From a bacterium (GTDB taxonomy: Bacteria; Zhuqueibacterota; QNDG01; JAFGCO01), in assembly GCA_016932575.1 (NCBI GenBank), contig JAFGCO010000044.1, forward strand, positions 1 to 64,000: DNA of 64,000 bases. Reading direction: 5' to 3'. Of this stretch, positions 1 through 64,000 are shown in pieces. The stretch's first letter is position 1; each line of letters opens with the position of its first letter. Made by a program: the position numbers and the translations under genes. The notes below the pieces were generated by a model, which was not told the DNA's origin, searched no databases, and saw nothing but the letters and a program-made list of their open reading frames with translations.

Positions 1-654
1 TGAAAAAACAGGATCTTCTTTATAACGTTTCCTGAAATGCTTCCTCACCCAGGCGTAAGCCATGGCTATTTTTTCTAATTCATGAGGAATATCCGATGCC
101 TTCTATCTATAAATGTAATGATCCGAAGAGTTGTTTACATAGCATCCCAAATGTTATCTGAATCGCTTTTTATCTTCTTTCTTCAAAATACGGTCGATTC
201 GGATGAGGGTCTCCACCAGCAATTGAAGACGGGTGTAATTACGAATATTCGACGCAGCGAACATGGAGTCGGTACGCTGAATACCAGTCTTCACTTTCAG
301 GATCCTTAGTTGTTTATCAGTCAGAGCGTCAAATATATGTTCCAAAAGGTTCTGGCCTGTCTTTATATAATACTCGTTCAGACGATTTTGAAAATTGAAA
401 AGTGTGGCACGACAGAAGGGCATAGTCTCCAAATCATCAAGGCCCAAGGCAAAGCGGACAAGAATATTGAACTGAAGCTGTTTGAAAAGTTCATCAAATG
501 TCCAGCCACGTCTATGCTGAAGAATAATCGCCCCAACCATGCTGTTAATGGCTGCGTTAGGACGGCTCTTTTCTTCAGAATAAAGTACTGAAAATATGTC
601 TTCATCAATATGTGATAAAATTATATGATAAAAATCATATTCCTCGGTTCCCAT
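1..654 (-). pseudogene. IS1182-like transposase N-terminal fragment, broken
   Basis: The open part (654 down to 154, 166 residues) resembles the DUF772/InsH N-terminal DNA-binding region of IS1182/IS5-like transposases; the segment GWTFDELFKQLQ and the later TDSM fit this family. The frame is interrupted by TAA at 154-156 and TAG at 103-105. Downstream of the stops the same frame still reads a transposase-like stretch (HELEKIAMAYAWVRK) that runs off the window edge. The DDE catalytic domain would lie outside the window, so completeness cannot be judged, but two in-frame stops indicate a dead copy. Reading upstream of 654 is open back to a stop near 725 without another ATG, so the start is uncertain. 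Family assignment is from memory of the fold. Confidence 0.6.
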
Positions 655-764
655 GGCTTTCTTAATAATTGCTTCAGGAAGTGTATAGCTGTTTCTTTTT
701 ATAAAGTATTGTTTTAAATTATATTAGCACAAAACAAATAAAACAACTTTATGGAGAGACAGCT

Positions 765-1690
765 GTGACCCAAAATACAAAACAAATGATGATTTTTAAA
801 GACATTTTTCATAAAAAAGTAACAGCCGATTTCAATGGAGGCGATGTTTCCTCTGATGGCGGCCTCCTGTTTTTGATAGAAGTCGAATCCAAAGTTAAAA
901 TCATCAAATGCATCACGAAGGAAAAAGCGGCAAGCTCGTAACGACCATTTTAAGAACCGGGAAACGCCCTTCCGGAAAAGAGATCACCATGATCTTAAAA
1001 CGTATTGTTAAAAGAATCCGAAAAGCCTGGCCCGATGTCGGGATTATTGTCCGAGGTGATTCTTATTACAGTTGCCCGGAAGTGTTTGACTTTTGTGATG
1101 AAAATGACCTCAAATTTGTTTTGGGCCTGACTGTCAGAGAACCCATCGAGGAAAAGGCCCGGACGCTTTCGCAGAAAGCAGAAGAATTTTATGGTTTGAA
1201 AAATAAGCCTTTCAAATTATTGGGCGAATGTTTCTATCAGGCTGGCTCATGGACAAAACATGAGCGTATCATTTACAAAGCTGAACATAATGACAAGGAT
1301 CCCAATGTCCGTGCCATCGTGACCAATCTTGAAAACAGCAATCGACGTATGATTTATGAGACCATTTACTGCGGTCGTGGTGCTATGGAGCTGATGATCA
1401 AGGAGCACAAAAATCATCTCAGATCCGATAAAACATCCTGCAACAGTTTTCTGGCCAATCAGTTCCGGCTTTTCATACACAGTATGGCTTATGTGCTGCT
1501 CCATGCATTCCGGGAAATCTGTCTTCGCAACACCCAGTTTGCCAAAGTTCAATTTGATACGATTCGGCTTAAGATATTGAAACTGGGTGCGAGAGTTATT
1601 CATCTATCAACGAAAGTCAAGGTTCATTTACCCACATCCTGCCCTTATCAGGAGGATTTGTTTCGAATATGGCAGATCTGTGTCACATAG
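765..1690 (+). pseudogene. IS1380-family transposase with internal deletion and frameshift
   Basis: A GTG at 765 opens a frame whose start (TADFNGGDVSSDGGLLF) is the typical IS1380 transposase N-terminus. That frame ends near 939. The C-terminal part continues from about 908 in another frame, with IS1380-like motifs RPSGKEI, AWPDVGIIVRGDSYY and KNHLRSDKTSCNSF ending at 1690. Together about 300 residues remain, whereas intact IS1380 transposases have roughly 430-470. The join near 885-915 therefore looks like an internal deletion that also shifts the frame. The element is probably non-autonomous. Terminal inverted repeats could not be assigned. It lies divergently next to another broken transposase, consistent with a transposon graveyard. 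Confidence 0.8.
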
Positions 1691-1831
1691 CAGTCCCTGA
1701 AAAAGTCTGCGAATCGAATTTCATGAGAGCAGTGTGCCTTGAAATGTTAAAATACTTTCCAAAGGGTATCGGTGGGCACTTGAAAAGCGACAACTTATCA
1801 GTTTCGGATCAAATTTTCAACGGAGGTAATC

Positions 1832-2092
1832 ATGCATCCTATTGATGTTAAAAATATTAAACCACTTACAGAATTCCGTAATCATATCAAAGATTACATT
1901 AAAGAACTTCAAACCAACAAGAATCCTATTATTTTAACTCAGCACGGTAAAAGTGCTGCTGTTTTACTTGATCCGTATAAATTCCAGGAAATACAGGACC
2001 AGATTGAATTTATGCGTAAAGTTGCTCTTGGACTAGATGATCTGAAAAAGAGAAGATTACATTCATTTGATGAAATAGTCAAAGAAAATTAA
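1832..2092 (+). CDS. Type II antitoxin, Phd/YefM family
   Basis: This 86-residue protein has the Phd/YefM architecture. An N-terminal DNA-binding dimerisation part (KPLTEFRNHIKDYIKEL, then NPIILTQHGKSAAVLLDP) is followed by a charged C-terminal tail that would wrap the toxin. GGAGG lies just upstream of the ATG. A RelE/ParE-type gene follows after 26 bases, as expected for a toxin-antitoxin operon; such antitoxins normally bind their own promoter and neutralise the toxin. Here the downstream toxin looks damaged, so the antitoxin may be an orphan. The unit lies directly after a decayed IS1380 element, which suggests it arrived on mobile DNA. Confidence 0.85.
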   Translation: MHPIDVKNIKPLTEFRNHIKDYIKELQTNKNPIILTQHGKSAAVLLDPYKFQEIQDQIEFMRKVALGLDDLKKRRLHSFDEIVKEN

Positions 2093-2118
2093 AAAATCAT
2101 TTCCGATTCTGCCATCAA

Positions 2119-2363
2119 ATGAAAATTCATTTTACAACTCAATCGAAATCAGATATTGCTGAAATTGTAGAATATTTTTTTCAAGACAATCCTCAGGAAG
2201 CTAGTAATTGGGCTAATTCATTATTTGATTCAATTAAGCAACTATATAACTTTCCAGAAATTGGACGTATCGTCCCTGAATATTCTGAAGTAACAATACG
2301 TGAAATAATTATTGGTCTATACCGAATCGTTTATAATGTATGGTGATACATGGAGGTGTATGA
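2119..2363 (+). pseudogene. RelE/ParE-family toxin with scarred C-terminus
   Basis: The first 75 codons (ATG at 2119, stop at 2344) match the RelE/ParE fold: TTQSKSDIAEIVEYF helix, NFPEIGRIVPE loop and REIIIGLYRIVYN strand. The protein stops just before the final strands that normally carry a VIHGRR-like motif. In the +2 frame, bases 2340-2363 encode MVIHGGV followed by a stop, which looks like that missing motif. The simplest reading is a short deletion plus frameshift between YRIVYN and VIHG, leaving a toxin without its last strand, probably inactive. Alternatively it is a naturally short ParE-like protein. It follows the antitoxin gene in the same orientation with a 26-base gap. Confidence 0.65.
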
Positions 2364-2589
2364 ATGTGATTACAGAATTTCATCAGTAGGATAATAAGCA
2401 TAGTAACTTTTATTTTAAGGACAATCGTCTGAGAATTTATCACAAATGAAAGTCGGGTAAGCTAGAGTGAGATCTGGAAGTGAATGATCAATATACTATG
2501 TTTAAAAGGTAAACTTAAAATGCGATATCCTTGTTACTCCTGGGACATGACGCAGAGCCCTAAATTTTTTAAATAAATTAAAAATCTTC

Positions 2590-2618
2590 TTGACAATACG
2601 ATTTTATTTTTTTATACT
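2590..2618 (+). promoter_or_regulatory. Sigma-70 promoter of the LacI-type regulator
   Basis: TTGACA at 2590-2595 and TATACT at 2613-2618 are separated by 17 bases, close to consensus. The start site would fall near 2625, exactly at the edge of the palindromic operator at 2626-2647 and about 55 bases before the GTG start. The rest of the 2364-2680 interval shows no gene. Confidence 0.8.
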
Positions 2619-2625
2619 GATAAAG

Positions 2626-2647
2626 TAATCGTTAAAGTTAACGATTA
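2626..2647. promoter_or_regulatory. Perfect palindromic operator, probably for the LacI-type regulator
   Basis: TAATCGTTAA and TTAACGATTA form a perfect 10-base inverted repeat separated by AG. It sits immediately downstream of the -10 element at 2613-2618, where a bound repressor would block transcription start. LacI-family proteins bind palindromes of about this size, so autoregulation by the adjacent gene is likely. Binding itself is inferred. Confidence 0.7.
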
Positions 2648-2680
2648 AGTTCCTTCCGTCCTCTCCAGGAATAATCATTT

Positions 2681-3706
2681 GTGAAAAAATCGTCCAACAT
2701 AACCCAGACGCAGATTGCACGTATACTGAATCTTTCTACTGTCACTGTATCCAAAGCATTGCGAGATCATCCGGACATATCGGTTGATACCAAAGTCAGA
2801 GTTAAAAAACTGGCGGAAAAACTCAATTACCGGCCGGATCTGATCGCTCGTGCCCTGTCTTCGCGCAAATCGAATATCATCGGGGCGGTAATGCCGGAAA
2901 TAGACCATACCTTCTTCGCTTCGGTCATGAAAGGTATTCAAGCTGAAGCGCAAGATAATCAATATCAGATTATCCTGACGGTTTCAGATGAAGACAGTCA
3001 GAAAGAATTAGAAAATCTGCAAACCCTCATCTCGATGCGGATTGATGGGATTTTAATATCCATTTCTCGGAATACCCATCGTTACGAAATTTTCAACATA
3101 ATTAAAAGCAAAGGAATTCCACTCGTGTTTTTTGATCGCCCTATCGCCGGTTCGGATTTCAGTTCAGTTGTTGTCGATGATCGAAAGGGCGCATTCAATG
3201 CGGTAGAATATGCTATCAGTCAGGGATACCGAAAAATAATGCATTTTGCAGGACCTTCCCGGATCTCCATCGCGGAAGAAAGAAAAAGGGGATATCTGGA
3301 CGCATTGGAGGCAAACGGACTTCTATACAAAGATGAGTGGATTGTTCCCTGCGGCAGTCACGAGGAGGATGGTTATCGGGAATTCAAAACGCTCGTTCAG
3401 AACGGTCGGGTTCCGGAAGCTATTTTTACATTTAACGATCCGGTCGCCATCGGTATTTATGATTCAGCCAAAGAGAGCGGGCTCAGGATTCCTGAGGATA
3501 TCGGCGTGATCGGTTTTGCAGATAACATTATCTCGCAATACCTTTCACCGCCTTTGACTACAGTGAGGCAACCTGCTGTAGAGATCGGGAGAAGAGCCAT
3601 GTCAGTACTTCTGGACCAGATACAGAACGGATTAAATTTCTCTACCGGACAAATTGTGATACCGACACACCTAGTCATCCGGCAATCCTGTCTGAAACGT
3701 GGATAG
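2681..3706 (+). CDS. LacI-family transcriptional regulator
   Basis: This 341-residue regulator has an N-terminal HTH (about residues 8-30, TQTQIARILNLSTVTVSKAL) and a hinge helix (YRPDLIARALSSRKSN). A periplasmic-binding-protein-like effector domain follows from about residue 62 (IIGAVMPEIDHTFFASVMKG) to the end, including the usual late motif GVIGFADN and LTTVRQP. The GTG start is preceded by a strong promoter and a perfect palindrome. It is followed after 78 bases by an outer-membrane receptor operon in the same orientation. The expected role is a sugar-responsive repressor of itself and probably of the receptor genes; the ligand cannot be deduced. Length and motifs are complete. Confidence 0.92.
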   Translation: MKKSSNITQTQIARILNLSTVTVSKALRDHPDISVDTKVRVKKLAEKLNYRPDLIARALSSRKSNIIGAVMPEIDHTFFASVMKGIQAEAQDNQYQIILTVSDEDSQKELENLQTLISMRIDGILISISRNTHRYEIFNIIKSKGIPLVFFDRPIAGSDFSSVVVDDRKGAFNAVEYAISQGYRKIMHFAGPSRISIAEERKRGYLDALEANGLLYKDEWIVPCGSHEEDGYREFKTLVQNGRVPEAIFTFNDPVAIGIYDSAKESGLRIPEDIGVIGFADNIISQYLSPPLTTVRQPAVEIGRRAMSVLLDQIQNGLNFSTGQIVIPTHLVIRQSCLKRG

Positions 3707-3784
3707 ATACAGAATGATGAGAAGAATAATTCTGAAATCAAATAAAAAATATCATTATTACATCAAACCAGGGAGGACACTCAC

Positions 3785-6700
3785 GTGGAAAAAAGCAAAT
3801 GCTCCAGATCTTGCATTTTGTTTTTGATGTCAATATTGCTGCTGTATGGTGTCTCCGTATATGCTGGTAATACGGGAAAAATTGCCGGTGATATCAGGGA
3901 TGTAACCCAGAATCAGGCACTTGCAGGCGCGAATATCATACTCGAAGGCACTGAAATCGGTGCAGCAGCAGATCTTAAAGGACATTATACGCTGCTGAAT
4001 ATTCCACCGGGGACTTACAGTATAAGAATCTCCATGATGGGGTACAAAGAGACCGTCGTGAAGAATGTGCGTGTGTCCGTCGACCTGACCACTGACATCA
4101 GTGTTGAAATGGAACCCACAATCCTCGAATCAAAGGATGTGGTGACGGTCACGGCGGAACGTCCGCTGGTTCAGCGTGATATGACATCATCACAGTCATT
4201 CATCAACAGTGAAGAGATCAAGAATCTCCCTGTACAGAGCCTGAGTGACGTACTTGAACTTCAGGCCGGTGTGGTGCGCGACGGAGATGACTTTCATATT
4301 CGGGGCGGTCGCGCGAGTGAAGTTTCATACTGGGTCGATGGTATTACCACCAATGAAGTATACGGAGGCGGCAACGCGGTTACTGTCGAAAAATCGGCCG
4401 TACAGGAAATGCAGGTCATCAGCGGCACCTTCAATGCTGAATACGGCAATGCCATGTCCGGTATTGTTAATATGATCACCAAAGACGGGGGCAGCCGCTA
4501 TGAGGGTGAAATCACGGCTTATGGCGGAGATTATCTCAGCGGCCGGAAAGTCTATGCAGTGCTGCGCGATGTCATCACCTCAACCAATCCTCAGACCGAT
4601 GAAACCATTGTAGAAGAGGATCTTGAAAATCCGTTGAAAAAATTGAATCCGATTTATAATATCGATGCCAACCTGAGCGGTCCAGTGCCGTTCATGAAAG
4701 ATCGACTTACTTTTCTGGTCAATGGACGGTATTTTTCACAGGAAGGCTATCAATACGGACGTCGATGGTATTATCCACAGGGAATTCAAGGAGACAGCGC
4801 GTTGGTTCCGATGAATCCCTACACCTCATATTCAGGCATGGGTAAATTGACATTCAGGCTCGGAAGCAACATTAAACTGAATTACAGTGTGTTTCTGAAT
4901 CAGTGGAATTCTGATCATTATGTCAATGATGCCTCTCATACGTTCAAGTACATTCCGGACGGTACAATGGGCGAAAAAGGGGATGGACTGACGCATATTT
5001 TTGGTTGGAACCACGTGCTATCTTCAAAGACCTTTTATGAAGCACGTTTTTCAAATGTCAATAACCATTATGAACGGTATGTTTACGAAGATCCTACACA
5101 ATATCCTTCCTACTTCATTCAAGTGCTTGCCGACTCGACGGAGCCCGGATATATCGCAGAGGTCGATCCATTATCGGATGAAGGCAAGACACTGCTTGAG
5201 GAATTGAAAGCGGATCAGAAGCAGTATCAGTACGTGGTGGATCCGCAAAACCGGGAAGGGTACATGCATCCGGATTCACTTCGTGATCCAGCAGCCTACA
5301 GCTTCTGGCGGTCAGGCACCCAGATGGATCATTTTTATCGGACCACTTCCTACTGGATCGGTAAGCTGGATCTGACCAGCCAGGTCACGACAACACACCA
5401 GATTAAAACCGGTTTGGAGCTGCGGCTTCATAAGCTCAGCATGAACAGTTATACACTTCAGCCCAAACTGAAAGAGGGTCTGGATGAACAAATTGTACCT
5501 TTTCAGCCATGGGTTCCTCAGACCTCGAATATCTACCATCATAAATATACACGGAAACCCCTGGAATTTTCAGCTTATATTCAGGACAAAATTGAACTTG
5601 TCGACATGATTGTAAACGTCGGGGTGCGGCTTGATTATTTCGATCCGAACAGCAATGTTCCTGTCGATCCGCGTGATCCGAATATTTACAATCCATTTAA
5701 AGCCGAATACAAATACAAAGACTATATTGCGCCGCCGGATTCGGTTAAGGGCCCCGCAGTCGATGAATACAACGAGCAGTTTACGGAATATTCAGCCGAA
5801 GAACGCCGTTCGTTCATGCAGAAAAAAGCGGATACCAATGTACAGATCAGCCCGAGGCTCGGGATCGCGTATCCGATTACGGACCGCGGTATCATCCATT
5901 TTTCTTACGGTCATTTCTTTCAGATTCCGGAGTTTCAGTGGATTTACAGCAATCCTGATTTCAAGCTCTATACGGGTGGTGGGACCACAATTATTGGCAA
6001 CGCCAATCTGAAACCCCAGCGAACTGTCCAGTATGAAATCGGACTTCAGCAACAGTTGATGGATCAGCTTGGTATGGATATCACATTATTCTATAAAGAT
6101 ATTCGCGACTGGGTCGGCACAAGTCCCCTTGTGGATACGGATAAACCCAGTGTGGCCTATTCGGTGTATGAGAATAAAGACTATGCCAATGTCTATGGTT
6201 TAACCATGAATATCGACAAACGGTTTGCTGATTATTACAGCGCAGGTTTCAGCTATTCGTTTCAGGTCGCGGAAGGCACCTACTCAAATCCGGATGATGC
6301 CTACAATGCTATTCAGAACGAGAACGAACCCCGCCTGACTCTGATTCCACTGAACTGGGATCAGCGTCACACTTTTATGGGCAATGTGACATTGGGTATA
6401 AGTGGATGGATTCTGACTTTGCAGGGAAAATACCAGACAGGCCGGCCGTATACACCGACTTTTACACGCGGGGCTCAGGTAGGCGGATCGAATTATATTG
6501 GTTATCGGGATAACAGTGCGCGCCTGCCGACGATCTCAACCCTCGATATTCTGCTGCACAAACGGTTCACGATCGATTCTTTCCATTTCGGTCTGTTTCT
6601 GACCATTTACAACGCCCTTGATCATAGCGGGGAAACTTATGTCTATACAGATACTGGTACGGCAGAATACACCACCAATACCGATCCTGAGATGATTCCC

Positions 6701-6802
6701 TATGTTTCGCAGCGGATTGGGACTGTCGAAGATCTGGTTCGTCGTCCGGACTGGTATATTGCACCGCGTCAGATTCAGGCCGGTCTGACAATCGAACTGT
6801 AA
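3785..6802 (+). CDS. TonB-dependent receptor with N-terminal carboxypeptidase-regulatory-like domain
   Basis: This 1005-residue outer-membrane protein starts with GTG after a GGGAGGA ribosome-binding site. Residues 1-27 are a signal peptide ending VYA. Residues about 30-115 form a CarboxypepD_reg-like beta-sandwich (GKIAGDIRDVTQNQALAGANI, ISMMGYKETVVKNVRV). Residues about 130-235 are the plug, with HIRGGRASEVSYWVDGI and NAEYGNAMSGIVNMITK. The rest is the beta-barrel, with aromatic-rich strands and RPYTPTF-type periplasmic turns. It would import or bind a large ligand using TonB energy. The preceding LacI regulator suggests a carbohydrate, but no hydrolase or SusD-like gene follows, so the substrate is unknown. 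It is the first gene of a three-gene outer-membrane operon. Confidence 0.92.
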   Translation: MEKSKCSRSCILFLMSILLLYGVSVYAGNTGKIAGDIRDVTQNQALAGANIILEGTEIGAAADLKGHYTLLNIPPGTYSIRISMMGYKETVVKNVRVSVDLTTDISVEMEPTILESKDVVTVTAERPLVQRDMTSSQSFINSEEIKNLPVQSLSDVLELQAGVVRDGDDFHIRGGRASEVSYWVDGITTNEVYGGGNAVTVEKSAVQEMQVISGTFNAEYGNAMSGIVNMITKDGGSRYEGEITAYGGDYLSGRKVYAVLRDVITSTNPQTDETIVEEDLENPLKKLNPIYNIDANLSGPVPFMKDRLTFLVNGRYFSQEGYQYGRRWYYPQGIQGDSALVPMNPYTSYSGMGKLTFRLGSNIKLNYSVFLNQWNSDHYVNDASHTFKYIPDGTMGEKGDGLTHIFGWNHVLSSKTFYEARFSNVNNHYERYVYEDPTQYPSYFIQVLADSTEPGYIAEVDPLSDEGKTLLEELKADQKQYQYVVDPQNREGYMHPDSLRDPAAYSFWRSGTQMDHFYRTTSYWIGKLDLTSQVTTTHQIKTGLELRLHKLSMNSYTLQPKLKEGLDEQIVPFQPWVPQTSNIYHHKYTRKPLEFSAYIQDKIELVDMIVNVGVRLDYFDPNSNVPVDPRDPNIYNPFKAEYKYKDYIAPPDSVKGPAVDEYNEQFTEYSAEERRSFMQKKADTNVQISPRLGIAYPITDRGIIHFSYGHFFQIPEFQWIYSNPDFKLYTGGGTTIIGNANLKPQRTVQYEIGLQQQLMDQLGMDITLFYKDIRDWVGTSPLVDTDKPSVAYSVYENKDYANVYGLTMNIDKRFADYYSAGFSYSFQVAEGTYSNPDDAYNAIQNENEPRLTLIPLNWDQRHTFMGNVTLGISGWILTLQGKYQTGRPYTPTFTRGAQVGGSNYIGYRDNSARLPTISTLDILLHKRFTIDSFHFGLFLTIYNALDHSGETYVYTDTGTAEYTTNTDPEMIPYVSQRIGTVEDLVRRPDWYIAPRQIQAGLTIEL

Positions 6803-6825
6803 AACAAGAAACAGGAGAATCAACA

Positions 6826-9800
6826 ATGAAACAGTTACTGAACCGATTGATCCTGCTTTGTCTGGCGACATTTCTGGCTTCGGTCAATGCGCAGACACCT
6901 ATAGATCAGCTGCATGGAAATGAAAATTACAGTTATAGCGGTCTGCATTCAGGCAATCAGGTTCGCTGTAACTTTTACAATGATGGCATGGTCGGACGCC
7001 GTTATGTCAATCCTGACGATATAGGCGGAGAATGGCCTATAAACAGCGGACATGACTACATGAATCAGATGATCATGTTTGTCGGCGCCGAAGTCAAAGA
7101 CGAAAACGGCGAAATAAAACACATTATCTCTGAAGGCAATGGCTGTACGACGGGAAATTCGAATAATGCGGATTCCGGGGACTCGGGACCAAATGGAGAG
7201 TGGTATTCCATGGCGCCACTGCCTGGTTTTGCCAATGACACACCGCCGGAGGATATGAGTGAGGATCCCCGGGTGGCCATGAGCCAGTGGGCATGGTCCT
7301 GGCCGGAAGCCTGGCCGGATAAATTTGAAGACATTATTGATCCCGGCTGGACTGGCTCATGGAACGGATACTTCGGAAAGAATGTCTGCAATGCTGATCA
7401 GGAAAGCTATTATGTTATGGATGACTACAACAACCGCGAATTCGCGTTCTATCCGGATTCGACCGATCGGCAACGCAGGGGTTTGGGTCTTAGAGGAACA
7501 GTGCGGGGATTTCAGTGGTCTAACGTGCTGGTCGAAGACATTCTGTTTCTGCTTTATGATGTAAAAAATGTCGGCACTACCAATTATCAAAAAATGAACT
7601 TTGGTGTTATGTCCGGTCCGATTATGGGCAATCGGCTGGTCAGCGGCGGTGACGGTGGAGATGATGGCGGAGAGTACAGCCTTGAACAGGAAATAGGATA
7701 TCACCTTGACCAGGACGATATAGGTGCTGGCGGCTGGAGTCCGGTCGGATTTCTTGGATTGGCTTTTTTGGAAAGTCCGGGCAATCCCTATGATGGTATC
7801 GACAATGATGGTGATGCAGTTTTTGGATCGGGCCCTGTGATTCAAGAAGCCATGTTGAAACCCAAGGTGGTTCAGTCAGGACAAGATATTGTTCTGATCG
7901 ATTATAAAACATATACACGGAAAGTCATACCAATGCCGCCGGAAGGTCTTAATATCCGTTTTAAGGACCGGATTATTCAAATTCTACCTGGACAGGAACT
8001 GGTGGAAGTTGAAAACAACCTGTTCGATGACAACCTGAACGGCCTGATCGACGAAAACAACGGCTCCACATTCGGCGAAGGCACATCGGCCATTAAACGG
8101 TATCTGTATCTGGGACTGAAATATGTCGATTATATAACAAAAGACGGTATCGACAATGTCCTGATCGATGAAAAAAGAGATGATGGTATTGACAATGACG
8201 GGAACTGGGATATCTTGTCCGATGATGTGGGTCTGGATGGTGTTCCCAACACCGGGGATCCGGGTGAAAATGACGGCCGGCCGACCTCAGGGCGCAATAC
8301 GGACCTGCCGGGGGAGCCGCACATCGATAAAACCGATATTCATGAATCAGATATGATCGGTCTGACGGCATTCAATATTTATACACCATGGACACTTTAT
8401 CCCTTGTCGGACGATGAAAATCTTTGGTCCGCTATTGAACCGGGCTACCTTAACGCTGTCGGACAATTCGGAGATACCGATATTATTCTGGGATCAGGAT
8501 ATTTTCCCCTCAGGACTGATCAAATCGAACGGTTCTCCATTGGTGTGATTTTCGGGACTGACTTGGACGACATGTTCCGGAACAAGGAATATGCCCAGAA
8601 AACCTACGATGAAAACTATAACTTTTCAAAAGCACCGTATGTTCCAACGGTCACGGTCATTCCCGGAGACAATCGTGTAACCTTGGTCTGGGACGACATT
8701 GCGGAAGCGTCGGATGATCCGATCACAGGAAAAGATTTTGAAGGATACCGGATTTATCGTTCTACGGATCCGGGATTTAAGGATATGACAGCCATTACGG
8801 ATCAGTTCGGATCGATTGCCTACCGGAAACCCATTGCCCAGTTCGACCTTAAAAACAACATTAAAGGTTCGGCGAGCATTGCGGTGCGCGGTATTCACTT
8901 CTGGCTTGGTGAAGATACGGGCCTGCGTCATATGTGGATCGATACCACCGTGCAGAACGGCCAGTTATACTACTATGCCATAACCTCTTACGATCGGGGT
9001 TCTGATTCACTGGGAATCGCACCGACTGAATGCTCAAAATACATATCCATTGCGACTGACGGGACTGTGGACAAAGGTAAAAATGTCGTCCTTGTCAGGC
9101 CGGAGGCTCCCGTAGCCGGTTATATTCCTCCCGGTCTGGACAACCTGAAACTGCTGATACGGCCCGAGGGGCGCGGTACGACAGAGGGAAAAATCGGCTA
9201 TACCATCATCAATCCCGCTGCACTCAGGGATGGACACATCTATCAGGTTTCTTTTGAAGACACGATGTTGACCGAAACGATTGACGGTTCGAACCGGCTG
9301 ACCCTGAAAACACTGAATTATACTTTGAGTGATGTGACATCCGGTCAGGTCCTGATCGACCATGGAACACAAATAGGCTCCGGTGAAGACCAACCGGTTA
9401 CCGATGGTTTCCAGTTGAAATTTTATGCGGATACCATAATGATTATGGATGAAACACTCTCGGGCTGGAACCGGGATGAGATTCATGCATTCACCTGCAA
9501 CCCGTACAGCAGTTCACGGCAGCCTACGCTGCTGGAACCTGCGGACTATTTAATCGAGTTTGGAGAGCACGGCATAGGCACATCGACCGCATATATCCGT
9601 CAAACCAGTGAATTACCAGCAGTACCTGTCAATTTCAGGGTCTTCCGGCTTTTCCCATCTGATAAGGGTGAAGTGAAAGAGGAATCCCTGTTTGCTTTCA
9701 GAGAGAGAGATGAGGAGGACGGCCGTTTCACGGGATTTCTGGAACGTGAATCGACGGTTGATGAAATTATTATTCTCAACGAAGACAGCATTGCCGGATT

Positions 9801-10278
9801 TCAAATCAGCTTCGACCGGAATGCCCACGATACCCTGAAAGTAAATCCAGAGCCCGGAGATTTTCTGACAATCCGAATGAAAAAACCTTTTTTAAGCAAT
9901 GATATTTTTGAATTCACGATTAAAAACGCTGAAGTGGATAAAGATTTAGCGAAATCACAGATAGACCGGATTAAAGCCGTTCCCAATCCGTATATCATTG
10001 CCAATTCATGGGAACCCCTGAATCCCTATTCAAGCGGCAGAGGCCCCCGTGAGCTGCATTTCATTCACCTGCCTGAACGATGTACGATCAAGATATTCAA
10101 CGTTCGTGGTGATCTGGTAGCCAGATTGGAACACGATTCGCCCTCTATCACGGATGGCACGGCCATCTGGGACATGCAGACGAATGACAATATGGATATC
10201 GCCTATGGATTGTACATCTATCATGTCGATGCCGGGGAGCTTGGTCAGAAAATCGGCAAATTTGCCGTTATAAAATAG
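6826..10278 (+). CDS. Large secreted protein with calcium-loop-like repeats, a fibronectin-like region and a FlgD-like C-terminus
   Basis: This 1150-residue protein has a signal peptide ending at about A22 and an AGGAG site before the ATG. The middle (about residues 320-500) contains several Asp/Asn-rich loops (YDGIDNDGDAVFG, DDNLNGLIDENN, DDGIDNDGNWD) resembling calcium-binding thrombospondin-type-3 or dockerin loops. Residues about 610-740 look like a fibronectin type III domain (NRVTLVWDDI, FEGYRIYRS). The last 100 residues are FlgD-Ig/T9SS-type-A-like (VPNPYI, CTIKIFNVRGDLVARL, AYGLYIYHVDA). It lies 23 bases after the TonB receptor gene and 11 before a PorV-like gene. This suggests a cell-surface partner of the receptor, perhaps exported or anchored through the C-terminal domain. 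Function is unknown. Confidence 0.85.
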   Translation: MKQLLNRLILLCLATFLASVNAQTPIDQLHGNENYSYSGLHSGNQVRCNFYNDGMVGRRYVNPDDIGGEWPINSGHDYMNQMIMFVGAEVKDENGEIKHIISEGNGCTTGNSNNADSGDSGPNGEWYSMAPLPGFANDTPPEDMSEDPRVAMSQWAWSWPEAWPDKFEDIIDPGWTGSWNGYFGKNVCNADQESYYVMDDYNNREFAFYPDSTDRQRRGLGLRGTVRGFQWSNVLVEDILFLLYDVKNVGTTNYQKMNFGVMSGPIMGNRLVSGGDGGDDGGEYSLEQEIGYHLDQDDIGAGGWSPVGFLGLAFLESPGNPYDGIDNDGDAVFGSGPVIQEAMLKPKVVQSGQDIVLIDYKTYTRKVIPMPPEGLNIRFKDRIIQILPGQELVEVENNLFDDNLNGLIDENNGSTFGEGTSAIKRYLYLGLKYVDYITKDGIDNVLIDEKRDDGIDNDGNWDILSDDVGLDGVPNTGDPGENDGRPTSGRNTDLPGEPHIDKTDIHESDMIGLTAFNIYTPWTLYPLSDDENLWSAIEPGYLNAVGQFGDTDIILGSGYFPLRTDQIERFSIGVIFGTDLDDMFRNKEYAQKTYDENYNFSKAPYVPTVTVIPGDNRVTLVWDDIAEASDDPITGKDFEGYRIYRSTDPGFKDMTAITDQFGSIAYRKPIAQFDLKNNIKGSASIAVRGIHFWLGEDTGLRHMWIDTTVQNGQLYYYAITSYDRGSDSLGIAPTECSKYISIATDGTVDKGKNVVLVRPEAPVAGYIPPGLDNLKLLIRPEGRGTTEGKIGYTIINPAALRDGHIYQVSFEDTMLTETIDGSNRLTLKTLNYTLSDVTSGQVLIDHGTQIGSGEDQPVTDGFQLKFYADTIMIMDETLSGWNRDEIHAFTCNPYSSSRQPTLLEPADYLIEFGEHGIGTSTAYIRQTSELPAVPVNFRVFRLFPSDKGEVKEESLFAFRERDEEDGRFTGFLERESTVDEIIILNEDSIAGFQISFDRNAHDTLKVNPEPGDFLTIRMKKPFLSNDIFEFTIKNAEVDKDLAKSQIDRIKAVPNPYIIANSWEPLNPYSSGRGPRELHFIHLPERCTIKIFNVRGDLVARLEHDSPSITDGTAIWDMQTNDNMDIAYGLYIYHVDAGELGQKIGKFAVIK

Positions 10279-10289
10279 GAGACTGTTCC

Positions 10290-11309
10290 ATGAAAAGAAT
10301 CATGATAATTTTATGCATTGTCTTCATATTTGCATTGCCATTGTTCAGCCAGAACGTGACCAAATCCGGAACTACTGCAGCCACCTTTCTTTTGATTGAT
10401 TATGGTGTTCGTGGCTCTGGTATGGGAAGTGCGTACGTTTCTGTAGCAGACGATATCAACGCCATGTACTGGAATCCGGCCGGTGTGGCCCGGATCAGGG
10501 AAAATCAGGCACTGTTCACGAATATTCAGTGGATTGCGGATATCACATTTAATTACGCAGCCGCAGCCGTTCCTGCAGGCCAGCTGGGCACATTCGGAAT
10601 CAATGCTGCGTTTATGTCTACCGATGAGATGACGGTTACGACCATTCAGGAACCGGACGGGACCGGAGAGACGTTTCAAGTTGGCAGCTATGCACTAGGA
10701 CTCACTTATGCCAAAGAGCTAACCAATCGCTTTTCGATTGGTTTTAATGTTAAGTATATTCAGGAGCAGATTTATCATTCAACAGCCCGTGGCATGGCGA
10801 TCGATGTCGGTACCCTGTTCGATACACAATTTCAGGATTTAAAAATCGGTATGAGCATCTCGAATTACGGCACCAAAATGCGGATGTTAGGGCGTGACAT
10901 GTTGATTCAGTCGGATATCGATCCGCTCAAACACGGCAATAATGAGAACATTAATGCCAATCTGCAGACGGATGCCTATGATCTGCCTCTGCTGTTCCGT
11001 GTCGGCTTGAGCGTGGATGTGCTGAAAGGGCCGTGCAACAGTCATCTCATTTTATCGGCGGATGCACTTCACCCGAACGACAACATGGAGAGTATGAACA
11101 TAGGTGCAGAATATACATTCGCTAATTTTTTGGCGGCAAGATGTGGATACAAGGGTCTGTTCAAAAAAAACAGCGAAGAAGGATTGTGTTTGGGTGGCAG
11201 TATCAATCTGAAAGTAACAGAAAATGTATCACTGCATTTGGATTATGCCTGGGGTGATTTCGGAATATTGAAGGATGTGCAGAAATATGCAATTGGACTG
11301 ACATTTTGA
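10290..11309 (+). CDS. PorV/PorQ-family outer-membrane beta-barrel protein
   Basis: This 339-residue protein has a signal peptide (cleavage after about residue 20, PLFS). The typical PorV/UPF0164 start follows: FLLIDYGVRGSGMGSAYVSVADDINAMYWNPAGVA. The rest is alternating hydrophobic beta-strands of a FadL-like barrel ending in a C-terminal aromatic residue (GLTF). PorV family members shuttle or anchor proteins with type IX-like C-terminal domains in Bacteroidota, and relatives occur widely in FCB lineages. Its position right behind a FlgD-tailed secreted protein and a TonB receptor suggests it helps to localise that protein. No T9SS motor genes are in this window, so the secretion role is inferred. 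Confidence 0.88.
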   Translation: MKRIMIILCIVFIFALPLFSQNVTKSGTTAATFLLIDYGVRGSGMGSAYVSVADDINAMYWNPAGVARIRENQALFTNIQWIADITFNYAAAAVPAGQLGTFGINAAFMSTDEMTVTTIQEPDGTGETFQVGSYALGLTYAKELTNRFSIGFNVKYIQEQIYHSTARGMAIDVGTLFDTQFQDLKIGMSISNYGTKMRMLGRDMLIQSDIDPLKHGNNENINANLQTDAYDLPLLFRVGLSVDVLKGPCNSHLILSADALHPNDNMESMNIGAEYTFANFLAARCGYKGLFKKNSEEGLCLGGSINLKVTENVSLHLDYAWGDFGILKDVQKYAIGLTF

Positions 11310-11458
11310 ATCCCATGACCTTTTAAAATTACTGCAATGGGAGCAGGGGGCCGCAGGTTGTTCACCCGAAGGCAGATGTGCTTTTTGCAAAATCCTGCTA
11401 TTCGGACATTGTTTTTAAATCAGTCCGGTGAATCGACCACATTTTATTAAAAAACACA

Positions 11459-11487
11459 TTGACAGTATCTGCAGCAATGGTTAAACT
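11459..11487 (+). promoter_or_regulatory. Probable sigma-70 promoter of ogt
   Basis: TTGACA at 11459-11464 and TAAACT at 11482-11487 have 17-base spacing, 58 bases before the ATG. A second, weaker candidate is TTGACT at 11493. The gap between the PorV gene and ogt (11310-11544) shows no gene. Confidence 0.55.
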
Positions 11488-11544
11488 GTTACTTGACTGC
11501 TCGTATGAAACAGTATATTCGATACGATTTATTTAAAAAGAAAC

Positions 11545-12126
11545 ATGACACCGATACACTGTCCATCCAATATTTATTATGCCCTCCTGCCATCTTCAAT
11601 GATTGGTTCGACAGCCATTCTCTGGTCCAAGGATAAAAGGAAGCCATGGATCGATCGTGTCATTTTATCCCGGCCCGGAATGCCTGCTGAACAACTCCTT
11701 AAAATCCATTATCCCGAATCTATTGAGCTATCCTGTCCGGAAATCGAACACATTCTCAATCAAATCCGGGATTATCTGCAGGGTAAGCCGGTTGTTTTTC
11801 ATCTGGACAGGATTCGGCTGAATCGGTGTTCAGCATTCCAGCAAAGCGTACTCCGTGCCGAATCTGAAATTCCGTATGGCTGTGTGAGCACCTATCAGCG
11901 TCTGGCCCGGCACGTGAAGAAATCCGCGGCAGCCAGGGCCGTGGGAAATGCCTTGGCAAATAATCCATTTCCGATTTTCATCCCATGCCATCGTACTGTA
12001 CGATCCGACCTGACACCGGGCGGATTTCAGGGCGGCTCAATAATGAAACGCAGTTTGCTCCAAATGGAAGGAAACACATTGGACAGTCACAATCGCATCA
12101 TCAATCCGAAATTATTTTCTTTTTAA
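11545..12126 (+). CDS. ogt: Methylated-DNA--[protein]-cysteine S-methyltransferase
   Basis: This 193-residue protein carries the Ada/Ogt C-terminal DNA-binding and active-site domain. It contains PYGCVSTYQRLA (recognition region), RAVGNALANNP (arginine-finger helix) and PCHR with the acceptor cysteine at about residue 148, followed by GGFQGG. It removes O6-alkyl groups from guanine in a suicide reaction in the cytoplasm. The N-terminal 85 residues form the poorly conserved ribonuclease-H-like domain. It appears to be a single-gene unit with its own promoter. The ribosome-binding site is weak. Nothing suggests inactivation. Confidence 0.92.
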   Translation: MTPIHCPSNIYYALLPSSMIGSTAILWSKDKRKPWIDRVILSRPGMPAEQLLKIHYPESIELSCPEIEHILNQIRDYLQGKPVVFHLDRIRLNRCSAFQQSVLRAESEIPYGCVSTYQRLARHVKKSAAARAVGNALANNPFPIFIPCHRTVRSDLTPGGFQGGSIMKRSLLQMEGNTLDSHNRIINPKLFSF

Positions 12127-12399
12127 CTCCACTGTCTTTGAAATAAATCCACGAAAAACTGTTTTTAATCTGATATTGAATTCACTGGATCCTGATATTA
12201 AGATATTTTTTTCTGGCATTGCAGAATATTAAATGATTCAATACGTATATAAAAAATCACATCTCACACAAAGAAAAAATGCCCTGTTATTTATATCTTT
12301 CTGCCTGGGATTTCAGAATGAAAGTCATGTGCAATTTGCATGGTCTTGAGTCTTTCAGATAATTGTCTTTCTGCATTGTTATTATTATACTTAGAGTCG

Positions 12400-12429
12400 T
12401 TGACTTTTTATCATTCTTTTTGGTATAAT
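12400..12429 (+). promoter_or_regulatory. Sigma-70 promoter in the AT-rich gap before the XRE gene
   Basis: TTGACT at 12400-12405 and TATAAT at 12424-12429 have 18-base spacing, about 60 bases before the XRE start. The gap 12127-12490 is AT-rich and otherwise shows no gene or clear repeat. Confidence 0.6.
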
Positions 12430-12490
12430 ATTTGTTGAATGTTAAATAGCATTTTATATCATGATATTGTGAACCTATTTGAGGGATTCA

Positions 12491-12670
12491 ATGTTCATGG
12501 AAGGAAGAAAAATCAAGAAGATTCGACAATCGCTCGGATTAACGCAGGAAGAATTCGCTCACAGACTGGGAGTTACCCTATGTACAGTGAACCGCTGGGA
12601 GAATAATAAAAGTGTTCCCAGCAGATTGGCTGTCATGCAATTAGAGCGATATGCAGAGGCCGTTCATTAG
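12491..12670 (+). CDS. Small XRE-family helix-turn-helix protein
   Basis: This is a 59-residue single-domain HTH_3 protein: GRKIKKIRQSLGLTQEEFAHRLGVTLCTVNRWENNKSVPS is a textbook XRE helix-turn-helix. The frame is open from a TTG at 12479. GAGGGA at 12481-12486 places the start at ATG 12491 (ATG 12497 is also possible). There is no effector domain, so it would act as a small DNA-binding dimer. It stands alone between ogt and a phosphorelay cluster, with its own promoter. It could be an orphan antitoxin-type or autoregulatory repressor; its targets are unknown. Confidence 0.82.
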   Translation: MFMEGRKIKKIRQSLGLTQEEFAHRLGVTLCTVNRWENNKSVPSRLAVMQLERYAEAVH

Positions 12671-12910
12671 TTCATGAAATATTCATAAACCCTATTATGA
12701 ATTTTCCAGAGGTTTATTGATGGTTAATTGACAAGACAGACAAGTATAGCGTGAAAAAAGTGAAGAAGTTGTCAAAGAAATTAAATTTTAGTCACCATTC
12801 TTTTTCATCATACCTTGAAAGGCGTCTCAGGCAAGCCAAAGATCAGTTGATTGCTAATTTTCATTTTCAAATTGTTATCACTATTGCATTGTGAAAGGAG
12901 AATCCTGAAA

Positions 12911-13363
12911 ATGCTGGGAGTTGTGGGAAAACCAATCGATATCCTTTTGATTGAAGATAATCCGGGTGATGTCCGTTTAACACAGGAAGCCTTTAAGGGT
13001 GGCAAGGTTCGCAACAATCTTTATGTCGTCAGTGACGGCATAGAGGCTCTGGATTTTTTGCACCGGCGAAATCAATTCGCGGATGTTCCCCTTCCTGATT
13101 TAATATTGCTGGATCTGAATTTGCCCAAGAAAGACGGTCGTGAGGTTCTTGAAGAAATCAAGGCGGAAATTAATTTGCGCCGTATCCCCGTTGTGATTCT
13201 GACCACATCAAAGGCCGATGAAGATATTCTGAGAACTTATGATCTGCATGCCAATTGCTATATTCCCAAACCAGTGGATTTGGACGAGTTTATGACCGTT
13301 GTCAGATCCATTGAGAATTTTTGGTTAACCATTGTGAAATTGCCTAATCAGCAAATGACATGA
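12911..13363 (+). CDS. Single-domain response regulator, Rcp1-like
   Basis: This 150-residue receiver domain has acidic residues in LLIEDN, phospho-acceptor Asp at about residue 68 ([13 protein letters not shown]), Thr in LTTSK and Lys in [22 protein letters not shown] is typical of the Rcp1 subgroup of single-domain regulators that pass phosphate to or from hybrid kinases. The AAAGGAG site supports the ATG at 12911 rather than in-frame starts upstream. It overlaps the next kinase gene by four bases (ATGA), implying translational coupling and work with that kinase. There is no output domain. Confidence 0.92.
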
Positions 13364-14850
13364 ATGAAGACAGTATTCAAATATTGCACGCTGCAAAGCA
13401 ATCGCAGGATGCCCCTCATTTTCAGGAGCTTCTTAATACATACACGAAAAACAGCAGACGGAAAATGTCGTTTCGGTTTTATACGGCAGATTGTTTATCT
13501 TTTGCACTGGATATGATTGAGCAGAACCATTTTGATTTGATTTTTCTGGATCTTTCATTGCCGGACAGTCATGGAATAGACACATTGAATCAAATTCAGA
13601 AAATGAATTCTCATGTCCCCATAGTTATTTTAGGCGAGGCTGATGACGAACCGTTGTTTTTACAGGCAGTACGTGCCGGTGCGCAGGATTATTTGGTGAA
13701 AGGTGAGGTGAACGGTAACCAGCTGGTTCGAACCATTTGCTGTTCATTGGTGCGAAAAGAAGAAGAAGAGGCGATTAAAGAAACCAACCGCAAATTGAAA
13801 GAATTGAATCAGATGAAGAGGAATTTCCTGTCCACAATTTCTCATGACTTACGCACACCGATTGCAATTATGCGTGAAGGTGTCTCTTTATGTCTGGAGG
13901 GGGTGGCAGGCGAGATCAATGATATGCAGAAAGATTTGTTGAATTATACACAGGAAAACATTGACCGTATAAACCGGCTGATCACAGATTTAATGGATGT
14001 ATTGAAAATTGAAGCTGAAAAAACAATATTAAAACCTGTTTCCGTCAATATAAACCATCTTTTACAAAAAATATATGACAGTTATTTTGATTCGGCCCAA
14101 AAAAAAGGCATCAGGCTCGAGAAACAAATCCCGGAGGCTCCTCTGACAATATTCGCGGATCCTGATAAAATCACACAAATTTTCGGGATTTTGATCAATA
14201 ACGCATTGCGATTCACTGAACAAGGAGGGTCAATCACTCTCGGTATTCAGGATGGAGATGAATATATTACCTGCCGGGTGGCAGATACAGGCACCGGCAT
14301 TCCCAAAGAAAATCTCGCCGGCCTTTTTGATCAATATGAACAAATGGGGCGTGTGGAAGATGGCCCCAGTTGTCAGCGAACCGGACCGGGAGTGACCATT
14401 GCCAAGATATTGGTGGAAAAGCATCAGGGGACAATCAATGTGAAATCTGAATCGGAGCAGGGCACTGAGTTTCGATTTACACTTAAGAAAGCGCCCTTTC
14501 CCAAAATTCTTATTGCGGGCCATAAACGGGAGACCGTTGATACTTTGAAAGAATTTTTAATACAGGAACAGTACCATATCATGGAAGTGTGCGATGGTGG
14601 TAAAGCAGTTCAACAGGCTTGCAAAGTGCTTCCGGATCTGATTTTACTGGATATGAAACTTCCGAAGATAAACGGTTATGAAGTGATCGGGAGACTGAAA
14701 CAGGATGTCCGTACCTGCCATCTTCCGATCATTATGATGAATACATCTTCTTCGAAGAAGGAGGTTCCATATGCGGCATTTCCCGTACTCAAGGAACCGT
14801 TTAACAAAAAAGAGTTGCTGAAATACGTCAGAAAAATGCTCATTAACTGA
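13360..14850 (+). CDS. Hybrid histidine kinase, REC-HisKA-HATPase-REC
   Basis: This 496-residue cytoplasmic protein has no membrane segment. Residues 1-125 are a receiver with Asp at about 64 ([11 protein letters not shown]) but without the usual acidic pair near its start (IQILHAAKQ), so metal binding may be weak. HisKA holds His at about 162 (SHDLRTP). The ATPase has an N-box-like ILINNALRF and G1 ADTGTGIP, but its G2 box reads TGPGVT instead of GxGLGL. A C-terminal receiver has Asp in [10 protein letters not shown]. It overlaps the response regulator before it, and the pair likely form a relay. The altered G2 box leaves kinase activity uncertain. Confidence 0.9.
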
Positions 14851-14869
14851 TATTAGGAGATAAACAATT

Positions 14870-15643
14870 ATGAATAAAGACAAAAAAACCAATTTAAACG
14901 TTTTGATTTTAATCGCAGAGGACAGCCATACACAGGCGGCTCAATTACGGTATACATTGGAAAAACATGATTACACGGTTGTGGTAACCTATAATGGCGA
15001 TGAAGCGTTTAAGAAAATCAAACAGAATAAACCCACAATCGTAATCAGCGATGTCCTTATGCCGGGCATCGATGGCTATGAATTGTGCCGGAGAATCAAG
15101 TCGGACCGCTCCCTGAGGCACATTCCTGTGATTCTTCTTACCCAATTATCCGATCCCAGAGACATTATTCGCGGTCTTGAATGCGAAGCAGATCATTTTA
15201 TTACAAAACCCTACAATGAAGATTTTTTACTTTCTCATATTCAGTACGTTCTGGTCAATAAAGAGTTGCGCAAGAATTCGTTCGCGGAAATGGGTATCGA
15301 AATTTTCTTTGCCGGACAAAAACATTTTGTCACTTCCGATCGCATGCAAATTTTAGATTTACTGTTTTCGACCTATGAAGCTGTTCTGCATAAAAATAAC
15401 GAACTGGAGCGGATCAATCTTGAACTTAAAAAATCGGTTGAAACAATTCAGAAGCTGAAGGGATTGATTCCGATTTGCTCCCACTGCAAGAAAATCCGTA
15501 ATGATGATGGATACTGGCAGCAGTTGGAAGTATTTATCCGGGAACATTCGAATGCGGAATTTACACATGGATTATGTCCGGATTGTGAAAAGGAAATTTA
15601 TTCAAAATATTTGGAAAAGACCAAAGATGAGGCGGCATCATGA
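14870..15643 (+). CDS. Response regulator with coiled coil and C-terminal CxxC zinc-ribbon-like tail
   Basis: In this 257-residue protein, the receiver spans residues about 10-130, with phospho-acceptor Asp at about 61 (IVISDVLMPGIDG) and Lys in TKPYNE. A helical linker, likely coiled coil, spans about 165-200. The tail contains IPICSHCKKIRNDDGYW and GLCPDCEKEIY, a four-cysteine arrangement seen at the end of many receiver proteins and phosphorelay kinases; metal binding is likely but its role is not established. It overlaps the next receiver gene by four bases. There is no DNA-binding or enzymatic output domain. Confidence 0.88.
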   Translation: MNKDKKTNLNVLILIAEDSHTQAAQLRYTLEKHDYTVVVTYNGDEAFKKIKQNKPTIVISDVLMPGIDGYELCRRIKSDRSLRHIPVILLTQLSDPRDIIRGLECEADHFITKPYNEDFLLSHIQYVLVNKELRKNSFAEMGIEIFFAGQKHFVTSDRMQILDLLFSTYEAVLHKNNELERINLELKKSVETIQKLKGLIPICSHCKKIRNDDGYWQQLEVFIREHSNAEFTHGLCPDCEKEIYSKYLEKTKDEAAS

Positions 15644-16038
15644 GCCAGAAAAAAACGGTTCTTATTATTGAGGATGAATTGAAGTTTGCTAAAATGGTAA
15701 AAATGCGTCTGGAAGCTTCGGGTTATATGGTCACTGTCGCAGGAGATGCCTATACGGGAACGCAAAAAATTATTCAGGAGGATTATGATCTCATTATTTT
15801 AGATTTAATGATGCCGGCCGGTGGCGGATTCTCTATTTTGGAACGATTTCGAAAATTACCAGCCAGAGCGACCACGCCTGTCATCATCATTACAGGAAAA
15901 ACAATTGATGAAGAAGTGCAAAACATGGCTGAACAATATGATGTGTCAGCTATTTTTACCAAACCCTATGACAGCGCTCGTTTTATGGAAAAAATAAAAA
16001 CGTTGATTCCAATGGAGTCTGAATCGGTGCCAAAATGA
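15640..16038 (+). CDS. Single-domain response regulator
   Basis: This 132-residue receiver has acidic residues in LIIEDE, phospho-acceptor Asp at about 55 (LIILDLMMPAGGG), Thr in IITGK and Lys in FTKPYD. It has no output domain. It overlaps the preceding receiver gene by four bases and precedes a hybrid kinase by 18 bases, so it is translated as part of the same operon. It probably acts as a phosphate shuttle or binds a partner directly. Confidence 0.9.
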   Translation: MSQKKTVLIIEDELKFAKMVKMRLEASGYMVTVAGDAYTGTQKIIQEDYDLIILDLMMPAGGGFSILERFRKLPARATTPVIIITGKTIDEEVQNMAEQYDVSAIFTKPYDSARFMEKIKTLIPMESESVPK

Positions 16039-16056
16039 TGACGAATTGAGTATGAA

Positions 16057-17637
16057 ATGAAAGTTCATTTAATCGAAGACAATCTCCAAGACGTCCGAAT
16101 GATTCAAAAAATGCTGGTATCAATGGATGCTTCTGAGTTTTCAGGGGAATTCTTTGAATTTCATCATACAGAAAATCTGGCTGACAGCATTAAGGCAATC
16201 GAAAAAAACTCTATCGATGTTATTTTACTGGATCTTTCTTTGCCCGACAGTCAGGGCCTGGATACATTTAGAAATGCTTACACAAAATGCCCGCAGATTC
16301 CAATTATTGTGCTAAGCGGTCTGGATGATCAAACAGTTGCCATTCAGGCGGTTCGGGATGGCGCGCAGGACTATCTTGTGAAAGGTCATGTGGACAGTAA
16401 CTTACTTGTTCGTTCGATGCAGTATGCCATAGAACGCAAGCATGTACAGCTTGAAAAGGAAAAAATTCAGGAACAGTTGCTTCAGTCGCAGAAAATGGAA
16501 GCCATCGGGCGTCTTGCCGGTGGCATTGCCCACGATTTCAATAATTTGATGACAGCGGTACAGGGATTTACCGATGTCATCACAACAAAAGTCAATAGCA
16601 ACGACGTCATTTTCCTGCCCCTGAAACAGATTCGACTGGCTGCTTCCAGTGCTATCAACATGACCCGGCAAATGCTCATGTTCAGCAGGAATCATCCAAT
16701 CTCCTTTGAAACATTGGATTTGAATAAAACAATTACAGACCACTTGATTATGCTTCAGCGTATTATTGGAGAAGATATTGAGGTCGTTACCCACTTGTCT
16801 CCGGATTTATCCATGGTTCGAGGCGATCGATGTACATTGGAACAAGTGTTATTGAATTTGGCTGTGAATGCCAGAGATGCGATGCCGTCCGGCGGTGAAT
16901 TGATCATATATACAGAGAATATTCTGGTTTCTGATCATGAAGCCAAAAATCATGTCAATGGTAAGGCGGGAAAATTTGTAAAAATGACAGTCATGGATAA
17001 CGGCGTCGGCATAGATAAAGAGACGCTGGATCATCTGTTTGAACCGTTTTATACAACCAAGAGCATTGGTAAAGGGTCTGGTCTGGGTTTGTCTGTTGTT
17101 TATGGCATTGTGAGGCAGCATGAAGGATGGGTCACTGTCCACAGCGAGGCAGGAAAAGGAACGGCATTTGCAGTATATATTCCGGCTGTTTCCCAAAAAT
17201 GCAAAGACCATTCTGCAGATTCCATTGAATCGCTTTCATTGGACGCTTTACAGGGAGAAGGCAATCGTGTACTCATAGTAGAAGACGCTGAGGGAGTGCG
17301 AGAATTCGCTGCCATGGCACTTCGGGAAAATGGATATCAAGTGTTTATTGCCACCAATGTTACCGAAGCCATTCAACTGTTTAATCTGGAAAAAGGTGAT
17401 TTTGATCTGGTGATCACAGATGTTGTTCTGCCCGACCGGAGCGGATTGGATCTGATTCAGTATTTTCAAAATAAAAATCCGTCGATCCGTGTGCTTCTCA
17501 GCAGCGGATACACGGATCAAAAGTTGCAATGGTCCCTGATTCAGGAGAAGGGATATCGTTTTTTGCAAAAACCATATTCTCTGTCTGAGTTTCTGAACAT
17601 GGTCAGGCAGGCATTGGATGAAATCCAGATGAATTGA
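16057..17637 (+). CDS. Hybrid histidine kinase, REC-HisKA-HATPase-REC, NtrB-like
   Basis: In this 526-residue soluble protein, the first receiver has Asp at about 59 ([13 protein letters not shown]) and the ED pair in LIEDN. HisKA has His at about 159 in GRLAGGIAHDFNNLM, the form seen in NtrB/PAS-type kinases. The HATPase is canonical (NLAVNARDAM, DNGVGI, GKGSGLGLSVVYGIV). A final receiver has Asp in LVITDVVLPDRSG. It is the best-preserved kinase of the cluster. No sensor domain is recognised, so input probably arrives through the N-terminal receiver, consistent with a relay from the upstream gene products. Confidence 0.92.
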   Translation: MKVHLIEDNLQDVRMIQKMLVSMDASEFSGEFFEFHHTENLADSIKAIEKNSIDVILLDLSLPDSQGLDTFRNAYTKCPQIPIIVLSGLDDQTVAIQAVRDGAQDYLVKGHVDSNLLVRSMQYAIERKHVQLEKEKIQEQLLQSQKMEAIGRLAGGIAHDFNNLMTAVQGFTDVITTKVNSNDVIFLPLKQIRLAASSAINMTRQMLMFSRNHPISFETLDLNKTITDHLIMLQRIIGEDIEVVTHLSPDLSMVRGDRCTLEQVLLNLAVNARDAMPSGGELIIYTENILVSDHEAKNHVNGKAGKFVKMTVMDNGVGIDKETLDHLFEPFYTTKSIGKGSGLGLSVVYGIVRQHEGWVTVHSEAGKGTAFAVYIPAVSQKCKDHSADSIESLSLDALQGEGNRVLIVEDAEGVREFAAMALRENGYQVFIATNVTEAIQLFNLEKGDFDLVITDVVLPDRSGLDLIQYFQNKNPSIRVLLSSGYTDQKLQWSLIQEKGYRFLQKPYSLSEFLNMVRQALDEIQMN

Positions 17638-17716
17638 GTGTCCTGGAAGGGATATATTTACGAAAATCTGGTTTATTATGAAAAATCAGTGGTTGTGAAG
17701 AAGTTGCAATTAATAT

Positions 17717-17745
17717 TTGACTTTTTTTCAATTAGCGATTATATT
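17717..17745 (+). promoter_or_regulatory. Sigma-70 promoter of the M23 peptidase gene
   Basis: TTGACT at 17717-17722 and TATATT at 17740-17745 are separated by 17 bases, 34 bases before the ATG. This separates the gene transcriptionally from the phosphorelay cluster. Confidence 0.7.
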
Positions 17746-17778
17746 TCATTTGATTAGGGAAGATGGGAAGAGCATAAA

Positions 17779-18678
17779 ATGGCTGAAAAACAATTTATTT
17801 TTCTGATGGGGCGTTCTGAAGACGATGAATTAAGAACCGTCGTCGTTCCGGTGAAACGTCTTTTTATATTTGGCGGACTATTCATTGTGGTTTTTGTATC
17901 TTTAGCGTATTTGCTCGGACGCGGTTTTCAGGGGGCTGAAACCAACTTCCGCACCCATAAAATTATGCAGGAAAATCGTATTCTTAAAAATAATCTGGAT
18001 GCCTGGGATGAGCGGTTTAAAGAAATGCAGGCCGATATTAATGATTTAACCAAGCGTAATCACCAGATACGCATGACAGCTTCTCTTTCTTCACCGGATG
18101 TGGCCTTTGGTATGGGGGGGCCTGAATCATCCGTGAGACCTGAATTGATCGATAATCCTAAATTGCATTATTTGGAGCTGGATTTGGCACGTCTGGACGC
18201 AGAGTTGACTTGGCTGAAGCAAAGCACGGTTGAAATTGAAGACAAACTGGAATCGAAGTACAAGGAAATTGCCCACTATCCCTCGATTCGGCCAGTAAAA
18301 GGCGGATGGGTAACATCCGGATTTGGAGTGCGAAGAGATCCCTTTACAGGGGTCAATGAAATGCACCCGGGACTGGATATTGCCCTTAAACCGGGTTCAG
18401 AGGTCAGAGCTACCGGCGCTGGTATTGTCAAACATGTCAATTTACGAGTCATCAAGAACAAGGGATATGGTAAATATATTATTATCGATCACGGATTTGG
18501 GCATGAAACCCTTTATGGCCATCTTTCTGATATATTTGTCAAGCGAGGTCAGCAAGTGAAGCGGTGGGATCTGATTGGACTGAGCGGAAACACAGGTAAG
18601 TCCACAGCGCCGCATATCCATTATGGTGTATATGTTCATGGAGACGCGAAGGATCCGGTCAATTTTATCTTGGATTAA
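17779..18678 (+). CDS. M23-family peptidoglycan endopeptidase, membrane-anchored
   Basis: In this 299-residue protein, residues about 27-47 are an uncleaved membrane anchor (LFIFGGLFIVVFVSLAYLL). Residues about 60-165 are a coiled coil. The C-terminal LytM/M23 domain contains SGFGVRRDPFTG, the zinc ligand motif HPGLD, and HIHYG with the second His pair. All metal ligands seem present, so it may be an active D,D-endopeptidase in the periplasm; the coiled coil resembles EnvC/MepM-type regulators of cell-wall cutting. Its end overlaps the end of a convergent HAD gene by 14 bases. Confidence 0.93.
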   Translation: MAEKQFIFLMGRSEDDELRTVVVPVKRLFIFGGLFIVVFVSLAYLLGRGFQGAETNFRTHKIMQENRILKNNLDAWDERFKEMQADINDLTKRNHQIRMTASLSSPDVAFGMGGPESSVRPELIDNPKLHYLELDLARLDAELTWLKQSTVEIEDKLESKYKEIAHYPSIRPVKGGWVTSGFGVRRDPFTGVNEMHPGLDIALKPGSEVRATGAGIVKHVNLRVIKNKGYGKYIIIDHGFGHETLYGHLSDIFVKRGQQVKRWDLIGLSGNTGKSTAPHIHYGVYVHGDAKDPVNFILD

Positions 18679-19297
18679 GATTGAAATCGTTTTGTAACCC
18701 TTTCCATAATTCCACGAATTGAACATCGTCTGTGAAATGAATAATTTGTATGCCCAGTTGTTTGGCAGTTCGCACGTTTTCTTTTCTATCATCAACGAAT
18801 AAAATATTTTTCGGCGGTAATCCGATAACAGCCAATGCCTTATGAAAGATTTCCGGATTGGGTTTCACCTCTCCCAGTTCATGACTGTAAAATCGTTTTT
18901 TAAACCATTGCATAAATGGATAGCAGCTTTCGCAATGTTCCGAATGCCAGGCATTTGTATTGGAAAGGATGTAACATGGATATCGATGCCTGATTTCATC
19001 GAGAAAACGGATCATGGGTTCAATAAGAGAAAAAATGGACTGCCAGAGTGTTTTAAAGTGCTCCATGGATATTGTAAGATCAAGATCACGAACGGCTTGT
19101 TGATAAAACTGCCGGTTTGTGAGAAGGCCTTTTTCATATAACCGCATGATTTCCGAATCTGTAAAGTAATTCTGGATCTGCATGTAGGTCAGCGAGGAAG
19201 ATTCTTCCAATTTCTGGATAGAATGAACAGGGTTGACTTGGATAAATACGTTTCCCAGATCAAAGAGAATGGCAGAAAATTTGTATTTTGATTGCAA
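18665..19297 (-). CDS. HAD-superfamily hydrolase, YihX-like
   Basis: This 210-residue protein has HAD motif I FDLGNVFI with Asp as nucleophile but Gly in place of the second Asp, as in the YihX/epoxide-hydrolase-like branch. Motif II is LSNTNAW, motif III Lys lies in VKPNPEIF, and motif IV is LFVDDRKENV. It is probably a small-molecule phosphatase such as a sugar-1-phosphatase; the substrate is unknown. The start appears to be TTG at 19297, 18 bases after the chemoreceptor gene, so it is the last gene of that operon. The 3' end overlaps the convergent M23 gene. Confidence 0.85.
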   Translation of the reverse strand: MQSKYKFSAILFDLGNVFIQVNPVHSIQKLEESSSLTYMQIQNYFTDSEIMRLYEKGLLTNRQFYQQAVRDLDLTISMEHFKTLWQSIFSLIEPMIRFLDEIRHRYPCYILSNTNAWHSEHCESCYPFMQWFKKRFYSHELGEVKPNPEIFHKALAVIGLPPKNILFVDDRKENVRTAKQLGIQIIHFTDDVQFVELWKGLQNDFNLNPR

Positions 19298-19315
19298 AAA
19301 AATCAGGATGCTTTC

Positions 19316-21688
19316 TTAATCAATTTTACCATTGGTTTCGAACATGGCGAGAAATTCATTTTCGTTTTGTGACATTTTTTCCAGATTTTGGGCCAAAGTA
19401 CGCACATTCTCAAGTTGTTCTCCCATCTCTTTAATGGATGAATTGACCTGATTGACGCCAGTCGTATTTTTGGTGCTGGCCATGGCCACTTGGTCCATAG
19501 ATAAACCCACCTGATGTGACATGGATTGCATTTCATGGATGGCATTTGTGATGCTTTGGGTGCGACTGCGGTCCGAATCCACCAGTCGCTTGATATTTTC
19601 CAATGCCAGGTGGGTTTCATCTGTAAATTCTTCTGAATTTTGAATCATATTGGTTCCTGTGCGCATGGCCTTTTCAACAAGCTGTATGTCCATTTTAATG
19701 GTTTCAATCAGGGTGGCCACTTCACGGTTGGCTTCTGTTGTATTCATAGCCAGTTTACGTATCTCTGAAGCCACTTTACTAAAGCGTTTTTCATGGGATC
19801 CGGACTGGGTTGCCTCGATAGATGCATTCAAAGCCAAAATGTTGACTTTTGATGAGATGTTGCTGATTAAATCAATAATATTGTCAATTTTATTTGAATG
19901 TTGACGTAATTCTTCCACAGTTTTCCAGGATTTATTCACGGAGTCGGCTATGGCTCTTAATGTGGTTAATGTTTTTTTCATGGCTTCTGTGCCTGTGGTT
20001 ACAGCTTTGCCTGTATTTTCAGAAGCGCGCTCGCTTTCATTGGCTTCACGTCCGATTTGGTCAATACTGTTTAAAAGTGAATCCATAATCGACCGGGTTT
20101 TTTCCACTTGATTGTTTTGTGCCATGCTTCCATCAGCAATATTGCTGATGGCGTTTCGAATTTCGGTGGTTGAGATAATCACATGTTGTGTGGTTCCGGC
20201 CAGATCCATGGCCAAGCGTGAGAGACGATATGCCTGATCAGTTAATGTCTGAATCAAACTGCGCAGATTTAACGGCTCCGTATGCACTGTTATCACAGGA
20301 ATCCCTGCATTCACTGCACGGTTGATTGAATTGATCAGTCTGGGATCTTCCACAAATGTAATAATACCATCCACTTTTTTATGAATCAGTTTTTCAATCT
20401 GTTTTCCGTAGACCATAGCGCTGAAGTCACCCTTTTCGCGGGTCTCGTCAGGAACCAGCCATACCAGATCGACATTATGGGCCATCAAAGTATCTTTTGC
20501 CGCCATATATCCTTCCCGAACACGATCCCAGATTTCCGAGTCTTCTCTTGCCAGAAAGACAATGCGATAGGATTTTTCTGGAGTTTTATCTGACGGTTTG
20601 GCCAAATGTGTGATGGCCTCCCTTGAAAGCATCCATCCATGAGAAGGATGCCAGTGATGGTTCAGATTCTCTTCTGTGATCAAATTGGCCGGGAGAAGCA
20701 TCTGGGGTTTTGGAGGGATCCACCCTTCCACCAGGTGGTTGTATAAATAGATGGCAGAATCATGGCCCTGAATATAGGAGTTCTGATCCAACAGCACATC
20801 AATCGCACCTGATTTGATATAGTGAACGTTTTCCTGAGTGATTTCATGACCGATCACTTTGATTTTTTTATGCACGGATTTTTCACTTAGAACCTCGGCA
20901 ATAATCGAAGCGGTGGCTGTATCAGTGGCATAAATCCCTCTCAATTTTGGATAGGATTCCAGTAAGTCTGCAATAAAATTCGCACTGAAATCCCGGTTCA
21001 TCATGGATTCGAATGTATCGACGATCTGGATCTCAGTATTTCCTTCAATATAGGATTGAAAGCTTTTTCGACGTAGTTCAAGCATTGTATTGAACAAGAG
21101 GCCGGTGGCAATCAATACCTGTCCTTTATTGCCCAGCATTTCAGCCATAAGCTCTGCACATTTTTTTCCTTCCGCAATCGGATCTGCACCGATAAATCCA
21201 ATACGCTTACAAGGGGCATCTGTAATCGAGTTAAAATCATCGATGATGGCATTTAAGTTGTCACGCAACAGGTGCAAGATTTCAGACAATGTTTGCATCG
21301 GTTGCGGTACTTTGGATGGCGGATAATTGGAATGAAGATGAAGCTTCTGTGTTAAATTACCCAGTGTCAGATTGGATATTCCGCGAGCCAGGGCCGGAAA
21401 GTCCCGTTCGGTAATCAACTTTCCGGTTTGTCTTAAATTTCGAATGGGCAGATATTTGCGGAAATAATTAAAAAGGGAAAAATGTCCTGCGATTAGAAAA
21501 GCCAGTAAAAAGAGAAAACAGGAAATCAAGAAGACAGTACTGACAGGATCCGGCAGGCCGCGTTCTTTCAAATTCGGATACGTTGAGAAGATTAAATGTC
21601 CGAATAAAACAACGAATAAAATAATCCACCCCATTATTATAATAAGATACCGATGTCGGTTCAGAAATTGTTTAATGTTTGTTTTCAT
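19316..21688 (-). CDS. Chemoreceptor with HAMP-like linker and permuted sugar-binding-protein module
   Basis: In this 790-residue protein, two membrane helices (about 14-36 and 49-70) are separated by a loop of only about 12 residues. A HAMP-like helical linker (ISNLTLGNLTQKL) follows, so everything after about residue 72 should be cytoplasmic. Residues about 160-325 match the second half of an RbsB-type binding protein (IGFIGADPIAEGKKCAELM, GIYATD, KVIGHEIT, DQNSYIQG). Residues about 375-475 match the first half (YRIVFLAREDSEIWDRV, KKVDGIIT, AGIPVITVHTEPL). An MCP signalling domain follows, whose tip reads NILALNASIEATQSGSHEKRF, lacking the usual Gly-rich tip. It is a paralog of the gene upstream and overlaps it by four bases. 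Confidence 0.82.
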   Translation of the reverse strand: MKTNIKQFLNRHRYLIIIMGWIILFVVLFGHLIFSTYPNLKERGLPDPVSTVFLISCFLFLLAFLIAGHFSLFNYFRKYLPIRNLRQTGKLITERDFPALARGISNLTLGNLTQKLHLHSNYPPSKVPQPMQTLSEILHLLRDNLNAIIDDFNSITDAPCKRIGFIGADPIAEGKKCAELMAEMLGNKGQVLIATGLLFNTMLELRRKSFQSYIEGNTEIQIVDTFESMMNRDFSANFIADLLESYPKLRGIYATDTATASIIAEVLSEKSVHKKIKVIGHEITQENVHYIKSGAIDVLLDQNSYIQGHDSAIYLYNHLVEGWIPPKPQMLLPANLITEENLNHHWHPSHGWMLSREAITHLAKPSDKTPEKSYRIVFLAREDSEIWDRVREGYMAAKDTLMAHNVDLVWLVPDETREKGDFSAMVYGKQIEKLIHKKVDGIITFVEDPRLINSINRAVNAGIPVITVHTEPLNLRSLIQTLTDQAYRLSRLAMDLAGTTQHVIISTTEIRNAISNIADGSMAQNNQVEKTRSIMDSLLNSIDQIGREANESERASENTGKAVTTGTEAMKKTLTTLRAIADSVNKSWKTVEELRQHSNKIDNIIDLISNISSKVNILALNASIEATQSGSHEKRFSKVASEIRKLAMNTTEANREVATLIETIKMDIQLVEKAMRTGTNMIQNSEEFTDETHLALENIKRLVDSDRSRTQSITNAIHEMQSMSHQVGLSMDQVAMASTKNTTGVNQVNSSIKEMGEQLENVRTLAQNLEKMSQNENEFLAMFETNGKID

Positions 21689-24096
21689 GAAGTTGAATCA
21701 ATGACCTCCATGTTATCTAATAAATGGGTAGAGACGTTAAATTTACCTAAAAGTTCAAGTTCGCTTTGAGCCATCATTTCCAATGTTTCTGCGAGTTGCG
21801 TGACTTGCTGGAACTGCAAAACCATATCTTTTGTCGCCTGATTGACATTTTGAACGGATTCCGTATTTTTTTCACTGACCTCTGTCACAAGATTCATGGC
21901 TTCTTCAACACGATAAGAATAGGTTTGAATTTCAGCAACCGCATCTGCAATGCTTTTTAACCGACTCTGATCTGTTTCAACCAGCGAGCGAATGTTATGT
22001 AAAGCACTCCGTGCATCTGTTGTTTGTTTTGCTGATTCCTGGACTTGGGACAAACCGGACCTCATGACATTTTCAATTTTTGATATGTCCTTTTTTACCT
22101 GGTTCACCAGCTTAATAATACCCTGAGTGGCTTTATCTGTATTTCTTGCCAGCCGGCGTACTTCATTTGCGACGACCATAAATCCCTGACCTTCGTTGCC
22201 TGCTTGTATGGCTTCTATCGATGCATTAAAGGCAAGCACGTTTATTCGCGATGTAATGTCCTGAATCAAATCAACGACATTATCGATTCGTTCAGAGTGT
22301 TTGTCCAGTTCTTCGATGGTTTGCCAGGATTCGGTAACAGACGTTTCGACATTTTTCACTATCGATAATGTTTTTTCCATGGAATTGGCACCGTCAGTAA
22401 TGGCGATGGCAGTGTTTGCGGTCGCTTTTGCGCCTTCTTCTGTTGCCTGGTTAACCTGATTGATATTGGCGAGCAAATTTTTCAGGATATCCTGTGTATG
22501 AGATACCTGATTGTTTTGCAGAACCGATCCTTCGGAGATCATATGCATGGCTTCTATGATTTTTTGTGTGAGATGGTTGGCTTCGTCTGCGTTGTTGCCC
22601 AGATCTTCACTAAAGTGCATAAGTTTTTCAGCCTGATCGGTAATGGACTGAATCAGGCCTTGAAGGCTGATTGGTTCGCTGTTGAACGTGATTACCGGAA
22701 TGCCTTTTTTTACGGCCTTGTTGATCATTGGGATCATGCTGCGATCCAGAACGAGTGTGGCAATACCATCATATTTTTCATTGATTGCGGATTCCAGGGC
22801 TTTTCTGAAAACAGCCCCTGCCCGCAGATCGGAGTAACCAGGAGGAACGATATAATCTATTGTCACATTGTGGGAAATCAGTTGCTCTTTGGCATTCATG
22901 ACAGCCGCTTTTACGGGTTCCCAAAAGGCGGAAGTTGCCACGCACAAGACAGCGATGCGAAGCGGCCGATCATTCATTTTATCTGAAAGCTTGACAAGTT
23001 GGTTTAAGGATTCCTGCGATTGAATCATTCCGTGATCGGGATGCCAGAATTGTTGATAATTTTCAGGCGTGACCACATTTAATTGAGTCAGCATGCGCGG
23101 CGAAAAAGGTTTCCAGTCACCAACCAGGTAATTGTATAAAAGGATAACAGGATTGTATCCCTGGGCATAGGCATTCTGATCCAATGTGGCCTGAATGATG
23201 CCTTTGGACAGGTATTCCATGGTAGAATCGGTAAGGTCGTGCCCCACAATTTTTATTAGTCCGACTTTATTTTTTTCCTGCACCGCACGTGCCGCACCAA
23301 AAGGAGTTGCGCCCTGAGTGATGTAGATGCCCCGAAGGCGGGGATATTGTTCGATGGCTTCTTTTGTGTATTGATAGGTTTTTTCATGATCTTCATGGTC
23401 TTCCAGAACCTTGAGTACTTTGATGCGGGGGAATTTGGTCCTGAGGGCATTGATGAATCCCTTTCGCCGGAGTTCGAAATTTGTTGCTGAATAGAGGCCC
23501 ACAATAATGATGACTTCTCCCTGGCCTTTCAGCAGCTCTCCCATGACCTGACCGCATTTCTGACCTTCTAAAAATGAGTCAGCACCGATATAACATAACC
23601 GATGGCATGGAACATCTGTAAGAGTGTTTAATTCATGAGCGCAGTCCTGTAATCCCTGAATGATATTTTTCAGTAGAACCGCCAGCTCTTCCTGCTGATT
23701 CTGCTTTTCTGTCAATTGGATTGATTGGATATGCAGAGAAGCGGACAGATCGCCCTGGGCCAATTCACTCATCACGTTTGAGAATGCTTTAGTATCAGTT
23801 TCAGTGATTTCGTATAACTGGTGAATGACATCTTCCGAAGCTTTCCAGTCGTATTTATGATGCAGCCATGCCATAAAAACAAGGGCTGCCAGGCCCGCCA
23901 GGAAAATAAGAATAGAATTCAAAATAAAATTGGGAAAAGGCTGAATGATATCAGCAGAATGATTTATACCAATAAGGTGATGCTGGTAGAGAGCCCCGTA
24001 CACAATACCGGCGACCAGTAAACAAAAGATAAATCCCAATACACAATAAAATAATTTATTTTCGCGAAACAGGTCCCACAGCTTGGAAAATGGCAT
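21685..24096 (-). CDS. Chemoreceptor paralog with HAMP-like linker and permuted sugar-binding-protein module
   Basis: This 803-residue protein has the same plan as its downstream paralog. Two membrane helices (about 13-35 and 52-72) precede a HAMP-like linker (MSELAQGDLSASL). The second half of an RbsB-like fold follows (LCYIGADSFLEGQKCGQVM, GIYITQ, KIVGHDLT, DQNAYAQG), then the first half (LRIAVLCVATSAFWEPV, EKYDGIATL, KGIPVITFNSEP). An MCP domain with a near-canonical tip closes the protein (NVLAFNASIEAIQAGNEGQGF). The AAGGAG site supports the ATG at 24096. It starts an operon with the second receptor and a HAD protein. No cheA, cheW or cheR is nearby. The ligand domain seems to sense a cytoplasmic solute. 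Confidence 0.82.
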   Translation of the reverse strand: MPFSKLWDLFRENKLFYCVLGFIFCLLVAGIVYGALYQHHLIGINHSADIIQPFPNFILNSILIFLAGLAALVFMAWLHHKYDWKASEDVIHQLYEITETDTKAFSNVMSELAQGDLSASLHIQSIQLTEKQNQQEELAVLLKNIIQGLQDCAHELNTLTDVPCHRLCYIGADSFLEGQKCGQVMGELLKGQGEVIIIVGLYSATNFELRRKGFINALRTKFPRIKVLKVLEDHEDHEKTYQYTKEAIEQYPRLRGIYITQGATPFGAARAVQEKNKVGLIKIVGHDLTDSTMEYLSKGIIQATLDQNAYAQGYNPVILLYNYLVGDWKPFSPRMLTQLNVVTPENYQQFWHPDHGMIQSQESLNQLVKLSDKMNDRPLRIAVLCVATSAFWEPVKAAVMNAKEQLISHNVTIDYIVPPGYSDLRAGAVFRKALESAINEKYDGIATLVLDRSMIPMINKAVKKGIPVITFNSEPISLQGLIQSITDQAEKLMHFSEDLGNNADEANHLTQKIIEAMHMISEGSVLQNNQVSHTQDILKNLLANINQVNQATEEGAKATANTAIAITDGANSMEKTLSIVKNVETSVTESWQTIEELDKHSERIDNVVDLIQDITSRINVLAFNASIEAIQAGNEGQGFMVVANEVRRLARNTDKATQGIIKLVNQVKKDISKIENVMRSGLSQVQESAKQTTDARSALHNIRSLVETDQSRLKSIADAVAEIQTYSYRVEEAMNLVTEVSEKNTESVQNVNQATKDMVLQFQQVTQLAETLEMMAQSELELLGKFNVSTHLLDNMEVIDSTS

Positions 24097-24303
24097 GCAG
24101 TTATCTCCTTTTTGAAATAGGTTATGCCATTTTGAAAGGCAATTCCCATGTCCTGCTGTTGATTATGTATTTATTTTACGACATGTTAAGTGCATATTAC
24201 CGACTACAATTTGAATTTTTAATGATGCAAAAGCCTTGCCAGAATTTATGATAATCATTGCCGGAAATCAAGCAAAACTATCATATTTTATTGAAAATTT
24301 ATC

Positions 24304-24332
24304 TTGATTCTTTTCTTCATTTTCTCTATACT
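24304..24332 (+). promoter_or_regulatory. Sigma-70 promoter of comM
   Basis: TTGATT at 24304-24309 and TATACT at 24327-24332 have 17-base spacing. The predicted start near 24339 lies downstream of an in-frame ATG at 24258, so the gene must begin at 24363. Confidence 0.7.
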
Positions 24333-24362
24333 AAAAAAGTTAATCAATATTATTCCGAGATT

Positions 24363-25901
24363 ATGTTTTCAAAAGTATTAAGCGCGGCCGTACTCGGCAT
24401 TGAAGGATATATTGTGGAGGTGGAGTCCCACCTTGAAGGCGGACTGCCGTATTTTGCTACTGTCGGCTTACCTGACGGCGCAGTAAAAGAATCAAAAGAA
24501 CGGGTTCTGGCAGCGATAAAAAATTCAGGTTTTTATCTTGCCAGCAAACGGATCACTGTCAATCTGGCACCCGCGGATGTTCGCAAGGAAGGATCGGCAT
24601 TTGATCTGCCTATGGCCATTGGTATTTTATCTGCCAGCGGTTATATTCAGCAGGAAAAACTGGCGGATACGGTGATTTTAGGTGAACTGGCCCTGGATGG
24701 ACAAGTTCGAGCCATACGGGGCGGATTGCCGATTTCTGTGGCTGTGCGGGATCGGGAGATATCCCGCATAATTTTACCGAAAGAAAATGCCAGGGAAGCG
24801 GCTATGGCCCAGGGATTGAATGTCTATCCAGTGGAATCTATTCATGAAGCTATCCGGCTGATTGAAGATGGCAGAAATGAGCCCCCTTTTCGGGTGGATA
24901 TTTCTGAAGTTTTTTCACAAAACGCACAATACGGGGCTGATTTCAGTGATGTAAAAGGCCAGCAACATGTGAAACGTGCATTAGAAGTCGCAGCAGCCGG
25001 CGGACATAATGTACTGATGATCGGACCGCCGGGATCCGGAAAAACCATGCTGGCAAAACGGTATCCGACCATCCTTCCGGATCTAACGCTGGATGAGGCC
25101 CTGGAAACCACCAAGATTCATTCTGTGGCAGGATTGCTTCCTCCTGATTCAGCACTTATCGCTGTACGTCCATTCCGATCCCCCCATCATACCATTTCTG
25201 ATGCCGGGCTTATCGGTGGCGGACGCATTCCGCGTCCCGGTGAAGTGAGCCTTGCCCATCACGGTGTGCTTTTTCTCGATGAGATGCCTGAATTTCAAAA
25301 GAATGTTCTGGAAGTATTGCGTCAGCCCATGGAAGACGGTCGAGTGACAATTTCACGAGCTACGTTATCAATTACTTATCCCGCAAAATTCATGCTGATT
25401 GCGGCCATGAATCCCTGTCCGTGCGGGTATTTTTCTGATACCACCCATGAGTGTACATGCACCGTTCCGCAGATTCAGAGATACCGAGCCCGAATTTCAG
25501 GACCGCTTATGGATCGGATTGATATCCATATTGAAGTGCCGGCCGTAAAATATAAAGAACTGACCGGCAGTGAATCGGGTGAGTCTTCGAAAAGTATCCG
25601 GGAGCGGGTAATGGCGGCTCGAAAACGGCAGTTGGACCGTTTCCGGGAATATCAGGGTATTTATTGCAATGCCCATATGGACACAAAGCTTATTCGTTCA
25701 AAATGTGATATCAATGATGAAGGTGATGCATTGCTTCATCAGGCCATAACAAAATTGGGGCTTTCAGCCCGGGCGTATGACCGTATTCTGAAAGTCGCCC
25801 GTACCATTGCCGATCTGGAAGGAGAAGATATGATTCAGCCTGCCCATCTCAGTGAGGCAATTCAGTACCGGAGCCTGGATCGGGAGTTTACAGGAATATA
25901 A
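24363..25901 (+). CDS. comM: ComM/YifB-family Mg-chelatase-like AAA+ ATPase
   Basis: This 512-residue protein matches the usual family length of about 510. The N-terminal ChlI/Lon-like domain contains [10 protein letters not shown] and [14 protein letters not shown]. The AAA+ core has Walker A GPPGSGKT, Walker [10 protein letters not shown] and the family cysteine cluster NPCPCGYF with CTCT. The C-terminal Mg_chelatase_C domain ends with [19 protein letters not shown]. ComM is a hexameric branch-migration helicase that helps integrate DNA during natural transformation. The start is set at 24363 because the promoter lies just upstream and residues before it are not conserved in the family. It stands as a single-gene unit. 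Confidence 0.93.
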
Positions 25902-26019
25902 ATTGATTGCTTCTGATCAACTCAGCACCGGCCTTTGTTTTATACAATACCGGAGTGTTAAAAAATGATGATAAAATGAATATTCCGTGAAGGATTCTTA
26001 CGCTGTTTTCATAAAGAAT

Positions 26020-26210
26020 AAAAAACCCTGCAAAGCAGCCTTGGTTATAAAGGACCGTGCTATCGACACGGTGGGTGCTCTCCTGTCCGATTTTTACGTC
26101 CACTCTATGGAGGCATGTAATAGGCAGACAGAGCCGAGCTCCCTATAAATTAAAGTTGAAGGTCTTTATATTGCCGTTAGCTGCTCGTGCAGGGAAAGAC
26201 CCGTATTCAT
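26020..26210 (-). ncRNA. ssrS: 6S RNA candidate
   Basis: The minus-strand transcript folds into one long rod. CCCTGC (26194-26189) pairs with GCAGGG (26031-26026), followed by GCAGC with GCTGC, then an AATATAAAGACC arm against GGTCCTTTATA. An asymmetric central bubble has a small hairpin (ACCGTG, CACGGT) on its 3' side. A second long stem (GGGAGCTC with GAGCACCC, TCTGTC with GACAGGA) and an apical TCCA/TGGA hairpin complete it. That is the 6S RNA layout mimicking open promoter DNA, and the size of about 190 nt fits. A run of six T follows the closing stem, and TATAAT lies at 26223-26218 just upstream. 6S RNA would bind the housekeeping RNA polymerase. The rest of the 25902-26396 gap shows nothing else. 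Confidence 0.6.
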
Positions 26211-26396
26211 ATTTTCAATTATAATTTGGAAATTTTATCATTGAATGTCAAGAAGAAATTTTGTGCTGTCAGTGGGATTGGGATTTCAATCCAAAGTAAT
26301 GAAACAGATTCATCAATTCAGCGTTAAATTTTATGAGTCAGCATCGGTCTGAAATACAGTCAATATTTTTAAAACCTATTTAATTTGGAGATAATA

Positions 26397-27683
26397 ATGA
26401 AACCTTTATCTGCTTTTTTCTGGAAGATGTTTTTGGTTTTACCTTCATTGGCGGCAGTTTCAGGTTTTGCAGCACATGTGGATTGGATTAAAGTAAACAG
26501 TTCGATTAATCCTATAACTGCAAAATATATCATGGACAGCGTGGATCTTGCAGAAGGAAATGGCGCGGAGTGTCTGGTGATTGAACTGGATACACCCGGC
26601 GGATTAATGGAGTCTACCTGGGCTATTGATAAGCGTCTGCTGGCATCTGAAGTTCCTGTTGTTGTCTATGTCTCACCCAGTGGAGGACGAGCGGCTTCTG
26701 CCGGTGTGTTTATCAGTTATGCAGCACATGTTGCAGCCATGGCACCCAGTACGAATATCGGGGCGGCTCATCCGGTCAATATGGTAGGCAGCGGAGGAGA
26801 TTCGAGCCAGGTCATGATGGATAAAGTGGTGAATGACGCTGTTGCCCATATCCGGGGACTGGCAGACCAGAATGGAAGAAATGGAGATTGGGCTGAGGAA
26901 GCCATTCGAAACAGTGTCTCCATTACCGAAAAAGAAGCCCTGGAGATAAATGTCATCAATTTGATCGCGAAAGGTCAGGTGGATTTACTCAATCAGCTGG
27001 ACGGCTTGACTGTGATGTCAGACGGCCAGGAAATCGAACTCGACACGGCATCAGCCCGTATTGTGGAACGTGGAATGGATTGGCGGCATCAAATTTTAAA
27101 TCAGATTGCCAATCCGAATATTGCCTTTATTTTGCTTGTTCTGGCCGGACTGGGAATTTATTTTGAATTTTCCAATCCGGGTTCGATTTTTCCGGGGGTC
27201 ATCGGCGTTATCTGTGGAATTTTATTTTTATTTGCATCCCAGGTGCTTTCGATTAATGCGGCAGGGGTTCTGTTGATTCTGCTTGCGATTGTCTTTTTTA
27301 TTGTCGAAGTTTATACACCGACATTTGGAATACTGACAGCAGGGGGAATTATATCATTTGTGGTTGGCGCATTGATGTTATTTAAAACCCCGGGGGTGAA
27401 AGTGTCCTTAACGGTTCTTATTCCGGTGCTGGTGGTGTTTGTCGGTCTGATGCTTATCGGACTGATGCTGGCGATCCGTACCAGGCTGACAAAACCCACG
27501 ACAGGCAAACAGGGTCTGGTTGGTGAGATTGGTGTGGCACTTCAGAATATAACGAAGGAAGGCCAGGTTTCAGTTCATGGAGAGGTGTGGAAAGCAGTGG
27601 CTGATGAAAGAATAAAAAAAGGAGATCAAATAGAAGTGTTAGAGATCAATCGATTAAAATTGCGCGTTAAGAAAGTATCGTAA
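26397..27683 (+). CDS. nfeD: NfeD-family membrane-bound serine protease (ClpP-class)
   Basis: In this 428-residue protein, a signal-like N-terminus is followed by a ClpP/SppA-type protease domain with the Ser-Lys dyad: catalytic Ser in GGRAASAGVFI and Lys in MMDKVVNDAVAHI, as in archaeal 1510-N proteases. Residues about 235-365 hold five or so membrane helices. The C-terminus is a soluble OB-fold NfeD domain (GLVGEIGVALQNI, GEVWKAVADERIKKGD). GGAG at 26387 supports ATG 26397 over an upstream TTG. It is followed after 32 bases by a slipin, its regular partner; the pair is thought to control membrane-protein quality in microdomains. Confidence 0.93.
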   Translation: MKPLSAFFWKMFLVLPSLAAVSGFAAHVDWIKVNSSINPITAKYIMDSVDLAEGNGAECLVIELDTPGGLMESTWAIDKRLLASEVPVVVYVSPSGGRAASAGVFISYAAHVAAMAPSTNIGAAHPVNMVGSGGDSSQVMMDKVVNDAVAHIRGLADQNGRNGDWAEEAIRNSVSITEKEALEINVINLIAKGQVDLLNQLDGLTVMSDGQEIELDTASARIVERGMDWRHQILNQIANPNIAFILLVLAGLGIYFEFSNPGSIFPGVIGVICGILFLFASQVLSINAAGVLLILLAIVFFIVEVYTPTFGILTAGGIISFVVGALMLFKTPGVKVSLTVLIPVLVVFVGLMLIGLMLAIRTRLTKPTTGKQGLVGEIGVALQNITKEGQVSVHGEVWKAVADERIKKGDQIEVLEINRLKLRVKKVS

Positions 27684-27715
27684 CGGTATCAGAAATTTAA
27701 ACAAGGAGGTAAAAA

Positions 27716-28486
27716 ATGGGACCCGTACAATGGATATTTTGGGGGGCTGCTTTATTAATTCTTTTATTCAATATTTTCAAGATCCTGCGTGAATATGAAC
27801 GCGGCGTGATTTTTCGTCTGGGGCGCCTGGTCGGATCCCGTGGCCCCGGATTGATTATTCTGATACCGGGAATTGAAAAAATGGTGCGCGTCAGCCTCCG
27901 TACAGTGGCTATGGATGTGCCTCCGCAGGATGTGATCACGAAAGACAATGTATCGGTCAAGGTGAACGCGGTGGTTTATTTCCGGGTGATCGATTCGGCT
28001 AAGGCCATTGTCGAGGTGGAAGACTATCTTTATGCGACCAGCCAGCTGGCACAGACCACACTTCGATCCATTCTCGGACAGTTTGAACTGGATGAGTTGC
28101 TTTCAAGCCGGGAGCAGATCAATGAGAGGCTGCAGGAAATTTTAGACAAGCATACGGATCCCTGGGGAATTAAAATATCACTTGTGGAGGTCAAGCATAT
28201 CGATCTTCCTGAGGAGATGAAACGGGCGATTGCCAGACAGGCCGAGGCGGAACGTGAACGGCGATCCAAGATTATTCATGCGGAAGGTGAATTTCAGGCA
28301 TCCAAACAGCTGGCGGCTGCTGCCCATACATTAGGCAAAGAACCAACATCCATTCAGTTAAGATTCTTACAAACATTGGTCGAAGTCGCAGCAGAAAACA
28401 ATTCAACCATGGTTTTTCCTGTACCGATTGATCTTTTCAAGCCGTTTCTGGAAAAATTCGACAAATTGGGAAAAGATAAATCATAG
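27716..28486 (+). CDS. Slipin (stomatin/prohibitin-like SPFH protein)
   Basis: This 256-residue protein has an N-terminal hydrophobic hairpin (residues 5-22) and then the SPFH/Band 7 core ([46 protein letters not shown]). A coiled-coil region follows ([31 protein letters not shown]), and the family-typical FPVPIDL closes it. It has a perfect AAGGAGG site. Slipins form membrane-associated cages or oligomers and are substrates or regulators of the neighbouring NfeD protease. Length and domains are complete. Confidence 0.95.
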
Positions 28487-28686
28487 GTTTCGGGAAAGAA
28501 CACGAGTCGGCGGGAATTATTATTGCGATATCCATGAATAAAAATGCGATACATCCATGGAATGAAATTTGATTATCTGTCTATTTTTGATTTTTAAGAA
28601 TTTATCGGGTGTCTAATATTCAATATTTTCCGGGGGCTTGTTGTTTTTTCATCTTATCAATCCGTTGGATTCAGTGGAGGCAATAC

Positions 28687-29073
28687 ATGATTCACTTCAA
28701 ACAATTGTGGTCTGCGATTGAATGGGGATTACTATATGGATTTATCACCTGGATATTGGGTACGGGTATTTCCAACCGCATTCCCGGATGGGGTGTATGG
28801 CTGATTATCTTTGATCGTGTTTTTATGGCGATTGTGCTTTATTATTGTTTGGGATTGATTTTCCCTAAATGGCTGAAGGGGATTATTGCAGGATTGATTT
28901 TCAGCGTTCCTTTGGGATTGGTTGCTTCGCAATGGCCATTTTTTACACCGGCCATAGCACATTGCGGGGCTTTAGGGACAGGCCTGATCGCAGGTGTTTT
29001 AATGGCTTATTTCATTCGTCTGCATGAACCTGAAGAAGCGGATTCAGACAATTCGAATATGGCGAAAACCTGA
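28687..29073 (+). CDS. Small integral membrane protein of unknown function
   Basis: This 128-residue protein has about four hydrophobic helices (WGLLYGFITWILGTGI, WLIIFDRVFMAIVLYYCLGLIF, IIAGLIFSVPLGLVA, GALGTGLIAGVLMAYFI) and an acidic tail. GGAGG at 28676-28680 gives ATG 28687; the frame is open further upstream from TTG 28609, but without a site. I do not recognise a family. It is followed after 16 bases by the SGAT flavin-binding protein gene, so the two are probably co-transcribed and may work together in a membrane redox unit. Confidence 0.7.
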   Translation: MIHFKQLWSAIEWGLLYGFITWILGTGISNRIPGWGVWLIIFDRVFMAIVLYYCLGLIFPKWLKGIIAGLIFSVPLGLVASQWPFFTPAIAHCGALGTGLIAGVLMAYFIRLHEPEEADSDNSNMAKT

Positions 29074-29089
29074 AGGAGCAATAAGACCA

Positions 29090-29539
29090 ATGCATTGCTG
29101 TTTTCAAAAGATGTTTTTTTTTATATTTGTTTTTCAGTGTTTTGGTGTGGCATCTGCCGGATTGACGAATGAGTTAATTTATGTTCAAAAAACAGAAAAA
29201 GATACAGCCGTCTGTAATCCGGATACAGCAGCATTTACAGATGTTTCATTGAATGATCATACTTCAGTAAAATATGCCGATGGTATCTATACGGGTGAAA
29301 GTCCCGGGTGGACAGGAATGAAGGTTCAAGTGAAAATCAGGTGCGGAAGTATATGTCAGGTTAGAGTGCTGAGAGCCAAAGGCACACCGGAATTTTACAA
29401 AGAAGTGGTTCAAAAAATGCCGAGATACATGGCAAAGCAAGGTTGTGTCAATGTAGATGGAATCAGCGGAGCGACTTTAAGCAGTGAAAGTTTAAAAGAA
29501 GCGGTGCGAAACGCCCTGATCAAGGCAGAGAAGAAGTGA
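29090..29539 (+). CDS. Exported FMN-binding domain protein with SGAT flavinylation motif
   Basis: This 149-residue protein has an N-terminal hydrophobic stretch (about residues 8-22, ending VASAG), likely a signal peptide. The FMN-binding domain found in NqrC/RnfG relatives spans about residues 63-149: DGIYTGESPGWTGMKVQVKI, YKEVVQKMP and VDGISGATLSSESL. In the SGAT motif the Thr is the site where ApbE covalently attaches FMN through phosphate. An apbE gene lies 5 kb downstream. AAGGAG at 29073 supports ATG 29090. It probably acts as a periplasmic one-electron carrier; its partners are not clear. Confidence 0.88.
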   Translation: MHCCFQKMFFFIFVFQCFGVASAGLTNELIYVQKTEKDTAVCNPDTAAFTDVSLNDHTSVKYADGIYTGESPGWTGMKVQVKIRCGSICQVRVLRAKGTPEFYKEVVQKMPRYMAKQGCVNVDGISGATLSSESLKEAVRNALIKAEKK

Positions 29540-29559
29540 GGAAAGGGACAAGAATCAAG

Positions 29560-30140
29560 ATAAGGTAATTGGGTAATATGGTGACAAATATAGAGTCGTT
29601 GGTTGAGATGCTGAAACGGTGAACCGGAGAGACAGAGAAGGGGAGAACTGAGACAAATAGAACGTATGGATTGCGGTGAAAAAATTTCAAATAACAAAAT
29701 CCAAATGACAAATAAATTCCAAATTCCAATGATCAAAATAACAAACAAAGATAAATGAGTTTGAGATTTATGATTTGGATATTGTTTGATATTTGGGATT
29801 TGTAATTTGTGATTTTTCTACGGTCTACAGTCAGCGCTCTGTGGAGAGAGTCATAAAGTCATAGAGTCGTTGAGTCAAGAGTAGAAGAGTAGATGAGTAG
29901 AACATCTCCTTTTCTCAGTTTAGTTGAGGATCCCCCTTCAAAGGTAGACTCCCTTATCTCCCCTTGAGAGGGGAGACCCACGGCGTCAGCCGAGGAAGAG
30001 GGGTGTAAATTTAGCGGAGTAAGGGGTAGACACATCAACCCATCAACTCGTTTACCCATCTACTGATTATTTACGTCCGTCGGTCCGCTGTCAACGGTCT
30101 GGAAACAGAAATGGTTAAATGGAGAAATAAAGAGAAAAAG
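29560..30140. repeat. Composite intergenic repeat, copy A
   Basis: The gene-free stretch 29540-30296 is a mosaic of short repetitive modules. It holds CCAAATGACAAAT-type words repeated and mirrored by ATTTGGGATTTG-type words, GTCATAGAGTCGTTGAGTCA near 29850, and a CTCCCCT/AGGGGAG hairpin at 29958-29975 within a module ending GAGGAAGAGGGGTG. A CGGTCCGCTGTC module lies near 30080. The first, second and last modules recur at 51.6-51.9 kb, so this is an interspersed family and not a gene. Confidence 0.65.
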
Positions 30141-30296
30141 AAGACTGACGATTAAAGATTAAAGAAAACCAATATTTTTTTCTTGTCCGGTTATGTTCTG
30201 TATTTCGTGCGTTGGAAGTTTTAAACAGCGATTTATGGATTTAAAGTTGATGAAAGCTGTTTTTATGTAATGTGAAGTCAGGTTGGATTTGATACC

Positions 30297-31400
30297 ATGG
30301 ATCAGGTAACGCGCAGACAATTTATGTCGTCTTCTGTAATGGTGGCGGGCGGAATGCTGTGTCCGATGAAAAACATTGCTGCCCCCTCATGGAATACGGA
30401 AGCCAGATACTATGAAAAGTTGCCGGATCATCAGATTCGATGCACATTGTGTCCCTGGCAATGCGTGGTGAAACCGGGTGAGCGGGGAAATTGTGAAGTT
30501 CGCGCCAACAGGAAAGGCACTTATTACTCTCTGGTTTACGGCCAGGTGGCAGCGCATCATAAAGATCCGATTGAAAAAAAACCACTATTTCATTTTCTGC
30601 CCGGTTCCACGGCATTTTCTATAGCGACGGCAGGCTGTAATGTGGAATGCAAATTTTGTCAGAATGCGGATTTGGCCCAAAGGCGTCCGGAGGAGCTGAG
30701 GACGGCCTCGTTTTCTCCGGAAGATGTGGTAAAATATGCAAAACAGACCGGATGTCAATCCATTGCCTACACATATAATGAGCCTGTCATTTTTACTGAA
30801 TATATGCAGGATATCGCTGTCATTGGCCAGGAACAGGGCATACGGAGCGTTGTGATTTCCAACGGATTTATTAATCAAAAACCCTTGAAGGATTTGTGCC
30901 GCGTTATTGACAGTTACAAGGTCGATCTTAAGGCATTTACCGAAGATTATTATCAAAAAATTGTTAACGCACGGTTGAAACCGGTGCTGGATACACTGGT
31001 CACACTCAAAGCTGAGAATATTTGGACAGAAATTGTATATCTGGTTGTTCCGACATTGAACGATGATGAAAAATCGCTCAGCGAAATGGTGAAATGGATT
31101 TATCAGGAGCTGGGCCCTGATGTGCCGCTTCATTTTTCACGTTTTTATCCAAAATACAAACTTCTCAGTTTGCCGCCAACTCCTGTTGCAACGCTCGAAA
31201 AAGCCTATCAAATCGGTCTGGATGCCGGGCTTCACCATGTATATCTGGGCAATGTGCCCGGGCATCAGGGTGAGAATACCCTGTGTCCATCCTGTGGCGA
31301 GACGCTGATCCGGCGCGTGGGATATCAGATATATGAGAATCATATTCAATCTGGAAAATGTCAATTTTGCAATCATTCTGTCGCAGGGATATGGGGATAA
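30297..31400 (+). CDS. AmmeMemoRadiSam-system radical SAM enzyme with Tat signal
   Basis: This 367-residue protein has a twin-arginine leader at its N-terminus: TRRQFM followed by a hydrophobic stretch to about residue 30, ending AAP. The radical SAM cluster motif CNVECKFC has Cys at about 114, 118 and 121. Further cysteine sets flank it: CTLCPWQC at 49-56 and a C-terminal zinc ribbon (CPSCGE with CQFCNH). The sequence fits the radical SAM member of the three-part AmmeMemoRadiSam system, and the next gene encodes the other two parts as one fusion. The reaction is unknown. Export of a folded 4Fe-4S enzyme via Tat is implied by the leader but unproven. Confidence 0.9.
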   Translation: MDQVTRRQFMSSSVMVAGGMLCPMKNIAAPSWNTEARYYEKLPDHQIRCTLCPWQCVVKPGERGNCEVRANRKGTYYSLVYGQVAAHHKDPIEKKPLFHFLPGSTAFSIATAGCNVECKFCQNADLAQRRPEELRTASFSPEDVVKYAKQTGCQSIAYTYNEPVIFTEYMQDIAVIGQEQGIRSVVISNGFINQKPLKDLCRVIDSYKVDLKAFTEDYYQKIVNARLKPVLDTLVTLKAENIWTEIVYLVVPTLNDDEKSLSEMVKWIYQELGPDVPLHFSRFYPKYKLLSLPPTPVATLEKAYQIGLDAGLHHVYLGNVPGHQGENTLCPSCGETLIRRVGYQIYENHIQSGKCQFCNHSVAGIWG

Positions 31401-31428
31401 AATAAAATATAGGGAAACAGAGGGATTT

Positions 31429-32952
31429 ATGAATCGATGGTCTGGTATTTTTTTCAGTATATTCATGATTTGTCTGCCTGTTGCATGCCAGCAAAAGGAA
31501 GCCGGTAAAAACATCCGGCCTCCGGCAGTGGCCGGGACGTTTTATCCCGGAGATGCCTCAACATTGAAACAGTCAATCCGTGAATTTTTAAATCGGGCAG
31601 AAGAGGTCGAAATTGATGGAAAAATCGTCGGGCTGTGGGCCCCTCATGCGGGCTATGTGTACAGCGGTCAGGTGGCTGCCAATGCCTACAGGGCCGTTGA
31701 AGGATTGACGTTTGATGATGTGATTATTATTGCACCCTCCCATCGGATTTATTTGAATGGCGCCTCGATCCCGAACTGGGATGCATATCAGACACCATTG
31801 GGTACTGTTACGGTGGATCAGAATTTGTGCAGAACAATCCGTAAAAGCTCCCCGCAGGTACAATCTGTAGAAGCAGCGCACCGGCAGGAACACGCAGTAG
31901 AAGTACAACTGCCCTTTTTACAAACCGTGTTGCCCGGTGTTCCTATTGTACCGGTAGTGGTTGGACAGATGGAGATAAAGGATTGCCGGGCTCTGGCCAG
32001 AACAATTGTTCAGGCAGCAGGAGATAAAAAGGTGCTTTTCATTGCCAGTTCGGATATGTCACATTATCCCAATTATCAGGATGCCTGTAGCGTGGATGCT
32101 GAGATGCTTGGAGCGGTTCAGTCTATGGATCCCGTTCAAGTGTTTGACAAGGACCGCCAATTAATGCAGCAAGGTGTCCCGAATCTGAGTTGTACTCTGT
32201 GCGGGCTTACGGCATTGAACCTGGTCATGCTGGTCAGTCAATATATCGATGCGGACGTTGTCCGCTTGATGCCCTATGCGAATTCAGGAGATATATCCGG
32301 TGATCACAGTCGTGTGGTGGGATATGGTGCCGCATTGTTCATCGATTCAAAATCCGGCGATTCAAAGAAACAAGGAGGGGTGAACTTGGAAGAGCTTAAT
32401 ATCAGTTGTGAAGAACAGAAAACATTATTTCGAGTCGCACGGGAAAGTATTCGGGCTGCATTGAAGGGTGAGTCCACCCCCGATTTTAATATTGAAAGCG
32501 AAACACTCAAGAAAAAGCGGGGTGTGTTTGTCACGCTGACCAATCAGGGACGCCTGAGGGGATGCATCGGCCGATTTGATGCTTCTTTGCCGCTCTATCA
32601 AATTGTCGCGCAGATGGCTGCCGCTGCTGCAGTGCAGGACACCCGGTTTGCTTTTAATCCGGTAACCCTTGCAGAACTTGAGTCGCTCGATGTGAAAATT
32701 TCGATTTTGTCTCCATTGAAAAAAATTGAATCTATTGACGAGATCGAGATCGGAAAGCATGGTATCTGGATCAAACAGGGAAACCGGCACGGAACCTATC
32801 TGCCCGAGGTAGCCACGGATCTGGGATGGAACAAGGAAGAATTCTTGAGCCATTGCTGTGCTGAGAAAGCAGGCCTTCCTGCCAACGCCTGGAAAACAGG
32901 AGCGGAAATCTATATTTACGCTTCTCAGGTATTGGATGAGAAGGAGAATTAA
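31429..32952 (+). CDS. MEMO1-AMMECR1 fusion lipoprotein of the AmmeMemoRadiSam system
   Basis: This 507-residue protein starts at ATG 31429, just after the radical SAM gene. The N-terminus ends with a lipobox (LPVAC), so it is probably lipid-anchored. Residues about 25-295 form a MEMO1 domain (VAGTFYPGDA, APHAGYVYSG, APSHRIYLNG, SSDMSHYP, CGLTAL) retaining the metal-ligand His and Cys residues. Residues about 310-500 form an AMMECR1 domain with the LRGCIG signature and DTRFAFNPV. MEMO1 is related to extradiol dioxygenases and binds metals; AMMECR1 is uncharacterised. Fusion plus the radical SAM neighbour indicates one three-component pathway, here apparently outside the cytoplasm. Confidence 0.92.
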   Translation: MNRWSGIFFSIFMICLPVACQQKEAGKNIRPPAVAGTFYPGDASTLKQSIREFLNRAEEVEIDGKIVGLWAPHAGYVYSGQVAANAYRAVEGLTFDDVIIIAPSHRIYLNGASIPNWDAYQTPLGTVTVDQNLCRTIRKSSPQVQSVEAAHRQEHAVEVQLPFLQTVLPGVPIVPVVVGQMEIKDCRALARTIVQAAGDKKVLFIASSDMSHYPNYQDACSVDAEMLGAVQSMDPVQVFDKDRQLMQQGVPNLSCTLCGLTALNLVMLVSQYIDADVVRLMPYANSGDISGDHSRVVGYGAALFIDSKSGDSKKQGGVNLEELNISCEEQKTLFRVARESIRAALKGESTPDFNIESETLKKKRGVFVTLTNQGRLRGCIGRFDASLPLYQIVAQMAAAAAVQDTRFAFNPVTLAELESLDVKISILSPLKKIESIDEIEIGKHGIWIKQGNRHGTYLPEVATDLGWNKEEFLSHCCAEKAGLPANAWKTGAEIYIYASQVLDEKEN

Positions 32953-33220
32953 AGACCGATGCACATTACCTGCATGTTCCATCGGGGCTGTACTAATGAG
33001 AAAAATATCAGAATTTGATTTTATACTTTTAATATAACGAGCGATGTATATTCAGGGCTCAGGCGTCCCGAGATCTGCTTCCGCCGGGAACAAAGGGTTT
33101 ATAAGGGGCATGATATAATAATTTTCTAACATTTTCCCTCAAAAACCGCTTGTATAATATCCGAAAAACATTTATATTTTCAGAGTTCAGGAATTGCACC
33201 AGGATGAATCGGAGGTAAAG

Positions 33221-33556
33221 ATGAAGATAGAGTTGAAAGAGATCGATGATGTGAGCATTATGGCCGTTAAAGGAAAATTAATGGGCGGCCCTGAAACGAT
33301 TTCCGTGCATGAACAGGTAAAATCGCTTATTGAGCAGGGCAGAAAGAAGGTGGTGATCGATCTTTCTCATGTTGCCTGGATGAACAGCTCGGGATTAGGA
33401 ACCATGATGGGATGTTTAACGTCTCTTAAAAGTGCCGGCGGTGATTTGAAACTGGCCGGTGTTACAGAAAAAGTGAAGAGTCTGTTTATGATTACAAAAC
33501 TAATTACGATTTTTGAAACCTATGACACAGCTGACGAGGCGGCCGCTGCTTTTTAA
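33221..33556 (+). CDS. STAS-domain anti-sigma factor antagonist-like protein
   Basis: This 111-residue STAS protein has VMAVKGKLMGG-like beta start, KKVVIDLSHVAWMNSSGLGTMM with the Ser that is phosphorylated in SpoIIAA/RsbV relatives, and VTEKVKSLFMITKL near the end. GGAGG places the start at 33221; the reading frame is open back to 33194. There is no kinase (RsbW-like) or sigma gene beside it. It may be a cytoplasmic switch acting on partners encoded elsewhere. A TATAAT at 33153-33158 could be its -10. The upstream gap 32953-33220 shows no other gene. Confidence 0.88.
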   Translation: MKIELKEIDDVSIMAVKGKLMGGPETISVHEQVKSLIEQGRKKVVIDLSHVAWMNSSGLGTMMGCLTSLKSAGGDLKLAGVTEKVKSLFMITKLITIFETYDTADEAAAAF

Positions 33557-33678
33557 ATCATGATTTTAATTTATCAAAACCATAGAATGTTTTGGATTTT
33601 CCCGTCTGTTATAGACGGGGCGGCTTAGTTGCTGGTGAATTTTTCAAGTGATTAATCCTTTGAGTAAACTGATATTGG

Positions 33679-33704
33679 GCGGGAAGAAATCCCGCTTTTT
33701 TTTT
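33679..33704 (+). terminator. Rho-independent terminator
   Basis: GCGGGA and TCCCGC pair around an AGAAA loop and are followed by nine T. It ends the STAS transcript just before the next promoter. Confidence 0.9.
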
Positions 33705-33708
33705 ATAT

Positions 33709-33737
33709 TTGACAAAAATAAAACAATTTTATACATT
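33709..33737 (+). promoter_or_regulatory. Sigma-70 promoter of the polyprenyl synthase operon
   Basis: TTGACA at 33709-33714 and TACATT at 33732-33737 are spaced by 17 bases; TATACA at 33730-33735 is an alternative -10. The start site should lie near 33743-33745, at or next to the ATG at 33745, so the first message may be leaderless or nearly so. Confidence 0.65.
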
Positions 33738-33744
33738 GAAAGCC

Positions 33745-34722
33745 ATGGATCCTTTGCATTATGAATTTGATGATATTTTCCGACCGGTTCGACCGTTTCT
33801 CAATGCATTTCAGATCGCTTTTCAGAAAGAGTTTGAATCAATAAAAGCCGCCTATAACCTCGATTTTGATACACGCCATCTCAACAAAGGCAAGCATTTA
33901 CGACCCATTCTCTTTTTCTTATGTCAGGGGCTGATTGATGAACCGAATGAGAATTCTGTGGATATCGCTGTCATGCTTGAACTTGTTCACACAGCCAGTT
34001 TAATCCATGATGATGTCATTGATAAGTCTCACAGGCGGCGAGGTCAAAAAACACTGAATGCAGTATTGGGGAATCATTTTTCTGTACTCGTAGGAGATTT
34101 CCTGATTGCCCGTATGATGTTGATGAGCAGCTCTCGGGAAAAGGGAGAGATGGCCCCTCTTTTCGAAGCCATAATACAAATGACCCATTCAGAAATACAT
34201 CAGGCCATATGTGAAAAAGAAGCACGCATGGAAGAAGAAACCTATTTTAATATTATTCAAGGGAAAACCGGTGCGCTTTTTCAGGCAGCTGGCGTGCTTG
34301 CAGGTTGTGTGGTTCATGCATCGAAAAATCAGATTCAGCAACTGGGTTATTTCGGCAGCCAATTTGGGCTTGCCTTCCAAATCAAGGATGACATGCTTGA
34401 TTTTACAGGTTCTGTCTCCCAGATGGGCAAACCGGTCCATCAGGATCTGCGATCCGGTCGATGGACCTTGCCGTTGATACAGGCTTTCGATGAGCTATCC
34501 GAGAAAGATCGGGAACATTATCGACAACATATGATGGCCGATGATATTTCTCAGAAGAAATTGGTAAAGATGGTTGATGAACATGAGGGAATAAAAAAGA
34601 GTCAATCCTATCTCGAAGCCTATTCGGATCAAGCCCGGCAAGCTCTGCTTGAATTTCCGGCATCGAAATATCGGTCTACGTTAGAGCAGATGATTGATTA
34701 CAACAGGGATCGATATTCATGA
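33745..34722 (+). CDS. Polyprenyl (isoprenoid) diphosphate synthase
   Basis: This 325-residue trans-prenyltransferase has GKHLRP for substrate phosphate, the first Asp-rich motif LIHDDVIDKS and the second motif QIKDDMLDF. It condenses isopentenyl diphosphate with allylic diphosphates to make a chain for quinones or carrier lipids; chain length cannot be read safely. An upstream TTG at 33709 is in frame but is the -35 element, so ATG 33745 is taken. Its end overlaps apbE by four bases (ATGA), and apbE overlaps a glycosyltransferase the same way. Confidence 0.93.
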   Translation: MDPLHYEFDDIFRPVRPFLNAFQIAFQKEFESIKAAYNLDFDTRHLNKGKHLRPILFFLCQGLIDEPNENSVDIAVMLELVHTASLIHDDVIDKSHRRRGQKTLNAVLGNHFSVLVGDFLIARMMLMSSSREKGEMAPLFEAIIQMTHSEIHQAICEKEARMEEETYFNIIQGKTGALFQAAGVLAGCVVHASKNQIQQLGYFGSQFGLAFQIKDDMLDFTGSVSQMGKPVHQDLRSGRWTLPLIQAFDELSEKDREHYRQHMMADDISQKKLVKMVDEHEGIKKSQSYLEAYSDQARQALLEFPASKYRSTLEQMIDYNRDRYS

Positions 34723-35735
34723 GATCAGAAGGCCAATTCGTTTTGATTATCACAGGTTTGCTTCTGGCCTGCAGACAGCCATCCATATTGAATCATGCGG
34801 AACGCAACGGCTTTTTAATGGATACGGTCGTTCGTATATCGCTTTATGATTCAAGATCGCACGAAGAGCTGGAGAGAAGGGCGGATGAGCTGTTCGAATA
34901 TATGCTGGGCATTGAAAAGAAAGTTTCCTTATATTTCGAAGACAGTGATCCACAGCGATTGGCATCCGCGAGCGGAAGCGGGCAGTTTATATCCATCAGT
35001 CATGAAACAGAGATCATATTAAAAGAAGCCATGGGTGCTTTTAAGGAATCCAATGGTGCTTTCGACGTCACAATCGGTCCCTTGAAGAAATTATGGGGAT
35101 TCGACAGCGGTAATTATCGAATTCCAGATTCTTCAGAGATCGCGGCCTATCTGGAACTGGGCGATTTTAAGGATTTGGAAGTACGGAATGGCGAAGCCCG
35201 AATTACACGGCAAGGATTGGGTATTGATTTGGGTGGTATTGCCAAGGGATATATTTTGGATGCGGCTGTTCTTTGGCTACAGGAAAAAGGCATTCAGTCC
35301 GGTCTGATAGAGGGTGGAGGAGATTTACGGGTGTTCGGACCGCATCCCAAGCGTGATTTATGGCGAATCGGTATTCAGGATCCGAGAAATGAACGGGGCA
35401 CGTTAATCGGAATTGTATCCCTTAAAAATCAAAGCATTGCGACATCAGGTGATTACGAACGATATTTTATCCGGAACGGACGGCGGTATCACCACATCCT
35501 GGATCCTCAAACGGGCTTTCCATCGAGTAAAGCAATCAGTGTCACGATCATTGCTCCAAATGCATTGCTCGCAGACGCATATGCAACAGCCGTATTTGTC
35601 ATGGGACCGGATAAAGGCATCACCTTGCTTAATCGGCTGCCGGATATCGAAGGATTGATTGTATATGACAACGGAAATGGATTGTCCTACGGGTTGTCAA
35701 AAAAGGCCGGAGCCATGATCGAGATGGAAAAATGA
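34719..35735 (+). CDS. apbE: FAD:protein FMN transferase, lipoprotein
   Basis: In this 338-residue ApbE, the N-terminus ends in a lipobox (LLLAC), so it is likely anchored on the periplasmic side. Family motifs are present: FMDTVVRI-like start, ALFDVTIGPL-type segment (GAFDVTIGPLKKLWGF), GIDLGGIAKGYILD, EGGGDLRVFGPHP, IATSGDYERYF and HHILDPQTG. It transfers FMN from FAD to Thr in SGAT-type motifs; the FMN-binding protein at 29090 is a plausible target. It overlaps its neighbours by four bases on both sides, so it is translated with them. Confidence 0.95.
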   Translation: MRSEGQFVLIITGLLLACRQPSILNHAERNGFLMDTVVRISLYDSRSHEELERRADELFEYMLGIEKKVSLYFEDSDPQRLASASGSGQFISISHETEIILKEAMGAFKESNGAFDVTIGPLKKLWGFDSGNYRIPDSSEIAAYLELGDFKDLEVRNGEARITRQGLGIDLGGIAKGYILDAAVLWLQEKGIQSGLIEGGGDLRVFGPHPKRDLWRIGIQDPRNERGTLIGIVSLKNQSIATSGDYERYFIRNGRRYHHILDPQTGFPSSKAISVTIIAPNALLADAYATAVFVMGPDKGITLLNRLPDIEGLIVYDNGNGLSYGLSKKAGAMIEMEK

Positions 35736-36793
35736 GTGAATCAAACCGTGACTGTTTGGATTCGGTCAATCGTATTTTAGTCATTCGGTTCAGTGCAATG
35801 GGAGATATTATTTTAACGACTCCTGTTTTACGCTGGATCAAGCAGCGTTTTCCTGATGCCCAATTAGATATGCTTGTGAAAACCGAATACAAACCGCTCG
35901 TTGAGAATCATCCTGCTGTCGATAGGGTATTAACGCTCTCAAAGAAAGTACAGGTTTCAAGATTAATCAGTGAAATCCGAAGGCGGCATTATGATGCAGC
36001 GGCAGATTTACAGGCCAATCTGTTATCCAGGTGGATCATTTATCATTGTGGCGCAAGAAAGATAGGTTTATACAAGCCCCAGCGGCGGGAGCGATTCTGG
36101 ATGGTTTACTTCGGGTGGAATTTTTATCAGGATATTATTCAGCCGGTTCCACTTCGCTATCTTCGGGCAGTGGCGCCATGGGGAGTTTTGGATGACGGAC
36201 GGGGGACATCGATTTATCCGAAAAAATCAGAAATCCTGAGATTAGAAAATGCGCTCTCAGGATTTTCTGCAGACAAGCTGGCGGTGTTGGCGCCTGGCGC
36301 GGGCAGGCAGACCAAGCGATGGCCGACGGTATACTTTCAGGAGGTGGGGCATTATTTGCAAAGCAGAGGATATCAGGTTGTGATTGCCGGAGGAACAGAG
36401 GACCGGCCGGTATGTGAATGCGTTGCACAAACATTTCAATCCGGGATCAGAAGTTTGTGCGGTGATTTAACATTCATGGAGACGGCAGCCCTGGTTCAGC
36501 AATCGAAAATTGTCGTATCAAACGATACGGGAGTGATGCACATGGCCGGAGCCGTAGGTACGCCTGTTGTCGCTATTTTCGGACCCACCACTCAGCATTT
36601 GGGATTTTTCCCTTTTCGCTGTAACAGCGTCGTCGTTGAACATCCGGATCTTGCATGCAGACCCTGTTCATTTCATGGAACAAAAACATGTCCGAAGAAA
36701 CATTTTCGATGCATGAAAGATGTCACTCCGGATAAAGTTCAAAATGCTATTGAGATGATAATTGCAGAATCTTGTCCGGACAGCAATCAATAG
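35732..36793 (+). CDS. Glycosyltransferase family 9 (heptosyltransferase-like)
   Basis: This 353-residue GT-B enzyme has an N-terminal motif MGDIILTTPVLRWIKQRFP, the link region LAVLAPGAGRQTKRWP, and the donor-binding SNDTGVMHMAGAVGTPVVAIFGPT. A Cys-rich end CRPCSFHGTKTCPKKHFRCM is common in this family. It probably adds ADP-heptose to the LPS inner core at the cytoplasmic face of the inner membrane. It is the last gene of the polyprenyl synthase/apbE operon and lies 125 bases before waaA, consistent with LPS core work. Confidence 0.92.
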   Translation: MSESNRDCLDSVNRILVIRFSAMGDIILTTPVLRWIKQRFPDAQLDMLVKTEYKPLVENHPAVDRVLTLSKKVQVSRLISEIRRRHYDAAADLQANLLSRWIIYHCGARKIGLYKPQRRERFWMVYFGWNFYQDIIQPVPLRYLRAVAPWGVLDDGRGTSIYPKKSEILRLENALSGFSADKLAVLAPGAGRQTKRWPTVYFQEVGHYLQSRGYQVVIAGGTEDRPVCECVAQTFQSGIRSLCGDLTFMETAALVQQSKIVVSNDTGVMHMAGAVGTPVVAIFGPTTQHLGFFPFRCNSVVVEHPDLACRPCSFHGTKTCPKKHFRCMKDVTPDKVQNAIEMIIAESCPDSNQ

Positions 36794-36918
36794 GGGAGTC
36801 TGGAATAAAGGATGAATTGCCGCTGAATCCGTCTGCCTTGCAGCCATGTGGCTGGGTTGAAATCATTATTTTCAGCTCTATTGATTACAGAAGTATATTT
36901 GGAGGCTCATTTTAAAAA

Positions 36919-38223
36919 ATGCAAATGTTCTGGTTATTTCTTTACAATATAATTGCCGTGCCATTGATGTGGATTATATTTCATCTTTTGGCCATTCGGA
37001 ATCCAAAGATTCGGAAAGGTATCCAAGGGCGAAAAGCACTGTATAAAAAGCTTGCGTCCGAATTATCCGGGTATCCTGTACATGCCCCGTGTTTCTGGAT
37101 TCATAACAGCTCTATGGGTGAATTTGAACAGGCCAGACCTCTGATTCGGGAATTGAAGAAAAAATTTACCGACTGTGTGATATTGGTCACCTTTTTCTCT
37201 CCTTCCGGATTGGAGCATGTTAAAGACGGCGATGGCGCTGATATCATTTCTTATATGCCGTTTGATTCATTCTTTGACGCACGCCGGTTTGTCCGATTGG
37301 TGCGGCCCAGAGCAGCGATTGTCGTCCGCCATGAATTTTGGCCCAATCATCTGTGCCGGTTAAACCGGGAGGGCATTCCTGTGATTCTTATTAATGCTTC
37401 TATCAGGCACGAAAACATATTTCGGTACCCATTCGTGATTTCGGGGCAGCGGTTTCTTTTTCGTTGCTTTGATGCCATTCTTTCTGTATCCCAGGAAACG
37501 CTGGGCCTATTAAAAAAATATAATCTTTATGCAAAGTATGCCGAGCTGGCAGGAGATACCCGATACGATCAAGTGGTCGAACGGGCCAGAAAAGCAGAAA
37601 CCGCTGTTGCCTCTCTAAGACAGTTGAAAGGATCTCGCTGCTGTCTGGTTGCAGGCAGTACATGGCCTTCGGATGAAGCAGTGCTCTTTCCGGCGCTGGC
37701 ACAATTGAAATCAAAAGATCTTCTGCCCTGGATTGTCCTTGTCCCTCATGAACCTACAGAAAAACATTTATCACAGGCAGAATTGGCGCTTCATCAATTT
37801 GAATTATCCACCTGCCGGTTTTCAGAACTCCAGAAAAGCGGTACTTCATGTGATGTACTGATTGTGGATCGTGTCGGGCTTCTGGCCAGCCTGTATGCAC
37901 TGGGTGATATTGCTTTTGTGGGAGGTGGTTTTGGTCCAGGTGTACATCAAGTATTGGAGCCTGCTGCATTGGGATTGGTTGTTTTTTATGGCCCCAGGAG
38001 TACCAACTCTTACGAAGCTGGTTTTATACAAAAAAGAGGCGTAGGTTTTGTCGTCGATGATTCCAATAGACTGTATGATCAGTTGTCCTTATTCTTGAAA
38101 AGTCCAAAACAAATGGAGACGATGGGACAAAAGGCAGCTGCACTTGTGAGAGAAAATATTGGCGCGTCCAAACGTATCGTGGCATGCCTTGAACATCATT
38201 TTTTTCATGATTCGAATCAATAA
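36919..38223 (+). CDS. waaA: 3-deoxy-D-manno-octulosonic acid (Kdo) transferase
   Basis: This 434-residue protein has an N-terminal membrane anchor (residues 3-24). The family signatures are present: HNSSMGEFEQARPLI, TFFSPSG, NASIRHENIFRYP, AGDTRYDQV, AGSTWPSDEAVLFPAL and GGGFGPGVHQVLEPAALG. WaaA/KdtA transfers Kdo from CMP-Kdo to lipid A precursor, so the cell makes Kdo-containing LPS. GGAGG lies 13 bases before the ATG. The end overlaps the following ABC ATPase start by 17 bases. The lid and donor motifs are intact. Confidence 0.94.
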   Translation: MQMFWLFLYNIIAVPLMWIIFHLLAIRNPKIRKGIQGRKALYKKLASELSGYPVHAPCFWIHNSSMGEFEQARPLIRELKKKFTDCVILVTFFSPSGLEHVKDGDGADIISYMPFDSFFDARRFVRLVRPRAAIVVRHEFWPNHLCRLNREGIPVILINASIRHENIFRYPFVISGQRFLFRCFDAILSVSQETLGLLKKYNLYAKYAELAGDTRYDQVVERARKAETAVASLRQLKGSRCCLVAGSTWPSDEAVLFPALAQLKSKDLLPWIVLVPHEPTEKHLSQAELALHQFELSTCRFSELQKSGTSCDVLIVDRVGLLASLYALGDIAFVGGGFGPGVHQVLEPAALGLVVFYGPRSTNSYEAGFIQKRGVGFVVDDSNRLYDQLSLFLKSPKQMETMGQKAAALVRENIGASKRIVACLEHHFFHDSNQ

Positions 38224-38971
38224 TTTAACATACCGATATCCAGGAAGTTCATCGGACGCTTTAAAAGGCGTTTGTTGCGACCTGAAATCAGCAGAAGTCA
38301 CAGCCCTTATGGGAGCCAACGGATCTGGAAAGACCACTTTAATCAGGTGTCTGAACGGATTGATTCAACCCTCATCGGGTTCGGTGACAGTTGATGGCCT
38401 TGAGATACAAAATTCGAAGATGCTGTATGAAATTCGCAGGAAAGTCGGCATGGTTTTTCAGAATCCGGACAATCAAATTGTGGCCACTACAGTCGAACGC
38501 GAGATTGCTTTCGGTCTTGAAAATCTGGGTCTGCCAGTCGATCAAATGCATTCAATCGTCAATGATATGCTATATCAGTTCTCGTTAGAACAATACCGGC
38601 ATACCGCACCGCATTTACTGTCAGGGGGCGAACGGCAGCGCCTGGCCCTGGCCGCTGTCTGTGCCATGGAGCCTGATTATCTCATTTTGGACGAACCCAC
38701 ATCATTGCTGGATCCACAGGGAAGAAAGGATATTTTTCAATATATTATGCAGCATCGCGATTCAGGTATGGGTGTTATTCTGGTGACGCAATTTGCTGAA
38801 GAAGCGCTATTATGTGACCGTTTGATTGTATTAAATAACGGATATCTGGTTTTAGATGACGCTCCTCATACGGTATTTTCAAAGAGAGATAAAGTTCAGG
38901 AATTCGGCATACCTGTTCCTGTAAGTTTTGCATTGGAAGCCATTATCCAGGATGTTCAGTGTGCAAATTGA
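38207..38971 (+). CDS. ecfA: Energy-coupling-factor-type ABC transporter ATPase 1
   Basis: This 254-residue ATPase has Walker A GANGSGKTT, Q-loop VFQNPDNQI, signature LLSGGERQR, Walker B YLILDEPTS and an H-loop replaced by Gln (VTQFAEE). FQNPDNQIVATTVEREIAFGLEN is typical of EcfA/CbiO proteins that power vitamin or metal uptake through EcfT and an S component. The start is ATG 38207, inside the end of waaA. The next gene is a second EcfA overlapping by 20 bases. EcfT and S genes are not in this window. Confidence 0.9.
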   Translation: MIRINNLTYRYPGSSSDALKGVCCDLKSAEVTALMGANGSGKTTLIRCLNGLIQPSSGSVTVDGLEIQNSKMLYEIRRKVGMVFQNPDNQIVATTVEREIAFGLENLGLPVDQMHSIVNDMLYQFSLEQYRHTAPHLLSGGERQRLALAAVCAMEPDYLILDEPTSLLDPQGRKDIFQYIMQHRDSGMGVILVTQFAEEALLCDRLIVLNNGYLVLDDAPHTVFSKRDKVQEFGIPVPVSFALEAIIQDVQCAN

Positions 38972-39815
38972 ACTTGAAAAAATATGTTTTGAATATCGCT
39001 CTTTGGTTGCTGAGCAACGTAAGGCATTAACAGATATCAGTTTTTCTATGGATTCGGGTGAGCTGGCAGCAATTGTCGGTGCCTCTGGATCAGGTAAGAC
39101 AACGTTGATTCAACAAATCAATGGTTTGCTGCGTCCAACCTCGGGGCATCTTCGGATCGGCGATATTGATCTTGCAGATCCCTCTGCAGATTTACAATGG
39201 GTTCGAAATCATGTGGGATTGGTTTTTCAATTCCCGGAAATTCAGCTTTTCGAAGAAACTGTTCAGGAAGATGTGGCATTTGGTCCCAAAAATCTGAATT
39301 GGACGAAATCAAAGGTGGATCAGCAAGTCAAGACGGCTCTGGATCTCGTGGGTTTAGATATTAGACAATTCGGGACTTTGCATCCGTTTGAGTTGAGCGG
39401 AGGTGAAAAACGGCGTGTAGCCATCGCGGGTGTGCTGGCCATGGATCCTCAGGTTTTAATATTGGATGAACCCACTGCGGGTCTGGACTGGTCCGGGATG
39501 CAGAAAATAGAATCCATTATTCGTCAATATCATGATAATGGCCGCACAGTCCTCTTTGTTTCGCATGACATGGATTTGGTCGCGAGGCTGGCCGAACGCA
39601 TTCTTGTGTTGCATCGCGGGCAACTCGTTTTTGATGGAACGCGGTCTGCTCTTTTTCAGCAGGAACTGCTGCTGCAGAAAGCAGGTCTTGAGATGCCCTG
39701 TATTGTACAGGCAATGAAAACATTAAAGAAAAAGGGAATCCGGATTCAGTCGGATGTCTTTTCTTTAACCGAAGCACGGGCAGAAATTGAACGGTATTAT
39801 CTTGGGTCCAAATAA
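38952..39815 (+). CDS. ecfA: Energy-coupling-factor-type ABC transporter ATPase 2
   Basis: This 287-residue ATPase has Walker A GASGSGKTT, Q-loop VFQFPEIQLFEETVQEDVAFGP (typical of EcfA2), signature ELSGGEKRR, Walker B VLILDEPTAGLD and H-loop SHDMD. It forms the expected heterodimer with the preceding ATPase. The start is ATG 38952, with GTG 38961 as an alternative. The pair usually sits next to ecfT; here a terminator-like hairpin and a glycoside hydrolase follow. The transmembrane and substrate-binding parts must be encoded elsewhere, as in group II ECF systems. Confidence 0.9.
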   Translation: MFSVQIELEKICFEYRSLVAEQRKALTDISFSMDSGELAAIVGASGSGKTTLIQQINGLLRPTSGHLRIGDIDLADPSADLQWVRNHVGLVFQFPEIQLFEETVQEDVAFGPKNLNWTKSKVDQQVKTALDLVGLDIRQFGTLHPFELSGGEKRRVAIAGVLAMDPQVLILDEPTAGLDWSGMQKIESIIRQYHDNGRTVLFVSHDMDLVARLAERILVLHRGQLVFDGTRSALFQQELLLQKAGLEMPCIVQAMKTLKKKGIRIQSDVFSLTEARAEIERYYLGSK

Positions 39816-39830
39816 ATATTTGGTATTACA

Positions 39831-39863
39831 CTGGTTCCTATTTTTAAACCGGTTTATTTTTTT
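39831..39863 (+). terminator. Possible Rho-independent terminator after the EcfA pair
   Basis: CTGGTT pairs with AACCGG (one G-U pair) around a 10-base loop, followed by a T-rich tail with seven T in a row. The stem is short. Confidence 0.4.
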
Positions 39864-39893
39864 ATAATCCCTGTTTCTTTTCAGGAGGATTTT

Positions 39894-42338
39894 ATGCGTT
39901 CCTATTGTGCGTTCTTTTTACTTTTTTCAGGTGCCCTGTTTTCTGTTTTGGGCAAACCTATCCTTCAGTTACAGGAAGATGGTACATTTCAACAGCATGG
40001 CCTGTCTGTACTTGTTTTTAATAATGCCTATCCCATCGGGCATCAAGGGGGTATTGAGATTATTCAGCATGACCGGCGGGTGGCAACCAATGGAAATGTA
40101 TGGCTGGAACCCACACCCGGTCAGTGGGATGCTGTGGCTGAAAACAGCGATCCTGTTCTCGATATTTCAAAAAACTGCATTACAGTGGCTGGCGAGCATA
40201 AGGAAGCTGAAATAAAATATACTCTGCGGGTTGAGGCCCAAAATTCGCAAATTCAAATCCGGCTCGATCTGAACGGCCCGTTACCCGAGGCATGGAATGG
40301 TAAAGCAGGATTCCAGATGGAGTTGTTTCCTGGTTTGCTGTTCGGGCAATCGTGGCATATGGACGGTCAGTCAGGAATTTTTCCTTGTCAGGCCAACGGG
40401 CCCGTGACCAGGTATGGAGAATCGGTTGTGCCGCAACCGCTTGCCGAGGGAAAAATGCTGACGATCGCTTCTGAAAATCCTGAGTGCCGAATGACCATAG
40501 AATGTCCAAACGGTTCTCTGCAACTGATCGACGGCCGAATTCCCGATGACAACGGCTGGTTTGTAGTAAGAAGCCTGATTCCGTTCAATCGAAGCAAAAA
40601 CGCTGTTTCATGGATTATTTGTCCGCATGTCATCGAGGGTTGGCTGAGCCAGCCTAAAATTTTACATTCCCAAGTGGGGTACCACCCGAATCAATCGAAA
40701 CGTATTCTTTTCGAGCTGGATAAAAACGATCCGGGTGAAACACTGGCAGTGCTCACGAGAGTGAATCCTGATGGTACAGAAACCATTGTCCGTTCTGATC
40801 TCCCGGTTTTATGGGGAAATTACCTTCGGTATCAGTACCGTGTTCTGGATATCACCGATATCATCCAAACCGGTATTTACAGAGTGCAGTATGGTGCAGA
40901 AACATCATCCCTGTTTCGAATTCATCCGAAGGTTTATCAAAGGGATGTATGGCAGCCAACCCTGGAAACGTTTTTCCCGGTACAGATGTGCCATATGCGT
41001 GTGCGGGATAGGTTCAGAATCTGGCATGACGCTTGTCACATGGACGATGCTTTACAGGCGCCTGTGGATCATCAGCATTTTGACGGCTACCGTCAGGGCA
41101 GCACCGCAGACACCCCGTTTGATCCTGGAGAACATATTCCTGGCTTGAACCAGGGGGGGTGGCATGATGCCGGGGATTACGATTTGGCTGCCGGATCACA
41201 AATTAATACTGTCATGATGCTTGCATTGATCAGGGAACAATTTTATGTGAATACCGATCAAACCCTGATAGACCATAAACGGCGGATGGTTGTGATGCAT
41301 CAGCCGGACGGCATGCCGGATATTGTGCAGCAAATCAAACAGGGCGTTTTGCAAATATTATCTGGTTTTCAAGCGGCCGGTCACTGTTTTCCCGGAATTA
41401 TTGCCGCGACCATTACACAGTATGTGCATTTGGGTGAGAGTGCTGCGATGACAGACAATCGTATTTTTACTGGGGGAGCCCTGAAAAAGCTGCCCGGTTG
41501 GCTGCCGGGCACCATGGATGACCGATGGGTGTTTACCAATCGGTCCACGGCTTTAAATTTTGCAGCCGCCCGGGCACTGGCTGCAGCCAGCCGCGTGCTT
41601 CGTGTGGTTGACGATTCGCTGGCGACTGTATGTCTTGAGACGGCATTGCAAACATGGGCGGAAGAAGTCACCCGGGAGCCGGTTGAACATCGAAGTGCCT
41701 ATGTGCCCAGAAATTACCAGGCAGAAGAGATACTGGCTACCATCGAGCTTTTTCTGACGACGCAGGATAAGGCCTTTTTATTGCATCTGAAAGATCGGAT
41801 CCCGATTATTGAAGAACAGATAAAATATGTCGGCTGGTCGCTGTGCCGGTTGCTTCCATTTATTGAAGATCAGGATTTACATAAACGAATATGCCAGTTC
41901 ATCCTTCAGCTTCCTGATCCGGATCTGACCGACAGTCCCTTTGGCGTGACCGGACGATTTTATATTTGGGGTGTTGCCTGGCAGATTCAGCAGCAGGCAG
42001 TGGGACAATATTTTCTGCATCAGGCTTTTCCTGACAGGTTCAGTGTTGATTTTATTTACAATGCAGTCCATTATGTGCTCGGTTGTCACCCGGCATCAAG
42101 CACATCGCTGGTGTCCGGTGTTGGCAGTCATTCGTTGACCACTGCCTATGGGGTCAATCGTGCGGACTGGTCTTACATTCCCGGCGGTTCGGTTTCTGGA
42201 CCGGCATTGATACGTCCAGATTTTCCTGAGTTGAAAGAACCATGGCCTTTTCTCTGGCAGCAGACCGAATATGTCATGGGGGGTGCCGCGTCATATATCT
42301 TCTGCGTGCTGGCAGCAGATCAACTGCTGAATATGTGA
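39894..42338 (+). CDS. Secreted glycoside hydrolase family 9-like protein
   Basis: In this 814-residue protein, a signal peptide spans about residues 1-20, and AGGAGG precedes the ATG. A beta-rich region of about 240 residues precedes an Ig-like CelD_N domain (ILHSQVGYHPNQSKRILFEL). The GH9 (alpha/alpha)6 catalytic domain starts near residue 355. It contains the conserved GGWHDAGDYDLAAGSQ with the catalytic-base Asp pair, and the C-terminal HYVLGCHPASSTSLVSGVG and WQQTEYVMGGAASYI, where Glu is the likely acid. GH9 members include cellulases and exo-glucosaminidases; substrate cannot be told. It is followed by a secreted C69 peptidase 41 bases on, so the pair is probably co-expressed. Confidence 0.85.
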   Translation: MRSYCAFFLLFSGALFSVLGKPILQLQEDGTFQQHGLSVLVFNNAYPIGHQGGIEIIQHDRRVATNGNVWLEPTPGQWDAVAENSDPVLDISKNCITVAGEHKEAEIKYTLRVEAQNSQIQIRLDLNGPLPEAWNGKAGFQMELFPGLLFGQSWHMDGQSGIFPCQANGPVTRYGESVVPQPLAEGKMLTIASENPECRMTIECPNGSLQLIDGRIPDDNGWFVVRSLIPFNRSKNAVSWIICPHVIEGWLSQPKILHSQVGYHPNQSKRILFELDKNDPGETLAVLTRVNPDGTETIVRSDLPVLWGNYLRYQYRVLDITDIIQTGIYRVQYGAETSSLFRIHPKVYQRDVWQPTLETFFPVQMCHMRVRDRFRIWHDACHMDDALQAPVDHQHFDGYRQGSTADTPFDPGEHIPGLNQGGWHDAGDYDLAAGSQINTVMMLALIREQFYVNTDQTLIDHKRRMVVMHQPDGMPDIVQQIKQGVLQILSGFQAAGHCFPGIIAATITQYVHLGESAAMTDNRIFTGGALKKLPGWLPGTMDDRWVFTNRSTALNFAAARALAAASRVLRVVDDSLATVCLETALQTWAEEVTREPVEHRSAYVPRNYQAEEILATIELFLTTQDKAFLLHLKDRIPIIEEQIKYVGWSLCRLLPFIEDQDLHKRICQFILQLPDPDLTDSPFGVTGRFYIWGVAWQIQQQAVGQYFLHQAFPDRFSVDFIYNAVHYVLGCHPASSTSLVSGVGSHSLTTAYGVNRADWSYIPGGSVSGPALIRPDFPELKEPWPFLWQQTEYVMGGAASYIFCVLAADQLLNM

Positions 42339-42379
42339 GTATCTTTTCACATGACATTCATCATCAAGGGAGCGGCTTC

Positions 42380-43969
42380 ATGAAATTTATTCACAACCTC
42401 TGTTTGTTTCTGATAATCGTTATACAAGTTTTTGCTTCAGATTCATCGGACCGGGAAGACGGCCGGCCTGACGGATGCACTACAATTACAGTGGGTAAGG
42501 ATGCATCCGAGGATGGTTCGGTGATGACTTCTCATACCTGTGACAGCCATCGTACCCGTTCCTGGCTGGATATTAAACCGGCCCGGAAACACTCCAAAGA
42601 GAGCCTGGCTGTCATTAGAAAAAGGGAATTGGATGATTCACGGGCAATGCCTGCTTACAAACATACGCCGGTCGGCGAGATGGCACAGGTGCCTTTAACC
42701 CATGGATTTATTAATACTGCATATCCCTGTATGAACGATCATCAGCTGGCTGTTGGAGAATCCACTTTTGGCGGACGGGAGATTCTGCAGTCGGATTCCG
42801 GCTGGATCGATTGTCAGGCGCTGGTTCGGTTAATGATGGAGCGATGTGTGACAGCGCGACAGGCGATTCGTCTGGCTGATTCGCTGACCTTAAGATACGG
42901 CTGGATTGACGAAGGAGAATGCCTGACGATTGCCGATAAAAAGGAAGTGTGGCATTTTGAGATTGTAGGGCCGGGGAAAGGGAAGAAAGGTGCAGTTTGG
43001 GCTGCTCAGCGGGTGCCGGATGGTCATGTGTCCGTGAATGCCAATGCGAGTCGGATTCGTCAGGTGGATTTATTCAAAAAGGATTTTTTCATGGCTTCTC
43101 AAAATCTGACGCAGGTTGCTCAGGACAGCGGATGGTGGTCGCCGGATGAAGGACCGTTTGAATTTTGTTACGCATATGATCCCGAAGGCCGATTATCACT
43201 GGCAGCTCGCCGCCGGGAATGGCGTGTGTTTGATTTGGTATCTCCATCTCTTCATCTGCATCCGGAATCTGAGAATTATCCTTTTTCTGTCAAACCGGAT
43301 ACACTGGTAACGCTTTCCAAACTCATGCATATTTTTCAGGATTATTATGAGAACACACCCTACAATTTTATTAAAGACATTACTGTGGCGGATGATAGTG
43401 GACGCGTTGTTATTTCACCACTGGCCAATCCTTTTATGCCGTATGATATGAACAAGATTTTTAAAATAAACGGAGGGTGGGGATGGCGAGGCGAACGGAC
43501 CATTGCCAGGTGGTATACTATGTATGCAACCATCACGCAGTCCCGCGCCTGGATGCCGGATGCTGTAGGCGGGCTTGTCTGGCTGGCATTTGATAATGTG
43601 GCATCATCTGTATATGTGCCACTTTACTGCGGTATCACAGATGTGGCTCTGCCGTATAAAACACCGGGTCGCGTCCACGGGTACAACAGAAAATCCGCAT
43701 GGTGGGCTTTTAACCGGCTGGGAACATTAAGTGCTCAGCGTTGGGGTGATATGCGTCATGATGTTCGATCGGTTTGGGATTCGCTTCAGGAGACGTTTTT
43801 AGTCAATCAGCCGGATATTGAGAAAAGGGCCTGTCGATTATATAAAAAAGATCCCAATAACGCCCGTCAATATTTAACTCAATATAGTATTCGATGGGGA
43901 AATGAAGTTGTTGAAAAAGCATTACAGATCGGTGATTCACTCTGGACAAAGTATGATGAGAAATTTTGA
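42380..43969 (+). CDS. Secreted C69-family dipeptidase
   Basis: This 529-residue protein has a signal peptide (residues 1-19, ending QVFAS). The peptidase C69 (U34) Ntn-hydrolase core has CTTITVGKDASEDGSVMTSHTCD, with the nucleophile Cys at the start of the mature domain. Further family segments are NDHQLAVGESTFGG, the ARQAIRLADSLTLRYGW region, and FYTMYATITQSRAWMPD-like (RWYTMYATITQSRAWMPD). It would cleave dipeptides at the cell surface or in the periplasm. ATG 42380 has AAGGGAG upstream; the frame is open far upstream into the previous gene, but those residues are not family-like. Complete by length. Confidence 0.9.
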   Translation: MKFIHNLCLFLIIVIQVFASDSSDREDGRPDGCTTITVGKDASEDGSVMTSHTCDSHRTRSWLDIKPARKHSKESLAVIRKRELDDSRAMPAYKHTPVGEMAQVPLTHGFINTAYPCMNDHQLAVGESTFGGREILQSDSGWIDCQALVRLMMERCVTARQAIRLADSLTLRYGWIDEGECLTIADKKEVWHFEIVGPGKGKKGAVWAAQRVPDGHVSVNANASRIRQVDLFKKDFFMASQNLTQVAQDSGWWSPDEGPFEFCYAYDPEGRLSLAARRREWRVFDLVSPSLHLHPESENYPFSVKPDTLVTLSKLMHIFQDYYENTPYNFIKDITVADDSGRVVISPLANPFMPYDMNKIFKINGGWGWRGERTIARWYTMYATITQSRAWMPDAVGGLVWLAFDNVASSVYVPLYCGITDVALPYKTPGRVHGYNRKSAWWAFNRLGTLSAQRWGDMRHDVRSVWDSLQETFLVNQPDIEKRACRLYKKDPNNARQYLTQYSIRWGNEVVEKALQIGDSLWTKYDEKF

Positions 43970-44176
43970 TCAGTTTTTCTTTTCAGTATTATCGTTGTTT
44001 TGATATTTGAATTCAGGTTCTAAAATGTAGATGGAAAAACATTTGGCGCAATAAATCGTTTGAGGTCGGGATGAAGGAAGAATGTTTTGTTCACATTTGC
44101 ATTTTGGACAGGTTACGATCCGCAGATTAGGCTTTTCGGGATGTTTTCTTGATTTTGTAATAAAAATCGAAAACAT
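43970..44176 (-). CDS. Small zinc-ribbon-like protein
   Basis: This 68-residue basic protein has CPKCKC and, after about 18 residues, CAKC, giving a possible four-cysteine zinc knuckle. Translation is supported by AGAGG seven bases before the ATG. It is convergent with the C69 gene and ends immediately at that gene's stop. No family is recognised. It could be a real small regulatory or nucleic-acid-binding protein, or a fortuitous frame; the paired CxxC motifs favour the former. Confidence 0.5.
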   Translation of the reverse strand: MFSIFITKSRKHPEKPNLRIVTCPKCKCEQNILPSSRPQTIYCAKCFSIYILEPEFKYQNNDNTEKKN

Positions 44177-44328
44177 AATACGCCTCTACGCAAAATTTTT
44201 CGATTTTATAGTGAAGTTTAATCAATCAATTTAGTAATGTCAAGTAGTTTTTGTAATTATCATCAAATAGAATAAAAGTGACGCAACAGCCAGAGTACGC
44301 CTGCTATTTTCTATCAGGGACAATTTGC

Positions 44329-44357
44329 TTGACATTTTTCAAGGAAAATCTTAAATT
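44329..44357 (+). promoter_or_regulatory. Sigma-70 promoter upstream of the small Cys-rich gene
   Basis: TTGACA at 44329-44334 and TAAATT at 44352-44357 have 17-base spacing. It would give a 5' leader of about 125 bases before ATG 44491. The rest of the gap 44177-44490 shows no clear gene. Confidence 0.6.
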
Positions 44358-44490
44358 GAATTTAATATTATTATCGTTTAATTCCTTGTCAAACCAGAGG
44401 ACGCGTGTTTATTTATTTTTGCCCGAAATTGTCAGCAATACACAAATCCGTCTGTTTTGCAGGTTATTCATTTGTGGCTGAGGAGGCATC

Positions 44491-44676
44491 ATGGCCCATA
44501 TTGTTTTCCAGGAGATGATTGTTTCGTGTGAAGCCTGCAATACAGTGAAAAAATTTTCGGTAAAAACTGAAAAAGAATGTGAAAATATTTTTAAAAAATA
44601 TCATTGCCCGAATGGATGTGGTCGGAATATGTACAGTTATTTTTCCGTAGGCCGCCTAAAACCGGATAATGAGTAA
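44491..44676 (+). CDS. Small cysteine-rich protein of unknown function
   Basis: This 61-residue protein has a strong GAGGAGG site seven bases before the ATG. It has CEAC near residue 13 and CPNGC near residue 39, which together could bind zinc. There is no signal peptide or membrane segment. I do not recognise the family. It lies divergently from another small CxxC protein at 44176, and a promoter is visible upstream. The good ribosome-binding site and cysteine spacing make it a likely real gene. Confidence 0.7.
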   Translation: MAHIVFQEMIVSCEACNTVKKFSVKTEKECENIFKKYHCPNGCGRNMYSYFSVGRLKPDNE

Positions 44677-44785
44677 TCCATTTAAAAATTTTAGGATTTG
44701 ATTTCAAAGGTTAATTTTTGTTCTATATGTGTTGTTTATTTTTGTCATTTGTCTGAGTAAGGTGAAGCAGATTATTATTTTCATC

Positions 44786-44813
44786 TTGACAATTAATGAT
44801 ATTTTATTATATT
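44786..44813 (+). promoter_or_regulatory. Sigma-70 promoter of the tRNA cluster
   Basis: TTGACA at 44786-44791 and TATATT at 44808-44813 have 16-base spacing. The start should be near 44820, about 130 bases before tRNA-Gly. Confidence 0.6.
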
Positions 44814-44814
44814 T

Positions 44815-44949
44815 ATGATTCGTCTGATCATTATTATTTTATTGCTGGTCGGATATTTGTTCTTTCATAGACATACGCAAAAAACAGACAGATTGCTTCG
44901 TCTGAAAAGAGAAAAAATTTTGCGGCGATTAAGACGAGAGGATGATTAA
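44815..44949 (+). CDS. Possible 44-residue single-helix membrane peptide
   Basis: ATG at 44815 opens a frame for a peptide with an N-terminal membrane helix (RLIIIILLLVGYLFF) and a very basic tail (RLKREKILRRLRR). It stops at 44949, directly against the first base of tRNA-Gly. The amphipathic logic looks protein-like. However, there is no ribosome-binding site, and the predicted transcription start near 44820 falls after the ATG. Unless transcribed from further upstream it would not be made. Confidence 0.3.
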   Translation: MIRLIIIILLLVGYLFFHRHTQKTDRLLRLKREKILRRLRREDD

Positions 44950-45022
44950 GCGGGAATAGCTCAGTTGGTAGAGCATCACGTTGCCAACGTGAATGTCGCG
45001 GGTTCGAGTCCCGTTTCCCGCT
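44950..45022 (+). tRNA. tRNA-Gly (GCC)
   Basis: This is a 73-base cloverleaf. The acceptor stem is GCGGGAA with TTCCCGC, the anticodon loop TTGCCAA lies within CACG/CGTG, and the T-loop is GGTTCGAGTCC. CCA is not encoded. It is the first of three tandem tRNAs. Confidence 0.97.
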
Positions 45023-45025
45023 CAG

Positions 45026-45098
45026 GGCGGCGTAGCCAAGTGGCTAAGGCAGAGGTCTGCAAAACCTTTATTCAGCGGTTCAAATCCGCTCGCCGCCT
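45026..45098 (+). tRNA. tRNA-Cys (GCA)
   Basis: This is a 73-base cloverleaf. The acceptor stem is GGCGGCG with CGCCGCC, the anticodon loop is CTGCAAA, and the T-arm contains GGTTCAAATCC. It lies three bases after tRNA-Gly; CCA is not encoded. Confidence 0.96.
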
Positions 45099-45107
45099 CT
45101 AAGTGAT

Positions 45108-45193
45108 GCCGGGGTGGCGGAATTGGTAGACGCAAGGGACTTAAAATCCCTCGTCCATTTATGGACGTGCCGGTTCGATTCCGGCTCCCGGTA
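45108..45193 (+). tRNA. tRNA-Leu (TAA)
   Basis: This 86-base class II tRNA has a long variable arm (TCGTCCATTTATGGACG). The acceptor GCCGGGG pairs with TCCCGGT including two G-U pairs, and the anticodon loop CTTAAAA gives TAA. The T-arm contains GGTTCGATTCC. Confidence 0.96.
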
Positions 45194-45227
45194 CTTCGAA
45201 TTTTTTATTATTATTCTGATATTTATT

Positions 45228-45250
45228 GCCCACCGGGAGGTGGGCTTTTT
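45228..45250 (+). terminator. Rho-independent terminator of the tRNA cluster
   Basis: GCCCACC and GGTGGGC form a perfect 7-base stem with a GGGA loop, followed by five T. Confidence 0.92.
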
Positions 45251-45270
45251 CATATGGAAATGAGGTTTAA

Positions 45271-45948
45271 TTGTATCCCGGAATTATTTTTGATATGGAT
45301 GGTGTTATTATTGACAGTGAGCCGATTCACCATCGGGCAGAACGGATTTTATTATCCAATTACGGTGTTTCTGTTACTGATAAAGAATTGCATGTATTTA
45401 CGGGCAAAGATGCTTCTCAATTGCTGAAAGGATTTATTAAACAATATCGTCTGTCTGTTGAATTTACCACTTTCTATCTACAGCATCAGACAAATCTTGA
45501 ACATGTTTTCAAGACATCAGAAATTCCCGGTACGGACGCTGTTCCGTTGATCCGGGAAATTCATCGCAGAAACATACCGCTGGCATTGGCTTCGAGCAGT
45601 CACCGAAAACTTATTCAATTGGTTCTGGATCGTTTGAACATGGCTGATTATTTTCAGGTCATTATCGGCGGAGATGAGGTTCAGCGAGGAAAACCCTATC
45701 CGGATATTTATATTGAAGCGGCCGAAAGATTGAAAAGAGCACCGGGATTGTGCATTGCGATTGAAGATTCAAAAAACGGTGTGCAGTCCGCAAAAGATGC
45801 AGGCTGCTTTTGTGTGGGATATATCAATCCAAACAGCGGGAACCAGGATTTAAGACGGGCGGACAAAATTGTCCGTCATTTTTCGGATCTTAACATTGAG
45901 GCGCTATTGGAATGTGTGAAACCCCGTGAATCCATGTATATCCGTTAA
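45271..45948 (+). CDS. HAD-superfamily phosphatase, beta-phosphoglucomutase-like
   Basis: In this 225-residue HAD-IA protein, motif I is IFDMDGVIIDSEPIHH (nucleophile and acid Asp), motif II is LASSSHRK, the motif III Lys lies in RGKPYPDIY, and motif IV is IEDSKNGVQSAKDAG. The DSEPIHHRAE form is typical of beta-phosphoglucomutases and related sugar-phosphate phosphatases. The start is taken as TTG 45271 with GAGG five bases upstream. It is followed after 10 bases by galactokinase, suggesting a small sugar-phosphate operon. It could equally be a sugar-phosphate phosphatase. Confidence 0.88.
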   Translation: MYPGIIFDMDGVIIDSEPIHHRAERILLSNYGVSVTDKELHVFTGKDASQLLKGFIKQYRLSVEFTTFYLQHQTNLEHVFKTSEIPGTDAVPLIREIHRRNIPLALASSSHRKLIQLVLDRLNMADYFQVIIGGDEVQRGKPYPDIYIEAAERLKRAPGLCIAIEDSKNGVQSAKDAGCFCVGYINPNSGNQDLRRADKIVRHFSDLNIEALLECVKPRESMYIR

Positions 45949-45958
45949 AGAGATTGAT

Positions 45959-47113
45959 ATGAATCTGCATCAACAATTTCAATCCATATTCAAAAGAACA
46001 CCGGTGATTCAGACGAAAGCACCGGGACGGGTGAATCTTATTGGTGAGCATACAGATTACAATGATGGTTTTGTGATGCCGATTGCTATCCAATATACGG
46101 CTTGCATACTTGCTGCACCGAGAAACGATAATGAGGTTCATGTATACTCCGTTGATTTTCAAGAGCGCGCATCCTTTGTGATCAGCCATCATATTCCATT
46201 TGATAAAAAGAATACATGGAGTAATTATCAACGAGGTGTAATGGATCAATTAATCAGGCATGGATATAAACTCCATGGAGCCGATTGCCTGATTCATGGC
46301 GATGTGCCTATCGGTGCCGGCCTGAGTTCATCGGCTGCCATTGAAATGGCTGCGATTGTTGCCTTCAGGTCTCTGAATGATCTGGATATTTCAATGGTAG
46401 AGATGATACGGCTTTCTCAGGCTGCAGAGAATCAATTCGTGGGTATGAATTGCGGTATTATGGATCAGTTTATTTCAGGTATGGGCCAAAAAGGCATGGC
46501 GTTATTCCTGGATTGCCGAAGTCTGGATTATGAACTGGTGCCTTTTCCAGGAGACACTTATACTGTTGTTATTATGAATACCAGGGTTAAACGGGAATTG
46601 ACAGGAACGGAATACAATGAGAGACGCAGCCAATGCGAAGAAGGAGTTCAGCTGCTGAAGAAAAAACTGCCCGGTATACAAGCGCTTCGTGATGTCTCAA
46701 TTGCTGATTTTGAAATGCATAAAAACTGTTTGCCGGATATTGTGCGGAAACGGTGCCATCATGTGATTTATGAAAATGAGCGTGTACGTGCATTCTCAGA
46801 AGCTCTGAAAGAAAAGAATACCGAACGTATGGGTCAACTGCTTTTCAAGTCGCATGAAAATTTGAGGGATGATTATGAAGTGAGCTGTCCGGAACTGGAT
46901 TTGATGGTAACGCTGGCCATGGAAGTCCCGGGCGTCATTGGGGCGCGGATGACCGGAGCCGGATTCGGGGGTTGTGCTATTGCTATAGTTGAGAAGGGTC
47001 ATGAAAAAGATGTGAGAGAAAAGATTTTCTATGAATATCCTGTCAAAACGGGTATTGAACCCGAAATATATCTTTCAGCCCCCTCGCAAGGAGCGTCGGT
47101 GACAGTGTTGTGA
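45959..47113 (+). CDS. galK: Galactokinase
   Basis: This 384-residue GHMP kinase has the galactokinase signature APGRVNLIGEHTDYNDG, the ATP loop PIGAGLSSSAAIE and the C-terminal MTGAGFGGCAIA. The catalytic Asp lies in NCGIMDQFISGMG. It phosphorylates galactose to galactose-1-phosphate in the Leloir pathway. ATG 45959 is chosen from the family N-terminus; the frame is open slightly upstream. galT and galE are not in the window. The HAD gene in front may act on related sugar phosphates. Confidence 0.96.
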   Translation: MNLHQQFQSIFKRTPVIQTKAPGRVNLIGEHTDYNDGFVMPIAIQYTACILAAPRNDNEVHVYSVDFQERASFVISHHIPFDKKNTWSNYQRGVMDQLIRHGYKLHGADCLIHGDVPIGAGLSSSAAIEMAAIVAFRSLNDLDISMVEMIRLSQAAENQFVGMNCGIMDQFISGMGQKGMALFLDCRSLDYELVPFPGDTYTVVIMNTRVKRELTGTEYNERRSQCEEGVQLLKKKLPGIQALRDVSIADFEMHKNCLPDIVRKRCHHVIYENERVRAFSEALKEKNTERMGQLLFKSHENLRDDYEVSCPELDLMVTLAMEVPGVIGARMTGAGFGGCAIAIVEKGHEKDVREKIFYEYPVKTGIEPEIYLSAPSQGASVTVL

Positions 47114-47224
47114 GCGTTTTTATAACAGCTTTGTACTGTATCGACTAGCCCTGACGCGTCTTATTTCAAGAATTCATTGCCTGTTTATTTTCAGTATTTC
47201 AGAATCAAATAAAGGTTTTTTCCC

Positions 47225-48175
47225 ATGAAAATTATCAATATTCCTTTAAAAGAAATCCGTGAGGATTTCTCTTTTTGTTTTACTTCCCGTAAGGAAAATT
47301 TTCAGCTTCACGCATCGGTTTTAAAAAGCGGCGTACGCACACCCTTACACGTTCACCAATTGAAAGGCGGCTATCGTGCGATATCAGGTTTTAAGCGGAT
47401 TTGCATCGCGAAAACGCTGGGGATGAAAACCATACCTGCCGAGGTGGTGGATGATTCCAGCCTTCCGGATATTTTTATTCATGTGATTCATGAACAGGTT
47501 GTTCATTATCCCCTGACACTTGTTGAAAAAGCGCGGGCCATTGGGATTTGCGAAGCACTGGGCATGAGCCGGAAAAGGATGATCAAGGACATATTACCGA
47601 TTCTGGATTTACCGGGGCGTCCGGACCTGTTTCAGCAATTAAAGCGCATCCGCAATTATCCAAAATCAGTGCAGCAGTATTTTGAGCAATTCGATATTTC
47701 CTTGAAGAAATTCTATGTATTTTCAATCCTTAATGCGGAGGCACTGGAGCTCGCGATGCAAATTGCGGGCAGGATAGGACTGCGCCCGGTTGAGCTTTCT
47801 GAAATCGTTACGCTGATCACCGAGATTGGCAAGCGGGAGTCTCTGTCCTTTAAACAGGTATACAATGATCTTAATCTGGACCCTGTTATTGAGGAACCGG
47901 AATTGTCACGGAATGCTAAAGTCGATTTGTTAAAAATGAAATTAAAAGAACGTCGGTATCCCCGTTTGCTTGATTGGCAGCAGCGCCTTGAAGACATGCG
48001 AAAATCCATGCTTCTTCCTTCCTGTGTTCATGTATGCTGGGATGCGAATCTTGAGACACCGGGTGTTTTGTTGAAGGCGACCTTCCGATCGTCAGCAGAT
48101 GTTGATAAGACGGCTGAATTTATCCGAAATAAAAAAAACAGGGCGCTATTTGAAAAGATGTTTCAGATTGTATAG
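47225..48175 (+). CDS. ParB-like nuclease-domain and HTH protein
   Basis: This 316-residue protein has an N-terminal ParB/Srx-like domain (about residues 1-90), with LKEIREDFSFCF and GGYRAISGFKRICIAKTLGMKTIPAEVVDD in place of the ParB GERRxRA box. The second conserved Arg is missing, so CTP handling is uncertain. Residues about 100-170 resemble the ParB/KorB HTH region (TLVEKARAIGICEALGMSRKRMIKD). No parA is nearby. Instead a radical SAM SPL-type gene follows after 83 bases in the same direction, suggesting a two-gene functional unit acting on DNA. Family assignment is moderate to good; function is unknown. Confidence 0.75.
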   Translation: MKIINIPLKEIREDFSFCFTSRKENFQLHASVLKSGVRTPLHVHQLKGGYRAISGFKRICIAKTLGMKTIPAEVVDDSSLPDIFIHVIHEQVVHYPLTLVEKARAIGICEALGMSRKRMIKDILPILDLPGRPDLFQQLKRIRNYPKSVQQYFEQFDISLKKFYVFSILNAEALELAMQIAGRIGLRPVELSEIVTLITEIGKRESLSFKQVYNDLNLDPVIEEPELSRNAKVDLLKMKLKERRYPRLLDWQQRLEDMRKSMLLPSCVHVCWDANLETPGVLLKATFRSSADVDKTAEFIRNKKNRALFEKMFQIV

Positions 48176-48258
48176 ATAAATTCAGGGCAGAATCATGACT
48201 TGTCGTTTGTATAATTTTTTCATGTGACAGCCGTACCATTCAACAAACAAGTTTGTCC

Positions 48259-49407
48259 ATGGCAAAGTATATTCATATGATCTCAAGAATTCAGGAAATT
48301 ATCATTCATCCGGATATAGTTGAATCGGAGCTGGCAAAACGTGTGCTTTCAAATCGCTGTGAAATACCCTTTAAAATCACTTCAACAGTTCCGGAAACCA
48401 TTCCACTCCGGACCGGAAAAAAGATCCTCTATGTCACGGATATGCCCGGCCGGCTGGTCAAACCGTGTCCGGCCACGGGTCTGCCGTATCTCTGCTGTCA
48501 GTATACTGTCATTCATTCTTGCCTGCAATGTCCGGCGGACTGCACTTACTGTGTGCTTCAGAATTATCTGGACATGCCGGTCATTTCGTTGAATGTCCGG
48601 CTGCCCGATATAATCAATGAGATCAATGGTCTGCTGCGTAATCAGCCCCGCCGTTTTTTCCGGTTCGGTACGGGTGAGCTGGGAGACAGCCTGGCTCTGG
48701 ATCCCCTTACAGGCTTATCCAAAGATTTTATCCTTTTTTTTAAAAAACAGCGGAATGCAATCATCGAGTTGAAAACCAAATCCGTGCATATCGAACGGTT
48801 GCTCGAGATCGATCCGGCAAACACGGTTGTATCCTGGTCGGTTAATCCCGAACCTGTGATCCGGACCGAGGAATTGCATACACCTTCCTTGAAGATGCGT
48901 CTTGATGCGGCTCGTCAATGTCAGGAAGCCGGATATCTGCTGGGCTTTCATTTTGATCCCATCCTCCATATCAATCATTGGGAACTTTTATACAGGGAAG
49001 TGGTCGATCAGATATTTTCTTCTGTTGATGCAAACCGTGTGGCCTGGATCAGTCTGGGCAGCCTTCGGTTCCCTCCGGCGCTGAAGCAAGTGATTCAATC
49101 CCGGTTTCCAGGCACCCGGATCATATATGAAGAGATGATCCGCGGACTGGATGGTAAAATGCGATATCTCAAACCCCTGCGTACAGCGTTGTATCAACAT
49201 ATTTATCAACGTATCCGCTCATTTGCGCCTGATGTTTTTATTTATTTCTGTATGGAATTGCCCCAAATCTGGGAACGAATAACCGGAAAGCATCCCATGA
49301 ATAATGCGGAACTGGATTACTGGTTTGCTGAGAGTTTATGGCGCAGGTTCGGTCCTGAATTGAATATGGATGAACCGAGGCTGCCGGATTATCCGCTGGT
49401 GAAGTAA
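48259..49407 (+). CDS. SPL-family radical SAM protein (spore photoproduct lyase-like)
   Basis: This 382-residue protein carries the radical SAM cluster motif CPADCTYC in the form used by spore photoproduct lyase, followed by LQNYLDMPV. Further family blocks are FRFGTGELGDSLALD, IELKTKSVHIERLL, SWSVNPE and GYLLGFHFDPIL. The late segment is IYFCMELPQIWERI. Spore photoproduct lyase repairs UV thymine dimers using a 4Fe-4S cluster and SAM; the non-spore homologs are largely uncharacterised. The start is ATG 48259 (TTG 48253 or ATG 48277 also possible). It is paired with a ParB-like protein gene. Confidence 0.9.
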   Translation: MAKYIHMISRIQEIIIHPDIVESELAKRVLSNRCEIPFKITSTVPETIPLRTGKKILYVTDMPGRLVKPCPATGLPYLCCQYTVIHSCLQCPADCTYCVLQNYLDMPVISLNVRLPDIINEINGLLRNQPRRFFRFGTGELGDSLALDPLTGLSKDFILFFKKQRNAIIELKTKSVHIERLLEIDPANTVVSWSVNPEPVIRTEELHTPSLKMRLDAARQCQEAGYLLGFHFDPILHINHWELLYREVVDQIFSSVDANRVAWISLGSLRFPPALKQVIQSRFPGTRIIYEEMIRGLDGKMRYLKPLRTALYQHIYQRIRSFAPDVFIYFCMELPQIWERITGKHPMNNAELDYWFAESLWRRFGPELNMDEPRLPDYPLVK

Positions 49408-49449
49408 GGAGTGCTCTCAGAGCAGTATTTTGTTGTTTGATAATTATGG

Positions 49450-49890
49450 TGAATGATTAATAAGAATCGCAATTTTTACCGAAGAGCTTCGCTTTCGGGA
49501 CAGTTTCAAAAGAAAAGTGCCCAAAGAAACTTTTGCTTTTTGCATGCTCATGGAACGGTTACAGTCTGTGCAGGGACTGACGGATTTGAATTTCCTAAAG
49601 CAAGATTACATGAAGCCCGCTTTCCGCACAAAAAGCCTGATCCGTGAGATGGTGAAGCCTATCTCACGGGGTGGGGCCACACCCTGCCGCCTAAAAAAAA
49701 TCCTATCTGTAATGACTGGCAATGAAAATTGCAGGTGTTGCTTCGCAACACCATGATTGTTCTTCTGATCGTTCGCTCCATCAGGATTGTTATGCGGAGA
49801 TTTTTCGAATGCCAGGAAGCCCATCCCCGCCAAATCAAATGGCGGGCAGGCCTGACAAAAAGAAAAAGCGATCAAAATTAATATTTGCCG
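49450..49890. repeat. Mosaic of degenerate interspersed repeat modules
   Basis: The gap 49408-49941 has no convincing gene but looks like pieced-together repeats. It has GAAGAGCTTCGCTTTCGG, AAAAGTGCCCAAAGAAAC followed by CTTTTTGCATG, and a GTGAGAT/ATCTCAC hairpin near 49645-49670 followed by GGGGTGGGGCC. A perfect hairpin GGTGTTG/CAACACC lies at 49734-49752, with a CCCGCCAAATCAAATGGCGGG hairpin near 49825-49850. Short open frames across it appear to be repeat-borne. Confidence 0.5.
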
Positions 49891-49904
49891 CAGTTCATTT
49901 AAAT

Positions 49905-49930
49905 TGTAACCATTTTATCACTCTATCGTC
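49905..49930 (+). promoter_or_regulatory. ECF-sigma-type promoter of the sigma/anti-sigma operon
   Basis: TGTAACC at 49905-49911 and CGTC at 49927-49930 are spaced by 15 bases, the AAC-to-CGTC pattern of many ECF sigma promoters. It lies directly before the sigma gene, which suggests autoregulation. The leader before ATG 49942 would be very short. Confidence 0.6.
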
Positions 49931-49941
49931 TTTATAATTGA

Positions 49942-50472
49942 ATGAAGCAGATGCAATACAAGATGGCATTCAGAAAACACCGGGACAAGGTGTTTGGATT
50001 TGCGTTTTACCTGCTGCGAAATCAGGAAGATGCGGAAGACGTGACTCAGGAAGTATTTGTCAATCTTTGGAAACACTGGAAAGGAATCAATAGACAGAAA
50101 CAGGAAGCATGGATCATGAAAACGACCAGAAACAAATGCATTGACGTCATTCGAAAACGGCAGTCCTCTTTATCCCGGGTACAGGGTATCGAATGGGAGA
50201 GCCTTGCATTTTCGGTCGATGAAACCGAATCACCCCATGCACAACTGGAATTAACGGAAACCCAGGATTCCGTGCTTCGCGTTTTATATACTTTGCCGGA
50301 AAAAATTCAAAGTGTTTTACTGCTTTATTATTTTCAGGATATGAAGATCAATACAATCGGCGATGTGCTTGATGTGAATTTAAACACTGTGAAAGTCACG
50401 CTGCATCGCGGCCGAAAAATGTTAAAAGAGGCGTTGAAAAACCAGTGTCCTGATGTTGTAGAGGGATTATAA
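49942..50472 (+). CDS. ECF-type RNA polymerase sigma factor
   Basis: This 176-residue protein has sigma region 2 (KVFGFAFYLLRNQEDAEDVTQEVFVNLWKHW and AWIMKTTRNKCIDVIRKR) and region 4 (LPEKIQSVLLLYYFQDMKINTIGDVLDVNLNTVKVTLHRGRKMLKEAL). No regions 1 or 3 are present, as in ECF sigmas. The next gene, one base on, encodes a zinc-binding anti-sigma factor, so the pair form a membrane-signalling switch. An AAC/CGTC promoter upstream fits autoregulation. The downstream DUF4252 genes are part of the same unit. Confidence 0.94.
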   Translation: MKQMQYKMAFRKHRDKVFGFAFYLLRNQEDAEDVTQEVFVNLWKHWKGINRQKQEAWIMKTTRNKCIDVIRKRQSSLSRVQGIEWESLAFSVDETESPHAQLELTETQDSVLRVLYTLPEKIQSVLLLYYFQDMKINTIGDVLDVNLNTVKVTLHRGRKMLKEALKNQCPDVVEGL

Positions 50473-50473
50473 A

Positions 50474-51010
50474 ATGAATAAGAAATGTCAAGACATGCAA
50501 GCACTGCTGGACCTGTTCATTATGGATGATCTTTCAGGAAAAGAATTAAAGATGCTGCAGGATCATCTGGATCAATGTGCTGACTGCCAGCGGGTGATCG
50601 AAGGAGAAGCCTGGGAGAAATTACTTCTTCATTTACCGAAGCGCCGTTGTCCTGAGCGTGTGATTCGACGTGTGGAATCCATGATACGGCAGGAAAGGAA
50701 ACGGGCCGGAGTGTTCCGATGGCAGGCAGGACACTGGCGGCAGACAGTATTTGCCGGAGCGGCTTTGGCGGCACTGCTGATATTTCTGATTATAAGGCAT
50801 CAACCTGAAGAGCATCAATTCACGCCCCAGGCATATACACAGGAAGAGATTGAGCAGGCACGTGAAGCCATGAAATGGACCATGGTCTACACCGCCCAAA
50901 AAATTAAAAAGTCGGAAACGCGGGTGATTGACGAGGTGTTTACCCATCGTTTACCCGAGTCTGTACAAAAATCCGTAAGAAAAGTATTACCCATATTACA
51001 AGGAGATTAG
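50474..51010 (+). CDS. Membrane-bound anti-sigma factor with zinc-binding N-terminus
   Basis: In this 178-residue protein, the N-terminal ZAS-type motif is His at about 31, Cys at 35 and Cys at 38 (HLDQCADC). One membrane helix spans about residues 92-108 (VFAGAALAALLIFLIIR). The C-terminal 70 residues face the periplasm and are helical and charged. It would hold the upstream ECF sigma factor until a signal releases it. It starts one base after the sigma stop codon and ends two bases before the DUF4252 gene. Confidence 0.9.
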   Translation: MNKKCQDMQALLDLFIMDDLSGKELKMLQDHLDQCADCQRVIEGEAWEKLLLHLPKRRCPERVIRRVESMIRQERKRAGVFRWQAGHWRQTVFAGAALAALLIFLIIRHQPEEHQFTPQAYTQEEIEQAREAMKWTMVYTAQKIKKSETRVIDEVFTHRLPESVQKSVRKVLPILQGD

Positions 51011-51012
51011 TC

Positions 51013-51594
51013 ATGAAGCAATTTTCTCTGTGTCTTATGACAGCTGTGCTGATTTTTGGGATGATTCAGGCGCAGGAGAATTACAAAAATCATCCCGGAT
51101 ATATCGATCTTTCCAGCATTGAAATTCCAAATGATGCCGGTGAGGTGACGGAAGTGTGCATTGGTCCCGAACTGTTCATGATGTTTCAGAATTTTTCGGA
51201 TGAGAAAGATGACGCCGAGATGCCTTTTGGAGACGGTGGCATGTTCTCGATCAATGTGAAAACGTTTGAAATTAATGCCGATCAATCCGAGAAAGTCAGT
51301 GCTGAGATGAAAAAAATCGAAGAGAAACTTAAAAGAGAGAAATGGACGCCCATTGTTCGGGTCAAAAGCGGTGATGAGACCACCAATATCAGTGTGAAAT
51401 TTGACAAGGGAAATAATAAAACGATGGGGTTGCTTATCATGTCTCTGGAGCCCGGCCATGAAGCCGCATTTGTAAACATTGTCGGTTCGGTGCCGCTTGA
51501 AGCAATCGGCAATATGGGCGTGGACATGAATGAAGATGCCCTGGACAGTTTGAAGCAGGTGCTGGGGGGTAAATCAACGGGAAAAAATGAGTAA
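51013..51594 (+). CDS. DUF4252-like exported protein, copy 1
   Basis: This 193-residue protein has a signal peptide ending IQAQ (about residue 20). The mature start NYKNHPGYIDLSSIEIP, the SEKVSAEMKKIEEKLKREKWTPIVRVKSGDETTNISVKF block and VNIVGSVPLEAIGNM resemble DUF4252 proteins that accompany ECF sigma/anti-sigma pairs in Bacteroidota-like genomes. It is tightly linked (two bases) to the anti-sigma gene. The function is unknown; a role as periplasmic output or sensor of that circuit is inferred. A diverged paralog follows at 51983. Confidence 0.8.
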   Translation: MKQFSLCLMTAVLIFGMIQAQENYKNHPGYIDLSSIEIPNDAGEVTEVCIGPELFMMFQNFSDEKDDAEMPFGDGGMFSINVKTFEINADQSEKVSAEMKKIEEKLKREKWTPIVRVKSGDETTNISVKFDKGNNKTMGLLIMSLEPGHEAAFVNIVGSVPLEAIGNMGVDMNEDALDSLKQVLGGKSTGKNE

Positions 51595-51599
51595 GAATC

Positions 51600-51935
51600 A
51601 TGAATAAGAGACAAGAACAAAGATTAAATAGTGTCATTGGGCCGTTGAGTCATAGAGTCTTTGAGTCATTGTGTCGTAGAGTCAGAAGAAATAAGAAACG
51701 AGAGAATAGGATTAAAGATAAAGAGAACAAATGGGTTGTTGATGCAAAAATTCCAAATAACAAATTCCAAATGACAAATAATACTCAAATAACAAATATC
51801 AAATTTCAAACGATTCAATTGCAGTTTGATTATTTAATTTTCTTGGTGCTTGAAATTTGTTTGTCATTTGCTATTTGGTTTTTGTGATTTTTTTTACGGT
51901 CCGCTGTCCATGGCCGACGGTCTGATGTGAAAAAA
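51600..51935. repeat. Composite intergenic repeat, copy B
   Basis: The stretch between the two DUF4252 genes contains GTCATAGAGTCTTTGAGTCA-like words. It has an imperfect palindrome (CCAAATAACAAATTCCAAAT facing TTTGTCATTTGCTATTTGG) and a closing TTTTTTACGGTCCGCTGTC module. The same words occur at 29.56-30.14 kb. An 95-codon open frame at 51600-51887 across it is repeat-borne and low-complexity, so I do not call it a gene. Confidence 0.65.
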
Positions 51936-51982
51936 AGCGAACAGGAGAAATTATCAGGGTTCACATTTAAGGGAGTTATCCA

Positions 51983-52528
51983 ATGAAAATTTTACGGGAT
52001 GCTGTATTATTACTATTCCTTCTTGGTCAGGTGATATATGCAGAAGAGAATCTTCAAAAACTTCCGGGATATGTGGATTTGGATGATCTGAAATTGTCCA
52101 AGATAGCAGATGAAGTCGGCAAGTTACATATTCCCCGGTTTACCGTAACTGATGATAACGGTGAGACAACGAATATCTCTGTTTATCTCAAATACTATAA
52201 AGTACATGAAGAATGCGAAGACAAGTTGCAGAAGGCCATTGAGAAACTGGATAAAATATTAAACAGAAAAAAATGGATTCGGATTGTTCATACGGAAAGT
52301 AAAGATGACTATATGAGTATTCGCATGTGTTTTGATAAGGATACAAACAAATGCCTGGGATTGATGATGGTGTCCATGGATTCAGGTTGTGATGATGTCG
52401 GTTTTATCAATATTGCCGGATCGGTTTCTTTGAAAGGAATTCAGAATTTGGATATTCCGGTTGATGAAGATGTTATGGATAGCCTGGAACATGCTGTTGA
52501 ATATGTTTGTACAGAGGATGATGAATGA
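51983..52528 (+). CDS. DUF4252-like exported protein, copy 2
   Basis: This 181-residue protein has a signal peptide ending VIYAE (about residue 20). It is a paralog of the 51013 gene: LPGYVDLDDLKL, NGETTNISVYLK, LDKILNRKKWIRIVHTESKDDYMSIRM and FINIAGSVSLKGIQNL match the same positions. It lacks the Met- and Asp-rich loop of copy 1. It is separated from copy 1 by a 388-base repeat region but keeps the orientation, so it arose by tandem duplication with a later repeat insertion. Function unknown. A terminator follows. Confidence 0.78.
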   Translation: MKILRDAVLLLFLLGQVIYAEENLQKLPGYVDLDDLKLSKIADEVGKLHIPRFTVTDDNGETTNISVYLKYYKVHEECEDKLQKAIEKLDKILNRKKWIRIVHTESKDDYMSIRMCFDKDTNKCLGLMMVSMDSGCDDVGFINIAGSVSLKGIQNLDIPVDEDVMDSLEHAVEYVCTEDDE

Positions 52529-52580
52529 CCGTATCATTATCATATATCGTGGTTATGACTTCAATCGAAGTTAATGCAAA

Positions 52581-52605
52581 TCCGGTTTTTTAGCCGGGTT
52601 TTTTT
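52581..52605 (+). terminator. Rho-independent terminator after DUF4252 copy 2
   Basis: TCCGG and CCGGG form a short stem around a T-rich loop, followed by seven T. It closes the sigma/anti-sigma/DUF4252 operon. Confidence 0.7.
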
Positions 52606-52789
52606 CGACTTATCAATCCTGAAATAAAGTAACCTGCCTTCTCATTATGTTGTATATTCATGAATTTTCCAATGCTGCCGCCTTGTATTTTATCAATTTG
52701 ATTTTTATATTGATTTGTATTTTTTATTGCGGGCGGTGGTAAGAGACTAAATTTTATTCAACAAAAGCTTTACATTCAGGACAATCCGT

Positions 52790-53317
52790 ATGCAACCTGA
52801 AGAACCTCAGAGTGTGAAATTATTATGCGGTGTTTTGTACAGCGATCCAGAGACGCTTGAACATGCATTCAGACGGCTGGAGTCGGTTTACGGCCCGGTG
52901 GATTACAGAAGTACGGAGTTTCCGTTTGACTTGACGGATTATTATGTGTCTGAAATGGGCAGCCCTATCATGCGTCTTTTTCTTTCTTTTCAAAAATTAA
53001 TGCATCCAAAATCCATCGCCCGGATTAAGATTGAAACCAATGCGATCGAGTCCGACATTATGGTCAACGGAAGGAGGCGGGTGAATCTGGATCCCGGTTA
53101 TATGGATTATGACAAGGTTGTTTTAGCATCGGCAAAGTACAACGGTCAGAAGATTTACCTGGATCACGGCATCTGGGCGGATTTGACCCTGCATTATACG
53201 AAGGGGCATTTCGATCCTTATCCCTGGAGCTTTCCGGATTTTAAACTTGGACTCTATAATGAGGTATTTTTAGAAATACGCCGGTTGTATAAAGAGCAGC
53301 GGAAGCAGGGGCATTGA
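52790..53317 (+). CDS. DUF4416 family protein
   Basis: This 175-residue protein has VKLLCGVLYSDPETLEHAFRRL, the PFDLTDYYVSEMGSPIMRLFLSF block, IKIETNAIES, VNLDPGYMDYDKVVLASAKY and the end TKGHFDPYPWSFPDFKLGLY. These match the DUF4416 family found in thermophiles and many anaerobic lineages. No catalytic function is known. It has no signal or membrane segment. It is the last gene before the CRISPR array, not obviously co-transcribed with anything, and lies at the leader-distal end. Confidence 0.88.
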   Translation: MQPEEPQSVKLLCGVLYSDPETLEHAFRRLESVYGPVDYRSTEFPFDLTDYYVSEMGSPIMRLFLSFQKLMHPKSIARIKIETNAIESDIMVNGRRRVNLDPGYMDYDKVVLASAKYNGQKIYLDHGIWADLTLHYTKGHFDPYPWSFPDFKLGLYNEVFLEIRRLYKEQRKQGH

Positions 53318-53455
53318 ACGTTGAATAATAATGATTGAATTTTTAAAAGTGAAATCTTTCCGGTTATTTTTTCAAACCTTAATTCGTCGAAGCACCAATC
53401 GGTTACAATTAGAAGATAACCCAGTCGGCCCCTGACTGCCACCGACTTTATAATC

Positions 53456-55004
53456 GTTTCAATCCACGCGCCCGCGGGGGGCGCGACTTTCAAGAGCAAA
53501 AAACAGATGTTCAAAAGATATGTTTCAATCCACGCGCCCGCGGGGGGCGCGACGCTTATAGCTGATCTATTATGACTATCCGGTATGTTTCAATCCACGC
53601 GCCCGCGGGGGGCGCGACTTGGACAATATACACAATTTGAACAGGATTTAAGTTTCAATCCACGCGCCCGCGGGGGGCGCGACAGTCACCGATTATAATA
53701 TCCTGCAAAACAACGCTGTTTCAATCCACGCGCCCGCGGGGGGCGCGACTACGGTTTAATGTAAAGCGCCCTTTCTTATAAGTTGTTTCAATCCACGCGC
53801 CCGCGGGGGGCGCGACCCCAAATAAACGGCAAGCATATATCCAATAATATGTTTCAATCCACGCGCCCGCGGGGGGCGCGACTGCCCCCGTGCAAATGCA
53901 TATCAATTTCATAATTATGTTTCAATCCACGCGCCCGCGGGGGGCGCGACGCCCGTTTGTCTATCTCAAACGCTGTTCTTACCGTTTCAATCCACGCGCC
54001 CGCGGGGGGCGCGACGTAAAAGAATATGAAATCCCTTTGCACCAGAAAAGTTTCAATCCACGCGCCCGCGGGGGGCGCGACCATGAGAAACGCTTTCTAC
54101 TAATAATTTTAAATAGTTTCAATCCACGCGCCCGCGGGGGGCGCGACTTTGAATAATCTGGTTTAATATGATTTTCATACTGTTTCAATCCACGCGCCCG
54201 CGGGGGGCGCGACCGTAGTCAAACCCCTCCCGTTCGCAAGCTATCAAAGTTTCAATCCACGCGCCCGCGGGGGGCGCGACGTGCATCTTGATATAGATAC
54301 CCGACCGATAAAAGTTTCAATCCACGCGCCCGCGGGGGGCGCGACTGATAGGTGTGTTGTAACCGATGGTACTAATACAGTTTCAATCCACGCGCCCGCG
54401 GGGGGCGCGACGTCACATTCTACACCTAAAGATTTATAATAAGTCGTTTCAATCCACGCGCCCGCGGGGGGCGCGACCTGTCATTGTTATGATCCGGTCC
54501 GCCCAGATAAGTTTCAATCCACGCGCCCGCGGGGGGCGCGACTCCGATTCCGTCCTGCTCAATAACGTGGAACTTAGTTTCAATCCACGCGCCCGCGGGG
54601 GGCGCGACACATAACGCGCCGTGCATAACCGGACAAGGCAAGTTTCAATCCACGCGCCCGCGGGGGGCGCGACTCATTAAAACTAATTACCATATTTTTA
54701 GGAGAACGTTTCAATCCACGCGCCCGCGGGGGGCGCGACGTTACCGCATGCCATGAAACGTCTTCAATATGTCTGTTTCAATCCACGCGCCCGCGGGGGG
54801 CGCGACACGTGCTTTTGAAAGCATGGTTGAAAACAGAGATGTTTCAATCCACGCGCCCGCGGGGGGCGCGACTTTAATCACGCCTCTTTCTTTCTTCACT
54901 TTTTCTGTTTCAATCCACGCGCCCGCGGGGGGCGCGACTCATCTATCTTTATATTTTTATCTTTCTATTTAAGTTTCAATCCACGCGCCCGCGGGGGGCG
55001 CGAC
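53456..55004 (-). CRISPR. Type I-C CRISPR array, 24 repeats and 23 spacers
   Basis: A 32-base repeat occurs 24 times with starts 65-68 bases apart, giving 23 spacers of 33-36 bases. On the plus strand it begins GTTTCAATCCACGCGCC and ends GGGGCGCGAC. Read on the minus strand it begins GTCGCGCC, has an internal GC-rich hairpin and ends GTGGATTGAAAC, the type I-C repeat form. By eye all copies are identical, including the leader-distal one at 53456. The cas operon and leader lie at higher coordinates on the minus strand, so the newest spacer should be the one before 54973. Cas5c would cut the transcript in the hairpin. Confidence 0.98.
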
Positions 55005-55318
55005 AGGGGCTGTTTTCAGCCCATAAATTTCATTGACTTATCACCTCCATATCGGGAACTTGTCTTATATTCAATGAATTAATCATTATTATTTTTTAAT
55101 ATAAACTATAAATCATTGTTTTTTCAATACCGCTAACTTTCGGTATAATATTATGATGCTTTCGGTCAGCGATAACAATATATATTAACTGAACATATCA
55201 GAAGGTAACCTTTTTACCGGTGTTTTTTAATGAATTTTTCATACTGATTATATTTTATTTTAAAAATAGATACTCTTAAAAGGTTACCTTCTGAACAATT
55301 GTCCTTAAAAATTAAATA
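55005..55318 (-). promoter_or_regulatory. CRISPR leader
   Basis: This AT-rich 314-base region lies between cas2 and the first repeat. On the minus strand, TTGAAA (55127-55122) and TTATAT (55104-55099) have 17-base spacing and could start the array transcript about 90 bases before the first repeat. A GGGCTG/CAGCCC hairpin with a four-base loop (55007-55022) abuts the first repeat, a possible integration or protein-binding site. Its cas2-proximal half holds an inverted pair of the locus-specific palindrome arms. Confidence 0.65.
55200..55292. repeat. REP-like inverted pair in the leader
   Basis: AGAAGGTAACCTTTTT (55200-55215) and AAAAGGTTACCTTCT (55278-55292) face each other across a 62-base AT-rich interior. 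These are the same arms found in the other palindromes of this cas locus, but here spread apart like a small MITE. Confidence 0.85.
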
Positions 55319-55609
55319 TCAAACAATCAACAAACCTTCAGGATCATAACCGGCTTTTACACCATGATGTTCAATCCGACGTTTCCAGTTCGAACCTAGA
55401 AAATAAAAACGAAGGCTGTCTTTTTCGGGTTCATATAATTCCAGAAGCCTCGCTTTTAGTTTTTCCCATTGATCCGGCTCAAGATTGCACTCGAATACCG
55501 AATTTTGCACCCGTTGTCCCTTTCCCACACACGTACGTGCGATTTTTGAAAGACGCTTTTGTCCGGATGGGTGAAGGGTTTCAACATCATAGCAAACCAA
55601 CACCATCAT
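55319..55609 (-). CDS. cas2: CRISPR-associated endoribonuclease/integration subunit Cas2, type I-C
   Basis: This 96-residue protein starts MMVLVCYDVET with the ferredoxin-like fold and metal Asp, followed by ARTCVGKGQRVQNSVFECNLEPDQW and the C-terminal RFYFLGSNW. AGGAGA eight bases upstream supports the start at 55609; the frame is open to 55702 but those codons run across a palindromic repeat. Cas2 dimers bridge Cas1 dimers during spacer integration. It is the last gene before the leader. An 83-base gap with a REP palindrome separates it from cas1. Confidence 0.96.
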   Translation of the reverse strand: MMVLVCYDVETLHPSGQKRLSKIARTCVGKGQRVQNSVFECNLEPDQWEKLKARLLELYEPEKDSLRFYFLGSNWKRRIEHHGVKAGYDPEGLLIV

Positions 55610-55640
55610 AATGATCTCTCCTGTTAGAAGGTGACCACTT

Positions 55641-55673
55641 AGAAGGTAACCTTTTTCAAAAAGGTTACCTTCT
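55641..55673. repeat. Perfect REP-like palindrome between cas1 and cas2
   Basis: AGAAGGTAACCTTTTT, one base, then its exact reverse complement: 16-base arms with a single C at the centre. A degenerate extra arm (AGAAGGTGACC) starts at 55626. As RNA it would form a long hairpin between the two coding regions. Confidence 0.93.
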
Positions 55674-55692
55674 AAAAAACCGTACAAATTCC

Positions 55693-56727
55693 TCATCTCC
55701 ATAAAACCGCCGGATAATATTCCAGATCTCCGCGTATATGTCTTGCCAGCAGCCTTGCCTGCGTTTGAAAAAATAAACCGATCTCCATCTTTTCTTCTAA
55801 AAATGGATGCAACATGGTTTCTTTTTTCCGGTTTTGATATGCCACAATCAATTCTTTACGGCAATCATCATCCATTTGTACTTCACCCGTTCCATGAATT
55901 TTGAATTGTTTGGACTGAACCTGCTTCCGGTTAATTAATCCCAAAACCAGACGGTCCGCCAGCGGGGCTCTTAGCTCTTCCATCAAATCCAGGGCCAGGC
56001 CGGGTCTTCCGGGCCGGTCTGCATGCAAAAATCCCACATACGGATCAAGACCCACTGTTTCCAGGGCAGATCTCATGTCAAACACCAGAATTGTATATAA
56101 ATAGGAAAGCATTGCGTTCACCCGGTCCTTTGGCGGGCGCCTTGAACGGCCCTTAAACTGAAACGATTCTTTCTGCTGCACGATCATATGATCAAATACC
56201 TGAAAATAGACATTAGCCGCTTCACCTTCAATTCCGCGTAATTGATCAAGATTCATGCAATTTTGTGTGTCCGACAAGAGTCTTGCCAGGTTATCGATTT
56301 TTATTTTTATCGTATCTGTATGAGCATAATCCGGCTGATTCCTGAGAAAACGGAGCAAACTGGTCCTGCTGTTGTTAATTTTTCCCGCGACCACGCATCT
56401 TGCGATTCCGAGTGATTTCTCAGCATCATCCGCCCAGCGATGCTGTTCTCTTCTTAACAGCACATTGCCTTTAACCGGCCCTTCCATTCTGCCAAGAAAA
56501 CGACCGGTTTCTGTAAGCCAGGCAATGCTTACCCCGCTTTCAGCGCAGAAGGCCATAAGCGGTGCCGTCACAACAATATCGAATCCGAAACATACAATCT
56601 GGCCGATGGTATGTATAGGAAGCTGCATGGTTTTTTGCCCATCCTGTTTCACCACCACAGTGCTGCCCTCTTTATGCAGCCAGGTGTTTTGCTGGGTTAC
56701 ATAAAGCGTGTTCTGCATATGTTTCAT
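55693..56727 (-). CDS. cas1: CRISPR integrase Cas1, type I-C
   Basis: This 344-residue protein has an N-terminal beta-domain and a helical catalytic domain, with Glu in LRGIEGEAANVYF, His in YVGFLHADRPGRPGLALDLME and Asp in the same block, the three metal ligands. The length fits I-C Cas1. It inserts protospacers at the leader end together with Cas2, with Cas4 trimming PAM ends. The start overlaps the end of cas4 by four bases, so the two are coupled. Confidence 0.97.
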   Translation of the reverse strand: MKHMQNTLYVTQQNTWLHKEGSTVVVKQDGQKTMQLPIHTIGQIVCFGFDIVVTAPLMAFCAESGVSIAWLTETGRFLGRMEGPVKGNVLLRREQHRWADDAEKSLGIARCVVAGKINNSRTSLLRFLRNQPDYAHTDTIKIKIDNLARLLSDTQNCMNLDQLRGIEGEAANVYFQVFDHMIVQQKESFQFKGRSRRPPKDRVNAMLSYLYTILVFDMRSALETVGLDPYVGFLHADRPGRPGLALDLMEELRAPLADRLVLGLINRKQVQSKQFKIHGTGEVQMDDDCRKELIVAYQNRKKETMLHPFLEEKMEIGLFFQTQARLLARHIRGDLEYYPAVLWR

Positions 56728-57419
56728 AACGGCTCCTGTGGTTGAAACAGCGATTGACGATATTTTACGGATTTAACGGACATCCGTTTGGGCATGCAGA
56801 TATCTTTCAGAGAGCATGCCCGGCAGCGCTTGTCGTTGATAGGTGGAGGCGTTGTTCTGTTTTGGAACAGAGCGTGGAGATTTTTGATTGCATTCCTTGT
56901 TAGATCCTTAAGTTCCTGATTAATTAACACATCTTCACGCCGCCGGATACGCCGATAAAATAAAGATGCCTGTTTGATTTCGACACCTAACATTTCTTCA
57001 ATGCACAGAACCTGAGCGCAGAGCTGCACCCGGTCGCAGTCATTTTCCTTTGGCTGTCCGTGTTTAAATTCAACCGGGTATACGCGCCAGGTCCCTTTTA
57101 AATGAAATGAAGGCAAATTCGATTGACCCTTTGGATTAATTTCTTCCAGTTCCAGCACATCGATGCGGCCGTGAATTTTCAGTTTTTCCGACTGAATATA
57201 CAGCCCCGAAATCTGCCGTTTGCCTCTCCTGAATTCTCTGTATCCGCTGTCCGCCCGGTCATGTTCCAGCCTGCCACGGGCAGTCAGCACATTTTCAGAC
57301 CATTCCTGCTCAATATGGATGAGTGTGCACTGCCGCGGGCAAAATATAAAATGCTGCAGGGCAGAGACAGGTAATGAATCATTTTCTTTGTCATTCATAG
57401 CGAGATCTTTGTTTGTCAT
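56724..57419 (-). CDS. cas4: CRISPR-associated exonuclease Cas4
   Basis: In this 231-residue protein the first cluster Cys lies in FIFCPRQCTLIHIEQEW and the last three in CRACSLKDICMPKR, forming the 4Fe-4S site. The RecB-type nuclease residues lie in HGRIDVLELEE (Asp) and YPVEFKHGQPKENDCDRVQLCAQ (Glu, Lys, Gln). It processes prespacers with a PAM. The start could be ATG 57419 or ATG 57398; neither has a strong site. Upstream, a REP palindrome and the RAYT gene separate it from cas7, so cas4-cas1-cas2 may depend on read-through or their own promoter. Confidence 0.95.
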   Translation of the reverse strand: MTNKDLAMNDKENDSLPVSALQHFIFCPRQCTLIHIEQEWSENVLTARGRLEHDRADSGYREFRRGKRQISGLYIQSEKLKIHGRIDVLELEEINPKGQSNLPSFHLKGTWRVYPVEFKHGQPKENDCDRVQLCAQVLCIEEMLGVEIKQASLFYRRIRRREDVLINQELKDLTRNAIKNLHALFQNRTTPPPINDKRCRACSLKDICMPKRMSVKSVKYRQSLFQPQEPL

Positions 57420-57433
57420 TTCTTATTTTTATT

Positions 57434-57466
57434 ACAAGGTAACCTTTTTGAAAAAGGTTACCTTGT
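57434..57466. repeat. Perfect REP-like palindrome between RAYT and cas4
   Basis: ACAAGGTAACCTTTTT, one G, then its exact reverse complement. It is the same core as the other palindromes but with C instead of G at position 2 and a matching change in the other arm, a compensatory change that keeps the stem intact. Confidence 0.93.
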
Positions 57467-57505
57467 GAAAGTGATCATGCGAAATCGACTCTGCAAATAT
57501 GTTAT

Positions 57506-58060
57506 CTATTCCAATTTTACTTTATCCAGTTCCTTGTCATCTTCATCCAAATGATCCATGACAAATTCTTTGTAAGCCTGCTTATCAGGAAATTGACTGA
57601 TAATAATCTCTGTTGCAGGTAAAGATCCATGACGGAGTCCGGCATATTCATGATAACTGGAATAGGGCCATTCTTCCGGTACATTTACCAACCCGGCTTT
57701 CACAGGATTCAGATGAATGTATCTCGATAATCGAAGCAGCTGGTTGTTATTTTCGATTCTTATTTTTTTATAGGTATCCTGAAAAAGATGACCATTCCGC
57801 TGAAATCGTTTGTTGATGGCTTTTGCATAGGATGTCTGCAAGCTCAGCATTGTCTTTTTAAGATGGTTGTCTATTGTTTCTTTCATCAATAAATGAAAAT
57901 GATTGGGCATCAGGCAATATGCAATAACAAGCTGTTTTCCCTTTGATGAGTATTTTCGAAGGCGATTTAGAAAAAAACGGTAATTATCCTTATTATAATA
58001 AATAGGCTGCTTTTCATTCCCCCGATTGATGACATGGTAGTATTCTTCTGCATACGTCAT
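57506..58060 (-). CDS. REP-associated tyrosine transposase (RAYT, Y1 HUH type)
   Basis: This 184-residue Y1 transposase/TnpA_REP domain starts YYHVINRGNEKQPIYYNKDNYRFFL. The HUH motif is CLMPNHFHLLM (His at about 54 and 56), the likely nucleophile Tyr is at about 78 in SYAKAINKRF, and the family block GHLFQDTYKKI and RYIHLNPVKAGLV follows. RAYTs nick and mobilise short palindromic REP sequences as single strands. This gene is flanked on both sides by palindromes with GAAGGTAACC arms, its presumed substrates, and lies exactly between cas7 and cas4. AAGGAA precedes the ATG. All key residues look intact, so it may be active. Confidence 0.93.
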   Translation of the reverse strand: MTYAEEYYHVINRGNEKQPIYYNKDNYRFFLNRLRKYSSKGKQLVIAYCLMPNHFHLLMKETIDNHLKKTMLSLQTSYAKAINKRFQRNGHLFQDTYKKIRIENNNQLLRLSRYIHLNPVKAGLVNVPEEWPYSSYHEYAGLRHGSLPATEIIISQFPDKQAYKEFVMDHLDEDDKELDKVKLE

Positions 58061-58119
58061 TTGAGATTCCTTGAGACAGTTAATGAATTAGCTTTACAAA
58101 CACTTTCAATCAGCCAATC

Positions 58120-58152
58120 AGAAGGTAACCTTTTTAGAAAAGGTTACCTTCT
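58120..58152. repeat. REP-like palindrome between cas7 and RAYT
   Basis: AGAAGGTAACCTTTTT (58120-58135), two bases, then AAAAGGTTACCTTCT to 58152. It touches the cas7 stop codon at 58154-58156. In the cas7 transcript it would form a strong hairpin followed by AU-rich sequence. Confidence 0.93.
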
Positions 58153-58153
58153 A

Positions 58154-59186
58154 TTAAACATTTACCAATGTTTTTATCTCATTGACTGGCTTGCCATCTA
58201 ATGTGATCAAATAATCCTGAAATGACCTGGCTGGTTTATCCCTGTTTTCCTTTTTTCTTATGCATTCAACAGTAGCAAATAATTCCTGTGCCTGTTTATT
58301 GCCTAATTCTGATTTGTGTTTGAATATTATTAACCTTCTTGTTGCCATTTCACCCCTAGCCGCAGATCTGTCATGATCAAACATATTTAAAAGGGCTTCC
58401 CAGAACAGTTCAATATCTTCTTCCGAAAATCCGGTTTTTTTTGCAAGGGGGGCTGAGATGAAGCCGTGTGTACGGTAGAGACCATAAGGAACAATTGCTT
58501 TGCGTGCTCCTAATCCTTTATCATCTGGCTTATCGACTGAGACTGCCGCTGTCCGAAACATGGCTATATCAAGTCCCAAAATCGTTTCAACACTTCTAGA
58601 AAAGCACAATTGAACCGGACCCCTGACTTGGCCACAAGTTTTATCTCCAGTTGACATAACTGAGCCAAAAGTTCTAACATCATAAAAATTTTTACACATC
58701 CACTTTTTCGCAATTCTATCCTTGCTGTCGATAAATAGTTCTTTCAGTTTGGCAAGAGATGCATCAGAAATATCTTTTAGTTTTCCAACTTCTTTCTTTA
58801 TTTTTTCAATATCAACATTCAGGCATAAGTAAACACCTTCGTTTTCAAAGCCTACACCTTCAGGGTAATTCTTATAATTACTTAACTCTTCGCGTAAATC
58901 AGAGGGTAAATAAACATATAATCTCTCATTATCTAAAGCTAAATGTGCCCGTTTATGATGTTCTGATAAAAAAGCGCCCTCACGAACATGAATTTCATAA
59001 GGTGCTTCGTTCTGCTTAACCATATCAATGTAATTTCTCACTTTTCTTTTCAAACACACATCGGTCACAATACCGTGCCCGGTTTCAGGATCAATTCGTG
59101 GCAAATTGCCTGCATCCGGATCACCGTTGGGATTACCATTTTTCACATCAAAAAAAAGGACAAATTCATATCGATTATTGATTGCT

Positions 59187-59194
<8 letters not shown>
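58154..59194 (-). CDS. cas7: Cascade backbone protein Cas7, type I-C (Csd2)
   Basis: This 346-residue protein starts [35 protein letters not shown], the hallmark of Csd2/Cas7. Further family parts are RTFGSVMSTGDKTCGQVRGPVQLCFSRSV and the C-terminal MFDHDRSAARGEMATRRL. It coats the crRNA spacer in Cascade. GGAAGGAG supports the start at 59194; an open frame to 59266 lies inside cas8c and is not used. It overlaps the end of cas8c/cas11c by 8 bases. A REP palindrome touches its 3' end. Confidence 0.97.
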
Positions 59195-63714
<4,520 letters not shown>

Positions 63715-63886
63715 ATGAATATCCTTCCTGAATTGAATTGCGGTCCATTCTTATTACCTAAAGTGTGCGGACAAAGTATGCTTAAATATTTTTTTTGCAG
63801 TGCAGAGGTGTATTGATAAGTCGGGAAGCTTGAGTCACATGATGTCGCGTTTTCAGAATACTATAAAGGTGTCGAAATTTGTTTGA

Positions 63887-63915
63887 AATTTAGGATGAAT
63901 TTTTCTTAATGTCAA
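63887..63915 (-). promoter_or_regulatory. Sigma-70 promoter of the cas operon
   Basis: On the minus strand, TTGACA (63915-63910) and TAAATT (63892-63887) have 17-base spacing. The start near 63880 would leave a leader of about 165 bases before cas3. No gene is seen in 63715-64000. Confidence 0.65.
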
Positions 63916-63984
63916 GTCTGTTTATCGGAAAAAGAATGAATATTGGATAAATATGGTGATAATTGTATTAATAAATAAGCTTTT

Positions 63985-64000
63985 AGAAGGTAACCTTTTT
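63985..64000. repeat. REP-like arm at the window edge
   Basis: AGAAGGTAACCTTTTT occupies the last 16 bases. It is the first arm of the same palindrome family; the second arm would lie beyond the window. It sits upstream of the cas promoter, so the palindromes flank the whole cas locus. Confidence 0.8.

Follow-up and report, generated by a model that had tools for sequence, protein, structure and literature searches.

TpMglB-2 (Tp0684) of Treponema pallidum is a published example of a circularly permuted sugar-binding protein (SBP), for which the designation "Type Ic" has been proposed (PMC4990184; PDB 5JX2, 6BGC, and 6BGD). Three strands of its N lobe have been moved behind the C lobe, the cut falling after strand 3 (PMC4990184). 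The permuted SBP fold, in other words, is already known. In the literature that we searched, this paper (PMC4990184) was the sole match linking permuted SBPs and chemoreceptors, and a permuted or SBP-type input domain in chemoreceptors was not found there. What is new within that literature is that such a domain serves as the input of a chemoreceptor on the cytoplasmic side, that it is spread over several phyla, and that there is evidence on how it arose.

The window analyzed here, a bacterial contig stretch of 64,000 nucleotides, carries two tandem chemoreceptor genes on the minus strand, to which all window coordinates below refer. We read their products as membrane-anchored chemoreceptors in which a cytoplasmic, permuted CUT2-type (RbsB/glucose-binding-like) domain follows a HAMP-like segment and precedes the MCP coiled coil, with a sugar as input and a single duplication as origin, and we would put the probability of this reading at roughly two in three. 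Its computed parts are the order and homology of the blocks, the prediction of a single closed fold with two lobes, and the membrane topology from sequence.

Both proteins have the same order from N- to C-terminus: two transmembrane (TM) helices, a HAMP-like segment, the block that normally ends an SBP (C block), the block that normally starts it (N block), and the MCP signaling domain. Receptor 1 (21685..24096, 803 aa) has its TM helices at 23998..24054 (aa 15-33) and 23872..23928 (aa 57-75), followed by two predicted HAMP-like helices without a Pfam HAMP match (23620..23826, aa 91-159), the C block (23011..23610, aa 163-362), the N block (22672..22965, aa 378-475), and the MCP domain (21877..22359, aa 580-740). 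Receptor 2 (19316..21688, 790 aa), whose open reading frame (ORF) overlaps that of receptor 1 by 4 bases, repeats this architecture, with TM helices at 21590..21646 (aa 15-33) and 21488..21544 (aa 49-67), the C block at 20618..21214 (aa 159-357), the N block at 20273..20572 (aa 373-472), and the MCP domain at 19466..19939 (aa 584-741). The HAMP-like segment is weakly recognized throughout; Pfam HAMP matches 6 of 29 family members, receptor 1 not among them.

Pfam Peripla_BP_4 matches both receptors in two stretches, with MCPsignal (PF00015) C-terminal to these and above its cut-off. In the best stretch of receptor 1, profile positions 95-256 lie at residues 166-326, and in that of receptor 2, positions 89-254 lie at residues 155-319. 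Residues 164-322 of receptor 1 correspond to positions 96-252 of the T. maritima glucose-binding protein 2QVC, and residues 379-474 to its positions 3-92; since the later part of 2QVC matches first and the earlier part second, the block order of receptor 1 is reversed. Against a canonical SBP (L069), receptor 1 aligns at 43% over 197 aa (E 3e-52) and 47% over 108 aa (E 1e-26), again in reversed order, and receptor 2 gives E values of 2e-37 and 8e-19 for the two blocks. With an HMM built from canonical sister SBPs only, the window receptors score 176.8 + 88.5 and 126.4 + 52.4 bits; the maximum of this HMM on 400 shuffled sequences is 4.3 bits, which rules out chance similarity of the blocks to SBPs. 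Two separate complete SBP domains per receptor are likewise ruled out, each block being present in a single copy. Measured against the type I/Peripla_BP_4 SBPs, the domain thus has the sequence and fold homology of the family and lacks its canonical N-then-C order. The initial annotation had described the SBP-terminal block as coming first and the SBP-initial block second, and had suggested aligning each half to binding-protein profiles; the alignments to 2QVC, to L069, and to the canonical-SBP HMM bear this out.

AlphaFold2 models of both receptors contain a single closed two-lobed domain within one chain. For receptor 1 (residues 90-545, 29 sequences) most of the domain core has pLDDT values above 90, and the whole-model mean is only 79.8 because the flanking coils are weak; for receptor 2 (residues 150-500) pLDDT is 90.2 and pTM 0.85. 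Among the solved structures listed, only TpMglB-2 aligns over most of both blocks, with 286 residues aligned to the receptor 1 model (model 65-374; Z 24.1, rmsd 3.3 Å) and 283 to that of receptor 2 (Z 22.7, rmsd 3.3 Å). Canonical SBPs align over about 180-205 residues, namely the C block and its continuation. The initial annotation had pointed to residues ~150-480 as the place where a prediction would give either one closed two-lobe fold or a heterodimer swapped between the paralogs. The first of these is what each paralog yields; the second is not needed, each paralog alone being predicted complete. The two outcomes named there as contrary to a permuted cytoplasmic domain, complete domains in normal order and a third membrane helix, were looked for in the receptors and not found.

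A profile of the region run against 84,980 species genomes returned 49 loci; the motif searched for belongs to the C block, and block order has no bearing on it. Half-domain HMMs sort these loci cleanly into 30 with the C block before the N block, two proteins of the form N-C-N-C, and free-standing proteins of about 350 aa with N before C. The permuted relatives (~30) occur in KSB1, Fibrobacterota, Acidobacteriota, and Chloroflexota. The permuted form is found in 8 of the 12 genomes of the window's order and in 10/82 of the phylum set, and the window's own genome holds four full-length copies. MCPsignal is present in each of the 32 permuted proteins examined, a set made up of 29 scan proteins, L032 (a paralog from the window's own genome), and receptors 1 and 2; neither a canonical-order MCP fusion nor a free-standing permuted SBP was found among the scan loci. 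Many relatives are encoded as single genes.

When the two halves are joined for phylogeny, the 32 permuted rows form one clade (support 96/94), the sister of which is a group of canonical SBPs from Anaerolineae and Spirochaetes (98/97), with 97/97 for the union. Ahead of the first block stands FNSxTDxPCxRL, which corresponds in register to the canonical SBP loop FNSETDxPNxRL; the copy in receptor 1, LNTLTDVPCHRL (23596..23631), is in register with FNSETxxPxxRL of canonical SBPs. The score of this relic is positive at offset 0 only and was reached by 1 of 500 column shuffles. A second copy of the boundary motif, FNSEP (22672..22686 in receptor 1), closes the N block, and two segments are kept at the C-N joint: the canonical C-terminal end NYxQFW, here as DNIDQFW, and the segment that precedes the strand, KPVDxxPxKPLRIAVLG. 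Relic and joint form the pattern that a tandem duplication would leave if truncation then took place within a single loop, and the N-C-N-C relatives, together with the boundary motif at both ends, point to such a putative duplication and truncation. In a single origin of this kind, a secreted SBP of the ABC type would have been duplicated in tandem, the leading N half and the trailing C half would then have been lost, and fusion to an MCP would have moved a formerly secreted protein into the cytoplasm.

Tandem-duplicated SBPs, one ORF each, are encoded in two Anaerolineae MAGs (L063:5713-7890 and L064:5872-7962). The cores of their copies are identical at the DNA level for 725 and 818 bases and diverge afterwards. 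A divergent in-frame linker between the copies and the occurrence in two different MAGs argue against a pure assembly artifact; the identical cores may nonetheless reflect collapse or gene conversion, and for this reason we use neither protein as a dated intermediate. On the tree they fall late within the canonical clade and are not ancestral.

Two N-terminal hydrophobic helices precede the SBP domain in each receptor, and a membrane helix between the SBP and MCP domains was looked for in both and not found. The MCP domain has to be cytoplasmic. Lysine and arginine totals in 27 two-helix proteins are 83 before TM1, 19 in the loop, and 69 after TM2, a distribution that fits an N-terminus on the inside. 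One acidobacterial relative (L051, a single MAG sequence) has no hydrophobic helix in any upstream frame, and the prediction for it is a receptor that is soluble throughout. Because no TM helix separates SBP from MCP, and because this TM-less relative exists, we place the SBP domain in the cytoplasm. Export to the periplasm or cell surface, which is part of what defines an SBP, is accordingly absent, the domain lying between TM2 and the MCP domain. The arrangement first proposed for these proteins, two membrane helices and then a cytoplasmic ligand domain, thus agrees with the lack of a further TM helix, the charge counts, and L051.

The binding pocket was examined through known sugar-contact positions of RbsB (F15, F16, D89, R141, F164, N190, D215, and Q235). 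In an alignment of the 32 permuted domains, R141 and Q235 are kept in 32/32 and F15 and D215 in 31/32, F16 is replaced by W in 29/32, and D89 by N in 31/32. The kept positions are contributed by both blocks, which is what a cleft formed jointly by the two would require, and the sister SBPs show the same pattern at them. The equivalents of N190 and F164 are not conserved, and the ligand is therefore probably other than ribose. Receptor 2 deviates at three pocket positions, with I for F15, H for D89, and E for D215, and may see another ligand.

Gene neighborhoods offer a second view of the ligand. A HAD-family phosphatase gene (18665..19297) lies 18 bases downstream of the receptor pair, and its spacing leads us to infer a common operon; the nearest NCBIfam model of its product is glucose-1-phosphatase, below the cut-off of that model. 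Several permuted receptors adjoin genes for GH2 (L031), GH13, GH31 and CBM9 (L032), GH97 (L043), and a GH109-like protein (L042). As raw occurrences, the GH genes at these loci and the HAD phosphatase would favor a sugar ligand. Pocket residues and neighborhoods taken together favor a sugar, nothing seen favors a nucleotide, and an internal sugar is the likely ligand as judged from these sequences. The canonical sister SBPs adjoin RbsC-type permeases and RbsA-type ATPases. At L063, L069, L072, L073, L076, and L081, an RbsC permease, SBP, RbsA ATPase, DUF4380 protein, creatininase, and URO-D/MtaA-like methyltransferase recur, not every gene being present at each of these loci, and from this sister neighborhood one may suspect that a methylated, sugar-like compound is taken up and demethylated.

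How could such a domain signal? The cut falls directly behind strand four of the N lobe, in a loop, and both new ends are therefore in one short loop; the domain is thereby insertable between a helix coming from HAMP and a helix running into the MCP domain. A sugar-like ligand, lobe closure, helix transmission, and CheA modulation make up the mechanism that we infer. An internal sugar or sugar-like metabolite would close the cleft between the lobes, the movement of the lobes would alter how the two helices attached to the domain pack in the dimeric receptor, and the change in packing would set CheA activity through CheW. The signal would leave via the two helices attached at one N-lobe loop. 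The whole chain of events, from a one-time permutation by tandem duplication and truncation, through insertion into the HAMP-MCP helix, to a chemoreceptor class in at least four phyla that reads an internal sugar with a Venus-flytrap domain in its signaling coil, seems to us evenly poised between right and wrong.

The hairpin tip of the MCP domain reads SRINVLAFNASIEA and SKVNILALNASIEA in the two window receptors, versus the usual QTNLLALNAAIEA; the pattern of the clade is SRxNVLAxNASIEA, and Chloroflexi members retain the usual tip. Given this deviation, coupling to a standard CheA/CheW is not certain, and the clade that bears it may work with another CheA/CheW pair. In the window's own genome, genes for CheW, CheR, CheB, and a CheA-like protein of the form Hpt-HATPase-CheW-REC are clustered, so that Che proteins to which the receptors could couple are present. 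The CheA-like protein at L090:8768-11158 (Hpt, HATPase, CheW, REC) shows no match to the H-kinase_dim model. As a separate observation, L033:2608-6084 and L034:5099-8518, on contigs C49 and C45 of the same genome, encode Reg_prop beta-propeller and Y_Y_Y ectodomains fused directly to an MCP domain that belongs, like those of the window receptors, to this unusual clade; the ectodomains resemble those of hybrid two-component sensors.

Several other explanations deserve consideration. The permuted domain might have lost or changed its small-molecule role and now mediate dimerization or protein interaction, most plausibly in receptor 2, which has diverged in its pocket as described and sits on a long branch. 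However, the equivalents of R141, D215, and Q235, like the two aromatic positions, are retained by 29 to 32 of the 32 permuted proteins and come from both blocks, a conservation that suggests selection on the cleft, and we regard such a changed role as unlikely. Because chemoreceptors are dimers, the lobes might instead be exchanged between subunits or between paralogs, with no closure within a single chain, and a monomer prediction is compatible with such an exchange. Yet each paralog is predicted as a complete domain by itself, both models align over both blocks with the single-chain TpMglB-2, and many relatives are encoded as single genes; we give exchange only a slim chance.

A C half and an N half joined from two SBP lineages would make the domain a chimera and not a permutation, an idea for which the separate half-domain trees leave room, being too poorly resolved even to put a date on the event. 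Against it, both halves are nearest to the same canonical SBP group (receptor 1 is 53% identical to L072 in the N half and 40% in the C half), the joined tree places the permuted set as sister to that very group, and tandem SBPs exist within it, all of which renders a chimera very improbable. An SBP domain outside the cytoplasm, reached by an undetected third membrane crossing or an inverted topology, would be in keeping with where SBPs normally work, and the sole weak hydrophobic window past the SBP start (KD 1.47) is found in receptor 1. That segment lies inside the N block as part of the predicted SBP fold, though, and the obligate cytoplasmic position of the MCP domain with no helix between it and the SBP, the positive-inside counts, and L051 all disagree with an outside placement, which we find scarcely credible.

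We return, then, to membrane-anchored chemoreceptors with a permuted, cytoplasmic sugar-binding domain. If this reading is true, they would be a natural counterpart of biosensor engineering, in which a binding protein is permuted so that its ends meet and is then inserted into an output domain. The supposed steps would be visible in living relatives, as canonical SBP, tandem SBPs, and a permuted domain with its boundary relic. Chemotaxis would gain an internal sugar input by means of a fold that is otherwise mostly extracellular, and the testable question is raised of how a closing flytrap can drive an MCP coil if its two linkers share a single entry loop.

Among known systems, TpMglB-2 shares with these receptors the type I sugar-binding fold and the placement of the first N-lobe strands behind the C lobe, over which, as noted, the structures align in both blocks. 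It differs in being a secreted lipoprotein of an ABC importer, with no receptor fusion. The cut in the window receptors also falls one strand later, the fourth strand, GIPVITF, staying in the N block, and this suggests that the permutation may be independent of that in TpMglB-2. PDB 5ER3, an SBP of Rhodopirellula baltica, was aligned by Foldseek over 257 columns and runs collinear to the permuted arrangement, query 225-474 matching chain 30-271; nature may have permuted this SBP as well, with the cut elsewhere. The CUT2-type SBPs (RbsB, the T. maritima glucose-binding protein, and GanP) have homologous blocks and most sugar-contact positions in common with the receptors, but are canonical in order, exported, and free-standing. 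Nearest kin of both halves, with very similar pocket motifs, are the Anaerolineae and Spirochaete sister SBPs (L069-L073, L075, L076, L079, L081, and the tandem L063/L064), which differ in their canonical order, their N-terminal signal-like helix, and their location in ABC operons. Finally, cytoplasmic or membrane-anchored chemoreceptors with an internal input, such as TlpD with its CZB domain (PMC12871147), likewise combine a cytoplasmic input with an MCP output.
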